Assembly (NCBI GenBank): GCA_003327425.1
Contig: QOQW01000003.1
Span: 1-64,000 of the forward strand
Length of the DNA stretch: 64,000 nt
Direction: 5' to 3'
DNA from: Candidatus Ozemibacter sibiricus
Lineage (GTDB): Bacteria; Muiribacteriota; Ozemobacteria; Ozemobacterales; Ozemobacteraceae
In this document: piece by piece, positions 1 to 64,000 of the stretch
Position numbering within the stretch: position 1 is the stretch's first letter
Layout: every line of letters starts with the position of its first letter
The notes under the pieces: model-generated
What the model was told of the DNA's origin: nothing
Database searches by the model: none
What the model saw: the letters and a program-made list of their open reading frames with translations, nothing else
Translations under genes and position numbers: made by a program

Positions 1-1751
1 TGATCGCCGGCCAGCTCGAAGAGGCGCGCCGCGCCGTCCTCCAGCTCGTGGAGCTGAGCGGCACCTCCGCCGCCGTCTACCAGATCTATGGCGAGATCCT
101 GATGCAGGAGGGCAAGACCTCCGAAGCCATCGATGCCTTCCACAAAGCGGTCCATCTCGACCCCGAATGCCATCTCGCTCTCGGCTATGCGGCCATCCTG
201 TCGCTCGACCGTCCCCTCTTCCAGCAGGCGGTCGACCTGCTGCAGAAGAAGATCGAAAAACACCCCGGCTGGCCCGATCTGCGCCGGGATCTCGGCGAAC
301 TCTACCTGCGCCATGATCGCCCGGCCGAGGCCCTGCCCCATCTGCAGGAAGCCATCCGGATCAACCCCCGCTACGAAGACGCTCGCGTCCGGCTCGCCGA
401 AGCCCTCTTCCAGCTCGATCGGGGCGAGGAGGCGATCCGCGAGCTGCTGGCCATGACCCAGAAGAACGCCCCGGCGTTCTACCTGCTGGGCAAATGCTTC
501 CAATCGATCGATCGCCTCGTCGAGGCCCTCGAGGCCTTCCGCATCGTCCAGCGCATCTGTCCGACCTATCGCGATACCAACGATCGCATCGCCGAGCTGC
601 AGGACTACTTCGCCCGCCTCAACAACCTCATCTCGATGCACCAGAAGATCCGGCGGGAGCACCCCACCTACCTCGATGTCCGGCTCAAGCTGGCGCAGTT
701 GTTGACGTCAGCCGGCCGCCGCGGCGAGGCCGAGACGGAATACCTCGAGGCGCTCGCCCTCAAACCCGACTTCAAACCGGCCCAGGAAGGCCTCCAGCGG
801 CTTCGCGCCATGCCCGCCTACGACCTTCAGGCCCTATCCGGGCCCACCCACGAGGAAGGCCGCACCTGCCGAGGCATTGTCTGCCCGGGGCTCCACATCG
901 CCCTGCATTTCGGCGACCAGGCCCTCGATCCGGTCTTCCAGGAACGGTTCTCCAAGTTTCTGCTGTCGTTCCGCAACATTCGCAACGGACGGACCTGGGA
1001 TTTCAAGATCCCGGCCACGTTCTCCTCGACCATCGATCTCTCGGCCACGGCCCTGTGCCCGATGGCCGAAGATGATGTGATCCAGGTCAAGCTGATCAAC
1101 CCCCAATCGAGCGAAGTGCTGTTCGCCGATGCCTATCTTCTGACCGATCCTGGCCCCCCCAATTGCCGGCTGGCGATCGATTTCGCCACCACCCTCCTCA
1201 AGCTGCTCGATCAGCTTCCGCTCATCGTTCCGCTTCGTGCCTTCCTGGTCGGCATTCCCCGCGTGGCCTTCCCCTGTCGGGAAGGCAACCCCCTCCGCGA
1301 TCTGACCCCCATCCTCGTCAACCCGCGCAATCAGGTGAAGGCGGAAGGCCGGATCGACCCCGACCATCCCGATCAGTATTGCTTCGTCCTCTACACGCCC
1401 AATGACCAGGAGGATGTCGTCAAACTCGGCGACCTTCTGGAGGTCTACTACGGAGCGACCATGGACGAGCAGTCGCTGGTCATGCAGATCAGGGTCGGCC
1501 CTGACGACCTCGTCGCCTGCTCGCGCTTCCTGGCCCCGGAAGAAGTCGCCCTCCCCAAACCCGCCTTGAATCGGCCGCCCCCCACCCCGCCCCTCGCCGC
1601 CAGCGAGCCAAGCCCAACGCCCGGCCATTCAGGGCAACCCCAACCGGCAGCCCTCCAAGCCGGCACTCCGGCCGCCGCCGCCCAGGGTGCCCCGCCACCC
1701 CGGCCGCCGGCCGCGCCCTCTCCCAAGGTCCCTACGAAACCCACGCCCTGA
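1..1751 (+). CDS. TPR-repeat protein, 5' end outside window
   Basis: The frame is open from the first bases of the window and the residues before the first possible start (GTG at 48) already read as TPR helix (IAGQLEEARRAV), so the gene begins upstream. Roughly the first 270 visible residues are tetratricopeptide repeats with the usual W/L-G-Y-A-P spacing, for example ALPHLQEAIRINPRYEDARV. The following 230 residues form a domain I do not recognise, with several Cys. The last 70 residues are a Pro/Ala-rich low-complexity tail ending at a TGA. TPR arrays mediate protein-protein contacts; no catalytic motif is visible. The next gene on the same strand starts 160 bp later with its own strong ribosome site. 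Function unknown; a scaffold or assembly factor is the most that can be inferred. Confidence 0.8.
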   Translation, partial: IAGQLEEARRAVLQLVELSGTSAAVYQIYGEILMQEGKTSEAIDAFHKAVHLDPECHLALGYAAILSLDRPLFQQAVDLLQKKIEKHPGWPDLRRDLGELYLRHDRPAEALPHLQEAIRINPRYEDARVRLAEALFQLDRGEEAIRELLAMTQKNAPAFYLLGKCFQSIDRLVEALEAFRIVQRICPTYRDTNDRIAELQDYFARLNNLISMHQKIRREHPTYLDVRLKLAQLLTSAGRRGEAETEYLEALALKPDFKPAQEGLQRLRAMPAYDLQALSGPTHEEGRTCRGIVCPGLHIALHFGDQALDPVFQERFSKFLLSFRNIRNGRTWDFKIPATFSSTIDLSATALCPMAEDDVIQVKLINPQSSEVLFADAYLLTDPGPPNCRLAIDFATTLLKLLDQLPLIVPLRAFLVGIPRVAFPCREGNPLRDLTPILVNPRNQVKAEGRIDPDHPDQYCFVLYTPNDQEDVVKLGDLLEVYYGATMDEQSLVMQIRVGPDDLVACSRFLAPEEVALPKPALNRPPPTPPLAASEPSPTPGHSGQPQPAALQAGTPAAAAQGAPPPRPPAAPSPKVPTKPTP

Positions 1752-1910
1752 CCTGGCCTTTCCTCATGCGCCCTGCCTGGCATCCCGCCTCCTTCCCCTC
1801 GCCCTTCGGTCTCTCGATCACGGCCCAAGGCTTGAACTCTCGCGCCATCGACCTGGCTGCCATGGGAAAGCCTCGGCGCATCCGGCATTCCTCATCAGGA
1901 GGTTGATTAC

Positions 1911-3314
1911 ATGTCCCGCTGGTTCCTGGTTCTGGTCGCCACTCCTCTCATTCTGGCCCTGGCTGCCGGTGCTCAGGCCGGCCAGGGGTTTTCCTCCAGC
2001 CTCGAAGGAATCTCGGCCCTCGATTTTCCAAAGATCAGCCTGACCGTCAGGGTCTTCACCCCCGAACCGGTCACGCTGACGGCCGATGATTTCCTCCTGC
2101 AGGAGCGCCAGACCCCGATCACCAGCTTCAGCGTCGAGCTGACCCGGCAGGAACCGTTCGTGGCCCTGCTGCTCGATCGCTCCTCGAGCATGGAACCGGT
2201 GATCGGCCAGGTCCGCGAGGCCGCCGCGGCCTTCACCCAGGCCATTGCCGGCCGGGCCCGGCTGGCCCTGCTGACCTTCGCCAGCGACATCGATCTGGTC
2301 CAGGATTTCACGCGCGACCCGGCGCCAGTGCTCGCCGGCATCAAGGCCATGCGGCCCTGGGGCGGCACGGCCCTGTACGACGGCATCTTCCGGGCGGCCG
2401 AGCAGCTTCGCAACGGGGCTGGGCGCGACGACCAGAAGGTGTTGGTCGTGCTCACCGACGGCAAGGACGAAAGCCCGCAGGGCAAGCCAGGCTTTTCCAT
2501 CAAAAAGCCCCAAGAACTCTTCGAGCACGTCCGGCGCACGGGCGTCCGGGTGATCGCCGTCGGCCTCGGCACCAATCTGGACCTCCCGTTCCTGACCGCC
2601 CTCGCCTCCGAATCCCGCGGCACTTTCTTGAAAGCGCCGACGGCCGATCAACTGGCCGGCACCTTCCAGGCCATCACTCGGCGGCTCTTGCTGGAGCGGC
2701 GCTACCGCCTCGTCTACCAGACCCCAGATCCCCGCCGCGACGGCACCCGCCGCGACCTGCAGATCATCAGCCGCTGCAAGGGCCAGCAAGACCAGGGAAC
2801 CGGCTTCTACCTCGCCCCCGGGCCTGATCAGGCGACGGGGCCGGCGACGGCCCGCCCGCCAGCGACGGGCGGGAGCGGCGGCACGCTCCGCCACGATCTG
2901 TCGCTCGGCCGCCTGACCTCGCCCGACCTGGGCAGCGCCACGCCGATCGGTCATCTGGGCCATGCCTCGCTGGGCACCTATACCCCCATCGCCACCCTGA
3001 CGGCCGATCATCCCGCCGCTCAACCCGGCATCGAGGCCGCCAACCGGGCCATTGCCGAGACCAACCGCACCAACCAGGAACTCTTCCGGCGCAACCAGGC
3101 CGCCTTCGACCGCCAGATGGATGCGGTCAACCAGGTCATCGACCGGACCAACGCCTCCACGCAGGCGGCGCAGGAAGCGGCGCAACAAGCGGCCGACGAG
3201 GGGACCGCCGCGGCCAATGAGGCGCTCGAAGAAGCCGAACAGGCGGGGAAGATCGACCTGCCGGCAGGGCTCGACGACGATGGAGCCGGCGATTCCGACG
3301 ACGAGGACGATTGA
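1911..3314 (+). CDS. Exported von Willebrand factor A (VWA) domain protein
   Basis: 467 residues. An AGGAGGT ribosome site (1897-1903) fixes the ATG. Residues 1-23 are a Sec signal peptide ending AQA. A VWA fold follows at about 83-275 with a complete MIDAS metal site: D89-x-S91-x-S93, T153 in WGGTALYDG and D183 in LTDGKDE. It should therefore bind a divalent metal and a protein partner. Residues 365-440 are Asn/Gln/Ala-rich and predicted helical or coiled-coil (AANRAIAETNRTNQ...). The protein ends in a strongly acidic Asp/Glu tail. Such proteins usually act as adhesins or assembly partners in the periplasm or on the surface; the specific ligand cannot be told. Possibly expressed with the TPR gene upstream. 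Confidence 0.85.
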   Translation: MSRWFLVLVATPLILALAAGAQAGQGFSSSLEGISALDFPKISLTVRVFTPEPVTLTADDFLLQERQTPITSFSVELTRQEPFVALLLDRSSSMEPVIGQVREAAAAFTQAIAGRARLALLTFASDIDLVQDFTRDPAPVLAGIKAMRPWGGTALYDGIFRAAEQLRNGAGRDDQKVLVVLTDGKDESPQGKPGFSIKKPQELFEHVRRTGVRVIAVGLGTNLDLPFLTALASESRGTFLKAPTADQLAGTFQAITRRLLLERRYRLVYQTPDPRRDGTRRDLQIISRCKGQQDQGTGFYLAPGPDQATGPATARPPATGGSGGTLRHDLSLGRLTSPDLGSATPIGHLGHASLGTYTPIATLTADHPAAQPGIEAANRAIAETNRTNQELFRRNQAAFDRQMDAVNQVIDRTNASTQAAQEAAQQAADEGTAAANEALEEAEQAGKIDLPAGLDDDGAGDSDDEDD

Positions 3315-3669
3315 TCCCCGACGCCCGTCCCGGCGTTCGCGGCGGGCGGCGGCGCCCTGAATTCCCAGTAGACCTGGCAATTCTGCTGCTCTCAGGACCA
3401 GCTCTGCGACACGCCGCCAGCCCGGCCGACCGCTGGCACCCGGCCACGGTCAGATTCAGCTCGCCACGACAGTCTCCGCACGAAGCGAGCCCGACCACCC
3501 GCGCCGGCGCCCTGGGGCGATGCCAGATCGACCAGCGAGGTCTCATCAGGGCGTCAGGCCCTCCTGCTCCGCACCGCGGGAGTGAGGGCTGGGCGCGGGT
3601 TCGTCGAGGCGTGGGCAGGAACCTGGCGCTGGCTCAGGCGCTAGCTCAAGCTCAGGTGCTAGCTCAAGC
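3315..3669. other. Gene-poor stretch between convergent genes
   Basis: About 355 bp between the VWA gene and the 3' end of pyk. Open frames here have no start signals or recognisable protein character. The only structure seen is the short tandem repeat listed separately next to the pyk stop codon. Confidence 0.6.
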
Positions 3670-3677
3670 TCAGGCGC
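3633..3677. repeat. 18-bp tandem repeat, 2.5 copies
   Basis: Unit CTCAGGCGCTAGCTCAAG at 3633-3650, again at 3651-3668 with one change (C to T), then a half copy that runs into the pyk stop codon (3670-3672). The units contain AGCT palindromes and could fold in the pyk mRNA 3' end, but there is no U-tract and I do not call a terminator. Confidence 0.8.
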
Positions 3678-5199
3678 AGGCCGGCAGGTCGCTGACGTCG
3701 GCCGGCACGAACCGGCGCTCGGGAGCGATGTAGGGCGAGGGGGCAGCCGCGGGAACTCCGCGGCAGAAGCGCTCTTCGACCCGTTCCACCTTGATCATGT
3801 TGGTGCTGCCCGAACGGCCGACCGGCAGGCCGGCCACCAGCACCACCTGGTCGTCCGGCAGCAGCAGGCCGGTCTGGGCGGCCAGCCGCACCGACTGCAC
3901 GTGCAGCTCTTCGAGGGTGCGGAAGCGCGGGCCGAGCACCGGCACCACCCCCCAGTTGATGGCCAGCTGGTGAAAGACCTGCTCGTCATCGACGATGGCG
4001 ATGATGGGGATGCCGGGGCGCAGCCGGGACAGCATGCGGGCGGTATACCCCGTCTCGCTGACGGCGACGACGGCGCGGGCGCCGATGTTGTAGGCCGTGG
4101 TGATCGCGGCGTTGGTGATGGCGAAGGTGGTATCGGTGTGCCCGGCGGCATGGGTGCCGTTCCCGAAGAAGGCGGCCTGGTAGTCGATGGCGGCCTCCGC
4201 CCGCTCGGCGATGCGTCCCATCGTCTCGACGCAGATGACCGGGTGGTGGCCGACGCTGGTCTCGCCCGACAGCATGACGGCCGAGCTGGAGTCGTAGATG
4301 GCGTTGGCGACGTCAGACACCTCGGCCCTGGTCGGGCGCGGATTGGTGGTCATCGTGTGCAGCATCTGGGTCGCGGTGATGCCGGGCTTCCCCGCCAGAT
4401 AGCACTGGCGGATCAAATCTTTCTGCACGATGGGCACTTCTTCGGGGGGAAGCTCGACCCCCAGGTCGCCGCGCGCCACCATGATGCCGTCGGCCGCGTC
4501 GAGAATTGCTCGGAAATTGCGCAGCCCTGTCTCGTTTTCGATCTTGGCGATGATCTTAATCTTGGCACCCCCGGCCTGGGAGAGCACCCGGCGCACCTCG
4601 TGGATGGTCTCGGGCGTCTCGGTGAAGGACACGGCCACGAAATCGAACCCCTGCGCGACGGCGAATTTCAGATCGGCCACGTCTTTGGGAGTGGGGTTGG
4701 GGAGATTGGTGCGCAGCAAGGGCACGTTCACCGACCGCTTGCCACGCATGGTCCCGCCGACGCGCACGACGGTGTCGATCTCGCGTTCGTTGCGGACGCC
4801 GGTGACCTCGAGCTGCAGCAGGCCATCGTCGAGCAGGACGATCTGCCCCGGCTGCACGGCGCGCGGCAGGTCAGGGAAACTCACCGACAGGCGTTCGGCC
4901 GTGCCCAGGACCGGCTCGGTGGTCAGCACCACGGCCGCGCCGGGCACCAGGGTGATCCGGTCGTCCACGACCGGGCCGGTGCGGATCTCCGGCCCTTTGG
5001 TGTCGAGCAGCAAGCCGACCGGCCGGCCGAGTTCCCGCCGCAGCCGTTTGACCCGTTCGAGCCGGCGGCCATGCTCTTCATAGTCGCCGTGCGAGAAATC
5101 CAATCGGGCCACATTCATGCCCGCCAGGATGAGGTCGCGGAGCACCTGCTCCTCTTCGGCGGCCGGCCCGAGCGTGACGATGATCTTGGTTTTGCGCAT
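3670..5199 (-). CDS. pyk: Pyruvate kinase
   Basis: 509 residues. Transfers phosphate from phosphoenolpyruvate to ADP in the last step of glycolysis, in the cytosol. The start is supported by AGGAG about 8 nt upstream. Visible landmarks: substrate-binding R32 in MNVARLDFSHG, DTKGPEIRTG (the Glu at position 71 corresponds to the Glu seen in K+-dependent enzymes), the family signature around the catalytic K219 (KIIAKIENETGL), metal ligands E221 and D245 (ARGDLG), and ATQML with T277. KPGITATQ has Gly where most family members have Val. The C-terminal domain follows and then an extra tail of about 30 residues (after VERVEERF) without known role, making the protein longer than the usual 470-480. 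Transcribed away from the ABC transporter genes. Confidence 0.97.
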   Translation of the reverse strand: MRKTKIIVTLGPAAEEEQVLRDLILAGMNVARLDFSHGDYEEHGRRLERVKRLRRELGRPVGLLLDTKGPEIRTGPVVDDRITLVPGAAVVLTTEPVLGTAERLSVSFPDLPRAVQPGQIVLLDDGLLQLEVTGVRNEREIDTVVRVGGTMRGKRSVNVPLLRTNLPNPTPKDVADLKFAVAQGFDFVAVSFTETPETIHEVRRVLSQAGGAKIKIIAKIENETGLRNFRAILDAADGIMVARGDLGVELPPEEVPIVQKDLIRQCYLAGKPGITATQMLHTMTTNPRPTRAEVSDVANAIYDSSSAVMLSGETSVGHHPVICVETMGRIAERAEAAIDYQAAFFGNGTHAAGHTDTTFAITNAAITTAYNIGARAVVAVSETGYTARMLSRLRPGIPIIAIVDDEQVFHQLAINWGVVPVLGPRFRTLEELHVQSVRLAAQTGLLLPDDQVVLVAGLPVGRSGSTNMIKVERVEERFCRGVPAAAPSPYIAPERRFVPADVSDLPACA

Positions 5200-5310
5200 G
5201 CTTCAACTCCTGGAGTGATTGGCGCCCGCTCTAACGCAATTTTCTTGCCACAAGCCAAACTCGTCCCCAGGCCCCGCCTTGCTTCTCCCACCCCCTGAGG
5301 GACAGGGCGG

Positions 5311-5340
5311 TTGTCGAACCTTATGCCGCAACGGTAGACT
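5311..5340 (+). promoter_or_regulatory. Possible sigma-70-type promoter, leaderless start
   Basis: TTGTCG (5311-5316), 18-bp spacer, TAGACT (5335-5340). The expected transcription start would coincide with the ATG at 5347, and no ribosome site precedes that ATG. Both hexamers match the consensus only 4/6. Confidence 0.35.
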
Positions 5341-5346
5341 GGCAGC

Positions 5347-7665
5347 ATGTCAGATCGGCCGCTTCCTGGTTCCGGTAACGGGCCAGGGCCATCGCACCCC
5401 TCCCGCCCGCTCCGACGCCCGGTCGCGATCGGCGCGGCGATCGTCGCCGCGCTCCTGGCGATGGGCTGGCTTGTGACCGCCGACGAGAAGACCGATGCCG
5501 CCGGCCAGATCGTTCTCGACGTCTGGGGAATGGGCATGGAAGGCCATCTGCTGCGGCAACTGACCGCCGAGTTCGAGCGGCGGCACCCCCAGGTGAAGGT
5601 GCGAGTCCAGGCCATTCCCTGGGGAGCCGGCCACGAGAAGCTGATGACCGCCATCGTCGGCGACATGACGCCCGACGTGGCCCAGATCGGCACCACCTGG
5701 ATGGCCGAACTGATCGCCCTCGACGCCCTCGAGCCGCTCGATGCCTACCTGGCCTCCTCGCCGATCCGCGAAGACGATTTCTTTCCCGGCACGCTCGGCA
5801 CCAACCGCCTCGGCGGGGTCTGGTACGGTCTGCCCTTCTTCGTCGACACCCGCCTCATCTACTATCGGGCCGATCTGGTGGCAGCCGCCGGGTTCCCGCG
5901 GTTTCCCGAGACCTGGGCCGAGTTCGACCTGCTCTGCGACCGCTTGCAGGCCCGACAGCCGGGCGTCTTCCCCTGCACCATGGCGCTGGGCGATCCGCTG
6001 CAATTCATGATGTTCTTGTGGCAACGCGGGGGCGACCTCCTCGGTGGCAATGGCCCCGGCATCGCCTGGCCGCCGGCGGCGGTCGCCGAGACGATGGCCT
6101 TCCTCGACCGGGCGCGCGCCCGCGACTGGACGCCGTTCGGCCCCGAAGGCCCCTCCGATTTCTTCGCCGCGTTCGCGTCCGGCACCTACCCGATGACGAT
6201 CGGCGGCCCCTGGATGATCTGGGAGTTCGAAAAACGGCTCCCCGACCTCGTCGATCGCATCGCCACCGCGCGCCTGCCGCGGGCGATCACGGGCACTTCC
6301 TTCCTGGGCGGCAGCAACCTCGCCATCTTCCGGCGCTGCCGCCATAAAGACTGGGCGTGGAAGCTGCTCGAGTTCATGGCATCGCGGGAAGCCCAGGCCC
6401 GCTGGTTCGAGATCGCCAAGGGCCTGCCTTCCCTCCGCGCGGCCTGGGATCTCCCCGGCCTGGCCGACAACCCGATGCTGCCGGCGTTCCGAGAACAGCT
6501 CGAGGACGCCCGCAGCCCGCCGTGCGTGCCCGAATGGGAGGCCATGTCGGACGCGCTCTGGCGCACCATCGATGAGGTGCTGTGGGAGCGGCTGTCGCCG
6601 GCCTCGGCCCCGGCCGTGCTCGAAGCCCGTCTGGCCAGGGTGCTGGAGAAGCAGGACCTCTTCCAACCGCACCTGCAGCGGGTGAGCGCCCTGGTCGCCG
6701 TGCTGGCCGCCCTCGGCGGGTGGCTGATCTGGTTCCTGCGGCCGCCCCCGGCCGAGTGCCGGCCCCATCCCACCCGCACGCGATGGTCGACGGCGGCGCT
6801 GTTCCTGCTGCCCGCGCTGCTGATCCTTGCCATCTTCAAGTTCATCCCGATCCTGGGAGCGTTCCTGGCCAGCCTGACCAACTGGGACGTCTACGGCCTG
6901 GCCGACCCTGGCCGGGTCATGTTCGTCGGTCTCGACAATTACCGCGCCCTCGCCAGCGATCCCACCTTCTGGGCGGCCCTGCGCAACACGCTGGTCTTCA
7001 CGCTGATCGGCGTTCCCCTCAACATCGGGCTGGCCATGGCGCTGGCCCTCGCCCTCAACCGGTGCCTGCAAGGCTGGCAGACCATCTTCCGGACCCTGTT
7101 CTTCCTGCCGGTGGTCACCACGCTGGTGGTCGCGGCGATCGTCTGGGGCTGGCTGTTTAATTTCGAGTTCGGTCCGTTGAATCTGCTGCTGCAGGCGCTC
7201 GGCCTGCCCGCCCTCGACTGGCTGGGCGATCCGCGACTGGCGCTGTGGTCGGTCATCCTGGTGGCGGTCTGGAAAGGCTTCGGCTACAACATGGTGATCT
7301 TCTTCGTGGCCCGCCAGGCCATCGACGAGGAGCTGTACGAGAGCGCCGAGATCGACGGCGCCGGGCGCTGGCAGATGTTCCGGCACATCACCTGGCCGAT
7401 GATGCGCCGGGCCATCTTCTTCGCGGCCGTGGTCACCGGCATCGGCTGCCTGCAGGTGTTCACCGAGCCCTACATGCTGACCGGCGGCGGGCCGCTCGAC
7501 AGCACGGTGACGCTCGTCTTGTACTTGTACAACCACGGCTTCCGCTTCTTCCGGGTCGGGCACGCCTCGGCCACGGCCATGGTCCTGTTCCTGTGCTCGC
7601 TGGCGCTGCTGCTGGTGCGCTCGTACCTGCGACGGGAGATGCCGGGACGGGAGAAGCCCGCATGA
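5347..7665 (+). CDS. Sugar-type ABC importer: solute-binding protein fused to MalF-like permease
   Basis: 772 residues joining two normally separate subunits. Residues 25-43 are a transmembrane anchor. Residues 53 to about 440 are a family 1 (CUT1, maltose-type) extracellular solute-binding domain: VLDVWGMGMEGHLLRQLTAEFE at its start, PDVAQIGTTWMAEL, and typical KDWAWKLLEFMASREAQ near its end. From about 446 a transmembrane segment leads into a six-helix MalF-type permease, with the EAA loop that docks the ATPase (ELYESAEIDGAGRWQMF, near residue 661). The binding domain is thus tethered on the periplasmic side rather than free. The MalG-type partner overlaps by 4 nt. No ATP-binding subunit is encoded in the window, so the ATPase is presumably a shared one elsewhere. 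Substrate unknown; a mono- or oligosaccharide is expected from the family. Confidence 0.9.
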   Translation: MSDRPLPGSGNGPGPSHPSRPLRRPVAIGAAIVAALLAMGWLVTADEKTDAAGQIVLDVWGMGMEGHLLRQLTAEFERRHPQVKVRVQAIPWGAGHEKLMTAIVGDMTPDVAQIGTTWMAELIALDALEPLDAYLASSPIREDDFFPGTLGTNRLGGVWYGLPFFVDTRLIYYRADLVAAAGFPRFPETWAEFDLLCDRLQARQPGVFPCTMALGDPLQFMMFLWQRGGDLLGGNGPGIAWPPAAVAETMAFLDRARARDWTPFGPEGPSDFFAAFASGTYPMTIGGPWMIWEFEKRLPDLVDRIATARLPRAITGTSFLGGSNLAIFRRCRHKDWAWKLLEFMASREAQARWFEIAKGLPSLRAAWDLPGLADNPMLPAFREQLEDARSPPCVPEWEAMSDALWRTIDEVLWERLSPASAPAVLEARLARVLEKQDLFQPHLQRVSALVAVLAALGGWLIWFLRPPPAECRPHPTRTRWSTAALFLLPALLILAIFKFIPILGAFLASLTNWDVYGLADPGRVMFVGLDNYRALASDPTFWAALRNTLVFTLIGVPLNIGLAMALALALNRCLQGWQTIFRTLFFLPVVTTLVVAAIVWGWLFNFEFGPLNLLLQALGLPALDWLGDPRLALWSVILVAVWKGFGYNMVIFFVARQAIDEELYESAEIDGAGRWQMFRHITWPMMRRAIFFAAVVTGIGCLQVFTEPYMLTGGGPLDSTVTLVLYLYNHGFRFFRVGHASATAMVLFLCSLALLLVRSYLRREMPGREKPA

Positions 7666-8492
7666 ACGAGACCCGTCTGCCCCGCGGCGAGCGCCTGGCC
7701 TTCGTCGCCCTGCTGGCGATCATCCTCGCCCTCACCCTCTTCCCCTTCCTCTGGATGCTCTCCACCTCGTTCAAGGTGCAGGCCGAGATCCGGTCGACCC
7801 GACCGACCCTGCTGCCCGAGAAATGGACCATCGCCAACTACCGTGACCTGCTGGCGGTCTTTCCCATGGTGCGCCACCTGATCAACAGCCTGCTCTATGC
7901 AGGCGGCGTCACCCTCCTCTCGCTCGCCTGCAACAGCCTGGCCGCCTTCGCCTTCGCCTGCCTCGCCTTCCCCGGGCGGGAACGCCTGTTCGCGCTCCTC
8001 GTCCTGACCATGATGGTGCCGATGCAGGTCACCTTGATGCCCCTGTTTTTGGTCCTGAAGTATCTGGGGCTGCTCAATACCCTGGCCGGCCTCGTCCTGC
8101 CGGGAGGGGCGAGCGTGCTCGGCATTTTCCTGATGCGGCAGTTCATGAAAGACCTCCCCCAGGAACTGCTCGAACAGGCCCGACTCGATGGCTGCAGCGA
8201 GTTCGACCTGTTCTGGCGGGTGGTGCTGCCCCTGTGCAAACCCATCCTCGCCTCGCTCGGGGTCTTCACCTTCGTCGGCGCCTGGAACGAACTGCTGGGT
8301 CCGCTGGTCATCATGCTCCGTGAGAGCGGCTTCCCGCTGCCGGTGGCCCTGGCCACCCTCAGCTCAGAGCATGGCGGGGAATGGGGGATGATGATGGCGG
8401 GGGCCGTCCTGGCCGTCATTCCCAGCCTGCTCGTGTTCGTGCTCGCGCAGCAGCACTATCTGAAAGGCATCACCGCCGGCGCCGTGCGCTAG
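7662..8492 (+). CDS. ABC transporter permease, MalG/CUT1 type
   Basis: 276 residues. The ATG overlaps the stop of the upstream fusion gene (ATGA at 7662-7665), which implies translational coupling and equal stoichiometry. Six transmembrane helices are visible and the cytosolic EAA loop reads ELLEQARLDGCSEFDLFWRVVLP near residue 167, with the invariant Gly. The end (LKGITAGAVR) is a classic MalG-family terminus. It should form the heterodimeric channel with the permease half of the upstream protein. No third gene for the ATPase follows; the next gene has its own leader. Confidence 0.93.
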   Translation: MNETRLPRGERLAFVALLAIILALTLFPFLWMLSTSFKVQAEIRSTRPTLLPEKWTIANYRDLLAVFPMVRHLINSLLYAGGVTLLSLACNSLAAFAFACLAFPGRERLFALLVLTMMVPMQVTLMPLFLVLKYLGLLNTLAGLVLPGGASVLGIFLMRQFMKDLPQELLEQARLDGCSEFDLFWRVVLPLCKPILASLGVFTFVGAWNELLGPLVIMLRESGFPLPVALATLSSEHGGEWGMMMAGAVLAVIPSLLVFVLAQQHYLKGITAGAVR

Positions 8493-8542
8493 GACGGAGG
8501 GAGTCGGCCAAGGTCCCTTCCCGTACCCCCGGGTCGGAGGGC

Positions 8543-8548
8543 TATAAT
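8543..8548 (+). promoter_or_regulatory. Consensus -10 box TATAAT
   Basis: A perfect TATAAT about 100 nt upstream of the glycine-zipper gene. No convincing -35 hexamer lies 16-18 bp before it, so this is only a partial promoter call. Confidence 0.35.
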
Positions 8549-8652
8549 CGGAGTTGGACACTTCCGTAACAAGGACCGTTTGGGTGACGTATACACGTGT
8601 GGAAATCCACCAATGCCATGTCCGTTGAGTGACGACACAGGGGGGAATGACC

Positions 8653-9417
8653 ATGCGCACTCGCCAGCGTCGCTTCCTGCAGATGATTTCGATCGTGCTC
8701 GTGCTCTGCCAGTTCGGCATCTGGATGACCGCCCCGGCCGAAGCCGGCGTCGCTGAGGCCATCCAACGCGGCATCAACCAGATCGGCCAGTTCGGTCGCG
8801 CGGTGGTCAATGCTTTGAACAACACCCTCAACGGCGGCCGCCAGATTGTCATCAATTCCGCCGCCACCCTGGTGGGCATCGTCTTCGGCCTCGGCGGCGC
8901 CGTGGTCGGCGGGCTCGCCGCCGGGCCGCTCGGCTTCATCGGAGGCGCCATCGGCGGCTACTACCTCGGCAAGCTGATGACGAAGCTGTTCTTCATGACT
9001 CCGCTGCCCACGGCCATGGGCGGCATCATCGGCGCGCTGCTCTGCGCCTCGATGGGCCTGCCCGGCATCGTGCTGGGGGCGCTGGCCGGGGCGGCCATCG
9101 GCCACCTGCTGAGCCATGGCACCATCGGCAACCAGCCCGTCTTCAGCCTCGCCGCCCAGGACGCCAAAGCCAGCGCGTTCATCAGCCATCTGCAAGCGCA
9201 GCAGGCGACCGAACGGCCCACCGTCACGGTCCGCTCCGCCCCCGTGCCGTTGCCCCCGTCCGGGCAGCTCGCTCCCAACCAGGGCCTGCACGAACGCTAC
9301 CGGCAGGCCTATCGGAAATACGCCGAGGCCCTCGAAAAGGGCGATCAGGCCGAGGCCCGGCACTGGCTGGCCATCTACCAGGAGACCGCCAAGGCCCTGC
9401 GCCAGCAGGCGAAATAA
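8653..9417 (+). CDS. Exported glycine-zipper membrane protein
   Basis: 254 residues. A G6 ribosome site (8640-8645) favours the ATG at 8653 over in-frame ATG 8647 and GTG 8629. A signal peptide occupies residues 1-30 (LVLCQFGIWMTAPAEA). Residues 75-165 are almost entirely Gly/Ala/Ile segments of glycine-zipper type (GLGGAVVGGLAAGPLGFIGGAIGGYYLGKL), which pack as close membrane helices. The C-terminal 50 residues form a charged helix (LHERYRQAYRKYAEALEKGD). Glycine-zipper proteins are often outer-membrane or oligomeric membrane proteins. No enzymatic motif; exact role unknown. Confidence 0.75.
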   Translation: MRTRQRRFLQMISIVLVLCQFGIWMTAPAEAGVAEAIQRGINQIGQFGRAVVNALNNTLNGGRQIVINSAATLVGIVFGLGGAVVGGLAAGPLGFIGGAIGGYYLGKLMTKLFFMTPLPTAMGGIIGALLCASMGLPGIVLGALAGAAIGHLLSHGTIGNQPVFSLAAQDAKASAFISHLQAQQATERPTVTVRSAPVPLPPSGQLAPNQGLHERYRQAYRKYAEALEKGDQAEARHWLAIYQETAKALRQQAK

Positions 9418-9442
9418 CCCGCCTTCCCTTCCGCCCGATCCT

Positions 9443-9475
9443 CCGCCGCCTTCCTTCTGGCCAGAAAGGCGGCGG
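9443..9475 (+). terminator. Strong hairpin downstream of glycine-zipper gene
   Basis: Perfect 10-bp arms CCGCCGCCTT (9443-9452) and AAGGCGGCGG (9466-9475), and the loop contains the further palindrome TCTGGCCAGA. It lies 25 bp after the stop codon. No U-tract follows, so it may act as a weak terminator or mRNA 3' stabiliser. Confidence 0.55.
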
Positions 9476-9666
9476 TGTCATTCGCCAAGGCCGAAGATCG
9501 CCCCAGAGGGAACCCACATCCCACCTTCTTGGAGGGTCTCGTCCAACCTGGATCGATTTCTGCCAGCCCCACCCCAGGCCAAGCTGACCATATCCGGTTA
9601 CCCTCGACCATTCGTCAGGAAGGAATAGCCCCACCCGCCCGGGCACCTGCCCTGACCTGGGCTCGC

Positions 9667-10317
9667 TCAGAAATCGATCAGCAGGAAGCACTGGACCGCG
9701 ATCCCCAGGTCAGCCAGGGCGGCCGCCAGACCGCGCAGGTGCTCCCAGCCCGTGACATGGACCAAGCCAGGCGAGCGGGCGGGGTCGGCCAGGAGCCCCG
9801 CCATGCGCGCATCTTCGGTCTGCTGTCGCGCCCTCTCCTCGGAGCCGAGGATCGGCCCGTTCCGCCAGTGCCGGCGGGCGCGGGCCCATTCCCAGGCGAC
9901 CTGCTCGGCCAGGATGGGCAGATCGGCCGCCGCCAGGGAGGCGAGATTGTCGGGCGCGAACAGATCGTGTTCGAGCAAGGTCAGCCACTGGCGCGACGTC
10001 TCGCTGTCGCCGAGGGCTTCGACCGGCAGGTTCCCCACCGCCGCAACGTAGGCCTGGGCCGCGGTCCATTCGTATGGCAGAGCCAGTTGGGCTTCGACCG
10101 CCTCCAAGCCGGGAGGCAACGTGCCGTCGGGCCGTCGGTACGACGCCAGGCGGGCCCGCAAGGCCTCGCCCCGCGTCCGGCGGAACTCGAGGGCGAAGGG
10201 GCTGACGTCGACGGTCACCCGGGCCGGCCGCCACAAGCCTAGCGCCGCCCGCAGGCGGGCTTCCCCCGCCGGGTCGAGGTGCACCGTGCCCAGCAGCGTG
10301 AGCGGGGGGGCCATCAT
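9667..10317 (-). CDS. TraB/GumN-like family protein
   Basis: 216 residues. The N-terminus reads LTLLGTVHLDPAGEARLRAAL followed by RPARVTVDVSPFALEFR, matching the TraB/PrgY pattern (GTxH, then a strand with an acidic residue and a downstream Arg). A closing segment HVTGWEHL also resembles the conserved C-terminal His region. TraB-type proteins are thought to be metalloprotease-like, but the activity of this branch is unproven. Its ATG overlaps the stop of the YkgJ-like gene by 4 nt, so it is the third gene of an operon with the sirtuin. The family call rests on short motifs and is moderate. Confidence 0.55.
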   Translation of the reverse strand: MMAPPLTLLGTVHLDPAGEARLRAALGLWRPARVTVDVSPFALEFRRTRGEALRARLASYRRPDGTLPPGLEAVEAQLALPYEWTAAQAYVAAVGNLPVEALGDSETSRQWLTLLEHDLFAPDNLASLAAADLPILAEQVAWEWARARRHWRNGPILGSEERARQQTEDARMAGLLADPARSPGLVHVTGWEHLRGLAAALADLGIAVQCFLLIDF

Positions 10318-11210
10318 ACCCCGGTTGCCGCCGAGTGAGCGGCCGCCTGGGCCACCAGGAAGGCGAGCAACGCCTGCCGACGACGGGCGATGCCGGCGGC
10401 AGGACCATCACCGGCCCGGTCGCCCCGGCCTGCCCCGGCGTCTTTCTCGGGACGGGCGCCGGGTTCTTTGGCGCCTTGAGAGGAGGCGTGGCTGGCAGAG
10501 GAGGCGCCAGCCGCCGCCGGCCGCCCCGGCAGCGCGATCTCGCGCTCCAGCCGGGGGAGCACCTCTTCGTGCCAGGTTTCGAGGAACGCCTGATGCAGGA
10601 AGAAATGACGTCGATAGGCTTCCCAGGCGGCCACGAAGGCCCCGGCGGTGATGGCCGCCGCCGGCCAGGGGGCGGGGCAGCGGCTGTGCGGCACCATCTG
10701 CGGCCGCCCGGCCCGCCAGGCGAAGGGGTAGCACCGGCAGACATCGGGCCGAGCCGCATGCAGACGGCAACGCCCGCGCGGCAATGCCGATGCGGATCCA
10801 GGCCGCCGCCCCACGGCCGCCACCACCGCGGCGGCAGCGCGCGCCCGGCGAGCCGGGCGCAGGAACAGGCACGCCCCGCGCCGACGACGGAGGGTGAGCA
10901 GATACCGCCCCTTCCCCCCCAGCGAAAAGGCGTAGGGACGGAACGCCGGCGCGGCGCGGGCCGCCGGCAGAAACCCCACCACCTCCATCCAGCGCTCGGG
11001 CAGATGCTCTTGCAGCCGCACCAGATCATAGGCCGACAGGAAAACGGTGAGACCCGCGCAGCAGTTCACCGTGCAGGCGAGGCAGGGGTTCGCCGGGTCG
11101 GCGAAGCGACGACGCAAGGAAATCAGGGCGCGCGCGCCGTCGTGGCACCGATCGGGCGCCAGATCGATGGCCTCAGCCACCCGCGCGCGGGTTCCTGCCG
11201 CTCGTCTCAA
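10314..11210 (-). CDS. YkgJ-family CxxCxxxCC metal-binding protein
   Basis: 298 residues. A Cys cluster C43-x2-C46-x3-C50-C51 (CLACTVNCC) followed by a hydrophobic strand (LSAYDLVRL), and later CRCYPFAWR, is the hallmark of the YkgJ (zinc- or iron-chelating) family. The second half is Ala/Arg/Gly-rich and less conserved. The start is a TTG at 11210 that overlaps the sirtuin stop; a GTG ten codons downstream is an alternative. The stop overlaps the TraB-like start. Members of this family are poorly characterised; placing it directly after a deacylase gene suggests, without proving, a link to protein modification. Confidence 0.75.
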   Translation of the reverse strand: MRRAAGTRARVAEAIDLAPDRCHDGARALISLRRRFADPANPCLACTVNCCAGLTVFLSAYDLVRLQEHLPERWMEVVGFLPAARAAPAFRPYAFSLGGKGRYLLTLRRRRGACLFLRPARRARAAAAVVAAVGRRPGSASALPRGRCRLHAARPDVCRCYPFAWRAGRPQMVPHSRCPAPWPAAAITAGAFVAAWEAYRRHFFLHQAFLETWHEEVLPRLEREIALPGRPAAAGASSASHASSQGAKEPGARPEKDAGAGRGDRAGDGPAAGIARRRQALLAFLVAQAAAHSAATGV

Positions 11211-11953
11211 TGGCCTGCCTCGAGGGAGGCGAGCAGCGACCGGCAGAAGGCCGGCACCACCTCGGTGGCCGGCCCATAGACCGCCTCATCGAACCGCGAG
11301 GCGCCTTGCGAAGGCTCGAGATTCAATTCGACCGTGCGGGCGCGGGCCTGTCGGCGGGCCACTTCGACGAAGCCGGCCGCCGGATAGACGTTCCCCGAGG
11401 TGCCGATCGAGACGAAGAGGCGGCAGCGAGCGAGGGCGTCGCCGATCTCATCGAGATGGAAGGGACACTCTCCGAACCAGACGATATGCGGGCGCAGGTA
11501 CCCGGTGCGCGCGCAGCTCGGACAAGGCGTCGCCCGCTGCAGGTCGGTCGTCCAGGGGAATACCGCCTGGCAGGACTGGCAGGTCGCCTTCAGCAGTTCG
11601 CCGTGCATGTGCACCAGGCGCCGGCTGCCCGCCCGTTCATGGAGGTCGTCGATGTTCTGGGTGACCAGCAGGAAATCGCCCGGCCAGCGCTGGTCGAGTT
11701 CGGCCAGGGCCAGGTGGGCGGCGTTGGGACGGATGTGGGGGGATTGCAACTCGCGCCGCCGCTGGTTGTAGAACTCGTGGACCCGGTCGGGATCGCGGGC
11801 GAACCCTTCGGGGGTGGCCACATCCTCGAGCCGCACCTTCTTCCAGATGCCATCGGCATCGCGGAAGGTGGCGAGGCCCGACTCGCGCGAGATGCCGGCC
11901 CCCGTCAGGATGACGATCGCCTCACCCGGTCGACAGTATGCGCCAGAAGCCAT
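11207..11953 (-). CDS. cobB: Sir2-family NAD-dependent protein deacylase
   Basis: 248 residues. Removes acyl groups from lysine, consuming NAD+ and releasing nicotinamide and O-acyl-ADP-ribose. Motifs seen: GAGIS (18-22), TQNID (98-102), catalytic H117 in HMHGEL, a zinc ribbon C125-x2-C128...C144-x2-C147, and GTSGNVYPA for NAD ribose. Y62 and R65 (FYNQRR) match the Tyr/Arg pair that binds succinyl or malonyl groups in E. coli CobB and SIRT5, so desuccinylase/demalonylase activity is predicted besides deacetylation. First gene of a three-gene overlapping operon with YkgJ-like and TraB-like genes. A macrodomain gene for ADP-ribose derivatives lies 5 kb away. Confidence 0.95.
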   Translation of the reverse strand: MASGAYCRPGEAIVILTGAGISRESGLATFRDADGIWKKVRLEDVATPEGFARDPDRVHEFYNQRRRELQSPHIRPNAAHLALAELDQRWPGDFLLVTQNIDDLHERAGSRRLVHMHGELLKATCQSCQAVFPWTTDLQRATPCPSCARTGYLRPHIVWFGECPFHLDEIGDALARCRLFVSIGTSGNVYPAAGFVEVARRQARARTVELNLEPSQGASRFDEAVYGPATEVVPAFCRSLLASLEAGH

Positions 11954-12097
11954 GACAAGACCCCTCCTTTCATGCGATGCAAGGCCCAGGGATCGCCGTC
12001 TCCCCTAGCGCACCCAGCGTCGGCTGTCCACTGGGTCCGGCCAGAGGGATGGAGGACCGCGTCGACCACCTCTGGAAAAATGTACAAGTTCGAAACA

Positions 12098-12643
12098 TCA
12101 GCGCGCGGGAGCAGGTCCCCCGGGAACCACCGGGCTGGAAGCGATCGCCTGGGACGGAGTGGCCGTGGCCCCTACCGCGAGCGAAGCAGGCGCTGCTCGC
12201 CACGCCTGGACTTTGATGGCCCGGCGAGGATGCCGCTCCCACCCGGGAATGACCGGCCCTCGCACGGTGACCGCCTTCCCGACCTGGGTCTCGAGTTCGG
12301 CCACGACGCGTCGGTTCCTCCCGCGAATGAGGGAAAAGACTTCCTCGCCTGTCTGCAGAACCAGGATCTCGCTGCGCAACCAGCGCTTCCACCAGTGGCG
12401 GTGGCGGACCCGACCGACCACGCCGGTAGCTTCTACCTCCCCGCCGGGGAGGGTGACCACCCCCATCCCCGGCCAGACGGTGGCAGAGCCGGTCGCCACA
12501 TCGGGGGCCACCGTCGTCGCGACCTGGCCGCCAGCGATGCCCGGCCGCAGGCTCCACCAGAGCACGAGCAGGAGGCCAGCTCGCATGACTCGGTGCGACC
12601 GGAACACCGCCGGGAGTCGATGGACGATCGATAACCGCAGCAT
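12098..12643 (-). CDS. Small exported protein of unknown function
   Basis: 181 residues. The ATG at 12643 is chosen because a good promoter (12653-12681) ends only 9 nt upstream; an alternative ATG is at 12586. The N-terminal 41 residues form a signal peptide (VMRAGLLLVLWWSLRPGIAGG). The mature part contains GGEVEATGVVGRV, VLQTGEEVFSLIRG, ELETQVGKAVTVRGPVIPGW, a strand-rich pattern like a small OB-fold that carries or modifies a ligand. I do not recognise a family. It is oriented with the sirtuin operon but 144 bp upstream and probably a separate unit. Confidence 0.6.
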   Translation of the reverse strand: MLRLSIVHRLPAVFRSHRVMRAGLLLVLWWSLRPGIAGGQVATTVAPDVATGSATVWPGMGVVTLPGGEVEATGVVGRVRHRHWWKRWLRSEILVLQTGEEVFSLIRGRNRRVVAELETQVGKAVTVRGPVIPGWERHPRRAIKVQAWRAAPASLAVGATATPSQAIASSPVVPGGPAPAR

Positions 12644-12652
12644 CTCGCCCCG

Positions 12653-12681
12653 ATTGTAGGAAATTTCACCCGCCGCCGCAA
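12653..12681 (-). promoter_or_regulatory. Sigma-70-type promoter on minus strand
   Basis: Read on the minus strand: TTGCGG (12681-12676), 17-bp spacer, TACAAT (12658-12653). Transcription would start about 3 nt before the ATG at 12643, giving a nearly leaderless mRNA. Confidence 0.55.
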
Positions 12682-13005
12682 CCAGACAGCGGGACCGCCC
12701 GCCACGCCACCTCAGGGAGCTGTCGCCAAGTTCACACCATGGACAGGGCAAGCGAGCACCGCCACCCGCGGGGGTCGCAACGACAGATTGGTCTGAGCAC
12801 CACGCATCGATGGGCCCTCCCGACGAACGCGCGCCATGTGAGCCGACTTCGATTTGAGGCCACGACACCAGCAGCTTCAGGAGATCCCTGCTGGCGGAAG
12901 CGCGTTCTCTTCTGTCCGGCGATCTTCGAGGGCTTGGCCAGAGCATGAGGGCCCGACTGTCATCGGGGTCCTCGACACCAACGACGATCACGCCCTTCCC
13001 AGACG
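12682..13005. other. Divergent intergenic stretch
   Basis: Gene-free DNA between two divergent promoters. Short open frames here lack ribosome sites and protein character. Nothing else recognised. Confidence 0.6.
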
Positions 13006-13034
13006 TTGCACCGTGGGATCGATTCCGCCATAAT
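13006..13034 (+). promoter_or_regulatory. Possible sigma-70-type promoter
   Basis: TTGCAC (13006-13011), exact 17-bp spacer, CATAAT (13029-13034). The start would fall about 20 nt before the ribosome site of the membrane-TPR gene at 13063. The -10 matches 5/6, the -35 only its TTG. Confidence 0.45.
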
Positions 13035-13062
13035 GACGCCAATACACATCTCGGAGGATCCT

Positions 13063-14442
13063 ATGAGCGATCATCGCCAGACGCCGCCCACCTGGGATGG
13101 CCCACCCCCACCGCCGCCACCACCGCCACCGCCCCCAGGCTCCTACACCGCCTACGGCCCGAACGACGGACCGACCGGACCCGCCCACCCCGATTCCCCT
13201 CTCCCCACCGGGAATTTCATCAACGCCTTCCTGGGTTCCACGTTGTTCGCCCTGTTCTTCGGCACTCTCACCGGATATTTCCGGCTGCTCGCCGGCTTCG
13301 TCATCGGCCTGCAGGGGATGCTCGTCGGCGTCTTCACCGGCCTGACGGCCGGCAAATTGTTCGCCACCTGCCGCGTGGTCGAACGCTCCTTCCAGGTGCG
13401 CCTCATCCTGTGCCTGGTGCTGACCGCCATCGTCGTCGGCGGTCAGATCATCGGCATGGGGCTGGCGCTGCCCGAGTTCGACCCCGGCTTCATCCTCACC
13501 TCGCTCTGGGAGGGAACGTTCCGGGAGCTGTCGATCGGCGTCAGTCGCCACACCAGCTTCGCCCAGCATCTCGACCTGGGATGGTGGACGCTCTTCAACC
13601 TGCTCGATCTGGGTCTGATGTGGATGCTGGTGCTCACCGGCCTGACCACGCAGCTTCCGGATCCCTCGCCGCGCCATGGCCCGCAAGATCCTGGCTGGTC
13701 GCCCGTCACCATCGCTCTCCTGTTCGCGCTCGGTTTCGGTGCCTGGTGGGTCGGCTTCGCCGAGTACCGGCAGCACAATCGCGCTGCTCTGGCCGAGTGG
13801 TACCGCCTCGCCTGGGCCGAGACCACTGCCGAGTCTCTGGCCAATCAGCTCGACCTGGCCGTGCTAGGCAGTCAGGAAGCCAGGGACGACCTCTTCCGCC
13901 GCGTCGATCGCATGCTTCAGGGCCGCACCGGCTTCCCCGAGGGCTTCGCGACCCGAGCCGCTCTCCACCTGCAAGCCGGTCGCCTCGCCGAAGCCATCGC
14001 CGACTTCTCCACGGCCATCGACCAGGCCCGCACCCTCGAGCGGGAGGTCAAGTTCAGCTTCCTGAGCCGCTACCCGCCGCGCGTCTACCTGGCGCTCCTG
14101 CAGATGTGCCGCGCCAAGCTCCAGCTCAAGAACCAGGCCTGGCAGGCCGCGGCCGACGATTTCACCGCCGCCCTCGCCACCCTGGCCGAAATCCGTCAGC
14201 AGGAAGGCCCCGCCGCCCCCCTGCCCCGCCCCCCGCATTCGCTCGGGTTCATCGTCGAGTACCATTCCAAACTGCCCGACTTCACCGAAGGGGCGTGCTA
14301 TTTCGGCCGCGCCCTCGCCCGCGCCCGCCTCGACGATCGAGCCAACGCCCAGGCCGACCTCGCCCAGGCCCGCGCCCTCGGCTACGACCTCTCGCGGCAT
14401 ACCGGGAAGACGTCGGAGCCGCTCAAAGCCGAGCAGGAGTGA
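13063..14442 (+). CDS. Polyproline-leader membrane protein with TPR-like C-terminus
   Basis: 459 residues. GGAGG at 13053-13057 selects the ATG at 13063 over an in-frame ATG at 13006. Residues 1-45 are Pro-rich and include an uninterrupted run of twelve Pro, encoded by a CCN microsatellite. At least four hydrophobic segments follow: STLFALFFGTLTGYF, LLAGFVIGLQGMLVGVF, RLILCLVLTAIVVGG, and a pair around LFNLLDLGLMWMLVL and VTIALLFALGFGAWWVG. The C-terminal 200 residues are soluble and helical with TPR character (ALHLQAGRLAEAIADFSTAI). A polyproline run of this length would normally need elongation factor P for efficient translation. No family recognised. Confidence 0.75.
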   Translation: MSDHRQTPPTWDGPPPPPPPPPPPPGSYTAYGPNDGPTGPAHPDSPLPTGNFINAFLGSTLFALFFGTLTGYFRLLAGFVIGLQGMLVGVFTGLTAGKLFATCRVVERSFQVRLILCLVLTAIVVGGQIIGMGLALPEFDPGFILTSLWEGTFRELSIGVSRHTSFAQHLDLGWWTLFNLLDLGLMWMLVLTGLTTQLPDPSPRHGPQDPGWSPVTIALLFALGFGAWWVGFAEYRQHNRAALAEWYRLAWAETTAESLANQLDLAVLGSQEARDDLFRRVDRMLQGRTGFPEGFATRAALHLQAGRLAEAIADFSTAIDQARTLEREVKFSFLSRYPPRVYLALLQMCRAKLQLKNQAWQAAADDFTAALATLAEIRQQEGPAAPLPRPPHSLGFIVEYHSKLPDFTEGACYFGRALARARLDDRANAQADLAQARALGYDLSRHTGKTSEPLKAEQE

Positions 14443-14489
14443 CCGCCGGCCCGCGACGGCACCGCTCCCTGCCAGCAAACTCCCCAAGG

Positions 14490-14523
14490 AAAAACCCGGG
14501 CCAGCCGAGGTGGCTGGCCCGGG
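14490..14523 (-). terminator. Rho-independent terminator of gdhA
   Basis: Perfect 12-bp inverted repeat, arms 14495-14506 and 14512-14523, loop of 5. On the minus strand it is followed directly by five T residues (AAAAA at 14490-14494 on plus). It lies 25 bp past the gdhA stop codon. Confidence 0.9.
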
Positions 14524-14547
14524 CGCGGGGAACGATCGGGGACGGGC

Positions 14548-15897
<1,350 letters not shown>

Positions 15898-16117
15898 AAC
15901 CACTCCTCCTTCAGACGCTGCGGCGTCGTGATGATGCCCCCGGCCCGAACGGCCGCAGGGGGGTACCCGAACACGTCGGCGGCTCGCCCGGCACCCGCGA
16001 TGGGAATCGGCCAGCGGGGCGCCTTGGCACCGCAAGGTATTCTATTCCGAACCGCTCCGAAACTCAAGGATTTTCCTTCGTCCACCTTGCCCGCGAACCA
16101 AACCCGGCGGCCATCCG

Positions 16118-16738
16118 TCACCGGGCCGGCGACCCTGCCGGGCGAGAGGAGGGCCAGCGCGGCTCGTTGAGCGGCTGCCAGGGCAGGCCGAGGGCGCCAC
16201 GATGGCGGGCCGCCGCCAGCACGATCATGGCGCAGGCCTCGGCATCGGCGGCGGCATGGTGATGCTGCAAGGGAAACCCCAGGAACTGGCAGACGTTGGG
16301 CAAGCTGTGGCTCGTCAGGTTCCAGGTGCGGCGCGACAATTGCACCGAGCAGAAGAACGGCAGGGTCGGCGGCGTCACCCCCGCCGCCTGGCAGCAGGCG
16401 TGCAGCACCCGGCGGTCGAACGGCGCATTGTGGGCCACCAGGAACTGCGCGCCCTCGAGGAACGCCGCGATCTCGGGCCACAGAGCGCCGAAGGTGGGCT
16501 TGTCGGCCACGTGCGCCCAGGCGATCCCATGCAGCCAGGTGAACAGGATGCGCGGCCGGGGCGGCCGGATCAGGTGGTAGAGCCGCTCGACCGGGCGGCC
16601 CGGCGCCACCTTGACCAGCCCCAGGGCGCAGGCGCTGTCGCTGCCCTGGTCAGCGGTCTCGAAATCGAGGGCGACGAAACACCCGTGGCGAGGGTCGCCG
16701 ACTCCCGGCGGCAGGGTCGACCGTCTGCCTCGGCTCAT
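16118..16738 (-). CDS. DnaQ-like DEDDh 3'-5' exonuclease
   Basis: 206 residues. The ATG (16738) overlaps the stop of the macrodomain gene (ATGA) and has GGAGG upstream. DEDDh active-site residues are all visible: D25 and E27 (ALDFET), D108 (HNAPFD), H160 and D165 (HHAAADAEA). Length and the SLPNVCQFLGFPLQHHHAAADA segment match stand-alone exonucleases of the DNA polymerase III epsilon type, which degrade single-stranded DNA or RNA ends. The 3' end is about 220 bp from gdhA on the same strand. Its coupling to an ADP-ribose-binding protein gene suggests joint action in nucleic-acid repair or modification, an inference from gene order only. Confidence 0.88.
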   Translation of the reverse strand: MSRGRRSTLPPGVGDPRHGCFVALDFETADQGSDSACALGLVKVAPGRPVERLYHLIRPPRPRILFTWLHGIAWAHVADKPTFGALWPEIAAFLEGAQFLVAHNAPFDRRVLHACCQAAGVTPPTLPFFCSVQLSRRTWNLTSHSLPNVCQFLGFPLQHHHAAADAEACAMIVLAAARHRGALGLPWQPLNEPRWPSSRPAGSPAR

Positions 16739-17322
16739 GCTGGTCCTCCGAGCTCGGCCCGCCGGCGCTCGAGTTCGGCCCGGAAGACCTCGACCGTGGG
16801 AGTGTCGATGTTGGTGAACCGGATCTCCCGCAGCGGACTTTCCCCATGCGCCCGGCAGAAGGCGATGGCGGCATCGATCAGGATCTGCGCGCACCGTTCT
16901 TTCGGGAACCCGAAAATGCCGCTGCTGATGGCCGGCATGGCCAGACTCGCCAGTTTCAGGCCATGGGCCTTGCGCAGGCTGTTGGCGGCGGCCGCCCGCA
17001 GGGCTTCCTCTTCCCCGGCCCCGCCGCCTTGCCAGACCGGCCCCACGGCATGGATGACCAGTCGACAGGGCAGCCTGCCGGCGCCCGTCACCGCCACCTG
17101 GCCCGTCGGCACGGGGCCGTGGGCGGACACCCAGGCGGTGCTTTCCTGCTGGATGACCGCCCCGCCGCGCCGGACGATGGCCCCAGCCACCCCGCCGCCA
17201 TGGGCCAGCTGGCCATTGGCGGCGTTGACGATGGCATCGGTGGTCTCGGCCGTCAGATCCCCCTGCCGCACCTGGATCTTCTGCCCGCTGGGCATGATCA
17301 GTTCGACGATCAGCGCACTCAT
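16735..17322 (-). CDS. Macrodomain (ADP-ribose-binding) protein
   Basis: 195 residues from ATG 17322, preceded by AGGAG; a longer in-frame start exists upstream. The macro fold is clear: QGDLTAETTDAIVNAAN (G21-D22-L23; N33-A-A-N36), HGGGVAGAIVRRGG, VIHAVGPVW, and SSGIFGFP. It should bind ADP-ribose or O-acetyl-ADP-ribose. The loop reads GVAGAI, where the MacroD/YmdB hydrolases have GVDGAI with a catalytic Asp, so it is closer to the Af1521/macroH2A branch. Hydrolytic activity is thus not assured. The 3' end overlaps the exonuclease gene by 4 nt. A sirtuin that generates O-acyl-ADP-ribose is encoded 5 kb away. Confidence 0.9.
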   Translation of the reverse strand: MSALIVELIMPSGQKIQVRQGDLTAETTDAIVNAANGQLAHGGGVAGAIVRRGGAVIQQESTAWVSAHGPVPTGQVAVTGAGRLPCRLVIHAVGPVWQGGGAGEEEALRAAAANSLRKAHGLKLASLAMPAISSGIFGFPKERCAQILIDAAIAFCRAHGESPLREIRFTNIDTPTVEVFRAELERRRAELGGPA

Positions 17323-17577
17323 GTCCTGTTCTCTCCTGCCGCGGTGGATGTGGACCATGATACCTGATCGCCCGCCGGTTCGGCAGCCCCCTCGGCGACC
17401 GCAGACCTGCCCACCTGGCGGTCTGTTTCACGCTCATGGCGGGGTCACCCCCACCGATCAGGGACGGTGGCCTTGGCACGCCATCGACATGGCCAGACCA
17501 CACCGAGCTGCCAGCCACCTCGGCAAAAAAATAACGGTGGAAATTCTCTTGCGACATTCTGTATACTGGAAGAAACC

Positions 17578-18711
17578 ATGCAAAACTGCCACCATCGCCC
17601 ACCCCGAATTTCCGAACTGGCGGCTGACCGAACGCCAACGGCGATGGTGCTGCTTCTCCTGGTGGGATTCGCCCTGACCACTCTTCCGGAACGCGGTGCG
17701 GCGGCCCCGTTGCCGCTCCCCGAATACACCGCTGTGATCCGGTCCATGGTGGTCGATGCCTCCGGCCGCCTCTGGATCGGCTCGTTCGGTGCCGGGGTGT
17801 GGGTCTGCGAGAACGGCCGCGCCGTGCCGCTCCTCGACGCGCACGGCGAACACCCCAGCCGGCGGATCAGCCGCCTGCTGCTCGACGGACACCGGCTCTG
17901 GGTGGCCACCGCCGGAGAAGGGCTCCTCTGCTATGACACCGCGGCGCGCCGCTGGCTGCCGGTCGACCCCGACCCCGGCCCGAAGATGCGCGCGCTGCAC
18001 GGCCTGGCTCGCACGGCCGACGGCCGCCTGCTTCTGGGGTCCGTCGGCTCCGGGGCCGCCGAGTTGCGCGACGGCGTCTGGCACCACCTCGGGCGCGACC
18101 AGGGCCTCGGCGACGACTGGGTCAACGATATCGCCCCCACCACGACCGGAGCCTGGTTCGCCACCTCGCGCGGAGTCTGGCACGTGGCCGCGGTCGCACC
18201 CTCCGCCTCGTTTGGCTTTCTCTCTTCGGCTCACGCCTCTGCCCCACGGGTCCCGCCCCCTCCCACTGCCGATGCCTGGCTCTACCCAGGGGGATCCTGC
18301 TGCGGCCCCGACGCCTGGGACAACCCGGAAGTGAACGTGCTGCTGCCGCTCGCCTCTTTCACCTTCCTCGGCACCATGGCCGACGGGGCGTTCCGCCATG
18401 ATCCCGATGGCGAGACCCGCAAACTGGCCGGCACCCGCGGCAGCATCCAGGCCCTGTGCCTCTGGCGGAACGCCCTCTGGATCGCCGGTTCCCAGGGTCT
18501 GTGGCAGGTCGGCGATCCGGCCGCCCCCCGCCCCGCCGCCACCCAGCTCCTCACCCCATGGGAACCAGGAGTGACGCTCAAATCGCTGGCCGTGACCCAT
18601 CGCGACTCTCTCTTGATCGGCACCCATGACGGCCGCATTTTTGCAACTTCCGACGGCAAGACCTTTTCCCTCGCCCTGCAGTATGCGGACGGCGGCTTCC
18701 GTCAGCCATGA
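17578..18711 (+). CDS. Stand-alone secreted seven-bladed beta-propeller (module copy 1, gene A)
   Basis: 377 residues. GGAAG five nt upstream fixes the ATG. Residues 20-45 form a membrane or signal segment (TAMVLLLLVGFALTTL). The rest is seven repeats of about 40 residues with the two-component-regulator propeller core LW-I/V-G-T-x-G: LWIGSFGAGV, LWVATAGEGL, LLLGSVGSGA, AWFATSRGVW, TFLGTMADGA, LWIAGSQGLW, LLIGTHDGRI. Such blades usually form the sensor half of hybrid histidine kinases; here no kinase or other domain is attached. First gene of a four-gene set with the TPR, DCCGN and second propeller genes, spaced 34, 95 and 76 bp. A TATACT box sits 10 nt before the start. Confidence 0.82.
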   Translation: MQNCHHRPPRISELAADRTPTAMVLLLLVGFALTTLPERGAAAPLPLPEYTAVIRSMVVDASGRLWIGSFGAGVWVCENGRAVPLLDAHGEHPSRRISRLLLDGHRLWVATAGEGLLCYDTAARRWLPVDPDPGPKMRALHGLARTADGRLLLGSVGSGAAELRDGVWHHLGRDQGLGDDWVNDIAPTTTGAWFATSRGVWHVAAVAPSASFGFLSSAHASAPRVPPPPTADAWLYPGGSCCGPDAWDNPEVNVLLPLASFTFLGTMADGAFRHDPDGETRKLAGTRGSIQALCLWRNALWIAGSQGLWQVGDPAAPRPAATQLLTPWEPGVTLKSLAVTHRDSLLIGTHDGRIFATSDGKTFSLALQYADGGFRQP

Positions 18712-18745
18712 CCAGGGCAAGTATTTCTCCCAAGGAGAGATTCCG

Positions 18746-19999
18746 ATGAACCACCGATTGCTCCGTTCCCCCGCTGGTCCGGTCTGGCTGTTTCTCCTGC
18801 TGGCGTGGGCGCTGGCCGTTTCGCCCAGCCCGGCTGCCCCGCCCGCCGCCCCCGGGGGCGGCACCAATGCTGCCGTCGCCGCCCCTGCCGATGAGGCGAA
18901 TCTGATTGCCCCGCCGGCCCGCGAGGCCTACCAGCAGGGTCTGGCCCTCCTGCGCGACGGCCGCGTGTTCCCGGCCATCCAGAGCATGCTCACCGCGTGG
19001 AAGGCGGATGCCCAGAACCCGGTGCTCCTGTCGAGGCTGGGGCGCCTGATCGCCGAGTTCGGCGAAACCCGGCTGGCCGAAGGTCGGGAGATGCTGGCCC
19101 GCCTGATGGTCCTGCGCAAAGACAACGCCTCGGAAGAGGAGCGCGTCGCCTATGCCCGCACCCTCTTCCTGGTCGAGCCTTTCAAGCTCACCGAGGCGGA
19201 ATCCATCCTCCGCAACATTCTCAAGACCAATCCCCAGAGCGCCGATGCCCTCATCGCCCTCGGCGATCTCGACCTGTTCCGCGGCCACCCCCAGAACGCC
19301 CTCGAGTCCTTCAAACAGGCCAGGACCCTGCGACCGGCCGACAAGCGGGCCCTGTTCGGCATCGCCGAGGCGCTCATCGCCTTGAAGAAGGAGGCCGAGG
19401 CCCTCGATGCCCTGCATACCGCTCTGGTCGCGGCGCCTCGCGACCCGTGGGCTCATGTCCGCATGGGGCGCGGCCTGCTCAAGCTCGGGCAGCCCATCAC
19501 CGCCTCGCGCCATTTCAAGCTGGCCCTCGAAGCCGATCCCGACTATCTCCCCGCCCATCTGGCCTATGTCGCCCAGCTCCTGCCCAACGTCGGCGACATG
19601 ACCGCCTGGAAACATCTGCAAGCCGCGCAGCGCCTCGACCCCGAGAACCCTCAGGTCTACTACTGGCTCGGCTACTTCCAGGAAATGCGCGGTCACATCG
19701 ACCGGGCCGTCGAGAACTACGAGATCGCTGAATCCTTCGGCCCGCAGGCGGTCGAGGCCAAGCTGCGCCTGGCCCGCATCTTCGCCGGCATCGGCCACCG
19801 TTTCCCCGGCAACGTCTTCTCGAACGAAGATTTCATGGCCCAGAAGGAATACCAGCTCTTCTACGACGGGGAACGAGCCCTCCGCCTGCTGCGCGAGGTG
19901 CAGGCCCTGGCCCCCGACCACCCCGAAACCCCGTTCATCACGGCCACCATCGAGAAGCTCGAGACCAGCCTGGCCCGCATCGAAGGCGCTGGTCAATGA
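18746..19999 (+). CDS. Exported TPR-repeat protein (module copy 1, gene B)
   Basis: 417 residues. AAGGAG upstream selects ATG 18746. Signal peptide at residues 1-30 (VWLFLLLAWALAVSPSPAAP). Residues 50-410 are about nine TPR units, for example ADALIALGDLDLFRGHPQNALESF and PWAHVRMGRGLLKLGQPITASRHF. It most likely works in the periplasm as a docking scaffold. It lies 34 bp after the propeller gene and 95 bp before the large DCCGN protein gene, so a common transcript is likely. No equivalent TPR gene is visible in the second module copy, although that copy is cut by the window edge. Confidence 0.82.
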   Translation: MNHRLLRSPAGPVWLFLLLAWALAVSPSPAAPPAAPGGGTNAAVAAPADEANLIAPPAREAYQQGLALLRDGRVFPAIQSMLTAWKADAQNPVLLSRLGRLIAEFGETRLAEGREMLARLMVLRKDNASEEERVAYARTLFLVEPFKLTEAESILRNILKTNPQSADALIALGDLDLFRGHPQNALESFKQARTLRPADKRALFGIAEALIALKKEAEALDALHTALVAAPRDPWAHVRMGRGLLKLGQPITASRHFKLALEADPDYLPAHLAYVAQLLPNVGDMTAWKHLQAAQRLDPENPQVYYWLGYFQEMRGHIDRAVENYEIAESFGPQAVEAKLRLARIFAGIGHRFPGNVFSNEDFMAQKEYQLFYDGERALRLLREVQALAPDHPETPFITATIEKLETSLARIEGAGQ

Positions 20000-20094
20000 G
20001 CCAGATCAGACGATGAAACAAAGTCGCCGCGGCGACCGTACAACCAAAAGGACCCCCGCTCTTCCCTCACCCCCAATCTGCGAAGGAGGAATGC

Positions 20095-22704
20095 ATGACC
20101 CGCTCCGCCCGCCTGCTGCCCCACCCCTGCCGTCTGGCCGGCTGTCTCCTCGTCCTGCTCGTCGGCCTGGCCGGCCTGGCCCGCGCCACCGATGTCTCTT
20201 CCCTGGCCGAAGATGAGAAATTCCTGCCCACCAACATCACCCTCATCTCCGGCATGTCGGTCGAAACCAACGAAGTGCGCCGACCGGCCCGCATGACCCA
20301 CGAACCCAAAGCCTCGGTCGGCGTCTGGTGCCCCTGGCTCGAACCGCCGCCGGTGGTGCGCGACCGCGCCAACAACCTCGACGGACGGCAGGCCAGGATC
20401 TACGTCAATACCGGCGCCACCCGCGACAAGTTCCCGTTCCTCGTGAAGGAAGTGGCGACCGGCAAGTTCTACGTCTATCGCCATGTGCGCTACGAATGGA
20501 AGTTCGAACGCAGCCCGGCCGACGACGCCCAGGGCGGCAACAAACCCGGCAAGTCGGGCCCCGCCATCTGGACCCCCTTCTACCGCCAGGCCCTCCTCGA
20601 AAGCGAAGTCTTGAACTTCATCCAACGGTTCGCCGAAGACAAGGCCACCAACGACGATCTGCCCGAGAAGAAGTGCTACGCCAATCGGCACACCACCCCC
20701 TACGACTCGGGCATCACCGGCAACACCCAGGTCGCCGAATCGACCGTCCTGCAGCAGGTCGGCATGACCCTGTCCTATGACCGGGCCGAAGTCGTGCCTG
20801 ACAAGGTCGAAGGCCCCGGGTATCCCGATGGCGATCTCGGCACCGCCGATCTGGCCGATCCGCTGCATCAGATCAATGGCACCGCCGAACTCAACACCCC
20901 CGTCGATGCCGACCGCTGGGTGAGCAGCCGGGTCATCAACCCGGTCCCCAAGCACCTCGCCAAGATCTGGACCCTCGGCGACAGCTCGGTCTACACCCTC
21001 TGCTACGTCGAGGATTACCGCAAGCCGGAAGGCTCGCCCCTGGCCTCGCGCGGCCAGACCTACGAAGGCACCGTCGGCGGCTACATCAAAGGCGGCGTCG
21101 TCATCGACTATGAAGACGACAACATCCATGCCAAACAGGAATCCGACCAGATGCAGGCCAAGCTGAAGTACTACGTGGCCAACGGCGACATCTACAAGGT
21201 CGAGAACCCCTTCTACGGGGAAACCTCGACCCACGAAACCCGTTCGCAGCCGTATCTGTACTTCTTCTACCTCGGGGCGAACTACGAGTTCGGCCCCTAC
21301 ACCTGCGCCGCCCAGCGCGACCGCGAACTCGACTGGTACAGCGAAGGCCATCCCTACTGGGCCGGCAAGGACCCCGCCGCCATCATCGATTACGTCCGCG
21401 AGCGCTACGGCAACGCCTGGAACTCGGCCAGCATCCCCGATTGGGAGATGGGCGTCGTCTATGTCACCCTCGGCCTCGACGGCAAGGGGAAGAATTCCAA
21501 GCGCATCACCGAACAGCTCAACGAAGCCTGGACCACCGGCTCGCTGGCCCGCTGCTCCTACTTCCACGCCCTGCGCGACGACCTGAAGGCGCGGGCCGGG
21601 TCGAATCCGACCGCTGCCATCAGCCGGGCCTTGACCTGCCTGGCGGCCCTCGAGCAGGCGATCGCCCGTCCGGAATCCGTGGGCATCCGCGGCGACCGCA
21701 CCTTCTTCCGGTTCGCGCCGGCCGGCTACGATCCCAACCTCGGTTCCTACTGCGTCGGACCCCAGACTCTCGAGAAGAACAATCCCCAGGTCCATCAAGA
21801 ATGGATCGCCGACAAGCAGGGCGTGCCCATCAAGAAAGGCAAATGGATTCTCGCCGAGAAGCGCCTGATCCTGCCCAAGCATTACACCCAGGCCGCCTGC
21901 GACTCGTGCAGCACCGACCTGTTCACCTCCAAGCAGATCCTGCAGGTCGTCCTGGCCGATTGCTGCGGCAACATGACCACCGTCAACCCCTCGACCGTCA
22001 ACACTCGCGACGGCGTCTTCATCCATGACGACGCCCAGTCTTCGCTGCCGGTGCCCCAGATGGTCCTGCACAACCCCATGACCAAGGTCGACATCCCGAT
22101 CCAGGTTCCCGGCGACGATTCGCTGGCCTGGGGCCAGAAGCTGGTCGTCAAATCCAAGAAGGATGGCACCGAACGGGCCTACGGCCCCAATGAATTCGGC
22201 GGTCAGTTCGACCTCGCCGCCAACGACTTCTTCCTGCAGGACCGCGACGGCAAGCGCGAGCCGATCCAGTTCCTGCCGGAAAACGACCCCGAGAAGGCCA
22301 TCTACGAAGACACCCGGATCCAGTTCACTCTCGGCGGCTACGACAACATCGACGGCATGTCGAGCTTCCGAGGCGTGGGCAAACAGCGCCTGGCCATCTA
22401 CACGCTCGATGACGCCGGCCACCGCATCGGCCCCGAAACCCTCGAATTCACCGATGAGAGCGGCCAGATCCGCACCGGGGAGTTCATCGAACGCGAAAAT
22501 AAAGGCGATCCGTACAAGTTCAATCCTCAGTACAAGTTCCACCACATCTTCCGCAAGCCCGGGCTGTACCAGATCGAATACGTGCTGACCGAGTACACCA
22601 ACCCGAGCGGGCCCAAGCAGTCCCGCACCCTGACCTACAACGTGCGGGTCCTCGACGCCAAGACCGAGAATCGCAGCCTGCAGCAGGACACGATCCGGCA
22701 ATGA
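20095..22704 (+). CDS. Large exported DCCGN-motif protein (module copy 1, gene C)
   Basis: 869 residues. GGAGG ten nt upstream. Signal peptide at 1-31 (CLLVLLVGLAGLARA). No known domain recognised. It is clearly homologous to the protein encoded at 61843-64000: shared blocks include QQVGMTLSYDRAEV, CYVEDYRKP, SYCVGPQTLEK, LPKHYTQ, VLADCCGN, AIYEDTRIQF...DNIDGM, KFHHIFRKPGLYQIEYVL and the terminus VRVLDAKTENRS. The paired Cys in ADCCGN and the bulky aromatic blocks suggest a folded extracellular or periplasmic protein stabilised by disulfides or metal. The last block (FRKPGLYQIEYVLTEY) resembles an Ig-like or PKD-like strand pattern. Followed by a strong hairpin and a propeller gene, an order repeated in the second copy. 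Confidence 0.8.
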   Translation: MTRSARLLPHPCRLAGCLLVLLVGLAGLARATDVSSLAEDEKFLPTNITLISGMSVETNEVRRPARMTHEPKASVGVWCPWLEPPPVVRDRANNLDGRQARIYVNTGATRDKFPFLVKEVATGKFYVYRHVRYEWKFERSPADDAQGGNKPGKSGPAIWTPFYRQALLESEVLNFIQRFAEDKATNDDLPEKKCYANRHTTPYDSGITGNTQVAESTVLQQVGMTLSYDRAEVVPDKVEGPGYPDGDLGTADLADPLHQINGTAELNTPVDADRWVSSRVINPVPKHLAKIWTLGDSSVYTLCYVEDYRKPEGSPLASRGQTYEGTVGGYIKGGVVIDYEDDNIHAKQESDQMQAKLKYYVANGDIYKVENPFYGETSTHETRSQPYLYFFYLGANYEFGPYTCAAQRDRELDWYSEGHPYWAGKDPAAIIDYVRERYGNAWNSASIPDWEMGVVYVTLGLDGKGKNSKRITEQLNEAWTTGSLARCSYFHALRDDLKARAGSNPTAAISRALTCLAALEQAIARPESVGIRGDRTFFRFAPAGYDPNLGSYCVGPQTLEKNNPQVHQEWIADKQGVPIKKGKWILAEKRLILPKHYTQAACDSCSTDLFTSKQILQVVLADCCGNMTTVNPSTVNTRDGVFIHDDAQSSLPVPQMVLHNPMTKVDIPIQVPGDDSLAWGQKLVVKSKKDGTERAYGPNEFGGQFDLAANDFFLQDRDGKREPIQFLPENDPEKAIYEDTRIQFTLGGYDNIDGMSSFRGVGKQRLAIYTLDDAGHRIGPETLEFTDESGQIRTGEFIERENKGDPYKFNPQYKFHHIFRKPGLYQIEYVLTEYTNPSGPKQSRTLTYNVRVLDAKTENRSLQQDTIRQ

Positions 22705-22737
22705 CCGACGGTCGCGGCATCCCATCACGATGATCAG

Positions 22738-22766
22738 GAAGGGCGCCCCCGGCGGGGGCGCCCTTC
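22738..22766 (+). other. 13-bp hairpin between DCCGN and propeller genes
   Basis: Perfect arms 22738-22750 and 22754-22766, loop GGC, 33 bp after the DCCGN stop and ending 4 bp before the GGAGG of the next gene. No U-tract, so it may be a processing or attenuation element, not a full terminator. The second module copy has a hairpin at the equivalent place (61794-61826). Confidence 0.7.
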
Positions 22767-22780
22767 CCTCCGGAGGCTCC

Positions 22781-23899
22781 ATGAACCAATCCCTCTGTTC
22801 CGCTCGTGTCCTGCCCCGCGCCCGGTCCGACCGCCGTGCCCGCGACCCGCTCGCCGACACCATCGGGCGGCCGTGCGCGCCCCTGCTGGTAGCGGTTCTG
22901 GCGCTCTGCCTGACCCCCTGGTCCCCCGGGTTCGCCCAGGCCGGCTTCGATATCAAATCGCGCCTCTCCGTACAAACGCCATCCGACCCCGTCCTGGCCA
23001 AAGCCCGTATCGACTCGGTCTTCCTCGCCTCGACCACCGTCCTGTGGGGCACCAGCGCCGGCCTGTTCATCGAGCGCCCCGACGGCACCGGCACCTGGTG
23101 GAACGCCGGCAATGCCCCATTCAAGCTCGAGGAATTCGTGGCGGTCGCGGCCCGCGCCCCCAACGAGCTGTGGGTGGCGGTGCGCAATCCCGCCGCCGGC
23201 CAGGGGCTCTTCCTCTACGACGGCACGCGCTGGCAGCGGTTCCACCCCAGCCTCAACGAGATGCTCTCCGAGCTGACCAACTGCCTGCTGGTCGATGCCA
23301 GGAACCGCCTGTGGGTCGGGTACGAGGAGCGCGGCATCGATCGCTTCATCGGCGAAGGCTACGGCACCAAGACCTTGCGCCTGTTCGGCGGCCTCAAGGT
23401 CAAGGATGGCCTGCTCCCCGGCTCGGTCAACAGCCTCGCCGAGAGCGGCGGCCGCATCTGGGTCGGCTCCACGTCGGGCCTCTGCCGGTTCGACCCCGAC
23501 AGCGAGCACAAGACCAGCTTCGAATCCTGGACCTTCGAACGCGGCTTTCCCGACCATGCCGTCTGGGCCGTCATCCCCTACGGGAATGGCCGCGTGGCCT
23601 GCGGAACCGATCAGGGCTTCGTCGTCCCCGACGGCGAGGGCTGGAAGCTGATCGGCCGCGCCGACGGCCTCGCCACCGTGCCGGTCAAGGCCATCGCCAC
23701 CGAGCGCGGCCGGCTCTGGGTCGGCCACAATGAAGGGCTGCAGGTCTACGAGAACGGCCGGCTCTCCGCCCTGCTCTATACCCCCGACCTGTTGCCGGCC
23801 CAGCCCGTCCGCTGCCTGGCCGCCCGCGAGCTGCCCGATGGCACTTCGCGCCTCTTCGTCGGCACCGAAGCCGGCGCCCGCGTGTTCACCGTTCGCTGA
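22781..23899 (+). CDS. Stand-alone secreted seven-bladed beta-propeller (module copy 1, gene D)
   Basis: 372 residues. GGAGG at 22772-22776 selects the ATG. Long basic N-region, then a signal segment at about 33-54 (APLLVAVLALCLTPWSPGFAQA). Seven blades are visible: VLWGTSAGLF, LWVAVRNPAAGQGLF, LWVGYEERGI, IWVGSTSGLC, VACGTDQGFV, LWVGHNEGLQVYENG, LFVGTEAGARVF. The end (RCLAARELPDGTSRLFVGTEAG) is closely similar to the end of the propeller at 60739-61749 (RCLAIGRGPDGGTRLYVGTERG), so the two are paralogues. Likely a periplasmic or surface ligand-binding propeller that partners the DCCGN protein. Confidence 0.82.
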   Translation: MNQSLCSARVLPRARSDRRARDPLADTIGRPCAPLLVAVLALCLTPWSPGFAQAGFDIKSRLSVQTPSDPVLAKARIDSVFLASTTVLWGTSAGLFIERPDGTGTWWNAGNAPFKLEEFVAVAARAPNELWVAVRNPAAGQGLFLYDGTRWQRFHPSLNEMLSELTNCLLVDARNRLWVGYEERGIDRFIGEGYGTKTLRLFGGLKVKDGLLPGSVNSLAESGGRIWVGSTSGLCRFDPDSEHKTSFESWTFERGFPDHAVWAVIPYGNGRVACGTDQGFVVPDGEGWKLIGRADGLATVPVKAIATERGRLWVGHNEGLQVYENGRLSALLYTPDLLPAQPVRCLAARELPDGTSRLFVGTEAGARVFTVR

Positions 23900-23982
23900 A
23901 GCTTCGGCTAGCCCCAGTCCATAGGCGGGGCCGATCACCCCGGGGATTCGGCAACCCAATCTGGCGGCCTTTCCCGGCCAAG

Positions 23983-24009
23983 CGACCGCGCAGGACTCCT
24001 GCGCGATCG
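23983..24009. terminator. Palindrome at convergent gene ends
   Basis: Near-perfect palindrome centred at 23996 (CGCGCAGGA / TCCTGCGCG) between the propeller gene and pncB, which converge here. No T-tract on either strand. Possible bidirectional terminator. Confidence 0.4.
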
Positions 24010-24028
24010 GCTGCCTGGCCAACCCTGA

Positions 24029-25501
24029 TCATTCCGAGAAACCGCGCGCCTTCAGGATCAGGCGGGTCTTCAATTCATGCAGCTTCTGCTCGAGGCCGAC
24101 CGGGTAGGGGTGGGGATTGACGAACCGTTTGACGCCCCCATGGAACCGCTGCAGCTGGAGCCGCGCCCGTTCGCGGATCTCGCCGATGGGCGGCGGGCGG
24201 TAGACCACTTTCCCCTGCCGGACCACGGGAATCAAGAGGTCTTCACCCGTCGCCCCCGCCGGGATCTTCTTGCGACGGGTCGGATCCATGGGGTCGACCA
24301 TGACCGGCTCGGGCGGCACCCCCAATCCGGTGTCGTAGATCAGATCACCCAGACACTCGTTCCCGTCGGTGAAGCGCCGCACCTGCAGCAGGCCGGGGGT
24401 CGAGATCTTGATCGCCTGCTCCGACAGCTTGACCTTGTAGTCCCACGGCTGGCCGGGCCGCCGGATGGCGACCAGCTTGTAGACCCCGCCCAGCGCCGCC
24501 TGTTCATGGCCGGTGACCAGCTTGGTCCCCACTCCCCAGACCGCGATGGCGGCTCCCTGTTGCTTCAGACTGCCGATGATGTTCTCGTCAAGATCGTTGC
24601 TGGCCAGGATGGCCGCCTTCGGGAAGCCGCCGGCATCGAGAATCTTGCGTGCTTCGCGGCTCAGCCAGGCCAGATCGCCCGAATCGAGTCGGATGCCGAC
24701 CATCTCATGGCCCTGCTCCCGCAGCCAGGTGCCGACCCGCACCGCCGTCCGCACCCCTTCGAGCGTGTCGTAGGTATCGACCAGGAAGACGCAGTTGTTG
24801 GGAAGGGCCGCCGCATACTGCCGGAAGCTCTCCTCTTCGGTGTCGAACGACATCACCCAGCTGTGGGCATGGGTGCCGCGCACCGGAATGCCGAACAGCT
24901 TGCCGGCCAGCACGTTGCTGGTGGCCGCCGCGCCGCCGATGTAGGCGGCCCGGCTGGCCGCCAGCGCCCCATCGATCCCCTGGGCGCGACGCAAGCCGAA
25001 TTCCAGCACCGGCTCGCCCTGGGCGCTGAGGCACACTCGCGCCGCCTTGGTGGCGATCAGGCTCTGGAAATTGATCATGTTCAACAGCGCCGTCTCGAGG
25101 ATCTGGCACTGCACCAGCGGCCCCTGCACCCGCACCAGCGGTTCGTGCGGGAAGACCACCGTCCCTTCGGGGACGGCATCGACATCGCAGGTCAGGCTCA
25201 GATGCCGCAAGTGATCGAGAAAACCGGGCTCGAACAAGGGCTTGCCATCGTTGCCGAGCAGACCGGCGAGATAGGCGATGTCGTCATCGACGAATCGGAA
25301 GTTGCTCAGGTAGTCGAGCACATAGCTCAGCCCCGCTGCGATGGTGAATCCGCCCTGGAAGGGATTCTTGCGGAAGAACAGGTTGAAGACGGCTTCCTTC
25401 TCCCGGGTGCCGGTCTTCCAGTAGCCATAGGCCATGGTCAACTGGTACAAGTCCGTCAACAGCGACAAGGACGGTCGGTACAACTCCGACAATTGGTTCA
25501 C
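24029..25501 (-). CDS. pncB: Nicotinate phosphoribosyltransferase
   Basis: 490 residues from GTG 25501, chosen because GGAGG (plus 25508-25512) sits six nt upstream; an in-frame ATG at 25546 adds 15 residues but has no such site. Forms nicotinate mononucleotide from nicotinate and PRPP with ATP, the entry step of the Preiss-Handler NAD salvage route. Landmarks: [16 protein letters not shown] at the start, [20 protein letters not shown] with the phosphorylatable His (about residue 213), [15 protein letters not shown] and ASNDLDE for phosphoribosyl binding. Length equals typical bacterial PncB. No operon partner. Confidence 0.96.
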
Positions 25502-25902
25502 GACAAACCTCCGATCGGCGGGAACGTTGGCCGGATCAACCACCATTTCTCAACCACTCTTGACCGGGCTCGCGGCAGGGATCTTGCTGCCGCCAGAAAG
25601 GCGCCTCCAGTGTAGCATATCCCCGCCCGGCCCGGCGGCCTGGTCTCCCACCTCGGGGTGGGCGATTCCCGCCATCAGGGAGGGACGTCATCTGAGCGGT
25701 ATGGCAAGGCATAAAGAACAGGAGCCGAAGCTCCCCATCGCTCTTCGAGCGCGGGCCGTCTTTAAAGGTTGCTCGCTGACCCGCGTGACACCCGGTCGGT
25801 CCTTCGGCCGCCATCGAAGAACCATTGTCGGAGGCCGGTCGACCGTGCTACCATTCGGAGGGAGGGCCTTGACGGGCGCGGGTTTCCGGTCTGTCCAATA
25901 CC
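25502..25902. other. Divergent intergenic stretch
   Basis: About 400 bp between pncB and the ABC-F gene. Contains small hairpins (GGAGC-CGAA-GCTCC near 25720 and CGCTC-TTC-GAGCG near 25740). No clear promoter hexamers found. Confidence 0.5.
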
Positions 25903-27891
25903 ATGTCGCTGCAGATCCAGGATTTGTCGAAGAGCTTCAGCGTGCGCACCCTGTTCAAGGGGGTGAGCTTCGCCGTCTCCCCGGGCGAGCGCATCGCCCT
26001 GGTCGGTCGCAACGGCTCGGGCAAGACCACCTTGATGCGCATCATCCTCGGTCAGGAGACCCCCGACACCGGGCGGGTGGTGCGTCCGCGCGAGGCCCGC
26101 CTCGGCTACCTGCCGCAGGAGATCTTCCTGGCCCAGGACGCCGCCTGGAACGCCGAGCGCGCCACCGCCACCCTGTGGGACCTGGTCACCCAGGCCTTCA
26201 CTTCCTTGTTCCAGCTTCAGGCGGAGATCCGCCAGTGCGAGGAGCGGCTGGCCGCCGCGCCCCACGTGACCGCCCACCAGGAGCGCCTCGACCTCCTGCA
26301 CGCCCGCTTCCATGACGCGGGCGGCTTCACCTGGCAGGCGCGCACGGTGCGGGTGCTGAAGGGGCTGGGCTTTCCCGAAGCGCGCTTCCACGACCCCTTG
26401 CGCACGTTCTCGGGCGGCTGGCAGATGCGCGCCTATTTCGCCCGTCTGCTGCTCTCGGAACCCGACTATCTGCTGCTCGACGAGCCGACCAACTACCTCG
26501 ACATCGGCTCGATCGCCTTCCTCGAGGAATACCTGAGCGAGTACCGAGGCGGCATGCTGATCGTCTCGCACGACCGCTACTTCCTCGACCGGCTCGCCAC
26601 CTCGGTCGTCGCCCTCCTCCCCGAGGGAGTGCGGATCTACCGCGGCAATTACACCCAGTTCCTCGAAGCCCTCGACACCTGGATCGCCGAAGCCGAAGCG
26701 GCCAAAGAGCGCCAGGAGAAGGAACGCCGGCGCATCACCCGCTTCATCGAACGGTTCCGCTACAAGAACACCAAGGCCTCGCAGGTGCAGAGCCGCATCA
26801 AGATGCTCGACAAATGGGAGGAGGTGCAGACCTTCCAGACCGAGCGCAGCCTCGATTTCACCTTTCCCGAGTGCCCGGCCAGCGGCGAGACCGTGCTGAC
26901 CGCCGCGAAGATCAACCGCTCCTATGGGAACCACCACGTCCTGCGCGATGTCAGCTTCACCCTCTGCCGGGGCGACCGCCTGGCCATCATCGGCGAGAAC
27001 GGAGCGGGCAAGTCGACCCTGATGCGCATCCTGGCCGGCGCCGACGCGCAGTACACCGGCCGTCTCGAAACCGGGTTCCGAGTGCAGCAGGGGTACTTCG
27101 CCCAAGATGAAGAAATCAGCTTCGAAGGGGATGAAACCGTCTGGCAGCGCATGCTGCGCGACTGCCCGTTCGACATGGTACCCCAGCTGCGCAACCTGCT
27201 GGGCGCCTTCCTCTTCAGCGGCGACGACATCGAACGGCCGGTGCGGGTGCTGTCGGGCGGCGAGAAGAGCCGGCTCGGCCTGGCCCGCCTGATGCTGCGC
27301 CCCTTCAACCTCCTGCTGATGGACGAGCCGACCAACCACCTCGACATCAGCAGCCGGGAAGCCCTGCTGCAGGCGCTCGACGCCTTCCCCGGCAGCCTGA
27401 TCCTGGTTTCGCACGACCGGTTCTTCCTCGACTGCCTGGCCACCCGCATCCTCGCCTTGCGCGACGGCCGCGCCATCCTCTACGAGGGCAACTACAGCCA
27501 GTACCTCTGGGCCTGCCGGCATGGCACCCTGCACGCCGCGGCCGAGACCGACCCGGCCGCCGGCGACCGCGGGCGGTCGGGCGAGCGGTCGGCGGCCAGC
27601 GAATCGCAAGAGGCCTGGAAGCAGCGGAAACGCCAGAGCAACCAGCGCCAGCGCTGGGAACGCGACCTGCAGCAGATCGAAGCCGAGATCACCCGCCTCG
27701 AACAAGAGGTGGCGCAGATCGAACGCGAACTGTCCAATCCCCCGCCCGGCTGCACCGCCGGCCACCTGACCCAGCTGTCCGAACGGCATCAGGCCACCAC
27801 CGCCCAGCTGACCCGCTCCCTCGAGCAGTGGGAGGCCCTCCACCACCTGCTCGACACGGCCACCTCCGCCTCCTGCCCATCCTCTGCTTGA
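25903..27891 (+). CDS. ABC-F family ATPase (ribosome-associated type)
   Basis: 662 residues, soluble, with two ATP-binding cassettes and no transmembrane segments. Cassette 1: Walker A GRNGSGKT near 35, signature FSGGWQM near 170, Walker B LLLDEPTNYLD near 190. Linker: KERRRITRFIERFRYKNTKASQVQSR, the charged helix pair that enters the ribosomal E site. Cassette 2: GENGAGKST near 364, LSGGEKSRLGLARL near 449, LLMDEPTNHLD near 472. The C-terminal 110 residues form a coiled coil (QIEAEITRLEQEVAQIEREL), as in Uup/YheS-like members. Expected to regulate translation or rescue stalled ribosomes; antibiotic protection cannot be judged. No clear ribosome site before the ATG. clpS follows 13 bp downstream. 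Confidence 0.93.
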   Translation: MSLQIQDLSKSFSVRTLFKGVSFAVSPGERIALVGRNGSGKTTLMRIILGQETPDTGRVVRPREARLGYLPQEIFLAQDAAWNAERATATLWDLVTQAFTSLFQLQAEIRQCEERLAAAPHVTAHQERLDLLHARFHDAGGFTWQARTVRVLKGLGFPEARFHDPLRTFSGGWQMRAYFARLLLSEPDYLLLDEPTNYLDIGSIAFLEEYLSEYRGGMLIVSHDRYFLDRLATSVVALLPEGVRIYRGNYTQFLEALDTWIAEAEAAKERQEKERRRITRFIERFRYKNTKASQVQSRIKMLDKWEEVQTFQTERSLDFTFPECPASGETVLTAAKINRSYGNHHVLRDVSFTLCRGDRLAIIGENGAGKSTLMRILAGADAQYTGRLETGFRVQQGYFAQDEEISFEGDETVWQRMLRDCPFDMVPQLRNLLGAFLFSGDDIERPVRVLSGGEKSRLGLARLMLRPFNLLLMDEPTNHLDISSREALLQALDAFPGSLILVSHDRFFLDCLATRILALRDGRAILYEGNYSQYLWACRHGTLHAAAETDPAAGDRGRSGERSAASESQEAWKQRKRQSNQRQRWERDLQQIEAEITRLEQEVAQIERELSNPPPGCTAGHLTQLSERHQATTAQLTRSLEQWEALHHLLDTATSASCPSSA

Positions 27892-27904
27892 GGAGACCGC
27901 GACC

Positions 27905-28215
27905 ATGAGCCAATCAGGAATCCATACCGATCGCGCCGTCAAGGAGAAGACCCGGCAGCAGACGAAAGAGCCGTCCTTGTACCGGGTGTATCTCCTGAAT
28001 GACGACTACACGACGATGGATTTCGTCGTCGAGGTGCTCGAGAAGGTGTTCCACAAGCCCACCATGGAGGCCACCCAGATCATGCTGCACGTGCATCGGC
28101 ACGGCAAGGGGCTGGCCGGGGTCTTCACCCGCGACATCGCCGAGACCAAGATCGAGACGGTCCATGCCATGGCCCGCGACCGGGGCTATCCGCTCAAATG
28201 TTCGATGGAGAAAGA

Positions 28216-28219
<4 letters not shown>
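27905..28219 (+). CDS. clpS: ClpS, N-end rule adaptor for ClpA
   Basis: 104 residues. GGAG ribosome site upstream. Conserved core: YRVYLLNDDYTTMDFVVEVL (the N-degron pocket NDD-TT-F), KVFHKPTMEATQIMLHVHRHGKG, and AETKIETVHAMARDRGYPLKCSMEKE. It delivers proteins with bulky hydrophobic N-terminal residues to ClpAP and competes with other substrates. The stop overlaps the clpA ATG by 4 nt, so adaptor and unfoldase are coupled. Confidence 0.97.
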
Positions 28220-30531
<2,312 letters not shown>

Positions 30532-30574
30532 ACCTTTCCCCGACCGCAGGCATATTAACGGAGGGGGCAGCAGC

Positions 30575-32719
30575 ATGAGATCTCGCACCGGCCGGCAGCA
30601 CCGGCTCGTGGACCCGTTCAGACCTGTTCACGCCGCGCGCCACGGGGTCATCCTGCCGTTCGTCATCGTGCTCATCACCATTCTGACCACGCTGGGCACC
30701 TGGTACCTGTTCTCCACGGTCCAGTCGAAGAACGTCTTCACCGTCTTCTACCGTGATGATCTGGCCCGCCTGATCGCCGAGAGCGCCATCTCCGAGTATC
30801 GCGCCACCATCCACCAGCGCCTGGCCGCCAATCCAGCCCTGGCCAATCTGATCGCCAACCCTGCCGCCCACCCCCGCGGGGTGCCGTTCTCCCTGGCCGA
30901 CCTGCCTGCCACCGCGGAGATGGCCCGCTCGCTGCTGGGCAGCGATCGCCTGGCCCTCGAGGGCACCCTCACCATGCGCAATGTGGATTTCGACCTGATC
31001 GAAGAGATCGGCGGCACCCGCAAGCGCAGCACCTTCGATCGCGAGTACCAGGGCACCTTGCGGTTCACCATGAAGGTGGGGCTGGGGCCGGCCGATAAGC
31101 GCCGCTTCTCGACCTTCATCCACGAGTTCGACGTCAAGCGGGCCTGTCTGCGCAGTCCGCCGAGCCAGCGGGCCGGCCGCGGCTACACCACCAACGCGCT
31201 CAACGATTACGTCTTGTACATCCGGGACGCCTACCAGGAATTCCAGGACATCAACATCGCCGGCAAGTCGCTCAACAACGACGACCGCACCCTGATCATC
31301 GACCACACCAACAGCGGCAAGCGGGGCAAGATCTTCCTGGGATGCGCGCGGGAGAACGACCCCGACCGCACCCAGAAGTTCGTCTTCATCAACGTCAACG
31401 AGCGCATGGACTGGCTGTTGCCCAACCCGCCCCCCGACCTGATCATTCCCTGGGCCGACCTCAAGAAGCCTGAACTGATGCCGAAATTCACCCAGGAACT
31501 CGAAGCGAAAATCGAGGAGGCGAAGCGTCAGGCGCAAGGCCAGGTGAATTTCACCCCCGAGCGGGTCAAGGCCATCATCGCGGTCGAGTACAAACCGCTG
31601 GTCGGCACCCAAGGATGGTGGCAGACCCTGGTGGCCCGCATCAAGGCCCTGTTCGACCGGTTCTTCCGCAACCGTGAAGGCACCACCGTCGGCAACAAAG
31701 AGCGCCCGATCCACCTGCTGGGCCCCCAGGACAACGACCAGAGCATGTGCGATCTGATCGAAGGCAACGTCCGCCAGCGGTTCTGGCAGACCGCGACCTT
31801 CCGCATGGACTTTTCGCAGATCACCGACAACGCCCAGGTCAATCAGGCCATCATGCAGCAGGTCGGCGATCGGTTCAACATCGATCTGCAGTACTACTCC
31901 GACGCCGAACTGAACATGCTCTGGAACAGCCCGTCGGTACCCGATTCGACGAAAGAGATCTATCGCACCGTCAAGTATTTCGAAAACCGCGACAAGACCC
32001 TGCTGATGTCGATGCCCAATGATCAGTTCCCCTTCAAGCCCAAGCCCAACTATCAGACCGACCGGCACTCGCCCGGGGTCTTCCCCAATCCCCCCCTGGT
32101 GGGGCGCACCATCGGCGGCAGCGCGGCAGACTTCACCAACTTCCTGCCCTTCGCGCCGTTCCTGGTGCGCTCGTACCGCTTCGCCAGCTCGCAGGCCTTG
32201 TACAACAGTCATTTCTATGATGCCGAGAAGAATGTCCTGTATCTGAACGGCATCTACATGATCGAGAACGCCGCCGAGGGGCTGATCATCAAACAGGATC
32301 TCAAGTTCGCCGGCCGCGGCGTGCTGCTGTCCTATGGCAATATCACCATCGAAGGCAACTTCACCCGGAACGACCCGGCCAAAGACGGGCCCTGCATCCT
32401 CTACACCTATCGGGGCAACATCGTCGCCAACGCCAAGGCCCCCGGCACCATCGAAGCCTCATTGATCGCGCTCAACTACAAATTTTCGCCGACCGGCGGG
32501 GGCGGCCTGTCGGTCGTCAATTTCTCGGGGCGCAAAGCCCAGGTCAGAGGCAACCTGCTGGCCGACCGCCTCAACCTCGGCTCGATGGCCGCAGGAACAG
32601 AAAACACGATCACGTACGACAGCGAGAACCTCAATGGCGAGATGCTCTACTGTACGACCTTCGGCGGACGCCTCCGCGCCGCCCGGATGACCTACGATGA
32701 CCCGACGGCCCGGCCCTGA
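30575..32719 (+). CDS. PilX-like membrane-anchored pilus-associated protein
   Basis: 714 residues. GGAGGGGG ribosome site upstream. A basic N-terminus (1-24) leads to a single transmembrane helix (GVILPFVIVLITILTTLGTWYLF, 25-47), an arrangement seen in PilX-type and related pilus-assembly proteins rather than in true prepilins because no G-FxxxE site precedes it. The rest is a large extracytoplasmic domain, with a closing right-handed-helix-like region (LKFAGRGVLLSYGNITIEGNF, GGGLSVVNFSGRKAQVRGNLLADRLN). Overlaps the following prepilin gene by 23 nt and belongs to a three-gene cluster. The PilX link is by architecture and context only. Confidence 0.6.
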   Translation: MRSRTGRQHRLVDPFRPVHAARHGVILPFVIVLITILTTLGTWYLFSTVQSKNVFTVFYRDDLARLIAESAISEYRATIHQRLAANPALANLIANPAAHPRGVPFSLADLPATAEMARSLLGSDRLALEGTLTMRNVDFDLIEEIGGTRKRSTFDREYQGTLRFTMKVGLGPADKRRFSTFIHEFDVKRACLRSPPSQRAGRGYTTNALNDYVLYIRDAYQEFQDINIAGKSLNNDDRTLIIDHTNSGKRGKIFLGCARENDPDRTQKFVFINVNERMDWLLPNPPPDLIIPWADLKKPELMPKFTQELEAKIEEAKRQAQGQVNFTPERVKAIIAVEYKPLVGTQGWWQTLVARIKALFDRFFRNREGTTVGNKERPIHLLGPQDNDQSMCDLIEGNVRQRFWQTATFRMDFSQITDNAQVNQAIMQQVGDRFNIDLQYYSDAELNMLWNSPSVPDSTKEIYRTVKYFENRDKTLLMSMPNDQFPFKPKPNYQTDRHSPGVFPNPPLVGRTIGGSAADFTNFLPFAPFLVRSYRFASSQALYNSHFYDAEKNVLYLNGIYMIENAAEGLIIKQDLKFAGRGVLLSYGNITIEGNFTRNDPAKDGPCILYTYRGNIVANAKAPGTIEASLIALNYKFSPTGGGGLSVVNFSGRKAQVRGNLLADRLNLGSMAAGTENTITYDSENLNGEMLYCTTFGGRLRAARMTYDDPTARP

Positions 32720-33357
32720 TCCCCGCGCCCGCCGCGGACCCTCCCGCCGCTTCCCGGCTTTGCCGCCCCGGAGCGGTTCCCCGGGTCCTGGCGCGGGGTC
32801 GGTCGACGGCCTCCTTGGCCTGCCTAGCACTCTCAGGCCGAAGGCCGACTCGCCCCGATCGCCGGCCAGCCCGCCGCCGGATTCCCGATCGCACCGGCCC
32901 GGCAGGCGGCTCGGTGCGCGCGGCTTTTCCTTCCTCGAGATCCTGGTGGCCTGCATCTTCTTGATGGCAGGGCTCATCTACCTGTTCATGGTCTATCGCT
33001 CCTCTCACCAAGGTACGCTGGATTCCTACCGGGAGACCATCGCCTACTGCCTGGCCACCGAAGGGTTAGAATGGGTGGCCGGCCTCGGCTACGAAAATCT
33101 GGTCGCCCTGCTCCAGAATCCTGGCACCTCGTTCTTCCAGCGCTTCCGGCCGGGGGAATTCGTCGACATCCGCGACGTGATCCTGGACAACGGCCGGCCG
33201 CTGCCTTACCCCGAAGATTACCGCCTCTTCAAACGCAAGATCGACCTCAAGCATGATCCGAACCGCCAGATCATCCTGGTCGAAGTCACCGTGACCCCCA
33301 TCGATTCCTTCCTGCGCCGCGAGAGCGTCGTCCTGGCCCGCATCGTCGGGAGGGAAT

Positions 33358-33365
<8 letters not shown>
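32697..33365 (+). CDS. Type II secretion/pilus prepilin-like protein with long leader
   Basis: 222 residues. The prepilin peptidase site and helix are clear at residues 75-95: RGFSFLEILVACIFLMAGLI, with Glu at +5. The unusual point is a 75-residue Pro/Arg/Ser-rich stretch before it, where pseudopilin leaders are normally 6-25 residues. No ATG, GTG or TTG is available in frame closer to the site, so either the leader is real, a CTG start is used, or the frame is disturbed upstream. The start ATG at 32697 lies inside the previous gene. The C-terminal domain (VEVTVTPIDSFLRRESVVLARIVG) resembles GspI/PilV minor pseudopilins. Confidence 0.75.
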
Positions 33366-34805
<1,440 letters not shown>

Positions 34806-34835
34806 CCTCGACGTTCTTCTTCGCCTCGCATCCTG

Positions 34836-34870
34836 AACCCCGGAGGGCCCGCCCTGGCCCTCCGGGGTTT
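34836..34870 (+). terminator. Rho-independent terminator after lipoprotein gene
   Basis: Perfect 14-bp arms 34836-34849 and 34856-34869, loop CGCCCT, followed by T and then GCTTT. Located 31 bp after the stop codon. Confidence 0.8.
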
Positions 34871-35111
34871 GCTTTGGCCGATGCCTCATCGCTCGAATGC
34901 GGGAAAAGTCGTCCGACCACCTAAGCAAACCTGCAGGTCCTGCCGATGAGGTCCGCATGAATGTCGTTCTGGCCACTCAGGACTCGTCACAATGCCGTAC
35001 CACGGCCGGGGAACCACCCATTCCCCCGTGGCCGCGAAGACGCTCCCCGTCCGCACGCATGGGCGGGGGATCTCATCCCCTGATGGACCGGCCAACGCGA
35101 AGGAGCCAGGC

Positions 35112-36668
35112 ATGAAGAACAAACTGCTCATTTTCGGCCTCGCCGCCTGCTCGGCGTTCCTCACCACAGGCTGGACGCGGGACTACCTGCAATCCGGCAC
35201 CCAGGCTCAGCTGCGGAGTTCCGGGTTCAGCGACGGGTTCATCGCCCGGGCCTCCAAGCGCACGGCGGACCCTTACCGGATCTCCGCCGAGGGCACCACC
35301 ATCTATGCCCAGCAGGATGCTCTCCCGGCGCCCCCCCCAGACGGAGGTTCCGGCGATTCGAGCTCGAACGGAGGCGCCGGCGGCTCGAGTTCGGATCCGA
35401 TCCTGCCCCCCGTCCCGGCCTCCGGCGACCCGGGGACGCCTTCCCCGGCGGGGAATGGCGGCGACGGCGGGGCCCTCCCGCCCCTCGCCCCCCCGCCCCT
35501 CCCTTCGCCCCCCGCCGTTCAACCGACCGCCGAAGCGCCTCCGTCTCCTGCCGCAGCTCCGGCCAAGAACGGGAAATCCTCTGCCAAAGCCAAAAGCGCC
35601 GCCAAATCATCGGGAGGAACAAGCGCCAAGAAATCGACTTCCAAGAAGGCCTCCGGGAAAAAGCGCTCTTCCGCCCCTATCGTGTCGAGCGGCGGGTATC
35701 CTCCCGCTCTGCCTTCCTTCCCACCCCCCTACGGCGCGGCCCCGACCTATGGCGGCGGTCAGGAGATCTACTCCCAGGATCCGCTGCAACTGCCCCCCGT
35801 CAGCAGCCTGCCCGAGCCTTCGCGGGTCACCCTGCCGCCCATCACTCGCGACGCCATGATGACCGCCCCGCTCGGCGAAGCCGTCTCGCGGGTGCTCGCC
35901 GCCAACTTCATGGGCCTGACCGGCCTGCTCGTCACCACCTCGGCGGACGTCAGCCGCGAAGGCTCGTTCAAGTGCGGCTTCCATAGCTCGTGGTTCACCC
36001 TCGACCGCGTCTATGACCGTGTCCTGGCCAGCGGCGAGAGCGGCGACCTGCTCGAGATCCCTCTGTTCTTCAACTATGCGGTGACCAACGATCTCGAATT
36101 CGCCGTCAGCCTGCCGATTCTCAACTACACGATCAAATCACGCATCCTCTGGAGCAAGGATTTTCGGGAATCGGGAACGGGAGACGCCAAGCTGGCGTTC
36201 AAGTATCGGGTGTTCGACAACCCCCAGTATCAAATGCGTGGGGCCTTCGGCCTGGGGTTCAAATTCCCGACCGGGTCTGATCAGAAAGGGCTGGGCACCG
36301 GCAAAACCGACTTCGAAGTCTACACCGCCTTCAGCAAGAACTTCGAACGCCTGATCGGGCACCTCAACCTGGGCTATGTCATGACCGGCGATCCCAACAC
36401 CCAGTTCTACCCAGACGGACTGGCCGACATCTTCTACTACAACATCGGGCTCGAATACCCGCACAATCACAACGTCACCGTCATGACCGAGGTCAACGGG
36501 CAGGACTGGGGCGCCGAAGGGCTGCGCATCGACGTCACGCCCGGCCTGCGCTACACGCCGACCGAGAACTTCGCCTTCGAGGTGGGGGTTCCCATCGCCG
36601 TCACCAACGATCAACGCTACGGCTACAACTATCGCCTGGTCTTCGGCGTCACGGCCTTCTTCAAATAA
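35112..36668 (+). CDS. Outer-membrane beta-barrel protein with Pro/Lys-rich linker
   Basis: 518 residues. The ATG at 35112 has AGGAG upstream; an in-frame ATG at 34992 lacks one. Signal peptide 1-21. Residues 70-235 are low complexity: Gly/Ser/Pro, then a Lys/Ala/Ser stretch (SAKAKSAAKSSGG). From about 275 to the end the sequence alternates as amphipathic strands: LLEIPLFFNYAVTNDLEFAVSLPI, AKLAFKYRVFDNPQYQMRGAFGLGFKFPTG, TDFEVYTAFSKNF, LNLGYVMTGD and a C-terminal strand YRLVFGVTAFFK. This is the pattern of transporter-type barrels of the MetA-pathway/phenol family. The basic linker could contact peptidoglycan or lipopolysaccharide. Substrate unknown. Confidence 0.78.
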   Translation: MKNKLLIFGLAACSAFLTTGWTRDYLQSGTQAQLRSSGFSDGFIARASKRTADPYRISAEGTTIYAQQDALPAPPPDGGSGDSSSNGGAGGSSSDPILPPVPASGDPGTPSPAGNGGDGGALPPLAPPPLPSPPAVQPTAEAPPSPAAAPAKNGKSSAKAKSAAKSSGGTSAKKSTSKKASGKKRSSAPIVSSGGYPPALPSFPPPYGAAPTYGGGQEIYSQDPLQLPPVSSLPEPSRVTLPPITRDAMMTAPLGEAVSRVLAANFMGLTGLLVTTSADVSREGSFKCGFHSSWFTLDRVYDRVLASGESGDLLEIPLFFNYAVTNDLEFAVSLPILNYTIKSRILWSKDFRESGTGDAKLAFKYRVFDNPQYQMRGAFGLGFKFPTGSDQKGLGTGKTDFEVYTAFSKNFERLIGHLNLGYVMTGDPNTQFYPDGLADIFYYNIGLEYPHNHNVTVMTEVNGQDWGAEGLRIDVTPGLRYTPTENFAFEVGVPIAVTNDQRYGYNYRLVFGVTAFFK

Positions 36669-36742
36669 CTTCCCTGGACTGCTGCCGCGACCCCGCGGTT
36701 CGCCCCCGATCGCCGCGATCCTGGTTGGAACGAGTCGAACAC

Positions 36743-37627
36743 GTGAGCGGAACAGCAGGCCGGCCGGGAAGGGAATCGCTGCGCGCCTGCGCCGCTTGCG
36801 GACTGATCCAGATCGTTCCCGATGTCGAGCGAATGCTCGTCGGGCCGGCCCCGGCCGCACCGACCGTCTCGGCCCCGCCAGCTCAGGCCACCCCGACTTC
36901 GGCCAGGTCAGCGCCGGCTGGTTCTGCCAGGCCCGGCCTCGAGCCGCCGGACGTCACCCACCACGAATCCTCCGCCAGGCCTCACGGCGAGTCGCCGGCA
37001 TCCCCGGCGGGCCGTCTTCTCCGCGGCGACCTCGGTCCGGAGGCTCTGCCGACCGACCCCGCCTGGCCTCTCGACCGGCGGGTCATCGCCCTCTGCTCTC
37101 GCTGCGGCACCCCATTCCCCCCTGCCAGCGATGCCCTGCGCCATCGTGCCCGAACGGCAGCCTGCGCGCTGGCCGCCCTCATCCTGTTCCCTCTCGCTGT
37201 CTGGCTGCCGGTTCTCCATCTCGAACGGTTCGGACACATTCATGAGACCGGTATTCTGCGGGGCTGTCTCGATTTGTGGGTAGACGGCCACGTGGGGCTG
37301 GCCACCGTCGTGTTCGCCTGCTCGTTCGTCTTTCCACTGGCCAAGCTGATCGGCCTGGTCGTGGTGGCGGGGCGGTTCCTGCCGATGTCGCCGCATCGGC
37401 GGGCCGCCTCCTTTCGCCTGATCGAGCTGGTCGGCCGCTGGGGCATGCTCGACGTGCTGCTGGTCGCCATCCTGGTGGCGGCGGTCAAGCTGGGCAACCT
37501 GCTCGAAGTCAAGCCGGAGGAAGGCGCCGCCCTCTTCACCCTGTGCGTCGGCCTGAGCCTGGCCGCTTCCGCCTTCTACGATCCCCATTCGATCTGGCAG
37601 GAAGACCCACCCAGCGCGGCGCGCTGA
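36743..37627 (+). CDS. pqiA: PqiA-like membrane protein
   Basis: 294 residues from GTG 36743; TTG 36725 is another possible start and the choice is uncertain. Two CXXC knuckles (CAACG near the start and CSRCG in the middle) are separated by a Pro/Ala-rich insert. The second half is a PqiA module: membrane helices with LERFGHIHETGILRGCLDLW, LATVVFACSFVFPLAKLIGLV and GRWGMLDVLLVAILVAAVKLG. E. coli PqiA has two such modules; this protein has one. PqiA works with PqiB in lipid transport between the membranes. The pqiB-like gene begins 12 bp downstream. Confidence 0.85.
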   Translation: MSGTAGRPGRESLRACAACGLIQIVPDVERMLVGPAPAAPTVSAPPAQATPTSARSAPAGSARPGLEPPDVTHHESSARPHGESPASPAGRLLRGDLGPEALPTDPAWPLDRRVIALCSRCGTPFPPASDALRHRARTAACALAALILFPLAVWLPVLHLERFGHIHETGILRGCLDLWVDGHVGLATVVFACSFVFPLAKLIGLVVVAGRFLPMSPHRRAASFRLIELVGRWGMLDVLLVAILVAAVKLGNLLEVKPEEGAALFTLCVGLSLAASAFYDPHSIWQEDPPSAAR

Positions 37628-37639
37628 CCGGAGGAGCCG

Positions 37640-39079
37640 ATGAGCGACGTTCCCTCCCCCTGCCACCCAGAATCGATGCCTTTTCCGCGGGCCACCCTCG
37701 TGGCCGATCTGCGGGCGTCCCGCTTGTGGGTGCTGCCCCTGGCGGCACTCCTGCTCGTGGCTGGTCTCGGCCTGCGGGCCCTGATCCGCACCCCGCTGAC
37801 CGTCCTGGTCCATCTGCGGGAAGGGCATGGCATCAAGGTCGGTGACGCGGTCAAATATCGTGGCATCGACGTCGGCCGGGTGAGCGAAGTCAAGCTCGCC
37901 CCCGACCTGCAGGAGGTCCGCCTGCGCCTCGAGCTGGACCCCGGCTACCACGGCCTGGCCGTGCAGGGGTCGAGCTTCTGGGTCATGTTCCCGAAGGCGG
38001 GGCTGGCGGGGGTGCAAGGTCTCGACACCCTGATCGGACCCCGCTACGTCGGAGTGGCCCCGGGCCAGGGCCCACCGCAGGCCGAGTTCGTCGGCCTCGA
38101 CGAACCACCGCCGGCCGAAGCCCCGCCCGGCAGCCTCGAGATCACCCTGACGGCCCCGACGCGGGGCAGCCTGCGCCCCGGCGCCCCCGTGCTCTATCGG
38201 CAGTGCCAGGTGGGCACGGTCATGGCGGTCGGGCTGTCTCCCGATGCGGTGGGGGTCGATCTGCGGCTGGCCATCGACCCCGCCTTCATCGACCTGGTGC
38301 GCGACAACACCCGCTTCTGGAACGCCAGCGGCCTGGCGCTCGATATCGGCCTGCTGCGCGGCTTGTCCCTCGACATGGAATCGCTGCAGACCGTTCTGGC
38401 AGGCGGCATCTGCCTGGCCACTCCCGATCCGCCAGGCGCTCCCGTCCGGCAGGGCCATCGTTTCCCGCTCCATCCCTCCCCCGAAGCTGAGTGGCTGACC
38501 TGGAAGCCGGTCTTATGGCTGGGCGATCGCCTGCTGCCCCCTGCGACCGACCTGCCGGTCCCGGTGCGAGTCCAGGTGCGCTGGTCGGAGCCCCGTCTGG
38601 GCGGCTGGTGGCAGGAACAACGGGTGCGCCGCGCCTGGAGCCTGCCGACGGCGCATGGCCTGCTCGCCCCCGCGGATCTGGCGGCCCCGACCAAAAACGG
38701 GTCGTCACCCGCCTGGGAAGCGGCAGGGCAGGTCTGGCAGGTCGCCTCCGCTGGCCCCTGGGGCGGCCTCCCCTCGCCCCACTTCATCGTCTTGACGGGC
38801 CCGAACCCCGATCACCAGTGGCCGGCCGACCGCCGGCGCCGTCCCACTGCCCCGGAAGACGCCTGCGCCATCGGCGATCCCCATCTGCCCCCGCTGCCCT
38901 TGCAGGCCGGGCGGTTCCGCCCCGGCCCCGAGGGTGTCTGGCTGATCGATCCCGCCCTCGGCCTGCCCGCGACCTGGCACGGCGCGGTCGTGCTGGCGCG
39001 CCGCGATGGCAAGGCCATCGGACAGCTCCAGATCCTGCCCAACCAGCCCGCCCGCGTCGCCCTGTTCCCCGAACCCTGA
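37640..39079 (+). CDS. pqiB: PqiB-like MCE-domain protein
   Basis: 479 residues. GGAGG ribosome site. One transmembrane helix (LWVLPLAALLLVAGLGLRALI, 29-50) and then MCE/MlaD domains in the periplasm: domain 1 with GIKVGDAVKYRGIDVGRVSEVKL and domain 2 with GSLRPGAPVLYRQCQVGTVMAVGLS. FWNASGLALDIGLLRGLSLDMESLQTVLAGGICLATP is the typical PqiB bridge. A divergent C-terminal region (residues 270-479) could be a degenerate third domain. MCE proteins form hexameric rings or tubes that carry lipids across the periplasm. The next gene starts 18 bp after the stop. Confidence 0.9.
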   Translation: MSDVPSPCHPESMPFPRATLVADLRASRLWVLPLAALLLVAGLGLRALIRTPLTVLVHLREGHGIKVGDAVKYRGIDVGRVSEVKLAPDLQEVRLRLELDPGYHGLAVQGSSFWVMFPKAGLAGVQGLDTLIGPRYVGVAPGQGPPQAEFVGLDEPPPAEAPPGSLEITLTAPTRGSLRPGAPVLYRQCQVGTVMAVGLSPDAVGVDLRLAIDPAFIDLVRDNTRFWNASGLALDIGLLRGLSLDMESLQTVLAGGICLATPDPPGAPVRQGHRFPLHPSPEAEWLTWKPVLWLGDRLLPPATDLPVPVRVQVRWSEPRLGGWWQEQRVRRAWSLPTAHGLLAPADLAAPTKNGSSPAWEAAGQVWQVASAGPWGGLPSPHFIVLTGPNPDHQWPADRRRRPTAPEDACAIGDPHLPPLPLQAGRFRPGPEGVWLIDPALGLPATWHGAVVLARRDGKAIGQLQILPNQPARVALFPEP

Positions 39080-39097
39080 GCCGCCGGAGACCAGCCC

Positions 39098-40120
39098 ATG
39101 GATCGAACCCCGATGTGGCCCGCCCGCCAGCGCCCGAGGCGTCCTGGCCTGACCGCTGCCCCGCCGTCAGCCCCGGCTTCCCTGCAGTCCACCACGCCGC
39201 CTCATCGCCGGAAGTCTCCCTCTCGGATCGCCATGGCCGTGGCCCAGCGGCAGCCCCAACACCACGCGCCAACCATCGCCTGGCTGGGGCTGATCGTCGG
39301 GCTTCTCCTCTATGCCTGGCCCTCTTGGGCGCAGGTCTTGGCGCTTCCTGCCGGCGAGTTCATCATTCTGGAATCCGACCAGGAGACACCTCCACGCCTG
39401 GTCGCCGGCAACCCCGACCTGCTGGACATCCCCGCCTGCCCCGCCTCGACCTTCAAGATCATCCTGGCCTGGGCAGCGCTCGAACGTGGGATCATCGCCA
39501 CCGACACGCGCCTGCCCTGCCGTGATCCCCATCTGGGCTCGGCCACCCGCCGGCTCGACCTGGGCCAGGCGCTCTTGTACTCAAGCAACGCCTATTTTCA
39601 GACCCTCGCCCCACGGATCGGCCGCCCCGCGCTCGACACCTTCCTGCGCGAATCGGGGTATCTGCCACCTGACGCCCTGCGGGGGTGGCTGGGGAAGGAC
39701 TGGTCGCCAGTCGTCAAAGGCGGGCGGCTGCGCATCAGCCCGCGCCAGCAGCACGTCTTCCTCACGCGGCTGCTGAACGACGAGATCGCGGTCGGGCAGC
39801 GCAGCCGCCCGGCCCTCCTCGAGGCGCTGCGCTGGCCTGTCCCGCGCTCGTCGCCCCAGGAGGGCGGACCTCCCGCCGGCGCCATGGCTTCGCCTGCCGA
39901 CTCGCCACCGGCTCGCGAAGAGGCCTGGGAAGTGTTCGGGAAGACCGGAGCCGCCGGCGGCGCGGTCTGGTTCATCGGCTTCAGTCGTCGGGCCGGCCGC
40001 TGGAAAGCGGTCACCGTCTTCTGCCGCGGCCCGGTGGCGCGCCGGCCCGCCGTCATCGCCGCGTTCTACGAACGGTTCGGCCTGCGCTGGGATCCCGCTC
40101 TCCTGCCCCCGCTGCCGTAA
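39098..40120 (+). CDS. Class D beta-lactamase-like / transpeptidase-fold serine protein
   Basis: 340 residues. GGAG before the ATG. A membrane helix or signal at 58-79 (TIAWLGLIVGLLLYAWPSWAQ). The penicillin-interacting fold is shown by S117-x-x-K120 in CPASTFKI, S162-S163-N164 and K282-T-G284 in FGKTGAAGG, with AWEVFGKTG and GGAVWFIGFSRR as in class D (OXA/BlaR1) proteins. SxN at the second motif is PBP-like, where OXA enzymes have SxV, so peptidoglycan activity or beta-lactam sensing are as likely as lactam hydrolysis. It lies in line with pqiA-pqiB, which suggests a function in the cell envelope. Confidence 0.8.
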   Translation: MDRTPMWPARQRPRRPGLTAAPPSAPASLQSTTPPHRRKSPSRIAMAVAQRQPQHHAPTIAWLGLIVGLLLYAWPSWAQVLALPAGEFIILESDQETPPRLVAGNPDLLDIPACPASTFKIILAWAALERGIIATDTRLPCRDPHLGSATRRLDLGQALLYSSNAYFQTLAPRIGRPALDTFLRESGYLPPDALRGWLGKDWSPVVKGGRLRISPRQQHVFLTRLLNDEIAVGQRSRPALLEALRWPVPRSSPQEGGPPAGAMASPADSPPAREEAWEVFGKTGAAGGAVWFIGFSRRAGRWKAVTVFCRGPVARRPAVIAAFYERFGLRWDPALLPPLP

Positions 40121-40572
40121 GCCCCGAGCGAGACGGCCGCACGGGAAAGGCAGCCATCGCCCGGCTCACCCGCTCCCTTCAACCGGCTCGCCCCCCCCTC
40201 TGCGCCGGTCGATTCGAACCTGTATCCTCACGCATCTGTGCACCCCAGAACCGACGCGGCGCCGCCACCCCCGTCATCCATATCCGCCGCCTCGGTCTGA
40301 CCCACAGCCTGGCCGTTCCCGCGGCGGGCAGGGCGGGACCAGGATTCAGGAGCCGGCGGTCCCCCGCGATGTCGACGAGGCGATAGGCGCGCCACCTGGT
40401 TCGGGCGATCTTTCCAGGTGGGCACCCGCGCCCGCCCCCGCGCGCCCGCCCCCCGCTCGAAGGGATATGCTCCATGCCCACAACTTCGCCGGCAGGGCGG
40501 CCAGCCTGCCCCACCCCAGCTCGACGGGATATGCTACACTTCCACCTGCAGGGCCACCTTGGGAGGATGAGC
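40121..40572. other. Long leader region of the cyclase gene
   Basis: About 450 bp without a gene. The last 120 bp carry the 17-bp direct repeat listed separately, each unit ending in a TATGCT that could serve as a -10 box. The remainder shows nothing recognisable. Confidence 0.6.
40455..40535 (+). repeat. 17-bp direct repeat upstream of adenylyl cyclase
   Basis: GCTCGAAGGGATATGCT at 40455-40471 and GCTCGACGGGATATGCT at 40519-40535, one mismatch, 64-bp period (about six helical turns). Position just before the cyclase gene suggests a duplicated operator or promoter element. Confidence 0.65.
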
Positions 40573-42546
40573 ATGCCGTCACGACTGCTGTCTGTCGTCT
40601 TCACCGACATCAAAGGCTTCACCGAACGCACCTCGCAGGCCGGACGCGATTTCGCCGTCAAGCTGCGCGAGAAGCACGATGCGCTGCTCAAGCCGATCAT
40701 CCGCCGCTACGAAGGCACCCTGGTCAAGACCATCGGCGACGCCTTCCTGCTGACCTTCGAAAGCCCCACCAACGCCGTGCTCTGCGCCCTGATGATGCAA
40801 GAGGCCCTGCGCACCTACAACCGCACCGCCCCTGCCGAGGAGCGCATCGAGATCCGGATCGCCATCAACACCGGCGAGGTCACCGTGACCGACGGCGACG
40901 TGCTGGGCGACGTGGTCAATGTCGCTTCGCGCGTCGAGCACATCACCGAGGCCAACGAGATCTGGTTCACCGAAGCCACCTACCTGGCCATGAACAAGCA
41001 GGAGGTGCCCACCAGCCTGGTCGGCGAATTCCGGTTGAAAGGGGTGCCCGAAGCGCTCAAAATCTATCGCGTCGTCCAGGACCTCGACTCCGAACAGTTC
41101 AAAATGGCCCTCGCCCGGCAGCAGGAAAAGCTGGCCGCGGACGCCGCCCTGGCCGCCCCCGGTCGCCCCGGGCTGCCTCTGCCCGCCGTCGGTCTCGTCG
41201 CCGCCCTCGTGCTGCTCACCCTGCTGGCCATCCTCTGGACCTGGAAGAACGCCATCCCGCCCCAGCTCCTCGAAGCCAATCGGGCGCTCAACAGCGGCGA
41301 GCCGCGCCGCGCCATCGACGCCGTGATCTCGCTGCTGGCCGAGGCTCCCAACCATCCTCAGGGCCTCGAGCTGCTTCGCCGCAGCCTCGAAGCGGCCGTC
41401 GGCCAGCACCTGGCCAAGAAAGAAACGGCGGCCGCCCGCGCCCTCCTCGATGATCTGCGGGCCCGGTTCGGCTCGCTCGGCCCCCTGCCCGATCTCGAGA
41501 CCGACGTCTCGCTGGCCGAAGCGTACGATCTCGCTCAGCAGGGCCTCCGTGGCCGAGAGCAAGCCGACGAGATCGCCCACCGCCTGGCGACCGAACAGAA
41601 GGACCATGCCCCTACGGTGCACAAGGTGGCGCGGTTCTACCACCGCACCGGCATCCACGGCAGGCGCAGCATCCACTACATGACCGCCGCGGCCGCCTTC
41701 GACCCGGCCAGCTTCGCCCAGGATCCGGAATTCCTCAAGACCATGGATTATTTCCTCATGACCTGGTCTCCAGAGGAGGGGTTCGACGAAACGCGCCAGT
41801 TCATCGCCAGTCACTGCTTCGACCTGTTCGCCGCCACCTTCACTCGCCTCCTGGCCACGACCGACCAGGACAGCCGCAGCGGCCGCTGGAACGCCCTGCG
41901 CATCATGGCTCGGCGAGGGCGGCCGGTCGACCCCACCCCCGTCTATCTGGCCGAAATCCTGAACTCCCCTGGCGAAGAAGATTCCCCGTTGCTCCGCGAA
42001 GCCGTCGAGTATTTCGTAGCGGGCACCGGCACCGCGGCCCTGCCGGCCACGTTCGATCGATTCCCGCTGCTCGAGCGCGGTCTGCTGGCCACCGATTCGC
42101 CCTCCATGCGGCTGGCCGCCGGCCCCTTCTTCCCCCGCCTCGAACCCTGGCTGCGACGCGCGCTGACCGATCCGGGCTCGACCACGGCCCGTCTGAACGC
42201 CTTCCGGGTGCTCGAGGAGAAGGGAATCCCGCCCGATCAGCTCTGGCGGTTCCACGCCGCCCAGGCCATCGACTGGGAGGGGGTGCTGCGCACCGACAAC
42301 CAGACCCGCCGCACGCTCAAGGACGCGGTCGCCTATCTGGCCAGTCATCCGGTTCCAGCCGGGATCGCTGTCCGCACCGACCCCGTGCTGGCTCCCCTGC
42401 GCGAAGCGCTGACCGCCCTCGCCGCCGCCGCGGCTCGCTATGCCGCCCACGCCCGGGGCAACAACTGGCAACCCGAGTTCGCCTCCTGGCAGGCCCTGCA
42501 AGGGGAAGCCGAGGCGGCCGCCAGCCGGCTGCCGCAGGCCCGCTGA
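40573..42546 (+). CDS. Class III adenylyl cyclase with membrane-linked helical domain
   Basis: 657 residues. GGAGG at 40562-40566 supports ATG 40573 over ATG 40567. The cyclase domain comes first (1-190): metal-binding D12 and D56, adenine-specifying K52 (VKTIGDAF) and D109, transition-state N116 and R120 (GDVVNVASR). All catalytic positions are intact and the Lys/Asp pair predicts ATP, giving cAMP. A single helix follows (PAVGLVAALVLLTLLAILWTW, about 205-227) and then about 430 residues of alpha-helical, TPR-like sequence (LNSGEPRRAIDAVISLLAEAPNHPQGLELL). The order catalytic-membrane-sensor is reversed from most bacterial cyclases; the distal part is probably outside the cytosol. Confidence 0.92.
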   Translation: MPSRLLSVVFTDIKGFTERTSQAGRDFAVKLREKHDALLKPIIRRYEGTLVKTIGDAFLLTFESPTNAVLCALMMQEALRTYNRTAPAEERIEIRIAINTGEVTVTDGDVLGDVVNVASRVEHITEANEIWFTEATYLAMNKQEVPTSLVGEFRLKGVPEALKIYRVVQDLDSEQFKMALARQQEKLAADAALAAPGRPGLPLPAVGLVAALVLLTLLAILWTWKNAIPPQLLEANRALNSGEPRRAIDAVISLLAEAPNHPQGLELLRRSLEAAVGQHLAKKETAAARALLDDLRARFGSLGPLPDLETDVSLAEAYDLAQQGLRGREQADEIAHRLATEQKDHAPTVHKVARFYHRTGIHGRRSIHYMTAAAAFDPASFAQDPEFLKTMDYFLMTWSPEEGFDETRQFIASHCFDLFAATFTRLLATTDQDSRSGRWNALRIMARRGRPVDPTPVYLAEILNSPGEEDSPLLREAVEYFVAGTGTAALPATFDRFPLLERGLLATDSPSMRLAAGPFFPRLEPWLRRALTDPGSTTARLNAFRVLEEKGIPPDQLWRFHAAQAIDWEGVLRTDNQTRRTLKDAVAYLASHPVPAGIAVRTDPVLAPLREALTALAAAAARYAAHARGNNWQPEFASWQALQGEAEAAASRLPQAR

Positions 42547-42580
42547 CGGCCCTCGCAAAGATCGCCCCGCGAGAATCGCC

Positions 42581-44737
42581 ATGAGGACACCGCGGCCTGA
42601 CAGATTCCGGGGTGCGATCTTCTCCCTTCTGGTCACCTGCCTTCTCCTGGCAGGGACGCTGCCCGCCGTCTTCGCCCGGGCCGGGGGCGGCGAGGGGTTC
42701 CCCGGTTCCCCCGGGCCGGGCAGCGGCGGCGGAGGGTCGGGCAGCGATTCCGAAGCCTTCTTCTATTTGCTGTGGCATCTCCTCGATCTCGCCTACCACT
42801 ATCCCCTGATCGGGATCCCATTGATCATCCTGCTCATCATCGCCGCCGCCTACGGAGCCTTCGAAGGCAGAGAACGCTACGTCGACTACACCATCCGGCG
42901 CGGCACACAGGCGCAGCCCCAGGTCGAGCAAGCCCGCGCCGTGGCTCGCTTGCGCCAGCGGGATCCCGCCTGGAACCAGACCGCGTTCCTGGGCCGGGTG
43001 CGACAGGCCTTCCTAGCCATCCAGCACGGCTGGGCCAAGGCCGACCTCGGCACGGCCCAGGCCTTCCTCTCGGATGGAGTGTATGATCGCTTCCAGATCC
43101 TGCTGCGAGAATTGGCCGAGGCCGGCCTGCGCAATCGCGTGACCGACGTGCGAGTGGTCGATACCGCCATTCGCCAGGTGGACAGCGACGATCACTACGA
43201 CACCATCCATGTCGCGATCCGGGCGACCGCCATCGACTGCCTGGTCTCGGCGACGACCGGCCAGTGGGTAGAAGGCCCCACCACGCCCGAGATGTTCGAA
43301 GAGGTCTGGACGTTCCTGCGCCGGCCCAGCGCGCGCACGCTCGCCAGGCCAGGCCTGATCGAAGGATTCTGCCCCAACTGCAGCGCCCCCGTCGAGATGG
43401 CGCGGGTCGCCATCTGCGCCGCCTGTCAGTCCTACCTGCGCTCCGGCGAGCATGACTGGGTGCTCGCGGTCATCACCCAGGCCAGCGAGTGGGCGCCCCG
43501 GCCGGCCACTGCCGTGCCCGGCCTGACCGCCTACCGACAGCTCGATCCCGGCTTCCACCTCCAGCACCTCGAGGACCGCGCCTCGGTCGTCTTCTGGCGA
43601 CATGCCCTCGCCGAACGCCTGGGCGACGTGGGCCCGCTGCGGAAATACGCGCTCGATCCATTCCTCGCCGGCTTCGCCCTCCGCCTGCAACCCGGCGAGG
43701 ACGGTACCCGCCATTTCTTCACCCGTTGCGCCGTGGGCGGCGTCAGGGCCAAAGCCATCCTGCCCGGGGAACCCTTCGACCGCGTCTTCGTCGAGATCGC
43801 CTGGAGCGGCCGCCCGACCGAACGCCGCCGCGACGGCCGGACGGTCGCCGCCGGCCCCGGCACCCGACGGCTGCGCAACGTCTTCGTCCTGGTTCGCCGG
43901 CATGGCGTCACCACCCCGACCCGCACCTCCCTCGACAGCGCCCACTGCCCCAATTGCGGCGCTCCCGAGCAGACCGGCCAGGAGTTCGCCTGCCCCTACT
44001 GCGATACCGTTCTCAATGACGGCTCGCAGGACTGGGTCCTCGAACGCCTCCTCGGGGTCAACGATACTGAAGTCCTGAATGCCATCCGCCAGGCTGGCCA
44101 ACCCAACCGCCCCGCCTCCCGCCCTGCTCCCCGCTCTGGGCCTGACACCGCAGCCCCGACCGCGCAGCCCGGCCTCTCGCCTGAGCCCACGCCCGCGCCG
44201 CCGGCCGCCATGCCACCCGACGCGACTCGGCCCTCGCCGACCGGCCCGTCAGAGACCACGACTGGCAGCGATTCCTCCCTGGATTCCTCTGACCGCCCGC
44301 CTACTCCCCTCCCGAGTCTCGACATCCTGGAATGGCTGGTGGCCACCATGCTGGCCGACGGCGTCATCGACGAGAAGGAGATGGCCCTGTTGCATGACAT
44401 GGGCCGCCGCCTCGGCGTGTCGGAGGCCCGGGTGCTCGAGACGGTGGCTGCCCATCAGGCCGAGCCCCATGGCTTCGACCGCCTGCCCGTACCAGCCACT
44501 CCCTTCGAAGCCAGGGAAATGCTACGGTCCATGGCTGCCATGGCCCTGGCCGACGGACGCCTGACCGACAAGGAGATGGCCCTGCTGATCAGCTTCGGGC
44601 GAAAAGTCGCCCTCTCTCCGCTGGACGTGAACCTGCTGGTCAAGATGGAACGGCAGCGCCTCTTCCAGGAGGCCCGCCGCATCCTGCAAGAGCAGAAGAA
44701 GCTGCTGGATACCCCGGACCACCGTCCCCCTGCCTGA
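42581..44737 (+). CDS. Tim44-like / zinc-ribbon / TerB membrane protein
   Basis: 718 residues. Start ATG 42581 has only a weak site. Domains: signal or helix (FSLLVTCLLLAGTLPAVFARA), Gly/Ser linker, membrane helix (YPLIGIPLIILLIIAAAYGAF), Tim44-like domain (AFLGRVRQAFLAIQHGWAKADLGTAQAFLSDGVYDRFQILL), first Cys2-Cys2 ribbon (CPNCSAP...CAACQ), a second domain, second ribbon (CPNCGAP...CPYCD), Pro/Thr linker, and TerB-like helices (MLADGVIDEKEMALLHDMGRRLG, ALADGRLTDKEMALLISFGRK). The Asp-Gly acidic motifs of TerB may bind metal. Tim44-like proteins bind membranes. Function unknown; another TerB protein lies at 58155. Confidence 0.8.
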   Translation: MRTPRPDRFRGAIFSLLVTCLLLAGTLPAVFARAGGGEGFPGSPGPGSGGGGSGSDSEAFFYLLWHLLDLAYHYPLIGIPLIILLIIAAAYGAFEGRERYVDYTIRRGTQAQPQVEQARAVARLRQRDPAWNQTAFLGRVRQAFLAIQHGWAKADLGTAQAFLSDGVYDRFQILLRELAEAGLRNRVTDVRVVDTAIRQVDSDDHYDTIHVAIRATAIDCLVSATTGQWVEGPTTPEMFEEVWTFLRRPSARTLARPGLIEGFCPNCSAPVEMARVAICAACQSYLRSGEHDWVLAVITQASEWAPRPATAVPGLTAYRQLDPGFHLQHLEDRASVVFWRHALAERLGDVGPLRKYALDPFLAGFALRLQPGEDGTRHFFTRCAVGGVRAKAILPGEPFDRVFVEIAWSGRPTERRRDGRTVAAGPGTRRLRNVFVLVRRHGVTTPTRTSLDSAHCPNCGAPEQTGQEFACPYCDTVLNDGSQDWVLERLLGVNDTEVLNAIRQAGQPNRPASRPAPRSGPDTAAPTAQPGLSPEPTPAPPAAMPPDATRPSPTGPSETTTGSDSSLDSSDRPPTPLPSLDILEWLVATMLADGVIDEKEMALLHDMGRRLGVSEARVLETVAAHQAEPHGFDRLPVPATPFEAREMLRSMAAMALADGRLTDKEMALLISFGRKVALSPLDVNLLVKMERQRLFQEARRILQEQKKLLDTPDHRPPA

Positions 44738-44927
44738 GCGCGGCGGTCGTCGCCCGCGGCCCTGCCGCGACGGCACGCCGACATCCAGGGCATGGCCTTC
44801 GGCGGGAGGCATTGGCCACCCCGCCGCTCGTCGCCAACCGGCTCCTCTTCGCGCGTATACCGCATCGCCGCATGGCATTCCAATCAGAGAGGCCGAACCA
44901 GGCCGATCCCGCGCGCGGCCACCCTGG

Positions 44928-47696
44928 TCACCACAACCCGGCTTCGCACTCCCCGAGCAAGGCGTCGAGCGATTGCTCGACCCGCCAGCTTTCCGTTTCC
45001 TCGGCCTCCAGATCAAGGTCGATCGCCATCGCGAACGGATTTCTCCGACAACGTTCCTGGAATTGCGTGACCTCGTCAGGTGTCAGCCCTCCCTGCGAGA
45101 TGCGCTCGATCATCGACGATAGCAAGCTGCCCAGCTCCTGGAGCAGCGCTTCATATTCGGCAGACCGGCAGAACTGCTCATAGTCGCGCAACGGGCGACG
45201 AAGCGGGGGATGCACCGAGCACAGGGGCGTCTCCAGCGTGGCGCCACGCACCGGATGATACACGCCACCGGCCGGACAGACGCAGGACTTCAGATAGGTC
45301 CAGCGCTGCCGCAAAAGATCGAGCAAGGCGGGACCGGACGCCGGCGGGCACGCGGCCCCCTCGTCTTCCTCCAGGCAATCGAGCGCAAAGATCAGGGAGC
45401 ATTGATGCGCATGGCATTCCTCTACCTCGGCCAGACTCCTTCCGTTCGGTTCGGGCAAGAGGAAGCCCTGGCGCTGGAACAGAGCCGGATGATCGCGCCG
45501 ATAGCGGAACACCGGGAGCCAGAACCCCAGTTTCCGCTGCAGCCGATGCTGGATGTTGATCAACGGGCGCGGCCAGGACCCGAGCGTCACCAGGGTTCGA
45601 CGCTTCCAGAGAGCGGCCGGGAAGGCGCGAAGGAACCGCCGCCACCGCTCCAGGGCCACCCGTAGAAGCCTCCGACCATCGCCAGGCCGAGCCAGCCAGC
45701 CATTGTGCTGCAACCGCCAACCCAACTGGCCTGCCGCCTGCAGCATTTCGAACGCCAACAGCGGCGCCCCGGCCGCAGCCAGCTCGTCGCTGCGCACCAA
45801 CGCCGCCGCGCCCAGCTGACACGCCGCTTTCTCGAACCACACCGCGCCCTGACCATCTTTCTCCCATGGAGGCGGGGAGAAATCCCAGTCCCCGATTTCC
45901 ACGGCCTGCTGGAGCACGTCGAACAGACCCAGCCGAGCCATGGAAGCGACTACCTGACACTCGGCCGGACCGAGCGGCTGATCCTCGGCCACCGCGTCGG
46001 CCAGACGGGCGGCGGCCCGTTCCAACCTCCGATGCACCAAGGGCTGGAGAGCCACCCGCAGCGCCATCACCGGCCCGAATGTCCGCGCGGCGTGGGGCTC
46101 ACGCCATTCCTGGCGGACCGAGGCCACCACCTGCGCCACCAGGGCCTGTCGTTGTCGAGCCTGGAGCGGATCGATGGGCCCGGTGGCCAGGCGGTATCTC
46201 TCCTCGGTTTCTCGCACGACGGCCGGCGCCAGCACCGCGGCGGCACTGGCCTGGATCGCCAAAAGCGCCTGCCGGGTCTCGGCCGACCCCTCCCAGGCCA
46301 GGGCGATCCGCGCCAGGATCCAGGGCTGGAGGGGATCGGCAGCGATCTCCCGCCCCTCCAGACGCATCTGGGCGAGATAGCAGCAGCCGTAGGGCTCTTC
46401 CCAGGCCGCCGCGCGCCCCAACCAGCGGATGCCTTCCAGCACATCCCGGGCCAGACCCGCCCCCCGCACCAGCATCTCGCCGTAGTTGGCCATGGCGACC
46501 GGCAGTCCTTGCAGGGCCGCCTGCCGGAACCACCGCACGGCCTGGGCCTCATCGCGCGGCACGCCAATCCCATTGTCGTACCGCCATCCCAGCAGATTCA
46601 TGGCTTCGAGATCCCCTTGCTCAGCGGCGGCCGTCAGCAGCGCGAGCCCGCGGGCCGGGTCGCTTCCCGGCCAGCCGCCTTGCAGGAGGAGCGTTCCCAG
46701 GCAACGCCTGGCCAGCGGCTGCCCACGCGCCAGCCCCAGCTCATACCATCGCCGGGCTTCCGGAAAATCCGGCTGGCCGGTGGCCTTCCCGGATTCGTAC
46801 AAGGACCCCAGGAAAACGGGGGCCCAGGCCGATCCCTGCGCCGAGGCCTGTCGGGCCTGGTCGAGCGCGGCCGCGACATCGACGGTCCCGAAATACCCAT
46901 AGGCATGGGCTTCCGCCAGATATTCCCGGGCCGCGACCATTCCCTGCTGCGCGGCCTGCTCGAGCCAATGCCGCCCCTGCTCGGGATTCGGTTCGATCCC
47001 CAGACCCCGCGTATAGATCCATCCCAACCGCAGCTGCGCCGGTACCACCCCGTGGAAAGCGGCAATCTGATAGGCGCTGATGGCACGGGGAACATCACGC
47101 GCCCGCCCCTCGCCCCGTTCGGCCATCTCTCCCAGGTGTTGGAAGGACAGGAAGTCGCCAGTCTGAGTGGCACGAGTCAGCCACCACTCCGCCATGGTGG
47201 GATCGGCCCTCGTGCCTTGGCCGTAGCGGTACAACACGCCCAGCACCCCCATGGCGCGAGGAAGGCCCTGTTCAGCGGCCCTTTTCACCAGAGCAAAGGC
47301 CTGTACCGCGTCGGTGGCGACCCCCTCGCCCCGTAGATGCATGAGACCCAATTGGCAGGCGGCCAGCGGCGAACCCAAGGCCAGCGCCCGGTCGTAGAAG
47401 GCCTTCGCCAGCGCGAGGTCGGTCTGGCCGGTCCACCCGCGATGCCACAAGACTCCGAGGTTGTACCAAGCATCGGCCTGCAGCGGAACCGGCAGCAGGG
47501 CGATCCACCACGCCAGGCCTTCTCTGCCCCCCGCCTCTCCCAGAATCGCTCGGCTCACGCCGGCCAGCCATTGCTGGCCGACCTGGCGGGCCTGCTGCAG
47601 CATCAACCGGGGCCAGGCGAAGACCTCGGCACCAGCCCGCCGCCCGACGACCACGAGGACCACCACCAATAGTCCGAATCTAAGGATCCTCCTCAT
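44928..47696 (-). CDS. Exported Sel1-repeat protein with pilin-like Cys tail domain
   Basis: 922 residues from ATG 47696, which has AGGAG upstream; the longer open frame before it is not coding. Signal peptide 1-22 (GLLVVVLVVVGRRAGA). Residues 70-480 hold about eleven Sel1-like repeats (A-x2-LG-x2-Y-x-x-G-x-G): AACQLGLMHLRGEGV, MGVLGVLYRYGQGT, AQLRLGWIYTRGLGI, AMNLLGWRYDNGIGV. The middle 250 residues are helical. Residues 761-830 repeat the tail seen in the lipoprotein at 34092: CHAHQCSLIFALDCL, YLKSCVCPAGGVY, LETPLCSVHP. Sel1 arrays bind partner proteins; the tail hints at the pilus or secretion system. Confidence 0.82.
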   Translation of the reverse strand: MRRILRFGLLVVVLVVVGRRAGAEVFAWPRLMLQQARQVGQQWLAGVSRAILGEAGGREGLAWWIALLPVPLQADAWYNLGVLWHRGWTGQTDLALAKAFYDRALALGSPLAACQLGLMHLRGEGVATDAVQAFALVKRAAEQGLPRAMGVLGVLYRYGQGTRADPTMAEWWLTRATQTGDFLSFQHLGEMAERGEGRARDVPRAISAYQIAAFHGVVPAQLRLGWIYTRGLGIEPNPEQGRHWLEQAAQQGMVAAREYLAEAHAYGYFGTVDVAAALDQARQASAQGSAWAPVFLGSLYESGKATGQPDFPEARRWYELGLARGQPLARRCLGTLLLQGGWPGSDPARGLALLTAAAEQGDLEAMNLLGWRYDNGIGVPRDEAQAVRWFRQAALQGLPVAMANYGEMLVRGAGLARDVLEGIRWLGRAAAWEEPYGCCYLAQMRLEGREIAADPLQPWILARIALAWEGSAETRQALLAIQASAAAVLAPAVVRETEERYRLATGPIDPLQARQRQALVAQVVASVRQEWREPHAARTFGPVMALRVALQPLVHRRLERAAARLADAVAEDQPLGPAECQVVASMARLGLFDVLQQAVEIGDWDFSPPPWEKDGQGAVWFEKAACQLGAAALVRSDELAAAGAPLLAFEMLQAAGQLGWRLQHNGWLARPGDGRRLLRVALERWRRFLRAFPAALWKRRTLVTLGSWPRPLINIQHRLQRKLGFWLPVFRYRRDHPALFQRQGFLLPEPNGRSLAEVEECHAHQCSLIFALDCLEEDEGAACPPASGPALLDLLRQRWTYLKSCVCPAGGVYHPVRGATLETPLCSVHPPLRRPLRDYEQFCRSAEYEALLQELGSLLSSMIERISQGGLTPDEVTQFQERCRRNPFAMAIDLDLEAEETESWRVEQSLDALLGECEAGLW

Positions 47697-47985
47697 GCCA
47701 GGCCCGCTCCTCTTGCCAGAAATACGGCCCTGCCGTCGCCCGCCCCCCCGCCGGCGGCCCGCCACAGCGCCGCGCTCTCCGGCGCCAGGCCTCCATGCCA
47801 CAGCGTCGCGAATCACAGCCGCCAGCGCGGCGAGAAACGGGCGAGCCAGAGCGCCCATCGGCGTCCTCTGGTTGAGCGGCGAGACGCGCCGCCGCTCGCC
47901 TGACGGTCTGCGGGAGAGCCGCCCCGACCGTGGGCCGGTCGGCTTCCCTTCGGCATCACGGCCGGACCGTCACGCCCTCGGCGCT

Positions 47986-49143
47986 TCAGGCCAGTTTGTA
48001 GCCGCACTCCGGACAGAACCTGGCCCCCGCCGCCAGCGGTTTCTGGCAGCCGGGGCAGGCCGGAGCGCTCTGCGGCGCGCCGCATTCCGGGCAGAATTTG
48101 GCGCCAGCGGTGATCAGCGCCTGGCACTTCACGCAGGCCGCCTTGCCGGCCGTATTGGGCTTGCCGCAGTTCGGGCAGAATCGGGCATTCGCATCCATCG
48201 GCGAGCGGCATCCCGAGCAAGGAACGGTGGCCCCACCACTCGGCGCCCCGCTCATCGGCTGGAAGGCCTGCGCCATGCCCTGGCCCATGCCCAGACCGGC
48301 CCCCAGGCCAATACCCATGCCGGCCATCCCGCCCGGATTCTGGGCGGCCGCTTGGATGGCCTTCAGCTGCTCGACGCGGGTGTAGTTGTTCATGCTGGCG
48401 CCATCGATGTCGCCGAGCGCCCGCACCGCCTGGGCTTCGGCCATCTGGTCGGCGATCTTGTTGATGCGCCGCTTGGTGTCCTCGTCGAAATCGGTGTTTT
48501 CGATGCGGAAGTCGGTCAGCTCGAACCCCAGCGGCGGGAAGATGTCGGCCACCCGCTTGCGCAGCGCTTCTGACAGTTCGACCCGCTTGCGGTCGATCTC
48601 GGCATAGCTGTACCCCGACGCCGCGAACAGGTCGGTGAGCGGCGTCATGAGGCGATCGACGATGATGGTGCGGATCTCGGCCACCGTGAAGACGTGCCGG
48701 GTGCTGGTCACTTCGGTGAAGAATTTCCGCGGCTCGACGATCTTGAAGGAGAAGTTGCCGAAGGCGCGCAACCCGACCGGAAATTTATATTTCGGGTCTT
48801 CATACTTGATCGGCGCCTTGGTGCCCCATTTCTGGTTGAGGAATTCGGTCAGACGAACGAAGTAGATGTTCGCCTTGTGCTCGGAGGCGAACCCCTGCAT
48901 GAACTTGGTGATGGTCGTCCAGAAGGGGATGTTGGCCGTTCGCAGATCGAACAGACCGGGGTAATCGTGGATGGCCTGGACCTGCCCCTGGTAGACGAAA
49001 ATGGCCGCCTGCCCCGGATTGATGAGCAGCTTGGAAGCGTTCTTCAGCTCGTCGCTGCCGCCATCCCAACGCCAGATCAACACGTCGGGAGACGGGTCCT
49101 TCCACTCGATGACCGACCGGAACTGATCACTGAAAAAGCCCAT
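47986..49143 (-). CDS. SPFH-domain protein with three zinc ribbons (YdjI/virion-core-like)
   Basis: 385 residues from ATG 49143, preceded by GGGAGG. Residues 1-260 form the SPFH-type core of the YdjI-like family: VIEWKDPSPDVLIWRW, NPGQAAIFVYQGQV, FFTEVTSTRHVFTVAEIRTIIVDRL, LGFELTDFRIENTDFDEDTKRRI. A Gly/Met-rich hinge follows (GGMAGMGIGLGAGLGMG), then three Cys4 ribbons in tandem: CSGC...CPNCG, CVKC...CPECG, CPGC...CPECG. SPFH proteins assemble membrane-associated rings; in Bacillus the family is linked to membrane stress. A good promoter lies about 65 bp upstream. A membrane protein gene is divergent from it. Confidence 0.88.
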   Translation of the reverse strand: MGFFSDQFRSVIEWKDPSPDVLIWRWDGGSDELKNASKLLINPGQAAIFVYQGQVQAIHDYPGLFDLRTANIPFWTTITKFMQGFASEHKANIYFVRLTEFLNQKWGTKAPIKYEDPKYKFPVGLRAFGNFSFKIVEPRKFFTEVTSTRHVFTVAEIRTIIVDRLMTPLTDLFAASGYSYAEIDRKRVELSEALRKRVADIFPPLGFELTDFRIENTDFDEDTKRRINKIADQMAEAQAVRALGDIDGASMNNYTRVEQLKAIQAAAQNPGGMAGMGIGLGAGLGMGQGMAQAFQPMSGAPSGGATVPCSGCRSPMDANARFCPNCGKPNTAGKAACVKCQALITAGAKFCPECGAPQSAPACPGCQKPLAAGARFCPECGYKLA

Positions 49144-49511
49144 GGGGTAATCCTCCCTTGATGCGTTGTACGCCTGGAACCAGGCCACCCGGCAGACCAG
49201 AACGCTTCGAGTATACGTGAATTCGCCAGACAAGGCAACGGGCGCCTGGCTCCTGCCCCGCGCTCTCAAGCGCCTCGGAGCCTGGGTCAGGCGACCGTCT
49301 GCCCCGCGCCCTTCTTCGCGTTCCCCGATCCCCAGGGCTCGCGGCTTCAGACGGCCTCACCCTGCCATCTCTGAAAACTCTGAAGTCTGGCTGGTGTGCC
49401 CGGCGAGGGCTACTTGTGCCAGGACCATGACATGCCGCATAATGATCCCGCGCTCTCGCAACAGATCATCCCCAGTCCCTGGTTCCCCCAACTTCTGAAC
49501 GGAGGGATGCG
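49144..49511. other. Divergent intergenic stretch
   Basis: 368 bp between the SPFH gene and the membrane-protein gene. Holds the minus-strand promoter listed below and, for the plus strand, a weak TTGTGC (49414-49419) - 18 bp - CATAAT (49438-49443). Nothing else recognised. Confidence 0.55.
49210..49238 (-). promoter_or_regulatory. Sigma-70-type promoter of SPFH gene
   Basis: On the minus strand TTGCCT (49238-49233), 17-bp spacer, TATACT (49215-49210). It would give a leader of about 60 nt to the ATG at 49143. Hexamers match 4/6 and 5/6. Confidence 0.55.
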
Positions 49512-50642
49512 ATGCAGGATCAGGACACTCTGGAGTTCACCTACGGCGGTGGGTGGATGGCCTTGTTCGGCTTGCCGTTCTTCTTGAGCGGCCTGTCGGC
49601 CTTGGCCATTCCGTTCGTCGAGTTCAGCAAGCGGCAAGGCCCCGATGGCTTCGTCCTGCTCGTCCCGGCCTTCATGAGCATCCCCTTTCTGCTGATCGGC
49701 GTGGGCTTGCTGTTCGGCCGCTCGGCCCTGATCCTCGATCGCCGTCGCCAGAAAGTGGTGCAATGGTGGGGGCTGCTCGTTCCTTTCAGCAAGACCGAAA
49801 GAGACTTTCAGGAACTCGACCGGGTCGAACTCTCGGTCGAACGCCGGGGCGGCAAGAACAAGGTCACCGTTTTCCCCGTCACACTGACCGGGAAGGGGAA
49901 GCCGATCGAGATCGACGCGCCCCGGACCCACTTCGCCGCCCGCACCCTCGCCGAGAAGGTCGCCAAATTCCTGCAACTCGGGATCATGGACAGTTCGATG
50001 GGCGTGGGGGTGTTCCGCGAAGCCGGCACGCTCGATGAATCGCTGCGCGACCGGATCCTGCGCCAGGACGGCCCGGCTCCTCCTCCCCCCGCCGATGACC
50101 ATCGGCGCGGGCGGATCCACTATCAGACCCGGGACGAGACGGGGGCCTTCATCCTCCCTCGGGTCGGCTTCACTCCTGCCATGGCGCTAACGCTCGGGAT
50201 CGGCGGGCTGGTGGCCTTGGTATGCGCCGGAGTGTTCCTCGTTCCGATCCTGTCGATGCTCGACGAGAAGGATGGCGACTGGCCTGCCCTGGTCATGATC
50301 AGCCTTTTCATCCTTCCCATCTTCATCTCCATCGGCGGCATGCTGATCTACGGCATCAAGACCACTACCACCCAGGAGAAACTGCTGGCCTCGCCGCGCG
50401 GCCTGGTCATCGAACGCACCGATTGTTTCGGCAAGACTCAATTCACCATGCCGGCCGCCGAACTCGAGGAACTGGAACGCGGAGTGTGGCGTGAGGGACC
50501 GAGGGCGATCTTCGCCGAACCCGCGCTCCATGCCCGGAGCGACAAGACCGAGATCGCGTTCGGCCACGGCCTGACGCCGAACGAACTGGATTGGCTCTGG
50601 CGCGCGATCCGCCATCACCTGACCGCGGAATCCCAGGTCTGA
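49512..50642 (+). CDS. Four-helix membrane protein of unknown function
   Basis: 376 residues. GGAGGG six nt upstream. Two repeated halves: each has a pair of transmembrane helices (LFGLPFFLSGLSALAIPFV / LLVPAFMSIPFLLIGVGLLFG, and TLGIGGLVALVCAGVFLVPIL / ALVMISLFILPIFISIGGMLI), followed by a small strand-rich soluble piece of PH-like character (SALILDRRRQKVVQWWG and EKLLASPRGLVIERTDCFGKTQF). The duplication suggests a pseudo-symmetric protein. It is divergent from the SPFH gene and ends at a strong terminator. I do not recognise a family. Confidence 0.8.
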   Translation: MQDQDTLEFTYGGGWMALFGLPFFLSGLSALAIPFVEFSKRQGPDGFVLLVPAFMSIPFLLIGVGLLFGRSALILDRRRQKVVQWWGLLVPFSKTERDFQELDRVELSVERRGGKNKVTVFPVTLTGKGKPIEIDAPRTHFAARTLAEKVAKFLQLGIMDSSMGVGVFREAGTLDESLRDRILRQDGPAPPPPADDHRRGRIHYQTRDETGAFILPRVGFTPAMALTLGIGGLVALVCAGVFLVPILSMLDEKDGDWPALVMISLFILPIFISIGGMLIYGIKTTTTQEKLLASPRGLVIERTDCFGKTQFTMPAAELEELERGVWREGPRAIFAEPALHARSDKTEIAFGHGLTPNELDWLWRAIRHHLTAESQV

Positions 50643-50698
50643 CCGCGGGCCTGATCGCGGCTGAGCACCGACACCTCCTCAGGAATCGCCCCGACGCG

Positions 50699-50738
50699 AA
50701 CGGGGGGCGGGCCTTGGAGCAAGCCCGCCCCCCGTTTT
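50699..50738 (+). terminator. Rho-independent terminator
   Basis: 14-bp arms AACGGGGGGCGGGC (50699-50712) and GCCCGCCCCCCGTT (50723-50736), followed by TTTT at 50735-50738. It lies 57 bp after the membrane-protein gene and 22 bp before the converging gene's stop, so it may serve both. Confidence 0.9.
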
Positions 50739-50760
50739 CAACAGGGTTCTGCAACGGCTC

Positions 50761-51309
50761 TCAGTCTTCGACCGTGACCGCCGTCGCCAGGTAGCGCCGA
50801 TAATCGGCCGAGGACAGGATGATGTCAGGGTATTCGTTGCTCACCCAGTAGCGGCGGCCGTCGGGGGCGGTCTTCCACTCGCCGTCAAGCAAGTCGACTT
50901 CGCGACCATAGATGTTGGCGATCTTTTTCTTGACCCGGTCGTCGATGGTCTGGGACTGCAGGGTCGACCGCAAACTGGACAAGTACGGCTGCAGCGAGGT
51001 GCGCCCTTCTTGGATGACCTCGAACTGGATGCGGGAAATCAGGCGGGTCAAGAGGCCCAGTTCGAGGCGGTCGGCTTGCGCGACCACTTTGCTCAGCTCG
51101 TCTTCGGAGGCCAGCAAGCGATCGGTCAACGCTTTCTCGCGGGCATTCAAGGTCAGGCCCTGGTCAAGACTGTCATGAAGGCTTGCCAGGATGTTCAGCT
51201 CATATTCGCGACTCAGGCTCATGAACTCTTCCGCCACACCGGCCAACGCAGGAGTCGCGAGAATGACGAAGAGAAGAATGGCAGCGACAGAAAAAATAGC
51301 GTTCTTCAT
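50761..51309 (-). CDS. Small exported helical protein of unknown function
   Basis: 182 residues from ATG 51309, preceded by GAGGGGGGG. Signal peptide 1-24 (IFSVAAILLFVILATPALAG). The mature part is mostly helical (SREYELNILASLHDSLDQGL, SKVVAQADRLELGLLTRLISRI) with a closing segment GEWKTAPDGRRYWVSNEYPDIILSSADYRRYL. No family recognised. GC content is slightly lower than its neighbours. Divergent from the radical SAM gene. Confidence 0.75.
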   Translation of the reverse strand: MKNAIFSVAAILLFVILATPALAGVAEEFMSLSREYELNILASLHDSLDQGLTLNAREKALTDRLLASEDELSKVVAQADRLELGLLTRLISRIQFEVIQEGRTSLQPYLSSLRSTLQSQTIDDRVKKKIANIYGREVDLLDGEWKTAPDGRRYWVSNEYPDIILSSADYRRYLATAVTVED

Positions 51310-51433
51310 GGCCCCCCCCTCGATTATTCGCTTTAAACTCAAGCAAACTGCATACCAGCGACGGCGCCCCTAGAATGGGCTTGTACACGCTTGTTCTCTG
51401 ATCGCACGCCAAAAAGTGCTAGAATATCAGCGC

Positions 51434-52720
51434 ATGACTGCTGATTCCTTCCCCACCCCGCCCTCGCGCCGTCGCCCGCGCCAACCCCCGGCCTCCTCTT
51501 CTGCCAGGCTGACCGGCCGGCCAGTGCTGCTGCTGCGAGTGCAGAACTACAACAAGGTCAGCTTCGGCGCTCTGTTGGGCGCCACCCCACCCGACCTCCT
51601 GGCCCAGGTCGACCTCCTGATCTGGGAGAAATACGGCCCGCCGCCGGCGATCCCCGCCGACCATCCGACCCTTCGCCTGTATTCTTTCATGATGCCCCAT
51701 GCCGACCAGGTCTTGGCAGAATTGACCCGCCTGCGCGCGGATCTGCCCCCTGGCCACCGCCACTTCTTCGTGGTCGGCGGTGCTCAGGCCAGTACCAATC
51801 CCGAAACCATGGATCGCTTCGGGTTCGATCTGGTGGTTTCCGGGGAAGGAGAAGCCTTTTTCCCTCGTCTCCTGACCGACTGGCTCGCCGGATCACCTCC
51901 CCGTGGGCGATTTCGAACAGGCCCCGAATGGGTCGATCTCGACCGTTATCCAGGGTTCCATCCCGCCATTGGCTACCTCCCCCCCATCGAGATCAGCAGG
52001 GGCTGCCGGTTCGGATGCAATTTCTGCGCCGTCCCGCGACTGTACCACGGCACCCTGCGACATCGCAGCATTCATCGGATTGTCGAAATCGCCGAGCGGT
52101 ATCGGGAAATCTTCCCGGCGCGGCGACGTGTCAAATTTTTGTCATCGAATGCCTTCGCCTACGGCTCGGATGGTCGCACACCCAATCCGGCCGCGCTACA
52201 CGACCTGCTCGAAGCGATCCGCAAGGCTGGTTTTCCCGAGATCAGTCTGGGCTCATTCCCCTCAGAGGTCAGACCCGATTTCGTGACCCGCGAGGTGTTG
52301 GAAGTGGTTCGCCCCTATCTGACCAATCGCGAAATCGTCATCGGATTGCAGTCGGGGGATGACGAACGACTGGCCGCCATGCACCGCGGCCATACCCGAG
52401 AGCAAGCCATGCGGGCCTTGGAGCTGCTGCGCGAATATCAGTTCACCCCCCATGTCGACTTCATCATCGGGACACCAGGAGAAACCGCCGCCCAGCAACG
52501 CGAGATGGTGGCATTCATGGAGGAACTGATCCGACGTTTCGGCATTCGCATCCATATGCATACATTCATGGCTCTCCCTGGGGCGGTCTGGCAAGATCGG
52601 CCCACCCGGGCGATCATCCCCGAAGTCCACGAGAGCCTGCGTCGCCTCGCACGGGCCGGAGTTCTCGACGGCTGGTGGGAGAACCAGATCGGGTATGCCC
52701 GGAAGCGATCCGGCGGTTGA
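51434..52720 (+). CDS. B12-binding / radical SAM protein (TIGR04013-like)
   Basis: 428 residues from ATG 51434; GTG 51416 is in frame, but a TAGAAT box (51420-51425) lies between the two. Residues 25-165 have the cobalamin-binding-type Rossmann pattern (RPVLLLRVQNYNKVSFGALLGA, HFFVVGGAQASTNPETM, LVVSGEGEAFFPRLL), without an obvious DxHxxG. The radical SAM core follows with C-x3-C-x2-C for the 4Fe-4S cluster (SRGCRFGCNFCAV, near residue 192) and SLGSFPSEVRP, VIGLQSGDDERL, VDFIIGTPGET. It reductively cleaves SAM; the reaction product is unknown. Close to a known uncharacterised B12/radical SAM family. Monocistronic. Confidence 0.9.
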   Translation: MTADSFPTPPSRRRPRQPPASSSARLTGRPVLLLRVQNYNKVSFGALLGATPPDLLAQVDLLIWEKYGPPPAIPADHPTLRLYSFMMPHADQVLAELTRLRADLPPGHRHFFVVGGAQASTNPETMDRFGFDLVVSGEGEAFFPRLLTDWLAGSPPRGRFRTGPEWVDLDRYPGFHPAIGYLPPIEISRGCRFGCNFCAVPRLYHGTLRHRSIHRIVEIAERYREIFPARRRVKFLSSNAFAYGSDGRTPNPAALHDLLEAIRKAGFPEISLGSFPSEVRPDFVTREVLEVVRPYLTNREIVIGLQSGDDERLAAMHRGHTREQAMRALELLREYQFTPHVDFIIGTPGETAAQQREMVAFMEELIRRFGIRIHMHTFMALPGAVWQDRPTRAIIPEVHESLRRLARAGVLDGWWENQIGYARKRSGG

Positions 52721-52902
52721 GGCGGTTGAGCCCCCCGCCCCGCCCCACTCGCCAGGCATCCAAGAAATTTCGGGCCCACCCGACCGGCCAGTTCGCCGAG
52801 CCGTCAGGCATTCGTGCGCGCGGCACGCCCCGATCACCGCCAGTGATGAACCCTGTCCAGCGCTTCATCTCGCCTGGAGGCATGGCAGCCCTGAACATCG
52901 GG

Positions 52903-52931
52903 TTGACTTGGCTCTTCAACCATGCTAGAAT
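52903..52931 (+). promoter_or_regulatory. Sigma-70-type promoter of the tRNA pair
   Basis: TTGACT (52903-52908), exact 17-bp spacer, TAGAAT (52926-52931). It places the transcript start about 6 nt before tRNA-Gln. Confidence 0.8.
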
Positions 52932-52943
52932 TAGAATCACCAT

Positions 52944-53014
<71 letters not shown>

Positions 53015-53021
53015 CTGGAAT

Positions 53022-53095
53022 GGCCCCATGGTGTAACCGGCTAACACGCAGCCCTCTCAAGGCTGAGAGCGCGGGTTCGAGTCCCGCTGGGGCTA
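53022..53095 (+). tRNA. tRNA-Glu (anticodon CTC)
   Basis: Acceptor arms GGCCCCA and TGGGGCT, anticodon stem CAGCC/GGCTG with loop CTCTCAA giving CTC, T-arm GCGGG-TTCGAGT-CCCGC. Reads GAG, a codon favoured at high GC. CCA not encoded. Confidence 0.93.
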
Positions 53096-53130
53096 CCGCA
53101 AGACCTTGCAGAAGGTCTGATCCCATTCGA

Positions 53131-53154
53131 AAACCCGCTGAACAAGCGGGTTTT
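53131..53154 (+). terminator. Rho-independent terminator of the tRNA operon
   Basis: Arms AAACCCGCT (53131-53139) and AGCGGGTTT (53145-53153), loop GAACA, then TTTTC. Another smaller hairpin, AGACCTT/AAGGTCT (53101-53118), lies just before it. Confidence 0.85.
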
Positions 53155-53210
53155 CTGCTTAAGATCCTTCCCAACCCGACCACTTTGTCTTGGGAATCCA
53201 GAGGCAACCA

Positions 53211-53258
53211 GGGGTAACTTTCCGGGGTAACACAAGCCCCGGCCGGAGGTGTTACCCC
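53211..53258. repeat. Inverted and direct repeats around GGGGTAAC
   Basis: GGGGTAAC occurs at 53211 and 53224; the second extends to GGGGTAACAC (53224-53233), which is inverted as GTGTTACCCC at 53249-53258. It lies between the tRNA terminator and a gene of unlike composition, so a recombination scar or binding site is possible. Confidence 0.6.
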
Positions 53259-53347
53259 AGGTCACCTATGGAAGAAATTGCCACCCGCACAGCCCAACCC
53301 GCGCTCTATTACGGGGACTCTCTGCGAGGGATTTCGATCACCATTCC

Positions 53348-54037
53348 CTACCTGGGAACCAGGAACAGGGCGGGCGGGTTCCACCCATTGCAGGAAATAG
53401 AGATAATCTTCAACCGTTCTCTTGTTCTTTCTTGAAAATGCTGGTCGGAATCGTTCGGCCATTTTTCAGCGACAGAGAACCCCGTTGGCCCCCACAGGGG
53501 TCGATTCACTCGTTCGAGAACGGAGCCATCGATCCCGAAGATGATGCTCTCATCGTAGATCGGGCGAAAGATGTAGCAGGTGATCTTCCCGAAAGCCTCC
53601 ATATACCCTTTGTGCTTGGCGAAGTGGTCGCGGACGATTTCGGCCACTTTCTCTTCATGGAGTTTATCTTCAGGAAGATAGATCGTCCGTCTATGCGACA
53701 AGAAGATTTTCATGAAAACGGGGGCCTGCGACGACCCATCGGTGCCCACGATCAGATGGGGCTTGAAGACGCTCCTCAGATAGGCCTCCTGCTCTCGTTC
53801 TTCCTTTTCTCGAAGCACCTTTCGATGCTCCGCGATGGCCACGTCGCATTCTTCCGGCGCCAGACCGACCGCGTCACGCAGCCTGATGATGAAGAAATCC
53901 GGAGCATCTCCCGACGCCAGGAACTTGTCGAGGTGCCTGAGGCCTTTGGCGATATTTCGGTAGCCGGCAAGTTTCACGAAGTCATGCCGACCAACAACTG
54001 CGAGCTTATCTTGGACCATTTTATAGAGAATGTGCAT
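53348..54037 (-). CDS. Unknown protein, lower-GC gene next to tRNAs
   Basis: 229 residues. AGGAGAGGAA precedes the ATG. The N-terminal 75 residues (DFVKLAGYRNIAKGLRHLDKFL, FFIIRLRDAVGL) have a helix-turn-helix-like pattern; a charged helix follows (EHRKVLREKEEREQEAYLR), then a strand-rich C-terminal half (PHLIVGTDGSSQAPVFMKIF, IFGIDGSVLERVN). No family recognised. Codon use is visibly more A/T-rich than the surrounding genes, and it lies downstream of tRNA genes and an inverted repeat, which fits acquisition by transfer. It converges on the tRNA operon. Confidence 0.65.
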   Translation of the reverse strand: MHILYKMVQDKLAVVGRHDFVKLAGYRNIAKGLRHLDKFLASGDAPDFFIIRLRDAVGLAPEECDVAIAEHRKVLREKEEREQEAYLRSVFKPHLIVGTDGSSQAPVFMKIFLSHRRTIYLPEDKLHEEKVAEIVRDHFAKHKGYMEAFGKITCYIFRPIYDESIIFGIDGSVLERVNRPLWGPTGFSVAEKWPNDSDQHFQERTRERLKIISISCNGWNPPALFLVPR

Positions 54038-54271
54038 TACTTCCTCTCCTGGCCCTGAGGTGAGGCAGCCGAGGCGGGTGGTTCGCGTAAGCCCTCGTCA
54101 TCATTCACCTTTGCCTTGGCAAGGCCCCATTACCACTGGTGATCTATGAGGGGCGGCTGGCCCTCCCCGGGCCCATCCTGGGACGATCCACTTCCAGGCT
54201 TTCCCGCGTCCCTGGCTCCTTGCGCTTGGCCACCGCCCACGATCGTTCCGACCTTCGGCCCCAGACAGGGA

Positions 54272-55225
54272 TCAAGGGGCGATGGCCACCACTCCCGAAC
54301 GATATTTCTCGATGCGCGTCCATTTCGGGCTGCCCCCCGGGGCCAGGGGATTGAACGGTCCGACCTCGAGGTTGTCGATGGAATCGAGATTCCTCATGCT
54401 GTGCGCTTCGATGACCTTCCCCTGGGCACCTGGGAAGACATGGTACCCGGCATGGGCGACTCCGACGAACAGGGGGGCCTGCTTGAATGATTCGGGAACC
54501 CTGGTATCGAAGCCGACCAGGGTTTCCCGGTCATCCACGCGGAGGGTGAGATATTTCCCCTTGTTCATGACCGTCTGGTAGCGAAGTTCATGCAATCCCC
54601 AACTCGGGTGGTAGATGTAATTGCCATTGGCATCCTTGACCCCCGAATTCCAGCTGACAGGTTTTCCCGCGATCAACGTCGGCTCTTCTTTGTCCCAGAC
54701 GGCGTTGAGCTGCGGCTTGGGATTCCAATAGAGGATCTTCCAACCCAATTGCTGGAGATGCCCCAGAAGCACCATGCCTGACACGCCATTGGCAACCACA
54801 TCCGCATCGATCTTCTTCCAGAGCGCTTTCAAGCCCGGCTCGCCCGTCGCCTCGAATCCTTCTTTGAGGCATCGCCGGGTCAGCCCGACGCAACTGATCC
54901 CCTCCATTTCATCGACGATCCAATCGGGGGCGCCCACCTTGCGAACGATCTCCAGCCGCTTCTGGCGGGTATTCAGCTTCGGATTGCGATCACCATAGTA
55001 TTTGGAAACCTTCCATTTCCGGAAAAATTCGAGATGGGTCGCCCAGACCTTTTCGAGGCACTCACGGGCGGTGCGCGAGATCTGGTCCTTGTGGCGCCAA
55101 TAGAGGGCCTTCTCCTGATCAGAAATCGTCACTTTGGAACTCCCCTCCTGCCCAGAACCTGCCAAAGGGAGAAGAAGGGTGAAGAGGGTCAGCAGCCATA
55201 GGCCCTGGATGAAACGACGGATCAT
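54272..55225 (-). CDS. Exported protein, possible NlpC/P60-like cysteine hydrolase
   Basis: 317 residues. GAGGAGG ribosome site. Signal peptide 1-25 (LWLLTLFTLLLPLAGSGQ). EGISCVGLTRRCL (C112) and later FVGVAHAGYHVFPG...VIEAHSMRN give a Cys-His-His order like that of papain-type NlpC/P60 peptidases that cut cell-wall peptides. The match is by motif order only; the region between is longer than usual. GC is lower than the window average, as for the neighbour at 53348. A TATAAT box on the minus strand (55278-55273) lies about 48 bp upstream of the start, with no good -35. Confidence 0.65.
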   Translation of the reverse strand: MIRRFIQGLWLLTLFTLLLPLAGSGQEGSSKVTISDQEKALYWRHKDQISRTARECLEKVWATHLEFFRKWKVSKYYGDRNPKLNTRQKRLEIVRKVGAPDWIVDEMEGISCVGLTRRCLKEGFEATGEPGLKALWKKIDADVVANGVSGMVLLGHLQQLGWKILYWNPKPQLNAVWDKEEPTLIAGKPVSWNSGVKDANGNYIYHPSWGLHELRYQTVMNKGKYLTLRVDDRETLVGFDTRVPESFKQAPLFVGVAHAGYHVFPGAQGKVIEAHSMRNLDSIDNLEVGPFNPLAPGGSPKWTRIEKYRSGVVAIAP

Positions 55226-55517
55226 GATTGGGTATCCTCCTCGCCATTAATGCTCTTGATGTGCCTGGTACCATTATACACCACGGGCCGAGCAGCCCCC
55301 CGACATGAGGAGATCGGACTCTGCCCTATTGCCGGACCATCGGGCCCCGCATCCGCTTCCCGACTGGCAAGAGATCGTTCGCCCCCTGGCGGGCTCATGA
55401 GGAGAGGTATCCCCGATGGCGGCAAGGGTCGGGCAGGGCAAGACCGAAGGGGCGAGACGACACAGCGGGGAAGCTGAGGCATGCTCCATCTTCCGTTCGG
55501 AGGGAAGATGCGCTAGG

Positions 55518-56444
55518 ATGGAGCCGATGCCTGAAACCTCCGTATCGGTTCGCATCGCCGCTCTGGGCCTGTTCGGGGCAGTCCTGGCCATGGCCCTGCC
55601 TCTCGCCTGCCCAGACATTCGGACCCCCTACTTTCTGGGGGCGCGCATGTTCGGGGGGGTGGCTGCGGCTTGCTTCGTGCTGGCCCTGGGCGCCCGCCAG
55701 GCCCAGCGCCCGGCCGCCAGCACCACCCTCTGGATCTTCGGCGCCACCTTCCTGGCCTACGCAGCGATGGAACTGGTCTACCAACGGATCACCCTGCGCC
55801 TGCCGCTGACCGGCACCTCGCCAGCTGCCGTGGCCTTCCTGGGGCAGGTCAACGACTATGTCCTCGACCGTAGCTACCAATACCTCGCCATTCTCGCGCT
55901 CTGGCTGCTGCTGCGTCAGGCCCTCTCCCCCACCTGGACATCACGAGTGCGAATGGGAGACCCCCGTCACGAAACCACGATCCTGGGAGGCGACCAGCCC
56001 ATGACCTGGTCACGGGTGGCGCGACGCCTGACCGTCATGATCGCCCTGCTGGCCGGGGCCGGCGCCTTCCTGCGGTTGGCGGGCACCTTCGACGGCCGCA
56101 CGGCGGCCCTGCTCGGGGGTCGCTTCCTGGGCGGGTTCAACAATTCCCTCATCGAGGAAATCGTCTTCCGCGGCTTGCTGCTGCCGGCGTTCCTCCTGCC
56201 ACTGGGGCCGACCGAGGCCAATTGGCTTCAGGCCGGCTTCTTTTCGATCATCCATTACAGCTTCATCGAGGAGTGGGCCCTCATGCCAGTGGCGATCGAA
56301 AGCAGCCGCCTCCTGTTCTATCTCGGCATCGGGTGGTTCCTGGGCCGCTCCACCCTCGATACAGGCGGGATCGGGATCTCCACCTACCTCCATTTCCTGA
56401 TCACCGCCGCCATCTGGACCACCCTGACCCTGGGCGGGTCCTGA
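55518..56444 (+). CDS. CPBP-family intramembrane metalloprotease
   Basis: 308 residues from ATG 55518; ATG 55527, three codons later, is equally possible. About eight hydrophobic helices. The CPBP (CAAX protease and bacteriocin-processing) signature is complete: EEIVFRG (EExxxR) in LIEEIVFRGLLLPAFLL, SIIHYSF with its His, and a further His in YLHFLI. The glutamates and histidines form the intramembrane active site. Members mature peptides, process lipids' protein partners or give bacteriocin immunity; the substrate here is unknown. No clear operon partner. Confidence 0.9.
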   Translation: MEPMPETSVSVRIAALGLFGAVLAMALPLACPDIRTPYFLGARMFGGVAAACFVLALGARQAQRPAASTTLWIFGATFLAYAAMELVYQRITLRLPLTGTSPAAVAFLGQVNDYVLDRSYQYLAILALWLLLRQALSPTWTSRVRMGDPRHETTILGGDQPMTWSRVARRLTVMIALLAGAGAFLRLAGTFDGRTAALLGGRFLGGFNNSLIEEIVFRGLLLPAFLLPLGPTEANWLQAGFFSIIHYSFIEEWALMPVAIESSRLLFYLGIGWFLGRSTLDTGGIGISTYLHFLITAAIWTTLTLGGS

Positions 56445-56540
56445 GGACCAGCGACGGCAGCCGGCCCGCGCCCGGACCCCGGCGACCCTGGCTCCAGTCG
56501 CCTGTCACCGGCAGGCCGACCGCCGCCTACGACCCAGGCG

Positions 56541-56921
56541 TTACCGTTCGTCGATGCGGATCAATTCGTAACCCGCGGGCAAGGGCCGGTCCATCATGAC
56601 CACCGCGCCGGTCTTGTCCCGACCGACGTAGATGCGCTTGCCCGGAGGAGCTTGGGGCGCGAGGGGAGCCGGCCCCGGGGCGACGGCTTCGGAGGGGCCC
56701 ATTTCCGGCTGGGCTGATGGCGACCGGCCAGGAGCGAGCGCCCCCCCAGGTTCGGGCCGTGGCATGGCGACATGTGCAGGGTGGGGAGAAGAATTTCCCG
56801 GCGACGGGGCAGGCGAGAAGGAGGTCCACCACCACCAACCTCCCGCCCCGAAGATGATCAGCAGGACATACCCGCCCCAGCCATCTGAACGCGTGTCCTT
56901 CTCTTCGGAAAATCCTTCCAT
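56541..56921 (-). CDS. Small single-helix membrane protein, Pro-rich
   Basis: 126 residues. GGGAG before the ATG. A short acidic N-terminus, then one helix with four Trp in a row (GYVLLIIFGAGGWWWWTSF), a 60-residue Pro/Ala/Ser linker, and a compact ending KRIYVGRDKTGAVVMMDRPLPAGYELIRI. This ending resembles the DUF4124-type strand motif and is similar to RKIYIHQEGKAVYMADQIFFLP in the next gene upstream (57188). Function unknown. Confidence 0.65.
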   Translation of the reverse strand: MEGFSEEKDTRSDGWGGYVLLIIFGAGGWWWWTSFSPAPSPGNSSPHPAHVAMPRPEPGGALAPGRSPSAQPEMGPSEAVAPGPAPLAPQAPPGKRIYVGRDKTGAVVMMDRPLPAGYELIRIDER

Positions 56922-57187
56922 GGCTCTCCCATCTCTCCTCTGCGGTGCCTCGCTCCCGCCCTTTGCATGCAGGCCCTGTCAACGGCAGGCCTGGTCATTC
57001 TACCATGCGCCCTCGCCCCTGCTCGATGCCTGCGCCACGGTTGGCGGGCCAGGGTTTCACCCAGCCGTTCCGCCCTCAGATCGCGTATGTTCACCAAGAT
57101 CGATCCGGAGCCAGCCTCGCCCTCTGGGGCGAAAGAGTGACGATACGCGGCCTCGACCCATCCTGCCAGCGCGTCGGAAGCGAAACC

Positions 57188-57688
57188 TCACCACCCCGTG
57201 CATCGTTCGCAAGGAGCCAGGGCCCGAGCCGTGACTTCCTTCCAGGTCACGGGCAGGTAGGAGAGCCCGGGCGTACAACTCCCCAAGTGGTAGACTCTTC
57301 CACCTGGATTGATATAGTACGTGCGACGACGCCACAATTGGCGCTGTTCTTCAGAGGCCCGAGCGAAGTTTATCCCCCCCGCGCGCAGATCCTTTTCCAA
57401 GGTTTCGTCGGAAAGGGACGCCAGCTCTTCGGACGAAGACGCTTCTGCCGATGAGGGCTCCGGATCAGACCGCGGTACCTGGGCGGTGCTGACTTCGAAG
57501 GTGGATTTCACCGGAAGGAAGAAGATCTGATCGGCCATGTAGACCGCCTTCCCTTCCTGGTGGATGTAGATCTTGCGCTCTTCCATCACGACCGATACGG
57601 CCATCGCCGCGACCCCGCAAAAAACGCCGACCAGGGCGAGCGCTTTCCACCCGCCCCACCAACGACCTCGGAGGAAGGGCTTTCTCAC
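57188..57688 (-). CDS. Small membrane protein with HxxxC...CxxC metal-site-like tail
   Basis: 166 residues from GTG 57688, chosen for GGAGAG eight nt upstream; the open frame extends further without a ribosome site. One membrane helix (WKALALVGVFCGVAAMAVSVV), then a strand motif RKIYIHQEGKAVYMADQ, an acidic Ser/Glu linker, and a tail YYINPGGRVYHLGSCTPGLSYLPVTWKEVTARALAPCERC. H-x3-C followed by C-x2-C is a zinc-knuckle-like arrangement found at the ends of various secreted or membrane proteins. Related in its strand motif to the next gene (56541), 266 bp downstream. Confidence 0.7.
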   Translation of the reverse strand: MRKPFLRGRWWGGWKALALVGVFCGVAAMAVSVVMEERKIYIHQEGKAVYMADQIFFLPVKSTFEVSTAQVPRSDPEPSSAEASSSEELASLSDETLEKDLRAGGINFARASEEQRQLWRRRTYYINPGGRVYHLGSCTPGLSYLPVTWKEVTARALAPCERCTGW

Positions 57689-58154
57689 CTTGCTCTCCAC
57701 GATTGTTCGGATACGCAATGCCTCGGAGGAATTATCGGCAGATCTGCCCTCCACCACCAGACCAGATCATCCTTCCCCTGGCCCGTGGCCCAGGCCTCTG
57801 TTGTCGCGGAGTTGGGCAGGGCCGGCTCTGGCCCATGATCCGCGCACCGAAGGCCCCTGCGCTCTCCCGATCTGGCTACCGTTGCCAGGCAAGCTCGAGA
57901 ACGCATCTGGGCTGTGGAAATCATGGAATTTGCGGGCGCTTGCGACCAGGGCGCAAGCCACGTCTGCCGTTGCAGCGGCGTTGCCCAGGCTCTCGGTCAA
58001 CTCAGACCTGCTCTCTCTCTTGTTCCTGCTGACCAAACTTGGATGTTGCTCTCAAACCGACCGTTGGGGGGATTCCTGAAAAGGCCCGCCTGGCGCTCGC
58101 GACAAATCTGGGCCACCCGTCTGCAAGCATCTGTCGGTGGCACCGCCCGAGACG
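57689..58154. other. Gene-free stretch
   Basis: About 465 bp. Short open frames on both strands have neither ribosome sites nor protein-like composition. No promoter or hairpin stands out. Confidence 0.5.
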
Positions 58155-59312
58155 TCAGGCCGGACGACCGAATTTCCGAGCCAGCGCCTGGTAGGCCTCC
58201 TGAACCCGCCGATACTCCTGCTGCGCGAATTCCCGGAAGCTGTCGGGCAGGGTCGGATACAGGTCGGGATGGTATTCCCGGCTCTTCTTCTGCCAGGCCT
58301 CGGTGATGGCCTCCCAGGATGCCCCCGGGGCCAGGCCCAGCACTTTGTACCAGGGGAAATCCTCGGGCTGGAAATCGGCAGCCATCTTGCCGAATTCGGC
58401 ATCGCCGATGCCGAACCGGCGCCGGATGCCATCGATCAGGGACAGCTCGCTCGCCTCCAGCTCGCCATCGGCCGAGGCGATGCTGAGCAGCAAAGCGATG
58501 ATGACCTGCTTCTCCTGGGCCGGACGACCGGCCAACTTGTTCAGGACCGGCTCGAGATCGGGCGGCTCGGCCAGGAAGCGCTTCAGGATCTGCCGCGCCT
58601 GCCCCATCTTGGCGGGCTGTCCCTGGAAGAGGCGGGCGTGGAAATCCCGTACCACCTGGATCTCTTCAGGTTTGATCACCCCATCGACCCGGATGACAGC
58701 CGAGGTCAGCGCCACCACCCCTTCTTCGAAGGGATCGAGTTCGTCGGGAGCGACCGGCGGCCGCGGAGCCAGCAGGGCCCAGCGCTCGGCGAACAGTTCG
58801 GGCAGATCGAGAGGTCCACCGGTCGACAGCAGGAAATCGGGCTGTTCATCGATGAGAGTGAACACGCACAGCCAGGGGTCCCGGTTCTCGGGCCCGCCGC
58901 TGAGGACGCCATAGGGGATGAACACCCGCTCCTCGAGGTCGGTGATGGTCGCGATGGTGGTCATGAATTCCTTCCGCATCAGGAACCGGCCTCGCGGATC
59001 GGCGTAGATGGGAATCGAGGAGGCGAGCGCCTCGCCCGTCGTGCGATCGGCGATGGTCAGCAGGTGATCGCCCCGACAGTGGCGGAACCCGTGCAAACGG
59101 GTCTTCCAGGTCACGCTCATGCCGAAGATGCCGAAGCGATACCCCTTGGGCTCGATCGGCAGGATCTGCAACGAGCCTTGCCGGGTCTTGGGCTGGAAGG
59201 CGAACGTTTCGCCCACTTTGGCCAGCGGGGCCGACCGCCCTGAGCCTGGAGCCGCCTCCCGACCGAGGATGAACCCCAGGATTTCCGCCGCGAAGGGACC
59301 CCGGCCCGTCAT
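58155..59312 (-). CDS. TerB-DnaJ (DjlA-like) protein (module copy 2)
   Basis: 385 residues. The ATG (59312) overlaps the stop of the propeller-cytochrome gene (ATGA). Residues 1-190 are an unrecognised strand-rich domain with a His/Cys pair (LHGFRHCRGDHLLTI). Residues 195-320 are TerB-like helices (LTSAVIRVDGVIKPEEI, LLLSIASADGELEASELSLIDGIRRRF). The last 65 residues are a J-domain, WYKVLGLAPGASWEAI...YHPDLYP, with the HPD tripeptide that activates Hsp70. TerB plus J-domain is the DjlA architecture, but the membrane helix of DjlA is missing. Cytosolic, in contrast to the exported upstream products, so the operon connects cytosol and envelope. Confidence 0.85.
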   Translation of the reverse strand: MTGRGPFAAEILGFILGREAAPGSGRSAPLAKVGETFAFQPKTRQGSLQILPIEPKGYRFGIFGMSVTWKTRLHGFRHCRGDHLLTIADRTTGEALASSIPIYADPRGRFLMRKEFMTTIATITDLEERVFIPYGVLSGGPENRDPWLCVFTLIDEQPDFLLSTGGPLDLPELFAERWALLAPRPPVAPDELDPFEEGVVALTSAVIRVDGVIKPEEIQVVRDFHARLFQGQPAKMGQARQILKRFLAEPPDLEPVLNKLAGRPAQEKQVIIALLLSIASADGELEASELSLIDGIRRRFGIGDAEFGKMAADFQPEDFPWYKVLGLAPGASWEAITEAWQKKSREYHPDLYPTLPDSFREFAQQEYRRVQEAYQALARKFGRPA

Positions 59313-60727
59313 TCCTTGGCTCCGAACATCATCCACATCTGGAGCATCTTGATGGTATTGGGGTCGACCTGGCCGGCCATGCCGCCCCCGACATCGCAAA
59401 AGGACAAGAATCGGTCGAGCTTGGCTTTGCGAAAATACGCCAGCACCACGACCGGGTCGTTCAGCGGAAAGTATTTGCCGGTACCGGTCGTGTGGCAGGG
59501 CAGGCATTCCTTGACCATGACGGGCAGGATATCCTTATAGAAGCTCAGGTTGGTCATGCGCTGTTTCTTCGTCATGGTCCAGTGCGGACGCACCCGGCCG
59601 CTGCTTTCTCCCCCACTCGAGGGGGGATTTCCCTCTGAAGGAGCGGCAGCCCTGGGCGGGTTGGCCAGGCCAGGGGGCGAGAAGATCACCACATCGCGTA
59701 GGGGCACGCCCCCGGTGGGGGGCGAGGCCGCCGTTCCTGCCAAGGCCGCAGGGGTGGCACCGGCCCCGGGTTCGCTCGGCAGGCGCAAGAGGCCCATACC
59801 ACCGGTGCCGATCCAGAACGCCCCGGCGCTGCGCGCGAGGGCCATCACCGGCACCGGTCCTGCCACCTCGGGCAGGGGGACCTCTTCAACGGCGCCGCCG
59901 GCCCGTGCCAGAAACAGTCCGCGAGCGGTGCCGCAGAGGACATTCCCCCCGACGGTGGGCCAGAGCGCATGGAACCGGGAGGTGGGGAACCGATCGCGGC
60001 CCCACGTCTGGCGGCGTCCATCGGGGGCGATCGCCACCAGCCCGAATTCGCCGGCCGCGAAGATGGCGCCGTTCTCGATGGCGACCGCATCGACGGCCGG
60101 TTCGGGGTAGACGCCCAGGTTGATGGGGGTGACGGCATTGGTCGTGGTCACCCGGAACGCTCCCAACGCCGTGGCCACGATCACCTGCGCGCCATCGGCG
60201 GCCAGGCTGCGGATGGCCGGAGGCACCGCCTTCGGCAGCGGAATGGGTTCGCACAGCAGGCCGTTGTAGGCGCACAATCCTTCGCGCGTGCCGACGAACA
60301 GTCGATTGCCCAGGACCGCCAGCGCCTCGACGAAGTTATCGGGCAAACCGAGATCGTTCTGCGAGAAGGTGCGCCAGCGATCGCCTTCCAGGCGGGCCAG
60401 GCCATGGCCATGGGTGCCGACCCATACCTGCCCGCCCAGCACCGCCACCGCCCGCGCGGCCGCATCGGGGAAGCCCCGTTCCCCCCGTCGCCAGCTTTCG
60501 AGACGATCGGGCCGCACCAGGGTGACACCGCTCGGGGTGGCCACCACCAAAGCCTCGCCCAGGTCGGCCATGGCCTGCAGGTAATTGTCGACCAGCCCGC
60601 TGTTGGTGCGCGCGAACCGCACCGCGGCGGGTTGTCCGAGCAAGCGCCAGCCCTCCCCCACGACCAGGAGGCCGGCCACCAGGGCGGCCAGCGGCAGCAG
60701 CCAGCGCAGCGGTCGCGATCGGTTCAT
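59309..60727 (-). CDS. Seven-bladed propeller with C-terminal heme-c (CXXCH) domain (module copy 2)
   Basis: 472 residues from ATG 60727, preceded by GAGGGGGG. N-terminal membrane anchor (PLRWLLPLAALVAGLLVVG, 6-24). Seven blades: LVVATPSGVT, VWVGTHGHGL, LFVGTREGLC, VIVATALGAF, IFAAGEFGLV, VLCGTARGLF, FWIGTGGMGL. A Pro/Gly linker follows, then a C-terminal 80-residue domain SFYKDILPVMVKECLPCHTTGTG with one CXXCH, the covalent heme attachment site; MAGQVD downstream offers a Met that could be the second ligand. The sequence is like the cytochrome modules of Planctomycete-type proteins. It is the only one of the four propellers with this domain. Starts 12 bp after the propeller at 60739. Confidence 0.85.
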   Translation of the reverse strand: MNRSRPLRWLLPLAALVAGLLVVGEGWRLLGQPAAVRFARTNSGLVDNYLQAMADLGEALVVATPSGVTLVRPDRLESWRRGERGFPDAAARAVAVLGGQVWVGTHGHGLARLEGDRWRTFSQNDLGLPDNFVEALAVLGNRLFVGTREGLCAYNGLLCEPIPLPKAVPPAIRSLAADGAQVIVATALGAFRVTTTNAVTPINLGVYPEPAVDAVAIENGAIFAAGEFGLVAIAPDGRRQTWGRDRFPTSRFHALWPTVGGNVLCGTARGLFLARAGGAVEEVPLPEVAGPVPVMALARSAGAFWIGTGGMGLLRLPSEPGAGATPAALAGTAASPPTGGVPLRDVVIFSPPGLANPPRAAAPSEGNPPSSGGESSGRVRPHWTMTKKQRMTNLSFYKDILPVMVKECLPCHTTGTGKYFPLNDPVVVLAYFRKAKLDRFLSFCDVGGGMAGQVDPNTIKMLQMWMMFGAKE

Positions 60728-60738
60728 GACATCCCCCC

Positions 60739-61749
60739 TCACAGTCGCTTGAAGATGGCCAGCCCTCTCTCGGTGCCGACATACAGGCGCGTCCCCCCAT
60801 CGGGCCCGCGACCGATCGCCAGACACCGGATCTGATGGGCCGGCAGGCCATCCCGGTGATCGATGGGCGGCTCGATCCGGCCGCCCCGCATCACCTGCAA
60901 CCCCCGAGCAGTCCCGATCCACAGATCGGAACCATCGACGGCGAGGGCGGTGATCCAGGCGTCGGCCAGACCAGCTTCCTTGCCCAGTAGCCGCCAGGAG
61001 CCATTCTCGAAAATCTGCAAGCCCAGGGTGGAACCGGCATAGACCCGCTCGGGAGTCGCCGCCAGGGCGGTGATCCGGTCGGCGGGCAAGCCGGAGGTCA
61101 AGGTGTGGTTGGTCACCAGGGCGCGATCGCCCTCCTGGCCCCGATAGACGCTGATGCCAGCCACGGTGCCGATCCACAGCTCGCCGGGGCGGCTGGTCAG
61201 ACACATGATCTGGTTGCTGACGATCCCCTTCTTGGTGGCCAGGTAGCCGAATTTGCGAAAGGGGTTGGTCTCGTGGACGTAGTAATTGAGCCCCTGATCT
61301 TCGGTGCCGATCCACAGGACGTTCTTGTCATCGACATGGAAGCAGGAGACATAGTTCGACTGCATGTCGTCCTTGATCTCTTCGAACCATTCCCACTGCA
61401 GGCCATCCCAGCGGTAGGTACCGCCGCCGGCGACCGGGGAACGACAGGTGGTCCACAGTTCATGGCCCCGCACCGCCATGGCCGGGATCATCAAGAACTT
61501 GAGCTTCGAATTCTCCGGGGTCCAGTGGGTGATGGTACCGTCTTTCTTCAGGACATTCAGATATTTGCGCGTGCCGATGTACACATGTTCGGGGCCGACC
61601 GCCAGCGAGAGGATCACCGGATGGCTCAAGCCCTCCTTCGGCGTCAAGACGCGCTCCAACTGCAGACCTGCCGGCATTACCGCACTGACCTGGGGAACGG
61701 CTGCCAACAGGCACCCCAGCATGATCACCCACCATCCCGTCCGTCTCAT
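60739..61749 (-). CDS. Stand-alone secreted seven-bladed propeller (module copy 2)
   Basis: 336 residues. GGGAGGG before the ATG. Signal peptide 1-23 (WWVIMLGCLLAAVPQVSA). Seven blades: VYIGTRKYLN, LWTTCRSPVAGGGTY, LWIGTEDQGL, LWIGTVAGIS, VYAGSTLGLQ, LWIGTARGLQ, LYVGTERGLA. Its end matches that of the propeller at 22781. It follows the DCCGN gene (61843) by 93 bp with a terminator-like hairpin between, the same order as in copy 1. The next gene begins 11 bp after the stop. Confidence 0.85.
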   Translation of the reverse strand: MRRTGWWVIMLGCLLAAVPQVSAVMPAGLQLERVLTPKEGLSHPVILSLAVGPEHVYIGTRKYLNVLKKDGTITHWTPENSKLKFLMIPAMAVRGHELWTTCRSPVAGGGTYRWDGLQWEWFEEIKDDMQSNYVSCFHVDDKNVLWIGTEDQGLNYYVHETNPFRKFGYLATKKGIVSNQIMCLTSRPGELWIGTVAGISVYRGQEGDRALVTNHTLTSGLPADRITALAATPERVYAGSTLGLQIFENGSWRLLGKEAGLADAWITALAVDGSDLWIGTARGLQVMRGGRIEPPIDHRDGLPAHQIRCLAIGRGPDGGTRLYVGTERGLAIFKRL

Positions 61750-61793
61750 CTGTCTGTCCCTCCCGCAGAGGCTGTAATAGGGCCAGAATAGCG

Positions 61794-61826
61794 AAAAACC
61801 CGGGGAGACGCAAGGTCTCCCCGGGT
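61794..61826 (-). terminator. Terminator between DCCGN and propeller genes
   Basis: Perfect 12-bp arms 61798-61809 and 61815-61826, loop of 5, followed on the minus strand by TTTTT (AAAAA at 61794-61798 on plus). It lies 16 bp after the DCCGN stop. Confidence 0.9.
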
Positions 61827-61842
61827 CGCGCTGGGCTGGAAC

Positions 61843-64000
61843 TTACTGCCGGCGCTGGTGATCTTCGATGGTGCGGTTGTCGGACTTGAGGTCGAGCACC
61901 TTCACCCGGAAGAACAGGCGCTGTTCATTGGGCTGGCTGTCGAAGGGCACGTCGCGGACGGTGTATTCCACGCGATAGAGGCCGGGGTTGCGGAAGATGT
62001 GGTAGAACTTCAGGTCGGGTTTGAACTGGCTCAACCGGCCATTGTACGGGGGATCGAAGATCGACCGTTCGATCTTCTCGTCCTTGTTGCCGTTCTCATC
62101 TTCCAGCAGCTCGTACTTCCCGGTGGGGTTGCCGTTGGCATCGAGTTCCTGGATCTGCATCTTGTAGTAGCTGATGCCGCGGTGCTTGTGGAAGTTGTCG
62201 ATGTTGTCCCAGGCGTGGGCCGCGATGTTGAGGCGGGTGTCTTCGTAGATCACCTTGTCGCCGGACAACAGCGAGGAGCCGATCGGCGGTTGCAGACCTT
62301 CGCCCGACTTGTTGATGCTGATCTCCTTGGTGGTGAGATCGTTGTCCTGGAGGGAGGAAGCCTGGGCATACTCACTGACCTCCCCCGTCCGGGGATCCTT
62401 CACGATCAGTTTGTCACCATAGTCGAGCTGGTCATCGGCCGGCACGCCGACCACATGATCGTTCCCGTTGGCATCCGACAGGGTGCATTCGCAGTTCGGC
62501 TTGGAGCCTTCGCCGCTGTCATTGACCTTCAGGAAGCCGACCTGGTTGGTGGTATTGCCGCAGCAGTCCGCCATGTCGACCTTGAACATCAGGTCGGGCA
62601 CCTTCTGCATCCATTCGTGACCGTATTTGTTGATGAAGTTGGAGTTGGTGCCAGCCACCTGGAGTTCGAGAGGAACGCCCGCATCGGCCGCGGTGTTGAC
62701 CCGGTGCCATTTGCCATCATTGCCGAGGACGAAGTTCTGGCTGTCGGTGGCCATCTGTTCGCCGGAGTGGCGAGTGCCGGCCGTGGAATCCCATTCGATG
62801 GAGTTGACCGCGAAGTGCTTGGGCAGCAGAACGCGGGGGCCGGGGATCATCCAGGTTGCCTGCTTGACCTCCTGGCCATCGACCGTGACGTTCTTCTCTT
62901 CGTAGATGCCGGCGATCTTTTCGAATTCGATGGGGCCGACGCAGTAGCGGCCGCCATCCTTGAATTCGATATAGGAGAAGCGGTTGTAGTCGGTCTTGCC
63001 GTTGGCCGCCAGGTGGGCCTTGAAGGCGGCGAGGTCGGCTGCCGCTTTCTTGCCGCGTTCCCCCATCTCTTTGTACTCGTTGATCATGGCGTCGATCTCA
63101 GGATTGACATCGATCGGGCGCCCATCCTTGTCTTTCTTGCCGGTGACGTGGCTGTTGAGGGTCTTGATCTTCAACAAGCCGCTGTTGCGCTCATCGAGGA
63201 TGAAGTAGCACAGGCCGCGGGCCCAGGGAGCCAGGCTCTTGGCGCTGTAGGCGTTGGCATACCGGTTGGTGATGTAATCTTCGACCTCTTCGGCGCTGCG
63301 GCGGCTCCAGATCGGATCGATGTTCTTGTAATAGTCGTATTCCTCGGCCTTCTTGGCAGGACCGACGTACGGACCGTAGACCACGGTGTCATCGAACACC
63401 GGCGGATTGTCGGAGATCTTGACCCGCTCCCAGGACGAGCCGTTCCAGGTCATCTTGTAGGTCGGCGGGAGGTAGACGAAATAGATGTACGGCTCGGAGG
63501 TCGGATCATCCGGGTCGTAGGCCGGATTGTCGAGTTTGTACAGGTCCATGTTGCCGCACTCATAGTTCATGCTGGCCTTGAGGCGGTCCGAGGTGACGAC
63601 GGCGTTGGGGTTGTCGTCCTCGGTCTCGAACAGGATGCCCTGAACCTTCTTCCAGGAATTGGTGCTCTTGTCGTAGACGGAATCGACGAAGCCGCCGGCA
63701 TTCCCGCGGTAGATCTTGACATCGGTGGATTTGACGCTGGGCGCCGAATAGTCTTCGACGTACACGCGGTTGACCGCGGTGAAACCGCCCAGGTCGCTCT
63801 TCAGGCCGAACTTCTCGGGAGTGGCATTGATGAGCTTCTTGCTCTCCCAGTTAGTGGGTTCGCTGTTGAGCTGGGCGGGGCTGATGGTGTTGGTGTCGAT
63901 GACGCCATTGTCGGCATTGCCGTAGTAGCCATCGCCCGTCACGCCGGTCGGGGCGACCTCGGCCCGCTCATAGGTCAGGGTCATGCCGACTTCCTGCAGT
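61843..64000 (-). CDS. Large DCCGN-motif protein, N-terminus outside window (module copy 2)
   Basis: At least 719 residues; the frame stays open to the right edge, and LQEVG before the first internal Met matches LQQVG at the same place in the homologue, so the start lies beyond the window. Homologous to the protein at 20095-22704: VGMTLTYERAEVAP, RVYVEDYSAP, RYCVGPIEFEK, LPKHFAV, MADCCGN, VIYEDTRLNI...DNIDNF, KFYHIFRNPGLYRVEYTV, VKVLDLKSDNR. It lacks some inserts of the other copy and has its own (CECTLSDANGNDHVVG). Presumably exported, as its homologue carries a signal peptide. Followed by a true terminator and the copy 2 propellers. Confidence 0.8.
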   Translation of the reverse strand, partial: LQEVGMTLTYERAEVAPTGVTGDGYYGNADNGVIDTNTISPAQLNSEPTNWESKKLINATPEKFGLKSDLGGFTAVNRVYVEDYSAPSVKSTDVKIYRGNAGGFVDSVYDKSTNSWKKVQGILFETEDDNPNAVVTSDRLKASMNYECGNMDLYKLDNPAYDPDDPTSEPYIYFVYLPPTYKMTWNGSSWERVKISDNPPVFDDTVVYGPYVGPAKKAEEYDYYKNIDPIWSRRSAEEVEDYITNRYANAYSAKSLAPWARGLCYFILDERNSGLLKIKTLNSHVTGKKDKDGRPIDVNPEIDAMINEYKEMGERGKKAAADLAAFKAHLAANGKTDYNRFSYIEFKDGGRYCVGPIEFEKIAGIYEEKNVTVDGQEVKQATWMIPGPRVLLPKHFAVNSIEWDSTAGTRHSGEQMATDSQNFVLGNDGKWHRVNTAADAGVPLELQVAGTNSNFINKYGHEWMQKVPDLMFKVDMADCCGNTTNQVGFLKVNDSGEGSKPNCECTLSDANGNDHVVGVPADDQLDYGDKLIVKDPRTGEVSEYAQASSLQDNDLTTKEISINKSGEGLQPPIGSSLLSGDKVIYEDTRLNIAAHAWDNIDNFHKHRGISYYKMQIQELDANGNPTGKYELLEDENGNKDEKIERSIFDPPYNGRLSQFKPDLKFYHIFRNPGLYRVEYTVRDVPFDSQPNEQRLFFRVKVLDLKSDNRTIEDHQRRQ

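Follow-up and report, generated by a model that had tools for sequence, protein, structure and literature searches.

In the Riflebacteria, a little-studied phylum, pilin heads of the PilJ kind, which probably hold a metal, appear to have been grafted onto exported proteins, and we estimate the probability that these heads act as pilus docking or capping modules at roughly 0.58. According to this model, the head would have been transferred without the class III signal peptide of a pilin, and mostly without the membrane half of its helix, onto exported lipoproteins, TPR/Sel1 scaffolds, VIT-vWA proteins, zinc-ribbon membrane proteins and a membrane protein of about 1900 residues. Such grafts would serve as docking or capping modules by showing a pilin-like surface outside the inner membrane, through which each carrier would engage the cell's own pilus or pseudopilus. 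The reading builds on homology, fold prediction, ligand conservation, the export or anchor segments of the carriers, the operon context of a lipoprotein in the window (the whole 64-kb stretch of DNA that was analysed) and the co-variation of three kinds of carrier with the pilin. From it we infer zinc binding and docking, and also that the two heads found in the window itself, which are divergent, share this role.

The two window heads were noticed as a tail shared by this lipoprotein and by a Sel1-repeat protein, with C, YLK, CPxGGxY and CSxH in the same order. This order is indeed present in both segments, and a six-frame search of the window detected the motif exactly twice, at 34542-34742 on the forward strand and at 45210-45416 on the reverse strand, compared with no occurrence in 1000 residue shuffles of the 324 window ORFs of at least 100 aa. 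Two details of the first-pass annotation needed correction: the spacing YLK-x-x-x-CP holds in the Sel1 protein (YLKSCVCP, three residues) but not in the lipoprotein (YLKAAPQCP, four residues), and the Sel1 segment, given as residues 761-830, was correctly located but has its borders at about residues 758-829 of 922 (45210-45425, reverse strand). Aligned directly by BLASTP, the lipoprotein and the Sel1 segment matched over 14 residues only (E 0.007).

The shared tail is a type IV pilin head, made of the second half of helix alpha1 and a small beta hairpin and missing the part that would insert into the membrane. A search of its own genome with the lipoprotein tail (E up to 10) brought up 14 matches, located on 13 proteins; real pilins were among them, with a pilin start before the head, indicating that the tail corresponds to the second half of alpha1 and the C-terminal hairpin. 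The window carriers themselves have neither a class III signal peptide nor the hydrophobic start of alpha1: their N-termini are a lipobox in the lipoprotein and a Sec-type signal in the Sel1 protein, and no pilin start precedes either head. Building a profile and scanning the genome, as had been proposed from the sequence, brought up more head copies with diverse attached domains. When each of the 14 rows of this own-genome profile was left out in turn and compared with 1000 shuffles per row, 13 rows scored 24 to 106 bits (83.5 bits for the lipoprotein head at 34530..34745, forward strand, where the genome profile matches the same span), against 14.3 bits for the best of all shuffles; the Sel1 tail is the one lower row.

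Structure prediction pointed in the same direction. The lipoprotein tail, modelled from 75 aligned rows (pLDDT 89.6, pTM 0.79), was predicted to form helices at 2-29 and 39-44 and strands at 60-63 and 71-74, so that the second half of alpha1 would pack on a beta hairpin as in type IV pilins; the same arrangement was predicted for the Sel1 segment with lower confidence. Foldseek placed C. difficile PilJ (4ixj) first (E 0.038, probability 1.0), then PilA1, and the eight entries listed by VIA-align were all pilins or pseudopilins, led by PilJ (Z 8.7 over 81 residues), PulG (8.1) and EpsG (8.0), a Z of 8 being close to what this tool describes as common. The head profile also matched pseudopilins among PDB sequences (29jd, E 0.0047; 3gn9, E 0.018); the lipoprotein tail alone, as a single sequence, gave no PDB match at E up to 10. 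Against Pfam and NCBIfam, the heads gave weak matches only, mostly to unrelated families, so that current libraries leave them unmarked, and a plasmid search with a pilin head gave no match. Thus, the proposal that the pattern is the end of a pilin-like protein holds, with real pilins in the own genome and with PilJ as a match of both fold and profile, and the two segments did not come out as different folds, since both models match PilJ, that of the Sel1 protein less confidently.

The own genome encodes 16 head copies on 15 proteins, two of which are pilins (C45 and C38); the profile also recognized C28 (E 4.6e-5) and C1 (E 8.6e-4) as members, and two weaker matches (C5 and C39:19471) are left out of the count. 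Besides the Sel1 protein, the carriers are three lipoproteins (the window one, C22 and C7), two zinc-ribbon proteins with a membrane helix (C4 and C55), a VIT-vWA protein (C16; PF00092 E 6e-25, PF08487 E 1.9e-24), a membrane protein of 1935 residues (C21), an exported protein with two head copies (C6), a TPR protein (C36) and three small membrane-anchored proteins (C39, C28 and C1). In all 15 of them, a strongly hydrophobic export or anchor segment lies upstream of the head. Since the tail sits on many otherwise unrelated exported proteins, the term "adaptor domain" used for it at first is fair, but "mobile" is too strong, because several of the carrier architectures are old and conserved. The 1935-residue protein (L153:3474-9278) carries a nearly complete pilin helix plus head in mid-protein (GFRLAELMIV...), which is kept in related genomes. 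The own genome is also very rich in pilins, as judged by 97 matches to N_methyl (E up to 0.01) and 28 T2SSE matches that exceed the cut-off; C45 is likely its major pilin, because two genes encoding T2SSE ATPase domains immediately precede its gene.

A search of 189 genomes, in which the best candidates of each genome (up to 30) were scored, found copies in at least 38 of the 39 Riflebacteria genomes, the own one included, and in at least 16 of 150 genomes outside the phylum, with at least 1 to 4 copies each. Translation of 18 of the 23 outside matches revealed pilins as well as one lipoprotein, and also three long proteins (about 1160-1522 residues) resembling a Riflebacteria protein (L138); grafting is therefore not confined to the Riflebacteria. 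Seven loci with Riflebacteria-like heads (L073, L079, L088, L139, L089, L090 and L097) bear the labels Methylomirabilis sp. or Erysipelotrichia, which may be wrong. Some proteins carry three heads (L217, 4404-6572; L218, 4648-5808), two of the three being weak in L224 and L225, and a carrier family of about 205 residues has a lipobox anchor in some genomes and a membrane helix in others.

The window lipoprotein (237 aa, 34092..34805, forward strand) has a lipobox (LTGC, residues 21-24), a spacer of about 120 residues rich in Gly-Thr repeats and the C-terminal pilin head, with an orthologue (L216) in the same genus. Its gene starts 105 bases past the third of three minor-pilin-like genes on the same strand, which begin at 30575, 32697 and 33358. 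The first of these (30575..32719) encodes a 714-aa protein with one N-terminal hydrophobic segment and no Pfam or NCBIfam match, which is 80% identical and syntenic in L216 and can be called GspK/PilX-like by position only. The second (32697..33365) encodes a 222-aa protein with the motif RGFSFLEILV and a weak PilV match (TIGR02523, E 0.0063, below the family cut-off), and the third (33358..33987) a 209-aa protein matching PF07963 (E 0.0062), which reaches the cut-off when taken with its in-frame neighbours; both are kept in synteny. A block running from ClpA to an outer-membrane-type gene is preserved in the same-genus genome, where the neighbours are 75-86% identical and the lipoprotein 47%. 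Judged from this gene order, the lipoprotein is part of a conserved minor-pilin-like operon, in line with the link to a pseudopilus or secretion machine that had been suggested for it. The lipid anchor and the Gly-Thr spacer were also rightly described, but the spacer is not kept in the same-genus orthologue, which has a different linker, and we therefore dropped it as a functional part. Elsewhere in the own genome, a signal-peptide protein (C5, L163:3879-4652), which has a weak head-like stretch without the Cys, adjoins a paralogue of the window's minor-pilin-like gene at 33358.

We compared head identity within and between genomes by permutation, taking one genome per genus and including pilin, VIT-vWA, giant, zinc-ribbon, RIR and SGIY heads ("other" architectures were left out) at loci picked by resemblance to conserved heads. 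Pilin and VIT heads were more alike within than between genomes (0.624 versus 0.533, n=8, 0 of 20,000 permutations), to the point that their within-genome identity exceeded that of pilins with pilins between genera (0.556). The same was true of pilin and giant heads (0.576 versus 0.533, n=10, p 0.00025), pilin and zinc-ribbon heads (0.567 versus 0.481, n=7, p 0.0001) and VIT and giant heads (0.576 versus 0.546, n=7, p 0.004); the excess was not significant for VIT and zinc-ribbon heads (n=3, p 0.17). The RIR pilins and SGIY heads used as controls (4 or 5 genomes) showed no excess, at about 20% identity and hence with little power. The excess persisted after G+C correction in the four pairs tried. 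As a point against the docking reading, the own-genome partner ranked first in no more than 6 of 8 (VIT), 4 of 10 (giant) and 5 of 7 (zinc-ribbon) genomes. Shared idiosyncrasies were also found: in MWDD, the pilin and the VIT head display the same shift in the register of the middle Cys, and in JADFZL the pilin, VIT and giant heads have a T-x-P-x-GR insertion in common. In the C45 head, the positions that co-vary are located ahead of YLK and in the loops 49-53 and 67-71. The window's two divergent heads stand outside this set, and their link to pili is the operon for the lipoprotein and family membership for the Sel1 protein.

These results bear on a rival explanation, in which the head of non-pilin carriers is a generic small extracytoplasmic domain for binding or spacing, with no present link to pili. 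That 13 of the 15 own-genome carriers are non-pilins with diverse partners, that similar grafts occur outside the Riflebacteria in the proteins of about 1160-1522 residues and that three-head proteins exist would all suit such a domain. Against it stand the co-variation of heads with the pilin of the same genome and the placement of the window lipoprotein in a minor-pilin-like operon, and we regard it as somewhat doubtful.

The within-genome likeness might instead date from old gene conversion, or the local pilin may have been fused anew several times close to the root of each genus, with no functional matching. To address this, third-base agreement at fourfold sites with the same residue was compared with the expectation from codon usage. 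Silent sites were at expectation for pilin-giant (z 0.3) and pilin-zinc-ribbon pairs (z 0.2), contrary to what conversion would predict; a mild excess for pilin-VIT (z 1.5) and a larger one for VIT-giant pairs (z 2.5) speak for it, and the latter means that some gene conversion is possible. The likeness within genomes thus lies mainly at the protein level, more than at silent sites, and recent gene conversion was not favoured as its main cause, silent sites being near the codon-usage expectation. In a tree of 120 copies, which has few columns and many open forks, pilin, VIT-vWA, giant and zinc-ribbon heads often group by genome lineage and not by architecture: giants L053 and L109 join pilins L054 and L101 (SH-aLRT 96), for instance, and pilin L083 joins zinc-ribbon L119 (SH-aLRT 98). 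Architecture nevertheless also clusters more than chance would give (33 label changes versus a shuffled mean of 75), and within a genus the tree often regroups copies by architecture, as conversion or re-fusion near the genus base would leave them. This tree takes copies of at least 55 residues, leaving out eleven outside-family loci and the pilin L040, and it has L081 (VIT-vWA) entered as a giant and L037 apart from the SGIY heads with which it belongs; the permutation test uses the corrected labels, which include one relabelled PGYB row. Finally, the 10 listed carriers that have the vWA motif all share a similar junction between VIT and head, which makes repeated fusion unlikely. Altogether, we consider conversion or re-fusion without matching rather unlikely as the source of the likeness.

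How the docking head would be held together was assessed from the ligand positions. Across the 131 distinct copies, all but one (130) have the helix Cys, and the last Cys is invariant in the 128 copies with a letter there. Three residues beyond the last Cys, 117 of 126 copies have His and 4 have Cys; the middle Cys occupies one of two registers (44 and 84 copies). A profile of ten CPxGG-type heads found PilJ as the best PDB sequence (E 0.0056) and aligned its C, CKSGGIY and CTKH, corresponding, as counted from the alignment offsets, to Cys36, Cys81, Cys111 and His114, so that Cys, CxxGGxY and CxxH all fall at aligned positions. PilJ reportedly binds a structural zinc, according to a 2014 paper on this protein. 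In the mechanism we favour, the helix Cys, the turn Cys (in CPxGGxY or PExxCxY) and the final CxxH would hold a metal, most likely zinc. The predicted ligands are Cys 34542-34544, Cys 34668-34670, Cys 34728-34730 and His 34737-34739 (forward strand) in the lipoprotein, and Cys 45414-45416, Cys 45276-45278, Cys 45219-45221 and His 45210-45212 (reverse strand) in the Sel1 protein.

The first-pass annotation had thought of pairing between Cys residues and had not considered a Cys3-His metal site, which now appears the likelier arrangement. A disulfide between turn Cys and last Cys, with no metal and with the helix Cys and the His incidental, would be compatible with the export or anchor segments on all 15 own-genome carriers, with the proximity of the two hairpin Cys in a hairpin predicted at the level of secondary structure and with one pilin subfamily (5 of 131 copies) that keeps the three Cys and lacks the His. 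These five copies argue against a strict four-ligand rule. Set against a disulfide are the three Cys and the His kept in nearly all of the 131 copies, the four exchanges of His for Cys and the PilJ alignment over all four residues; moreover, as indirect evidence, neither DsbB nor VKOR was found in the own genome (97.9% complete) by searches that were positive in control genomes. Because Cys3-His aligns with the residues of PilJ, reported as a zinc protein, and because no DsbB or VKOR was found, a zinc clasp is favoured and a disulfide is unlikely; the pilin head is thus probably clasped by a zinc ion.

Membership of the Sel1 tail is less certain. The Sel1 protein (922 aa, 44928..47696, reverse strand) has an N-terminal signal peptide (MRRILRFGLLVVVLVVVGRRAGA), six Sel1 stretches (PF08238, E 1.4e-42) and, at residues 758-829 (45210..45425, reverse strand), a putative remote pilin head suggested by profile, bridge and model. 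Left out of the profile, its tail scored 11.4 bits (E 0.38 for 20,000 sequences), a score reached by none of 1000 own shuffles (best 5.7); with both window rows removed and window ORFs searched, its best domain had 3.8 bits, near noise, and the whole ORF 5.4 bits (E 1.2). A single relative of its C-terminal 210 residues, L070, was found among 28 other genomes; it aligns to Sel1 residues 648-863 (E 1e-11), and its own tail scored 25.7 bits against the 13-row profile without Sel1 (E 3.6e-6 for 5000 sequences). As L070 bridges the Sel1 protein and the other heads, we accepted the Sel1 tail as a probable remote member. The model of the Sel1 stretch (pLDDT 78.6, pTM 0.58) gave weak Foldseek matches, with PilJ second (E 3.5), and VIA scores of Z 7.6 for PilJ, 4.9 for PilA1 and 2.0 for the next, the best unrelated chain; this match is not independent, since the modelling alignment contained other heads. 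A look-alike would be compatible with the tail's low score by itself (11.4 bits, and close to noise when window ORFs only were scanned), its single C-terminal relative in 28 other genomes and a model built on an alignment including other heads; it is nevertheless improbable given the L070 bridge, a score reached by 0 of 2000 shuffles and a PilJ Z of 7.6 against 2.0. In the window, nothing recognized around the Sel1 gene points to pili; it adjoins a gene for a protein with a Tim44/TimA-like domain (42440-44737; NF033779 E 3.6e-15, under the cut-off).

The first interpretation of the shared tail is thus partly supported, including its occurrence on otherwise unrelated proteins, now seen on many exported carriers. 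A more specific extension, which we advance tentatively, is that the head of the own pilin serves as a docking tag, zinc-clasped and species-matched copies of which would allow unrelated envelope proteins, themselves not pilins, to join, cap or sense the pilus. Some grafted heads do show signs of evolving in step with the filament. If true, this would make it possible to predict which proteins of uncultured Riflebacteria associate with pili, and would supply a specificity code open to testing, in a phylum reported to hold exceptionally many unknown gene families (PMC10849945). The comparison also suggests that metal-clasped pilin heads form a wider class than PilJ.

Literature searches on Riflebacteria pili, on Ozemobacter, on concerted evolution of pilins and on lipoprotein-fused pilin domains, with subscription papers mostly uncovered, turned up no description of such grafts, and the known systems closest to them differ from them. 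GspG-type pseudopilins bind calcium. Pseudopilins GspG/PulG/EpsG (1t92, 3gn9) are alike in fold (Z 8.0-8.1) with weak profile similarity, but the listed GspG alignments are limited to the helix and the following loop and have no Cys-His set, and the GspG family PF08334 did not reach its cut-off (best E 0.18 for the heads; E 0.016, under the cut-off, for the double-copy protein). The competence pilin ComGC (NF040999) is weakly similar to 4 of 14 heads (best E 0.0011), but the lipoprotein head, at 15.6 bits against a cut-off of 75, is not a member, and unlike ComGC the window carriers have no pilin N-terminus. Among pilins, C. difficile PilJ is structurally closest to both window heads and shares with them the order Cys, CxSGGxY, CxxH; its dual-pilin fold is confirmed in the literature. 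PilJ is, however, a pilin that starts with its own membrane helix, whereas in the window the head sits on a lipoprotein and on a Sel1 protein, both of which have Sec-type signals. In modular pilins such as PilB of Streptococcus sanguinis, a pilin module is joined to a foreign module such as vWA, and the pilin module is N-terminal, has the class III signal peptide and bears the graft (PMC8179133). Here, the order is reversed or internal and the pilin head is itself the graft, C-terminal or in mid-protein in non-pilins: the proposed arrangement would be the reverse of modular pilins, with the head of a filament subunit moved onto many non-filament proteins across one phylum.

Follow-up and report, generated by a model that had tools for sequence, protein, structure and literature searches.

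A seven-bladed propeller protein with a predicted heme c domain in a conserved secreted-protein cassette of Candidatus Ozemobacteraceae

The 64,000-nucleotide stretch of DNA that we analysed (the window) carries two paralogous gene cassettes, one on the plus strand at 17467-23899 and one on the minus strand from 59309 to 63999 and onward; the latter runs beyond the window, to about 68324 on contig C29, with its genes in the order FloA, propeller A, TPR protein, large secreted protein, propeller B, heme-propeller and TerB-DnaJ. The heme-propeller, whose own propeller we call propeller C, is our main subject, and its parts and neighbours are as follows.

58155..59312, minus strand: TerB-DnaJ gene, adjacent to the heme gene in three same-genus genomes only
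59309..60727, minus strand: gene for propeller C plus heme domain, 472 residues (open reading frame; orthologues; dN/dS by region against orthologue G002)
60632..60727, minus strand: export-like leader, residues about 1-32 (a basic and then a hydrophobic stretch, by inspection; leaders alike in orthologues)
59768..60595, minus strand: seven propeller blades, residues 45-320 (repeat HMM; phmmer match to 3va6/3ott)
59582..59767, minus strand: linker rich in Pro, Gly, Ala and Ser, residues 321 to about 382-384 (composition)
59312..59581, minus strand: C-terminal heme domain, residues 383-472, about 90 residues (orthologue alignments; PSCyt1-like by profile comparison)
59492..59506, minus strand: CXXCH heme attachment motif, residues 408-412 (sequence and orthologue alignment)
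59378..59380, minus strand: Met450, invariant, predicted distal heme ligand (orthologue alignment)
60739..61749, minus strand: propeller B, tandem neighbour, without CXXCH (Reg_prop match)
61843..63999, continuing to about 64731 of the contig, minus strand: large secreted protein of no known family (sequence comparison)
17467..18711, plus strand: propeller A of the paralogous cassette
18626..19999, plus strand: TPR protein of the paralogous cassette
20095..22704, plus strand: large secreted protein of the paralogous cassette
22730..23899, plus strand: propeller B of the paralogous cassette, followed by an opposite-strand gene from 24029 and no heme gene

The heme-propeller gene begins a few bases after propeller B and shares four bases (ATGA) with the TerB-DnaJ gene, an arrangement consistent with a single operon. 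Just past the large secreted gene, at window positions 61799-61825, lies an inverted repeat (cccggggagac / gtctccccggg) followed by a minus-strand T run; by eye it resembles an intrinsic terminator, and propeller B and the heme gene may accordingly be transcribed separately.

The original prediction described an exported protein at 59309-60727 made of seven blades, a linker and a CXXCH site, and our analysis bears this out, with export suggested by inspection of the N-terminus, MNRSRPLRWLLPLAALVAGLLVVG, which is Sec-signal-like and has similar counterparts in the orthologues. The seven blades are 34-43 residues each; an HMM made from these blades recovers all seven here by construction, and the seven that it also finds in each of the G002 and G001 orthologues are an independent result. 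The linker holds 12 Pro, 10 Gly, 11 Ala and 7 Ser among the 64 residues from 321 to 384, and the heme motif that follows, C408-L-P-C411-H412, is the single CXXCH of the whole protein.

Compared with the PDB by phmmer, the propeller matched the periplasmic sensor propellers 3va6 and 3ott (E 1.6e-9), with which it shares short blades and a W.GT..GL-like core. It scored 15.9 bits against a Reg_prop (PF07494) cut-off of 20.4, thus missing a threshold that propeller B passes. Hybrid two-component sensors of this kind continue after the propeller into a membrane helix and a kinase, whereas the chain here ends with the heme domain; we therefore rejected that identity for the heme-propeller.

We wondered whether the CXXCH motif could have arisen by chance. 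Of shuffled versions of the mature protein, 0.085% contain one, and both cysteines and the histidine are kept in all four complete orthologues (G001, G002, G003 and G004, from three genera; a further copy, in G010, is cut off by the end of its contig), which together argue that it is not a chance occurrence. The methionine 38 residues downstream of the histidine is likewise invariant in the five aligned sequences, that is, the window protein and these four orthologues, and we predict that it is the distal heme ligand. Heme domains of the complete orthologues are 53-92% identical, with 30 of 78 alignment positions invariant, and the alignment lacks a second conserved cysteine pair of the sort expected for a zinc ribbon. 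Against the close relative G002, dN/dS is lowest in the heme domain (0.064), followed by the propeller (0.110) and the linker (0.201); against the more distant G001 the heme domain (0.31) is not singled out from the propeller (0.36). Judging by these substitution rates, the heme domain is under purifying selection.

A search of 40 genomes from the phylum found the domain in five, and its named carriers are Candidatus Ozemobacteraceae/Riflebacteria metagenome-assembled genomes. It is intact in orthologues whose overall size differs widely: that of G003 (L036 189-2852) has 887 residues, while that of G004 (L038 869-1762) has 297 and about three blades. Since the propeller varies in size in these two genomes while the heme domain stays, the heme domain is the constant part of the protein, and the comparison suggests that it is the part most needed, with the propeller serving as a mount.

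The heme domain reaches no Pfam family cut-off, that of PSCyt1 (PF07635) included, in any of five members tested. Its only PDB sequence matches, with E values no better than 0.08, were to protein disulphide isomerase; they lie outside the heme motif and were discarded as chance. AlphaFold2 gave an unusable model of the full chain from its single sequence (pLDDT 42), and from the five-sequence alignment a low-confidence, three-helix model of the heme domain (pLDDT 56) in which the first helix ends at the motif and the invariant methionine precedes the last helix; this is a layout such as a class I cytochrome would show, at a confidence too low for it to count, and Foldseek found no significant match to the model. 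On the fold, which the original prediction had named as a second ground for refutation, the model thus weighs neither way. Comparison of profiles with the class I cytochromes of the phylum scored 26.8, within the range of 23-33 obtained from column shuffles that keep CXXCH, and thus says nothing either way about likeness to that class.

A further comparison was made with a PSCyt1-type lipoprotein that most of the searched Ozemobacteraceae genomes encode. By hhalign the heme domain scored 31.2 against it, where 100 shuffles had a mean of 11.8 and a maximum of 19.2, and with the heme motif masked the stretch SFYKDILPVMVKE still aligned; the significant alignment is confined to the domain's first half. 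The shared features are a stretch like F.(K/R)(D/N)ILP(V/I) ahead of the heme motif and I..W...GA close to the C-terminus, seen in the PSCyt1 (PF07635) lipoprotein of L105; the two differ in that the lipoprotein has CX4CH and a Met-Pro loop, whereas the window domain has CXXCH. We consider that the heme domain resembles PSCyt1, over its first half at least, although it is not a member by Pfam's rule. The lipoprotein-like protein itself, of about 215 residues with the motif C-S-I-V-G-C-H, occurs in eight genomes of the family (at L105, with its match at G000:C45:35566-35727, and at L100, L101, L103, L104 and L107-L109); a paper on Verrucomicrobia (PMC5615132) states that PSCyt proteins have no known function.

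Attachment of heme c would also call for maturation machinery, and the original prediction had proposed searching the genome for it. We found ResB at C54:30679-32106, side by side with a CcsA that carries WGWDPKETW; by sequence this pair is a System II cytochrome c maturation system, so that the lack of such a system, which had been named as grounds for refuting the heme, does not apply. The other genomes with the heme-propeller gene, G001-G004 and G010, have ResB as well. CXXCH-encoding DNA patterns number 312 across the genome, about twice the 145 of a reversed control. A Cytochrom_C_asm match at C35:69211 sits beside a siroheme-type gene and has a HemX-like appearance; for these reasons we did not include it in the maturation machinery. 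Near this siroheme/HemX-like gene pair, at L040 2915-4612 (G000:C35), lies a gene for a protein with about ten CXXCH motifs, a candidate multiheme cytochrome.

Taken together, the invariant cysteines and histidine, the methionine downstream of them, purifying selection, the export-like leader and the presence of ResB and CcsA make it very likely that heme c is covalently attached to the C-terminal domain. The opposing view, in which CXXCH serves to bind some other metal or to make a disulphide, or is a remnant of a lost function, could draw on the low-confidence domain model and the missing Pfam cytochrome match; we consider it improbable, given that the two cysteines and the histidine are invariant with no second cysteine pair to complete a zinc ribbon, that selection is purifying, and that the genome has a maturation system and the domain a PSCyt1-like profile.

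What the heme would do is a separate question. Its role may be structural or accessory, the domain stabilising a secreted complex by helping a partner to fold or to bind metal, without electron transfer. This has a precedent in Myxococcus xanthus, where the exported mono-heme cytochrome TfcP is reported to support the propeller protein PilY1, its neighbour by gene position, and was judged unlikely to have a role in electron transport (PMC8833165); like that system, the cassette has no redox enzyme, and in both an exported mono-heme cytochrome would work with a secreted propeller protein. TfcP and PilY1 are, however, two separate proteins of type IVa pili, and the distal ligand of TfcP is a cysteine, with a very low potential, whereas in the window protein cytochrome and propeller are fused and the invariant residue is a methionine, as is usual in electron carriers; nor did we see pilin genes beside the heme-propeller gene. 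On balance we regard a purely structural heme as unlikely. The protein might instead be a sensor, the second idea of the original prediction: its heme would respond to a gas (oxygen or NO) or to redox potential, and its propeller would relay the change to a partner. This reading is encouraged by the rank of sensor propellers from hybrid two-component systems as the top solved relatives; we think it quite unlikely, because such similarity is common to many propellers whose roles are unrelated, the heme domain is followed by neither a kinase nor a transmembrane part, the invariant methionine points to a six-coordinate heme, which would be less apt to bind a gas, and the propeller is nearly lost in G004.

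Fusions of propellers and cytochromes are also known among enzymes. Type II PQQ-dependent quinohemoprotein alcohol dehydrogenases consist of an eight-bladed PQQ propeller, a linker and a C-terminal mono-heme domain, and cytochrome cd1 nitrite reductase has an N-terminal cytochrome c domain fused to an eight-bladed propeller that holds heme d1. The window protein shares with the dehydrogenases the order of its parts, so that its propeller might be catalytic and pass electrons to a built-in heme. Its seven blades rather than eight, the lack of a match to PQQ-type or other enzyme families in Pfam (E up to 10) and the reduction of the G004 propeller to about three blades make such an enzyme highly improbable, and the identity as a quinohemoprotein alcohol dehydrogenase was rejected on blade number and family match. 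Cytochrome cd1 nitrite reductase, with which the fusion itself is shared, was likewise rejected, there being no family match and the CXXCH being C-terminal in the window protein.

Electron transfer would be the likeliest role of the heme domain: a heme that is tethered to a propeller by a linker and probably His/Met-ligated would fit a small electron carrier docked on a larger exported assembly. We propose that the protein is an exported mono-heme c-type cytochrome domain, held by a flexible linker on a seven-bladed propeller, that carries electrons for a secreted assembly, a reading in which we place about even confidence and against which the lack of a redox enzyme in the cassette counts. 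The heme on the propeller tail would be His/Met-ligated and redox-active; the propeller would dock the protein to propellers A and B, the TPR protein and the large secreted protein, contacts that the gene order suggests; and the heme domain, swinging on its linker, would hand single electrons between a partner and the secreted complex. The original prediction had coupled a redox function to a ligand-binding propeller. Its heme has gained from the conservation of the motif and from ResB and CcsA, while its coupling has lost ground, since no output domain follows the heme domain and the retention of that domain in G004 with about three blades weakens the idea of ligand sensing.

How the heme-propeller is distributed among cassettes bears on what it may add. 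The core cassette order is the same in six genomes of five genera, with FloA not seen in G004, where the contig ends, and TerB-DnaJ found in the same genus only. The heme gene is missing from the other cassettes examined, several of which lie on short contigs, and neither propeller B (60739-61749) nor any gene of the paralogous cassette at 17467-23899 encodes a CXXCH. The earlier remark that copy 2 may have something missing from copy 1 is therefore correct as regards the heme site, whether copy 1 is taken as the upstream tandem propeller or as the paralogous cassette, and it extends across the cassette family. Being found in one cassette type only, the heme-propeller is probably an added part, one that would turn an otherwise heme-free assembly redox-active. 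More tentatively, and with the balance somewhat against it, the exported assembly of Ozemobacteraceae might exist in two versions in some genomes, one of them wired into electron flow, so that redox and non-redox forms would occur in the same cell.

Propeller-cytochrome fusions have been described before; here the heme domain falls below family cut-offs and stands within a conserved exported cassette, on which we found nothing in the literature searched, so that this secreted-protein cassette of Candidatus Ozemobacteraceae appears, as far as that search shows, to be undescribed. Because a single genome holds both a cassette with the heme part and one that lacks it, what the heme does could be tested by comparing the two, and the pair offers a way into the envelope biology of an uncultured phylum. 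The largest protein of the cassette (about 900-960 residues) has no recognised relatives: it has no Pfam or PDB relative and no match in roughly 340 genomes searched outside the phylum, and elsewhere within the phylum we found two weak partial matches. Its relatives are found in 15 Ozemobacteraceae genomes, and in the protein, encoded in the window at 20095-22704 and 61843-63999, a CCGN motif is invariant and a C-terminal segment around HIFR..G.Y is conserved.
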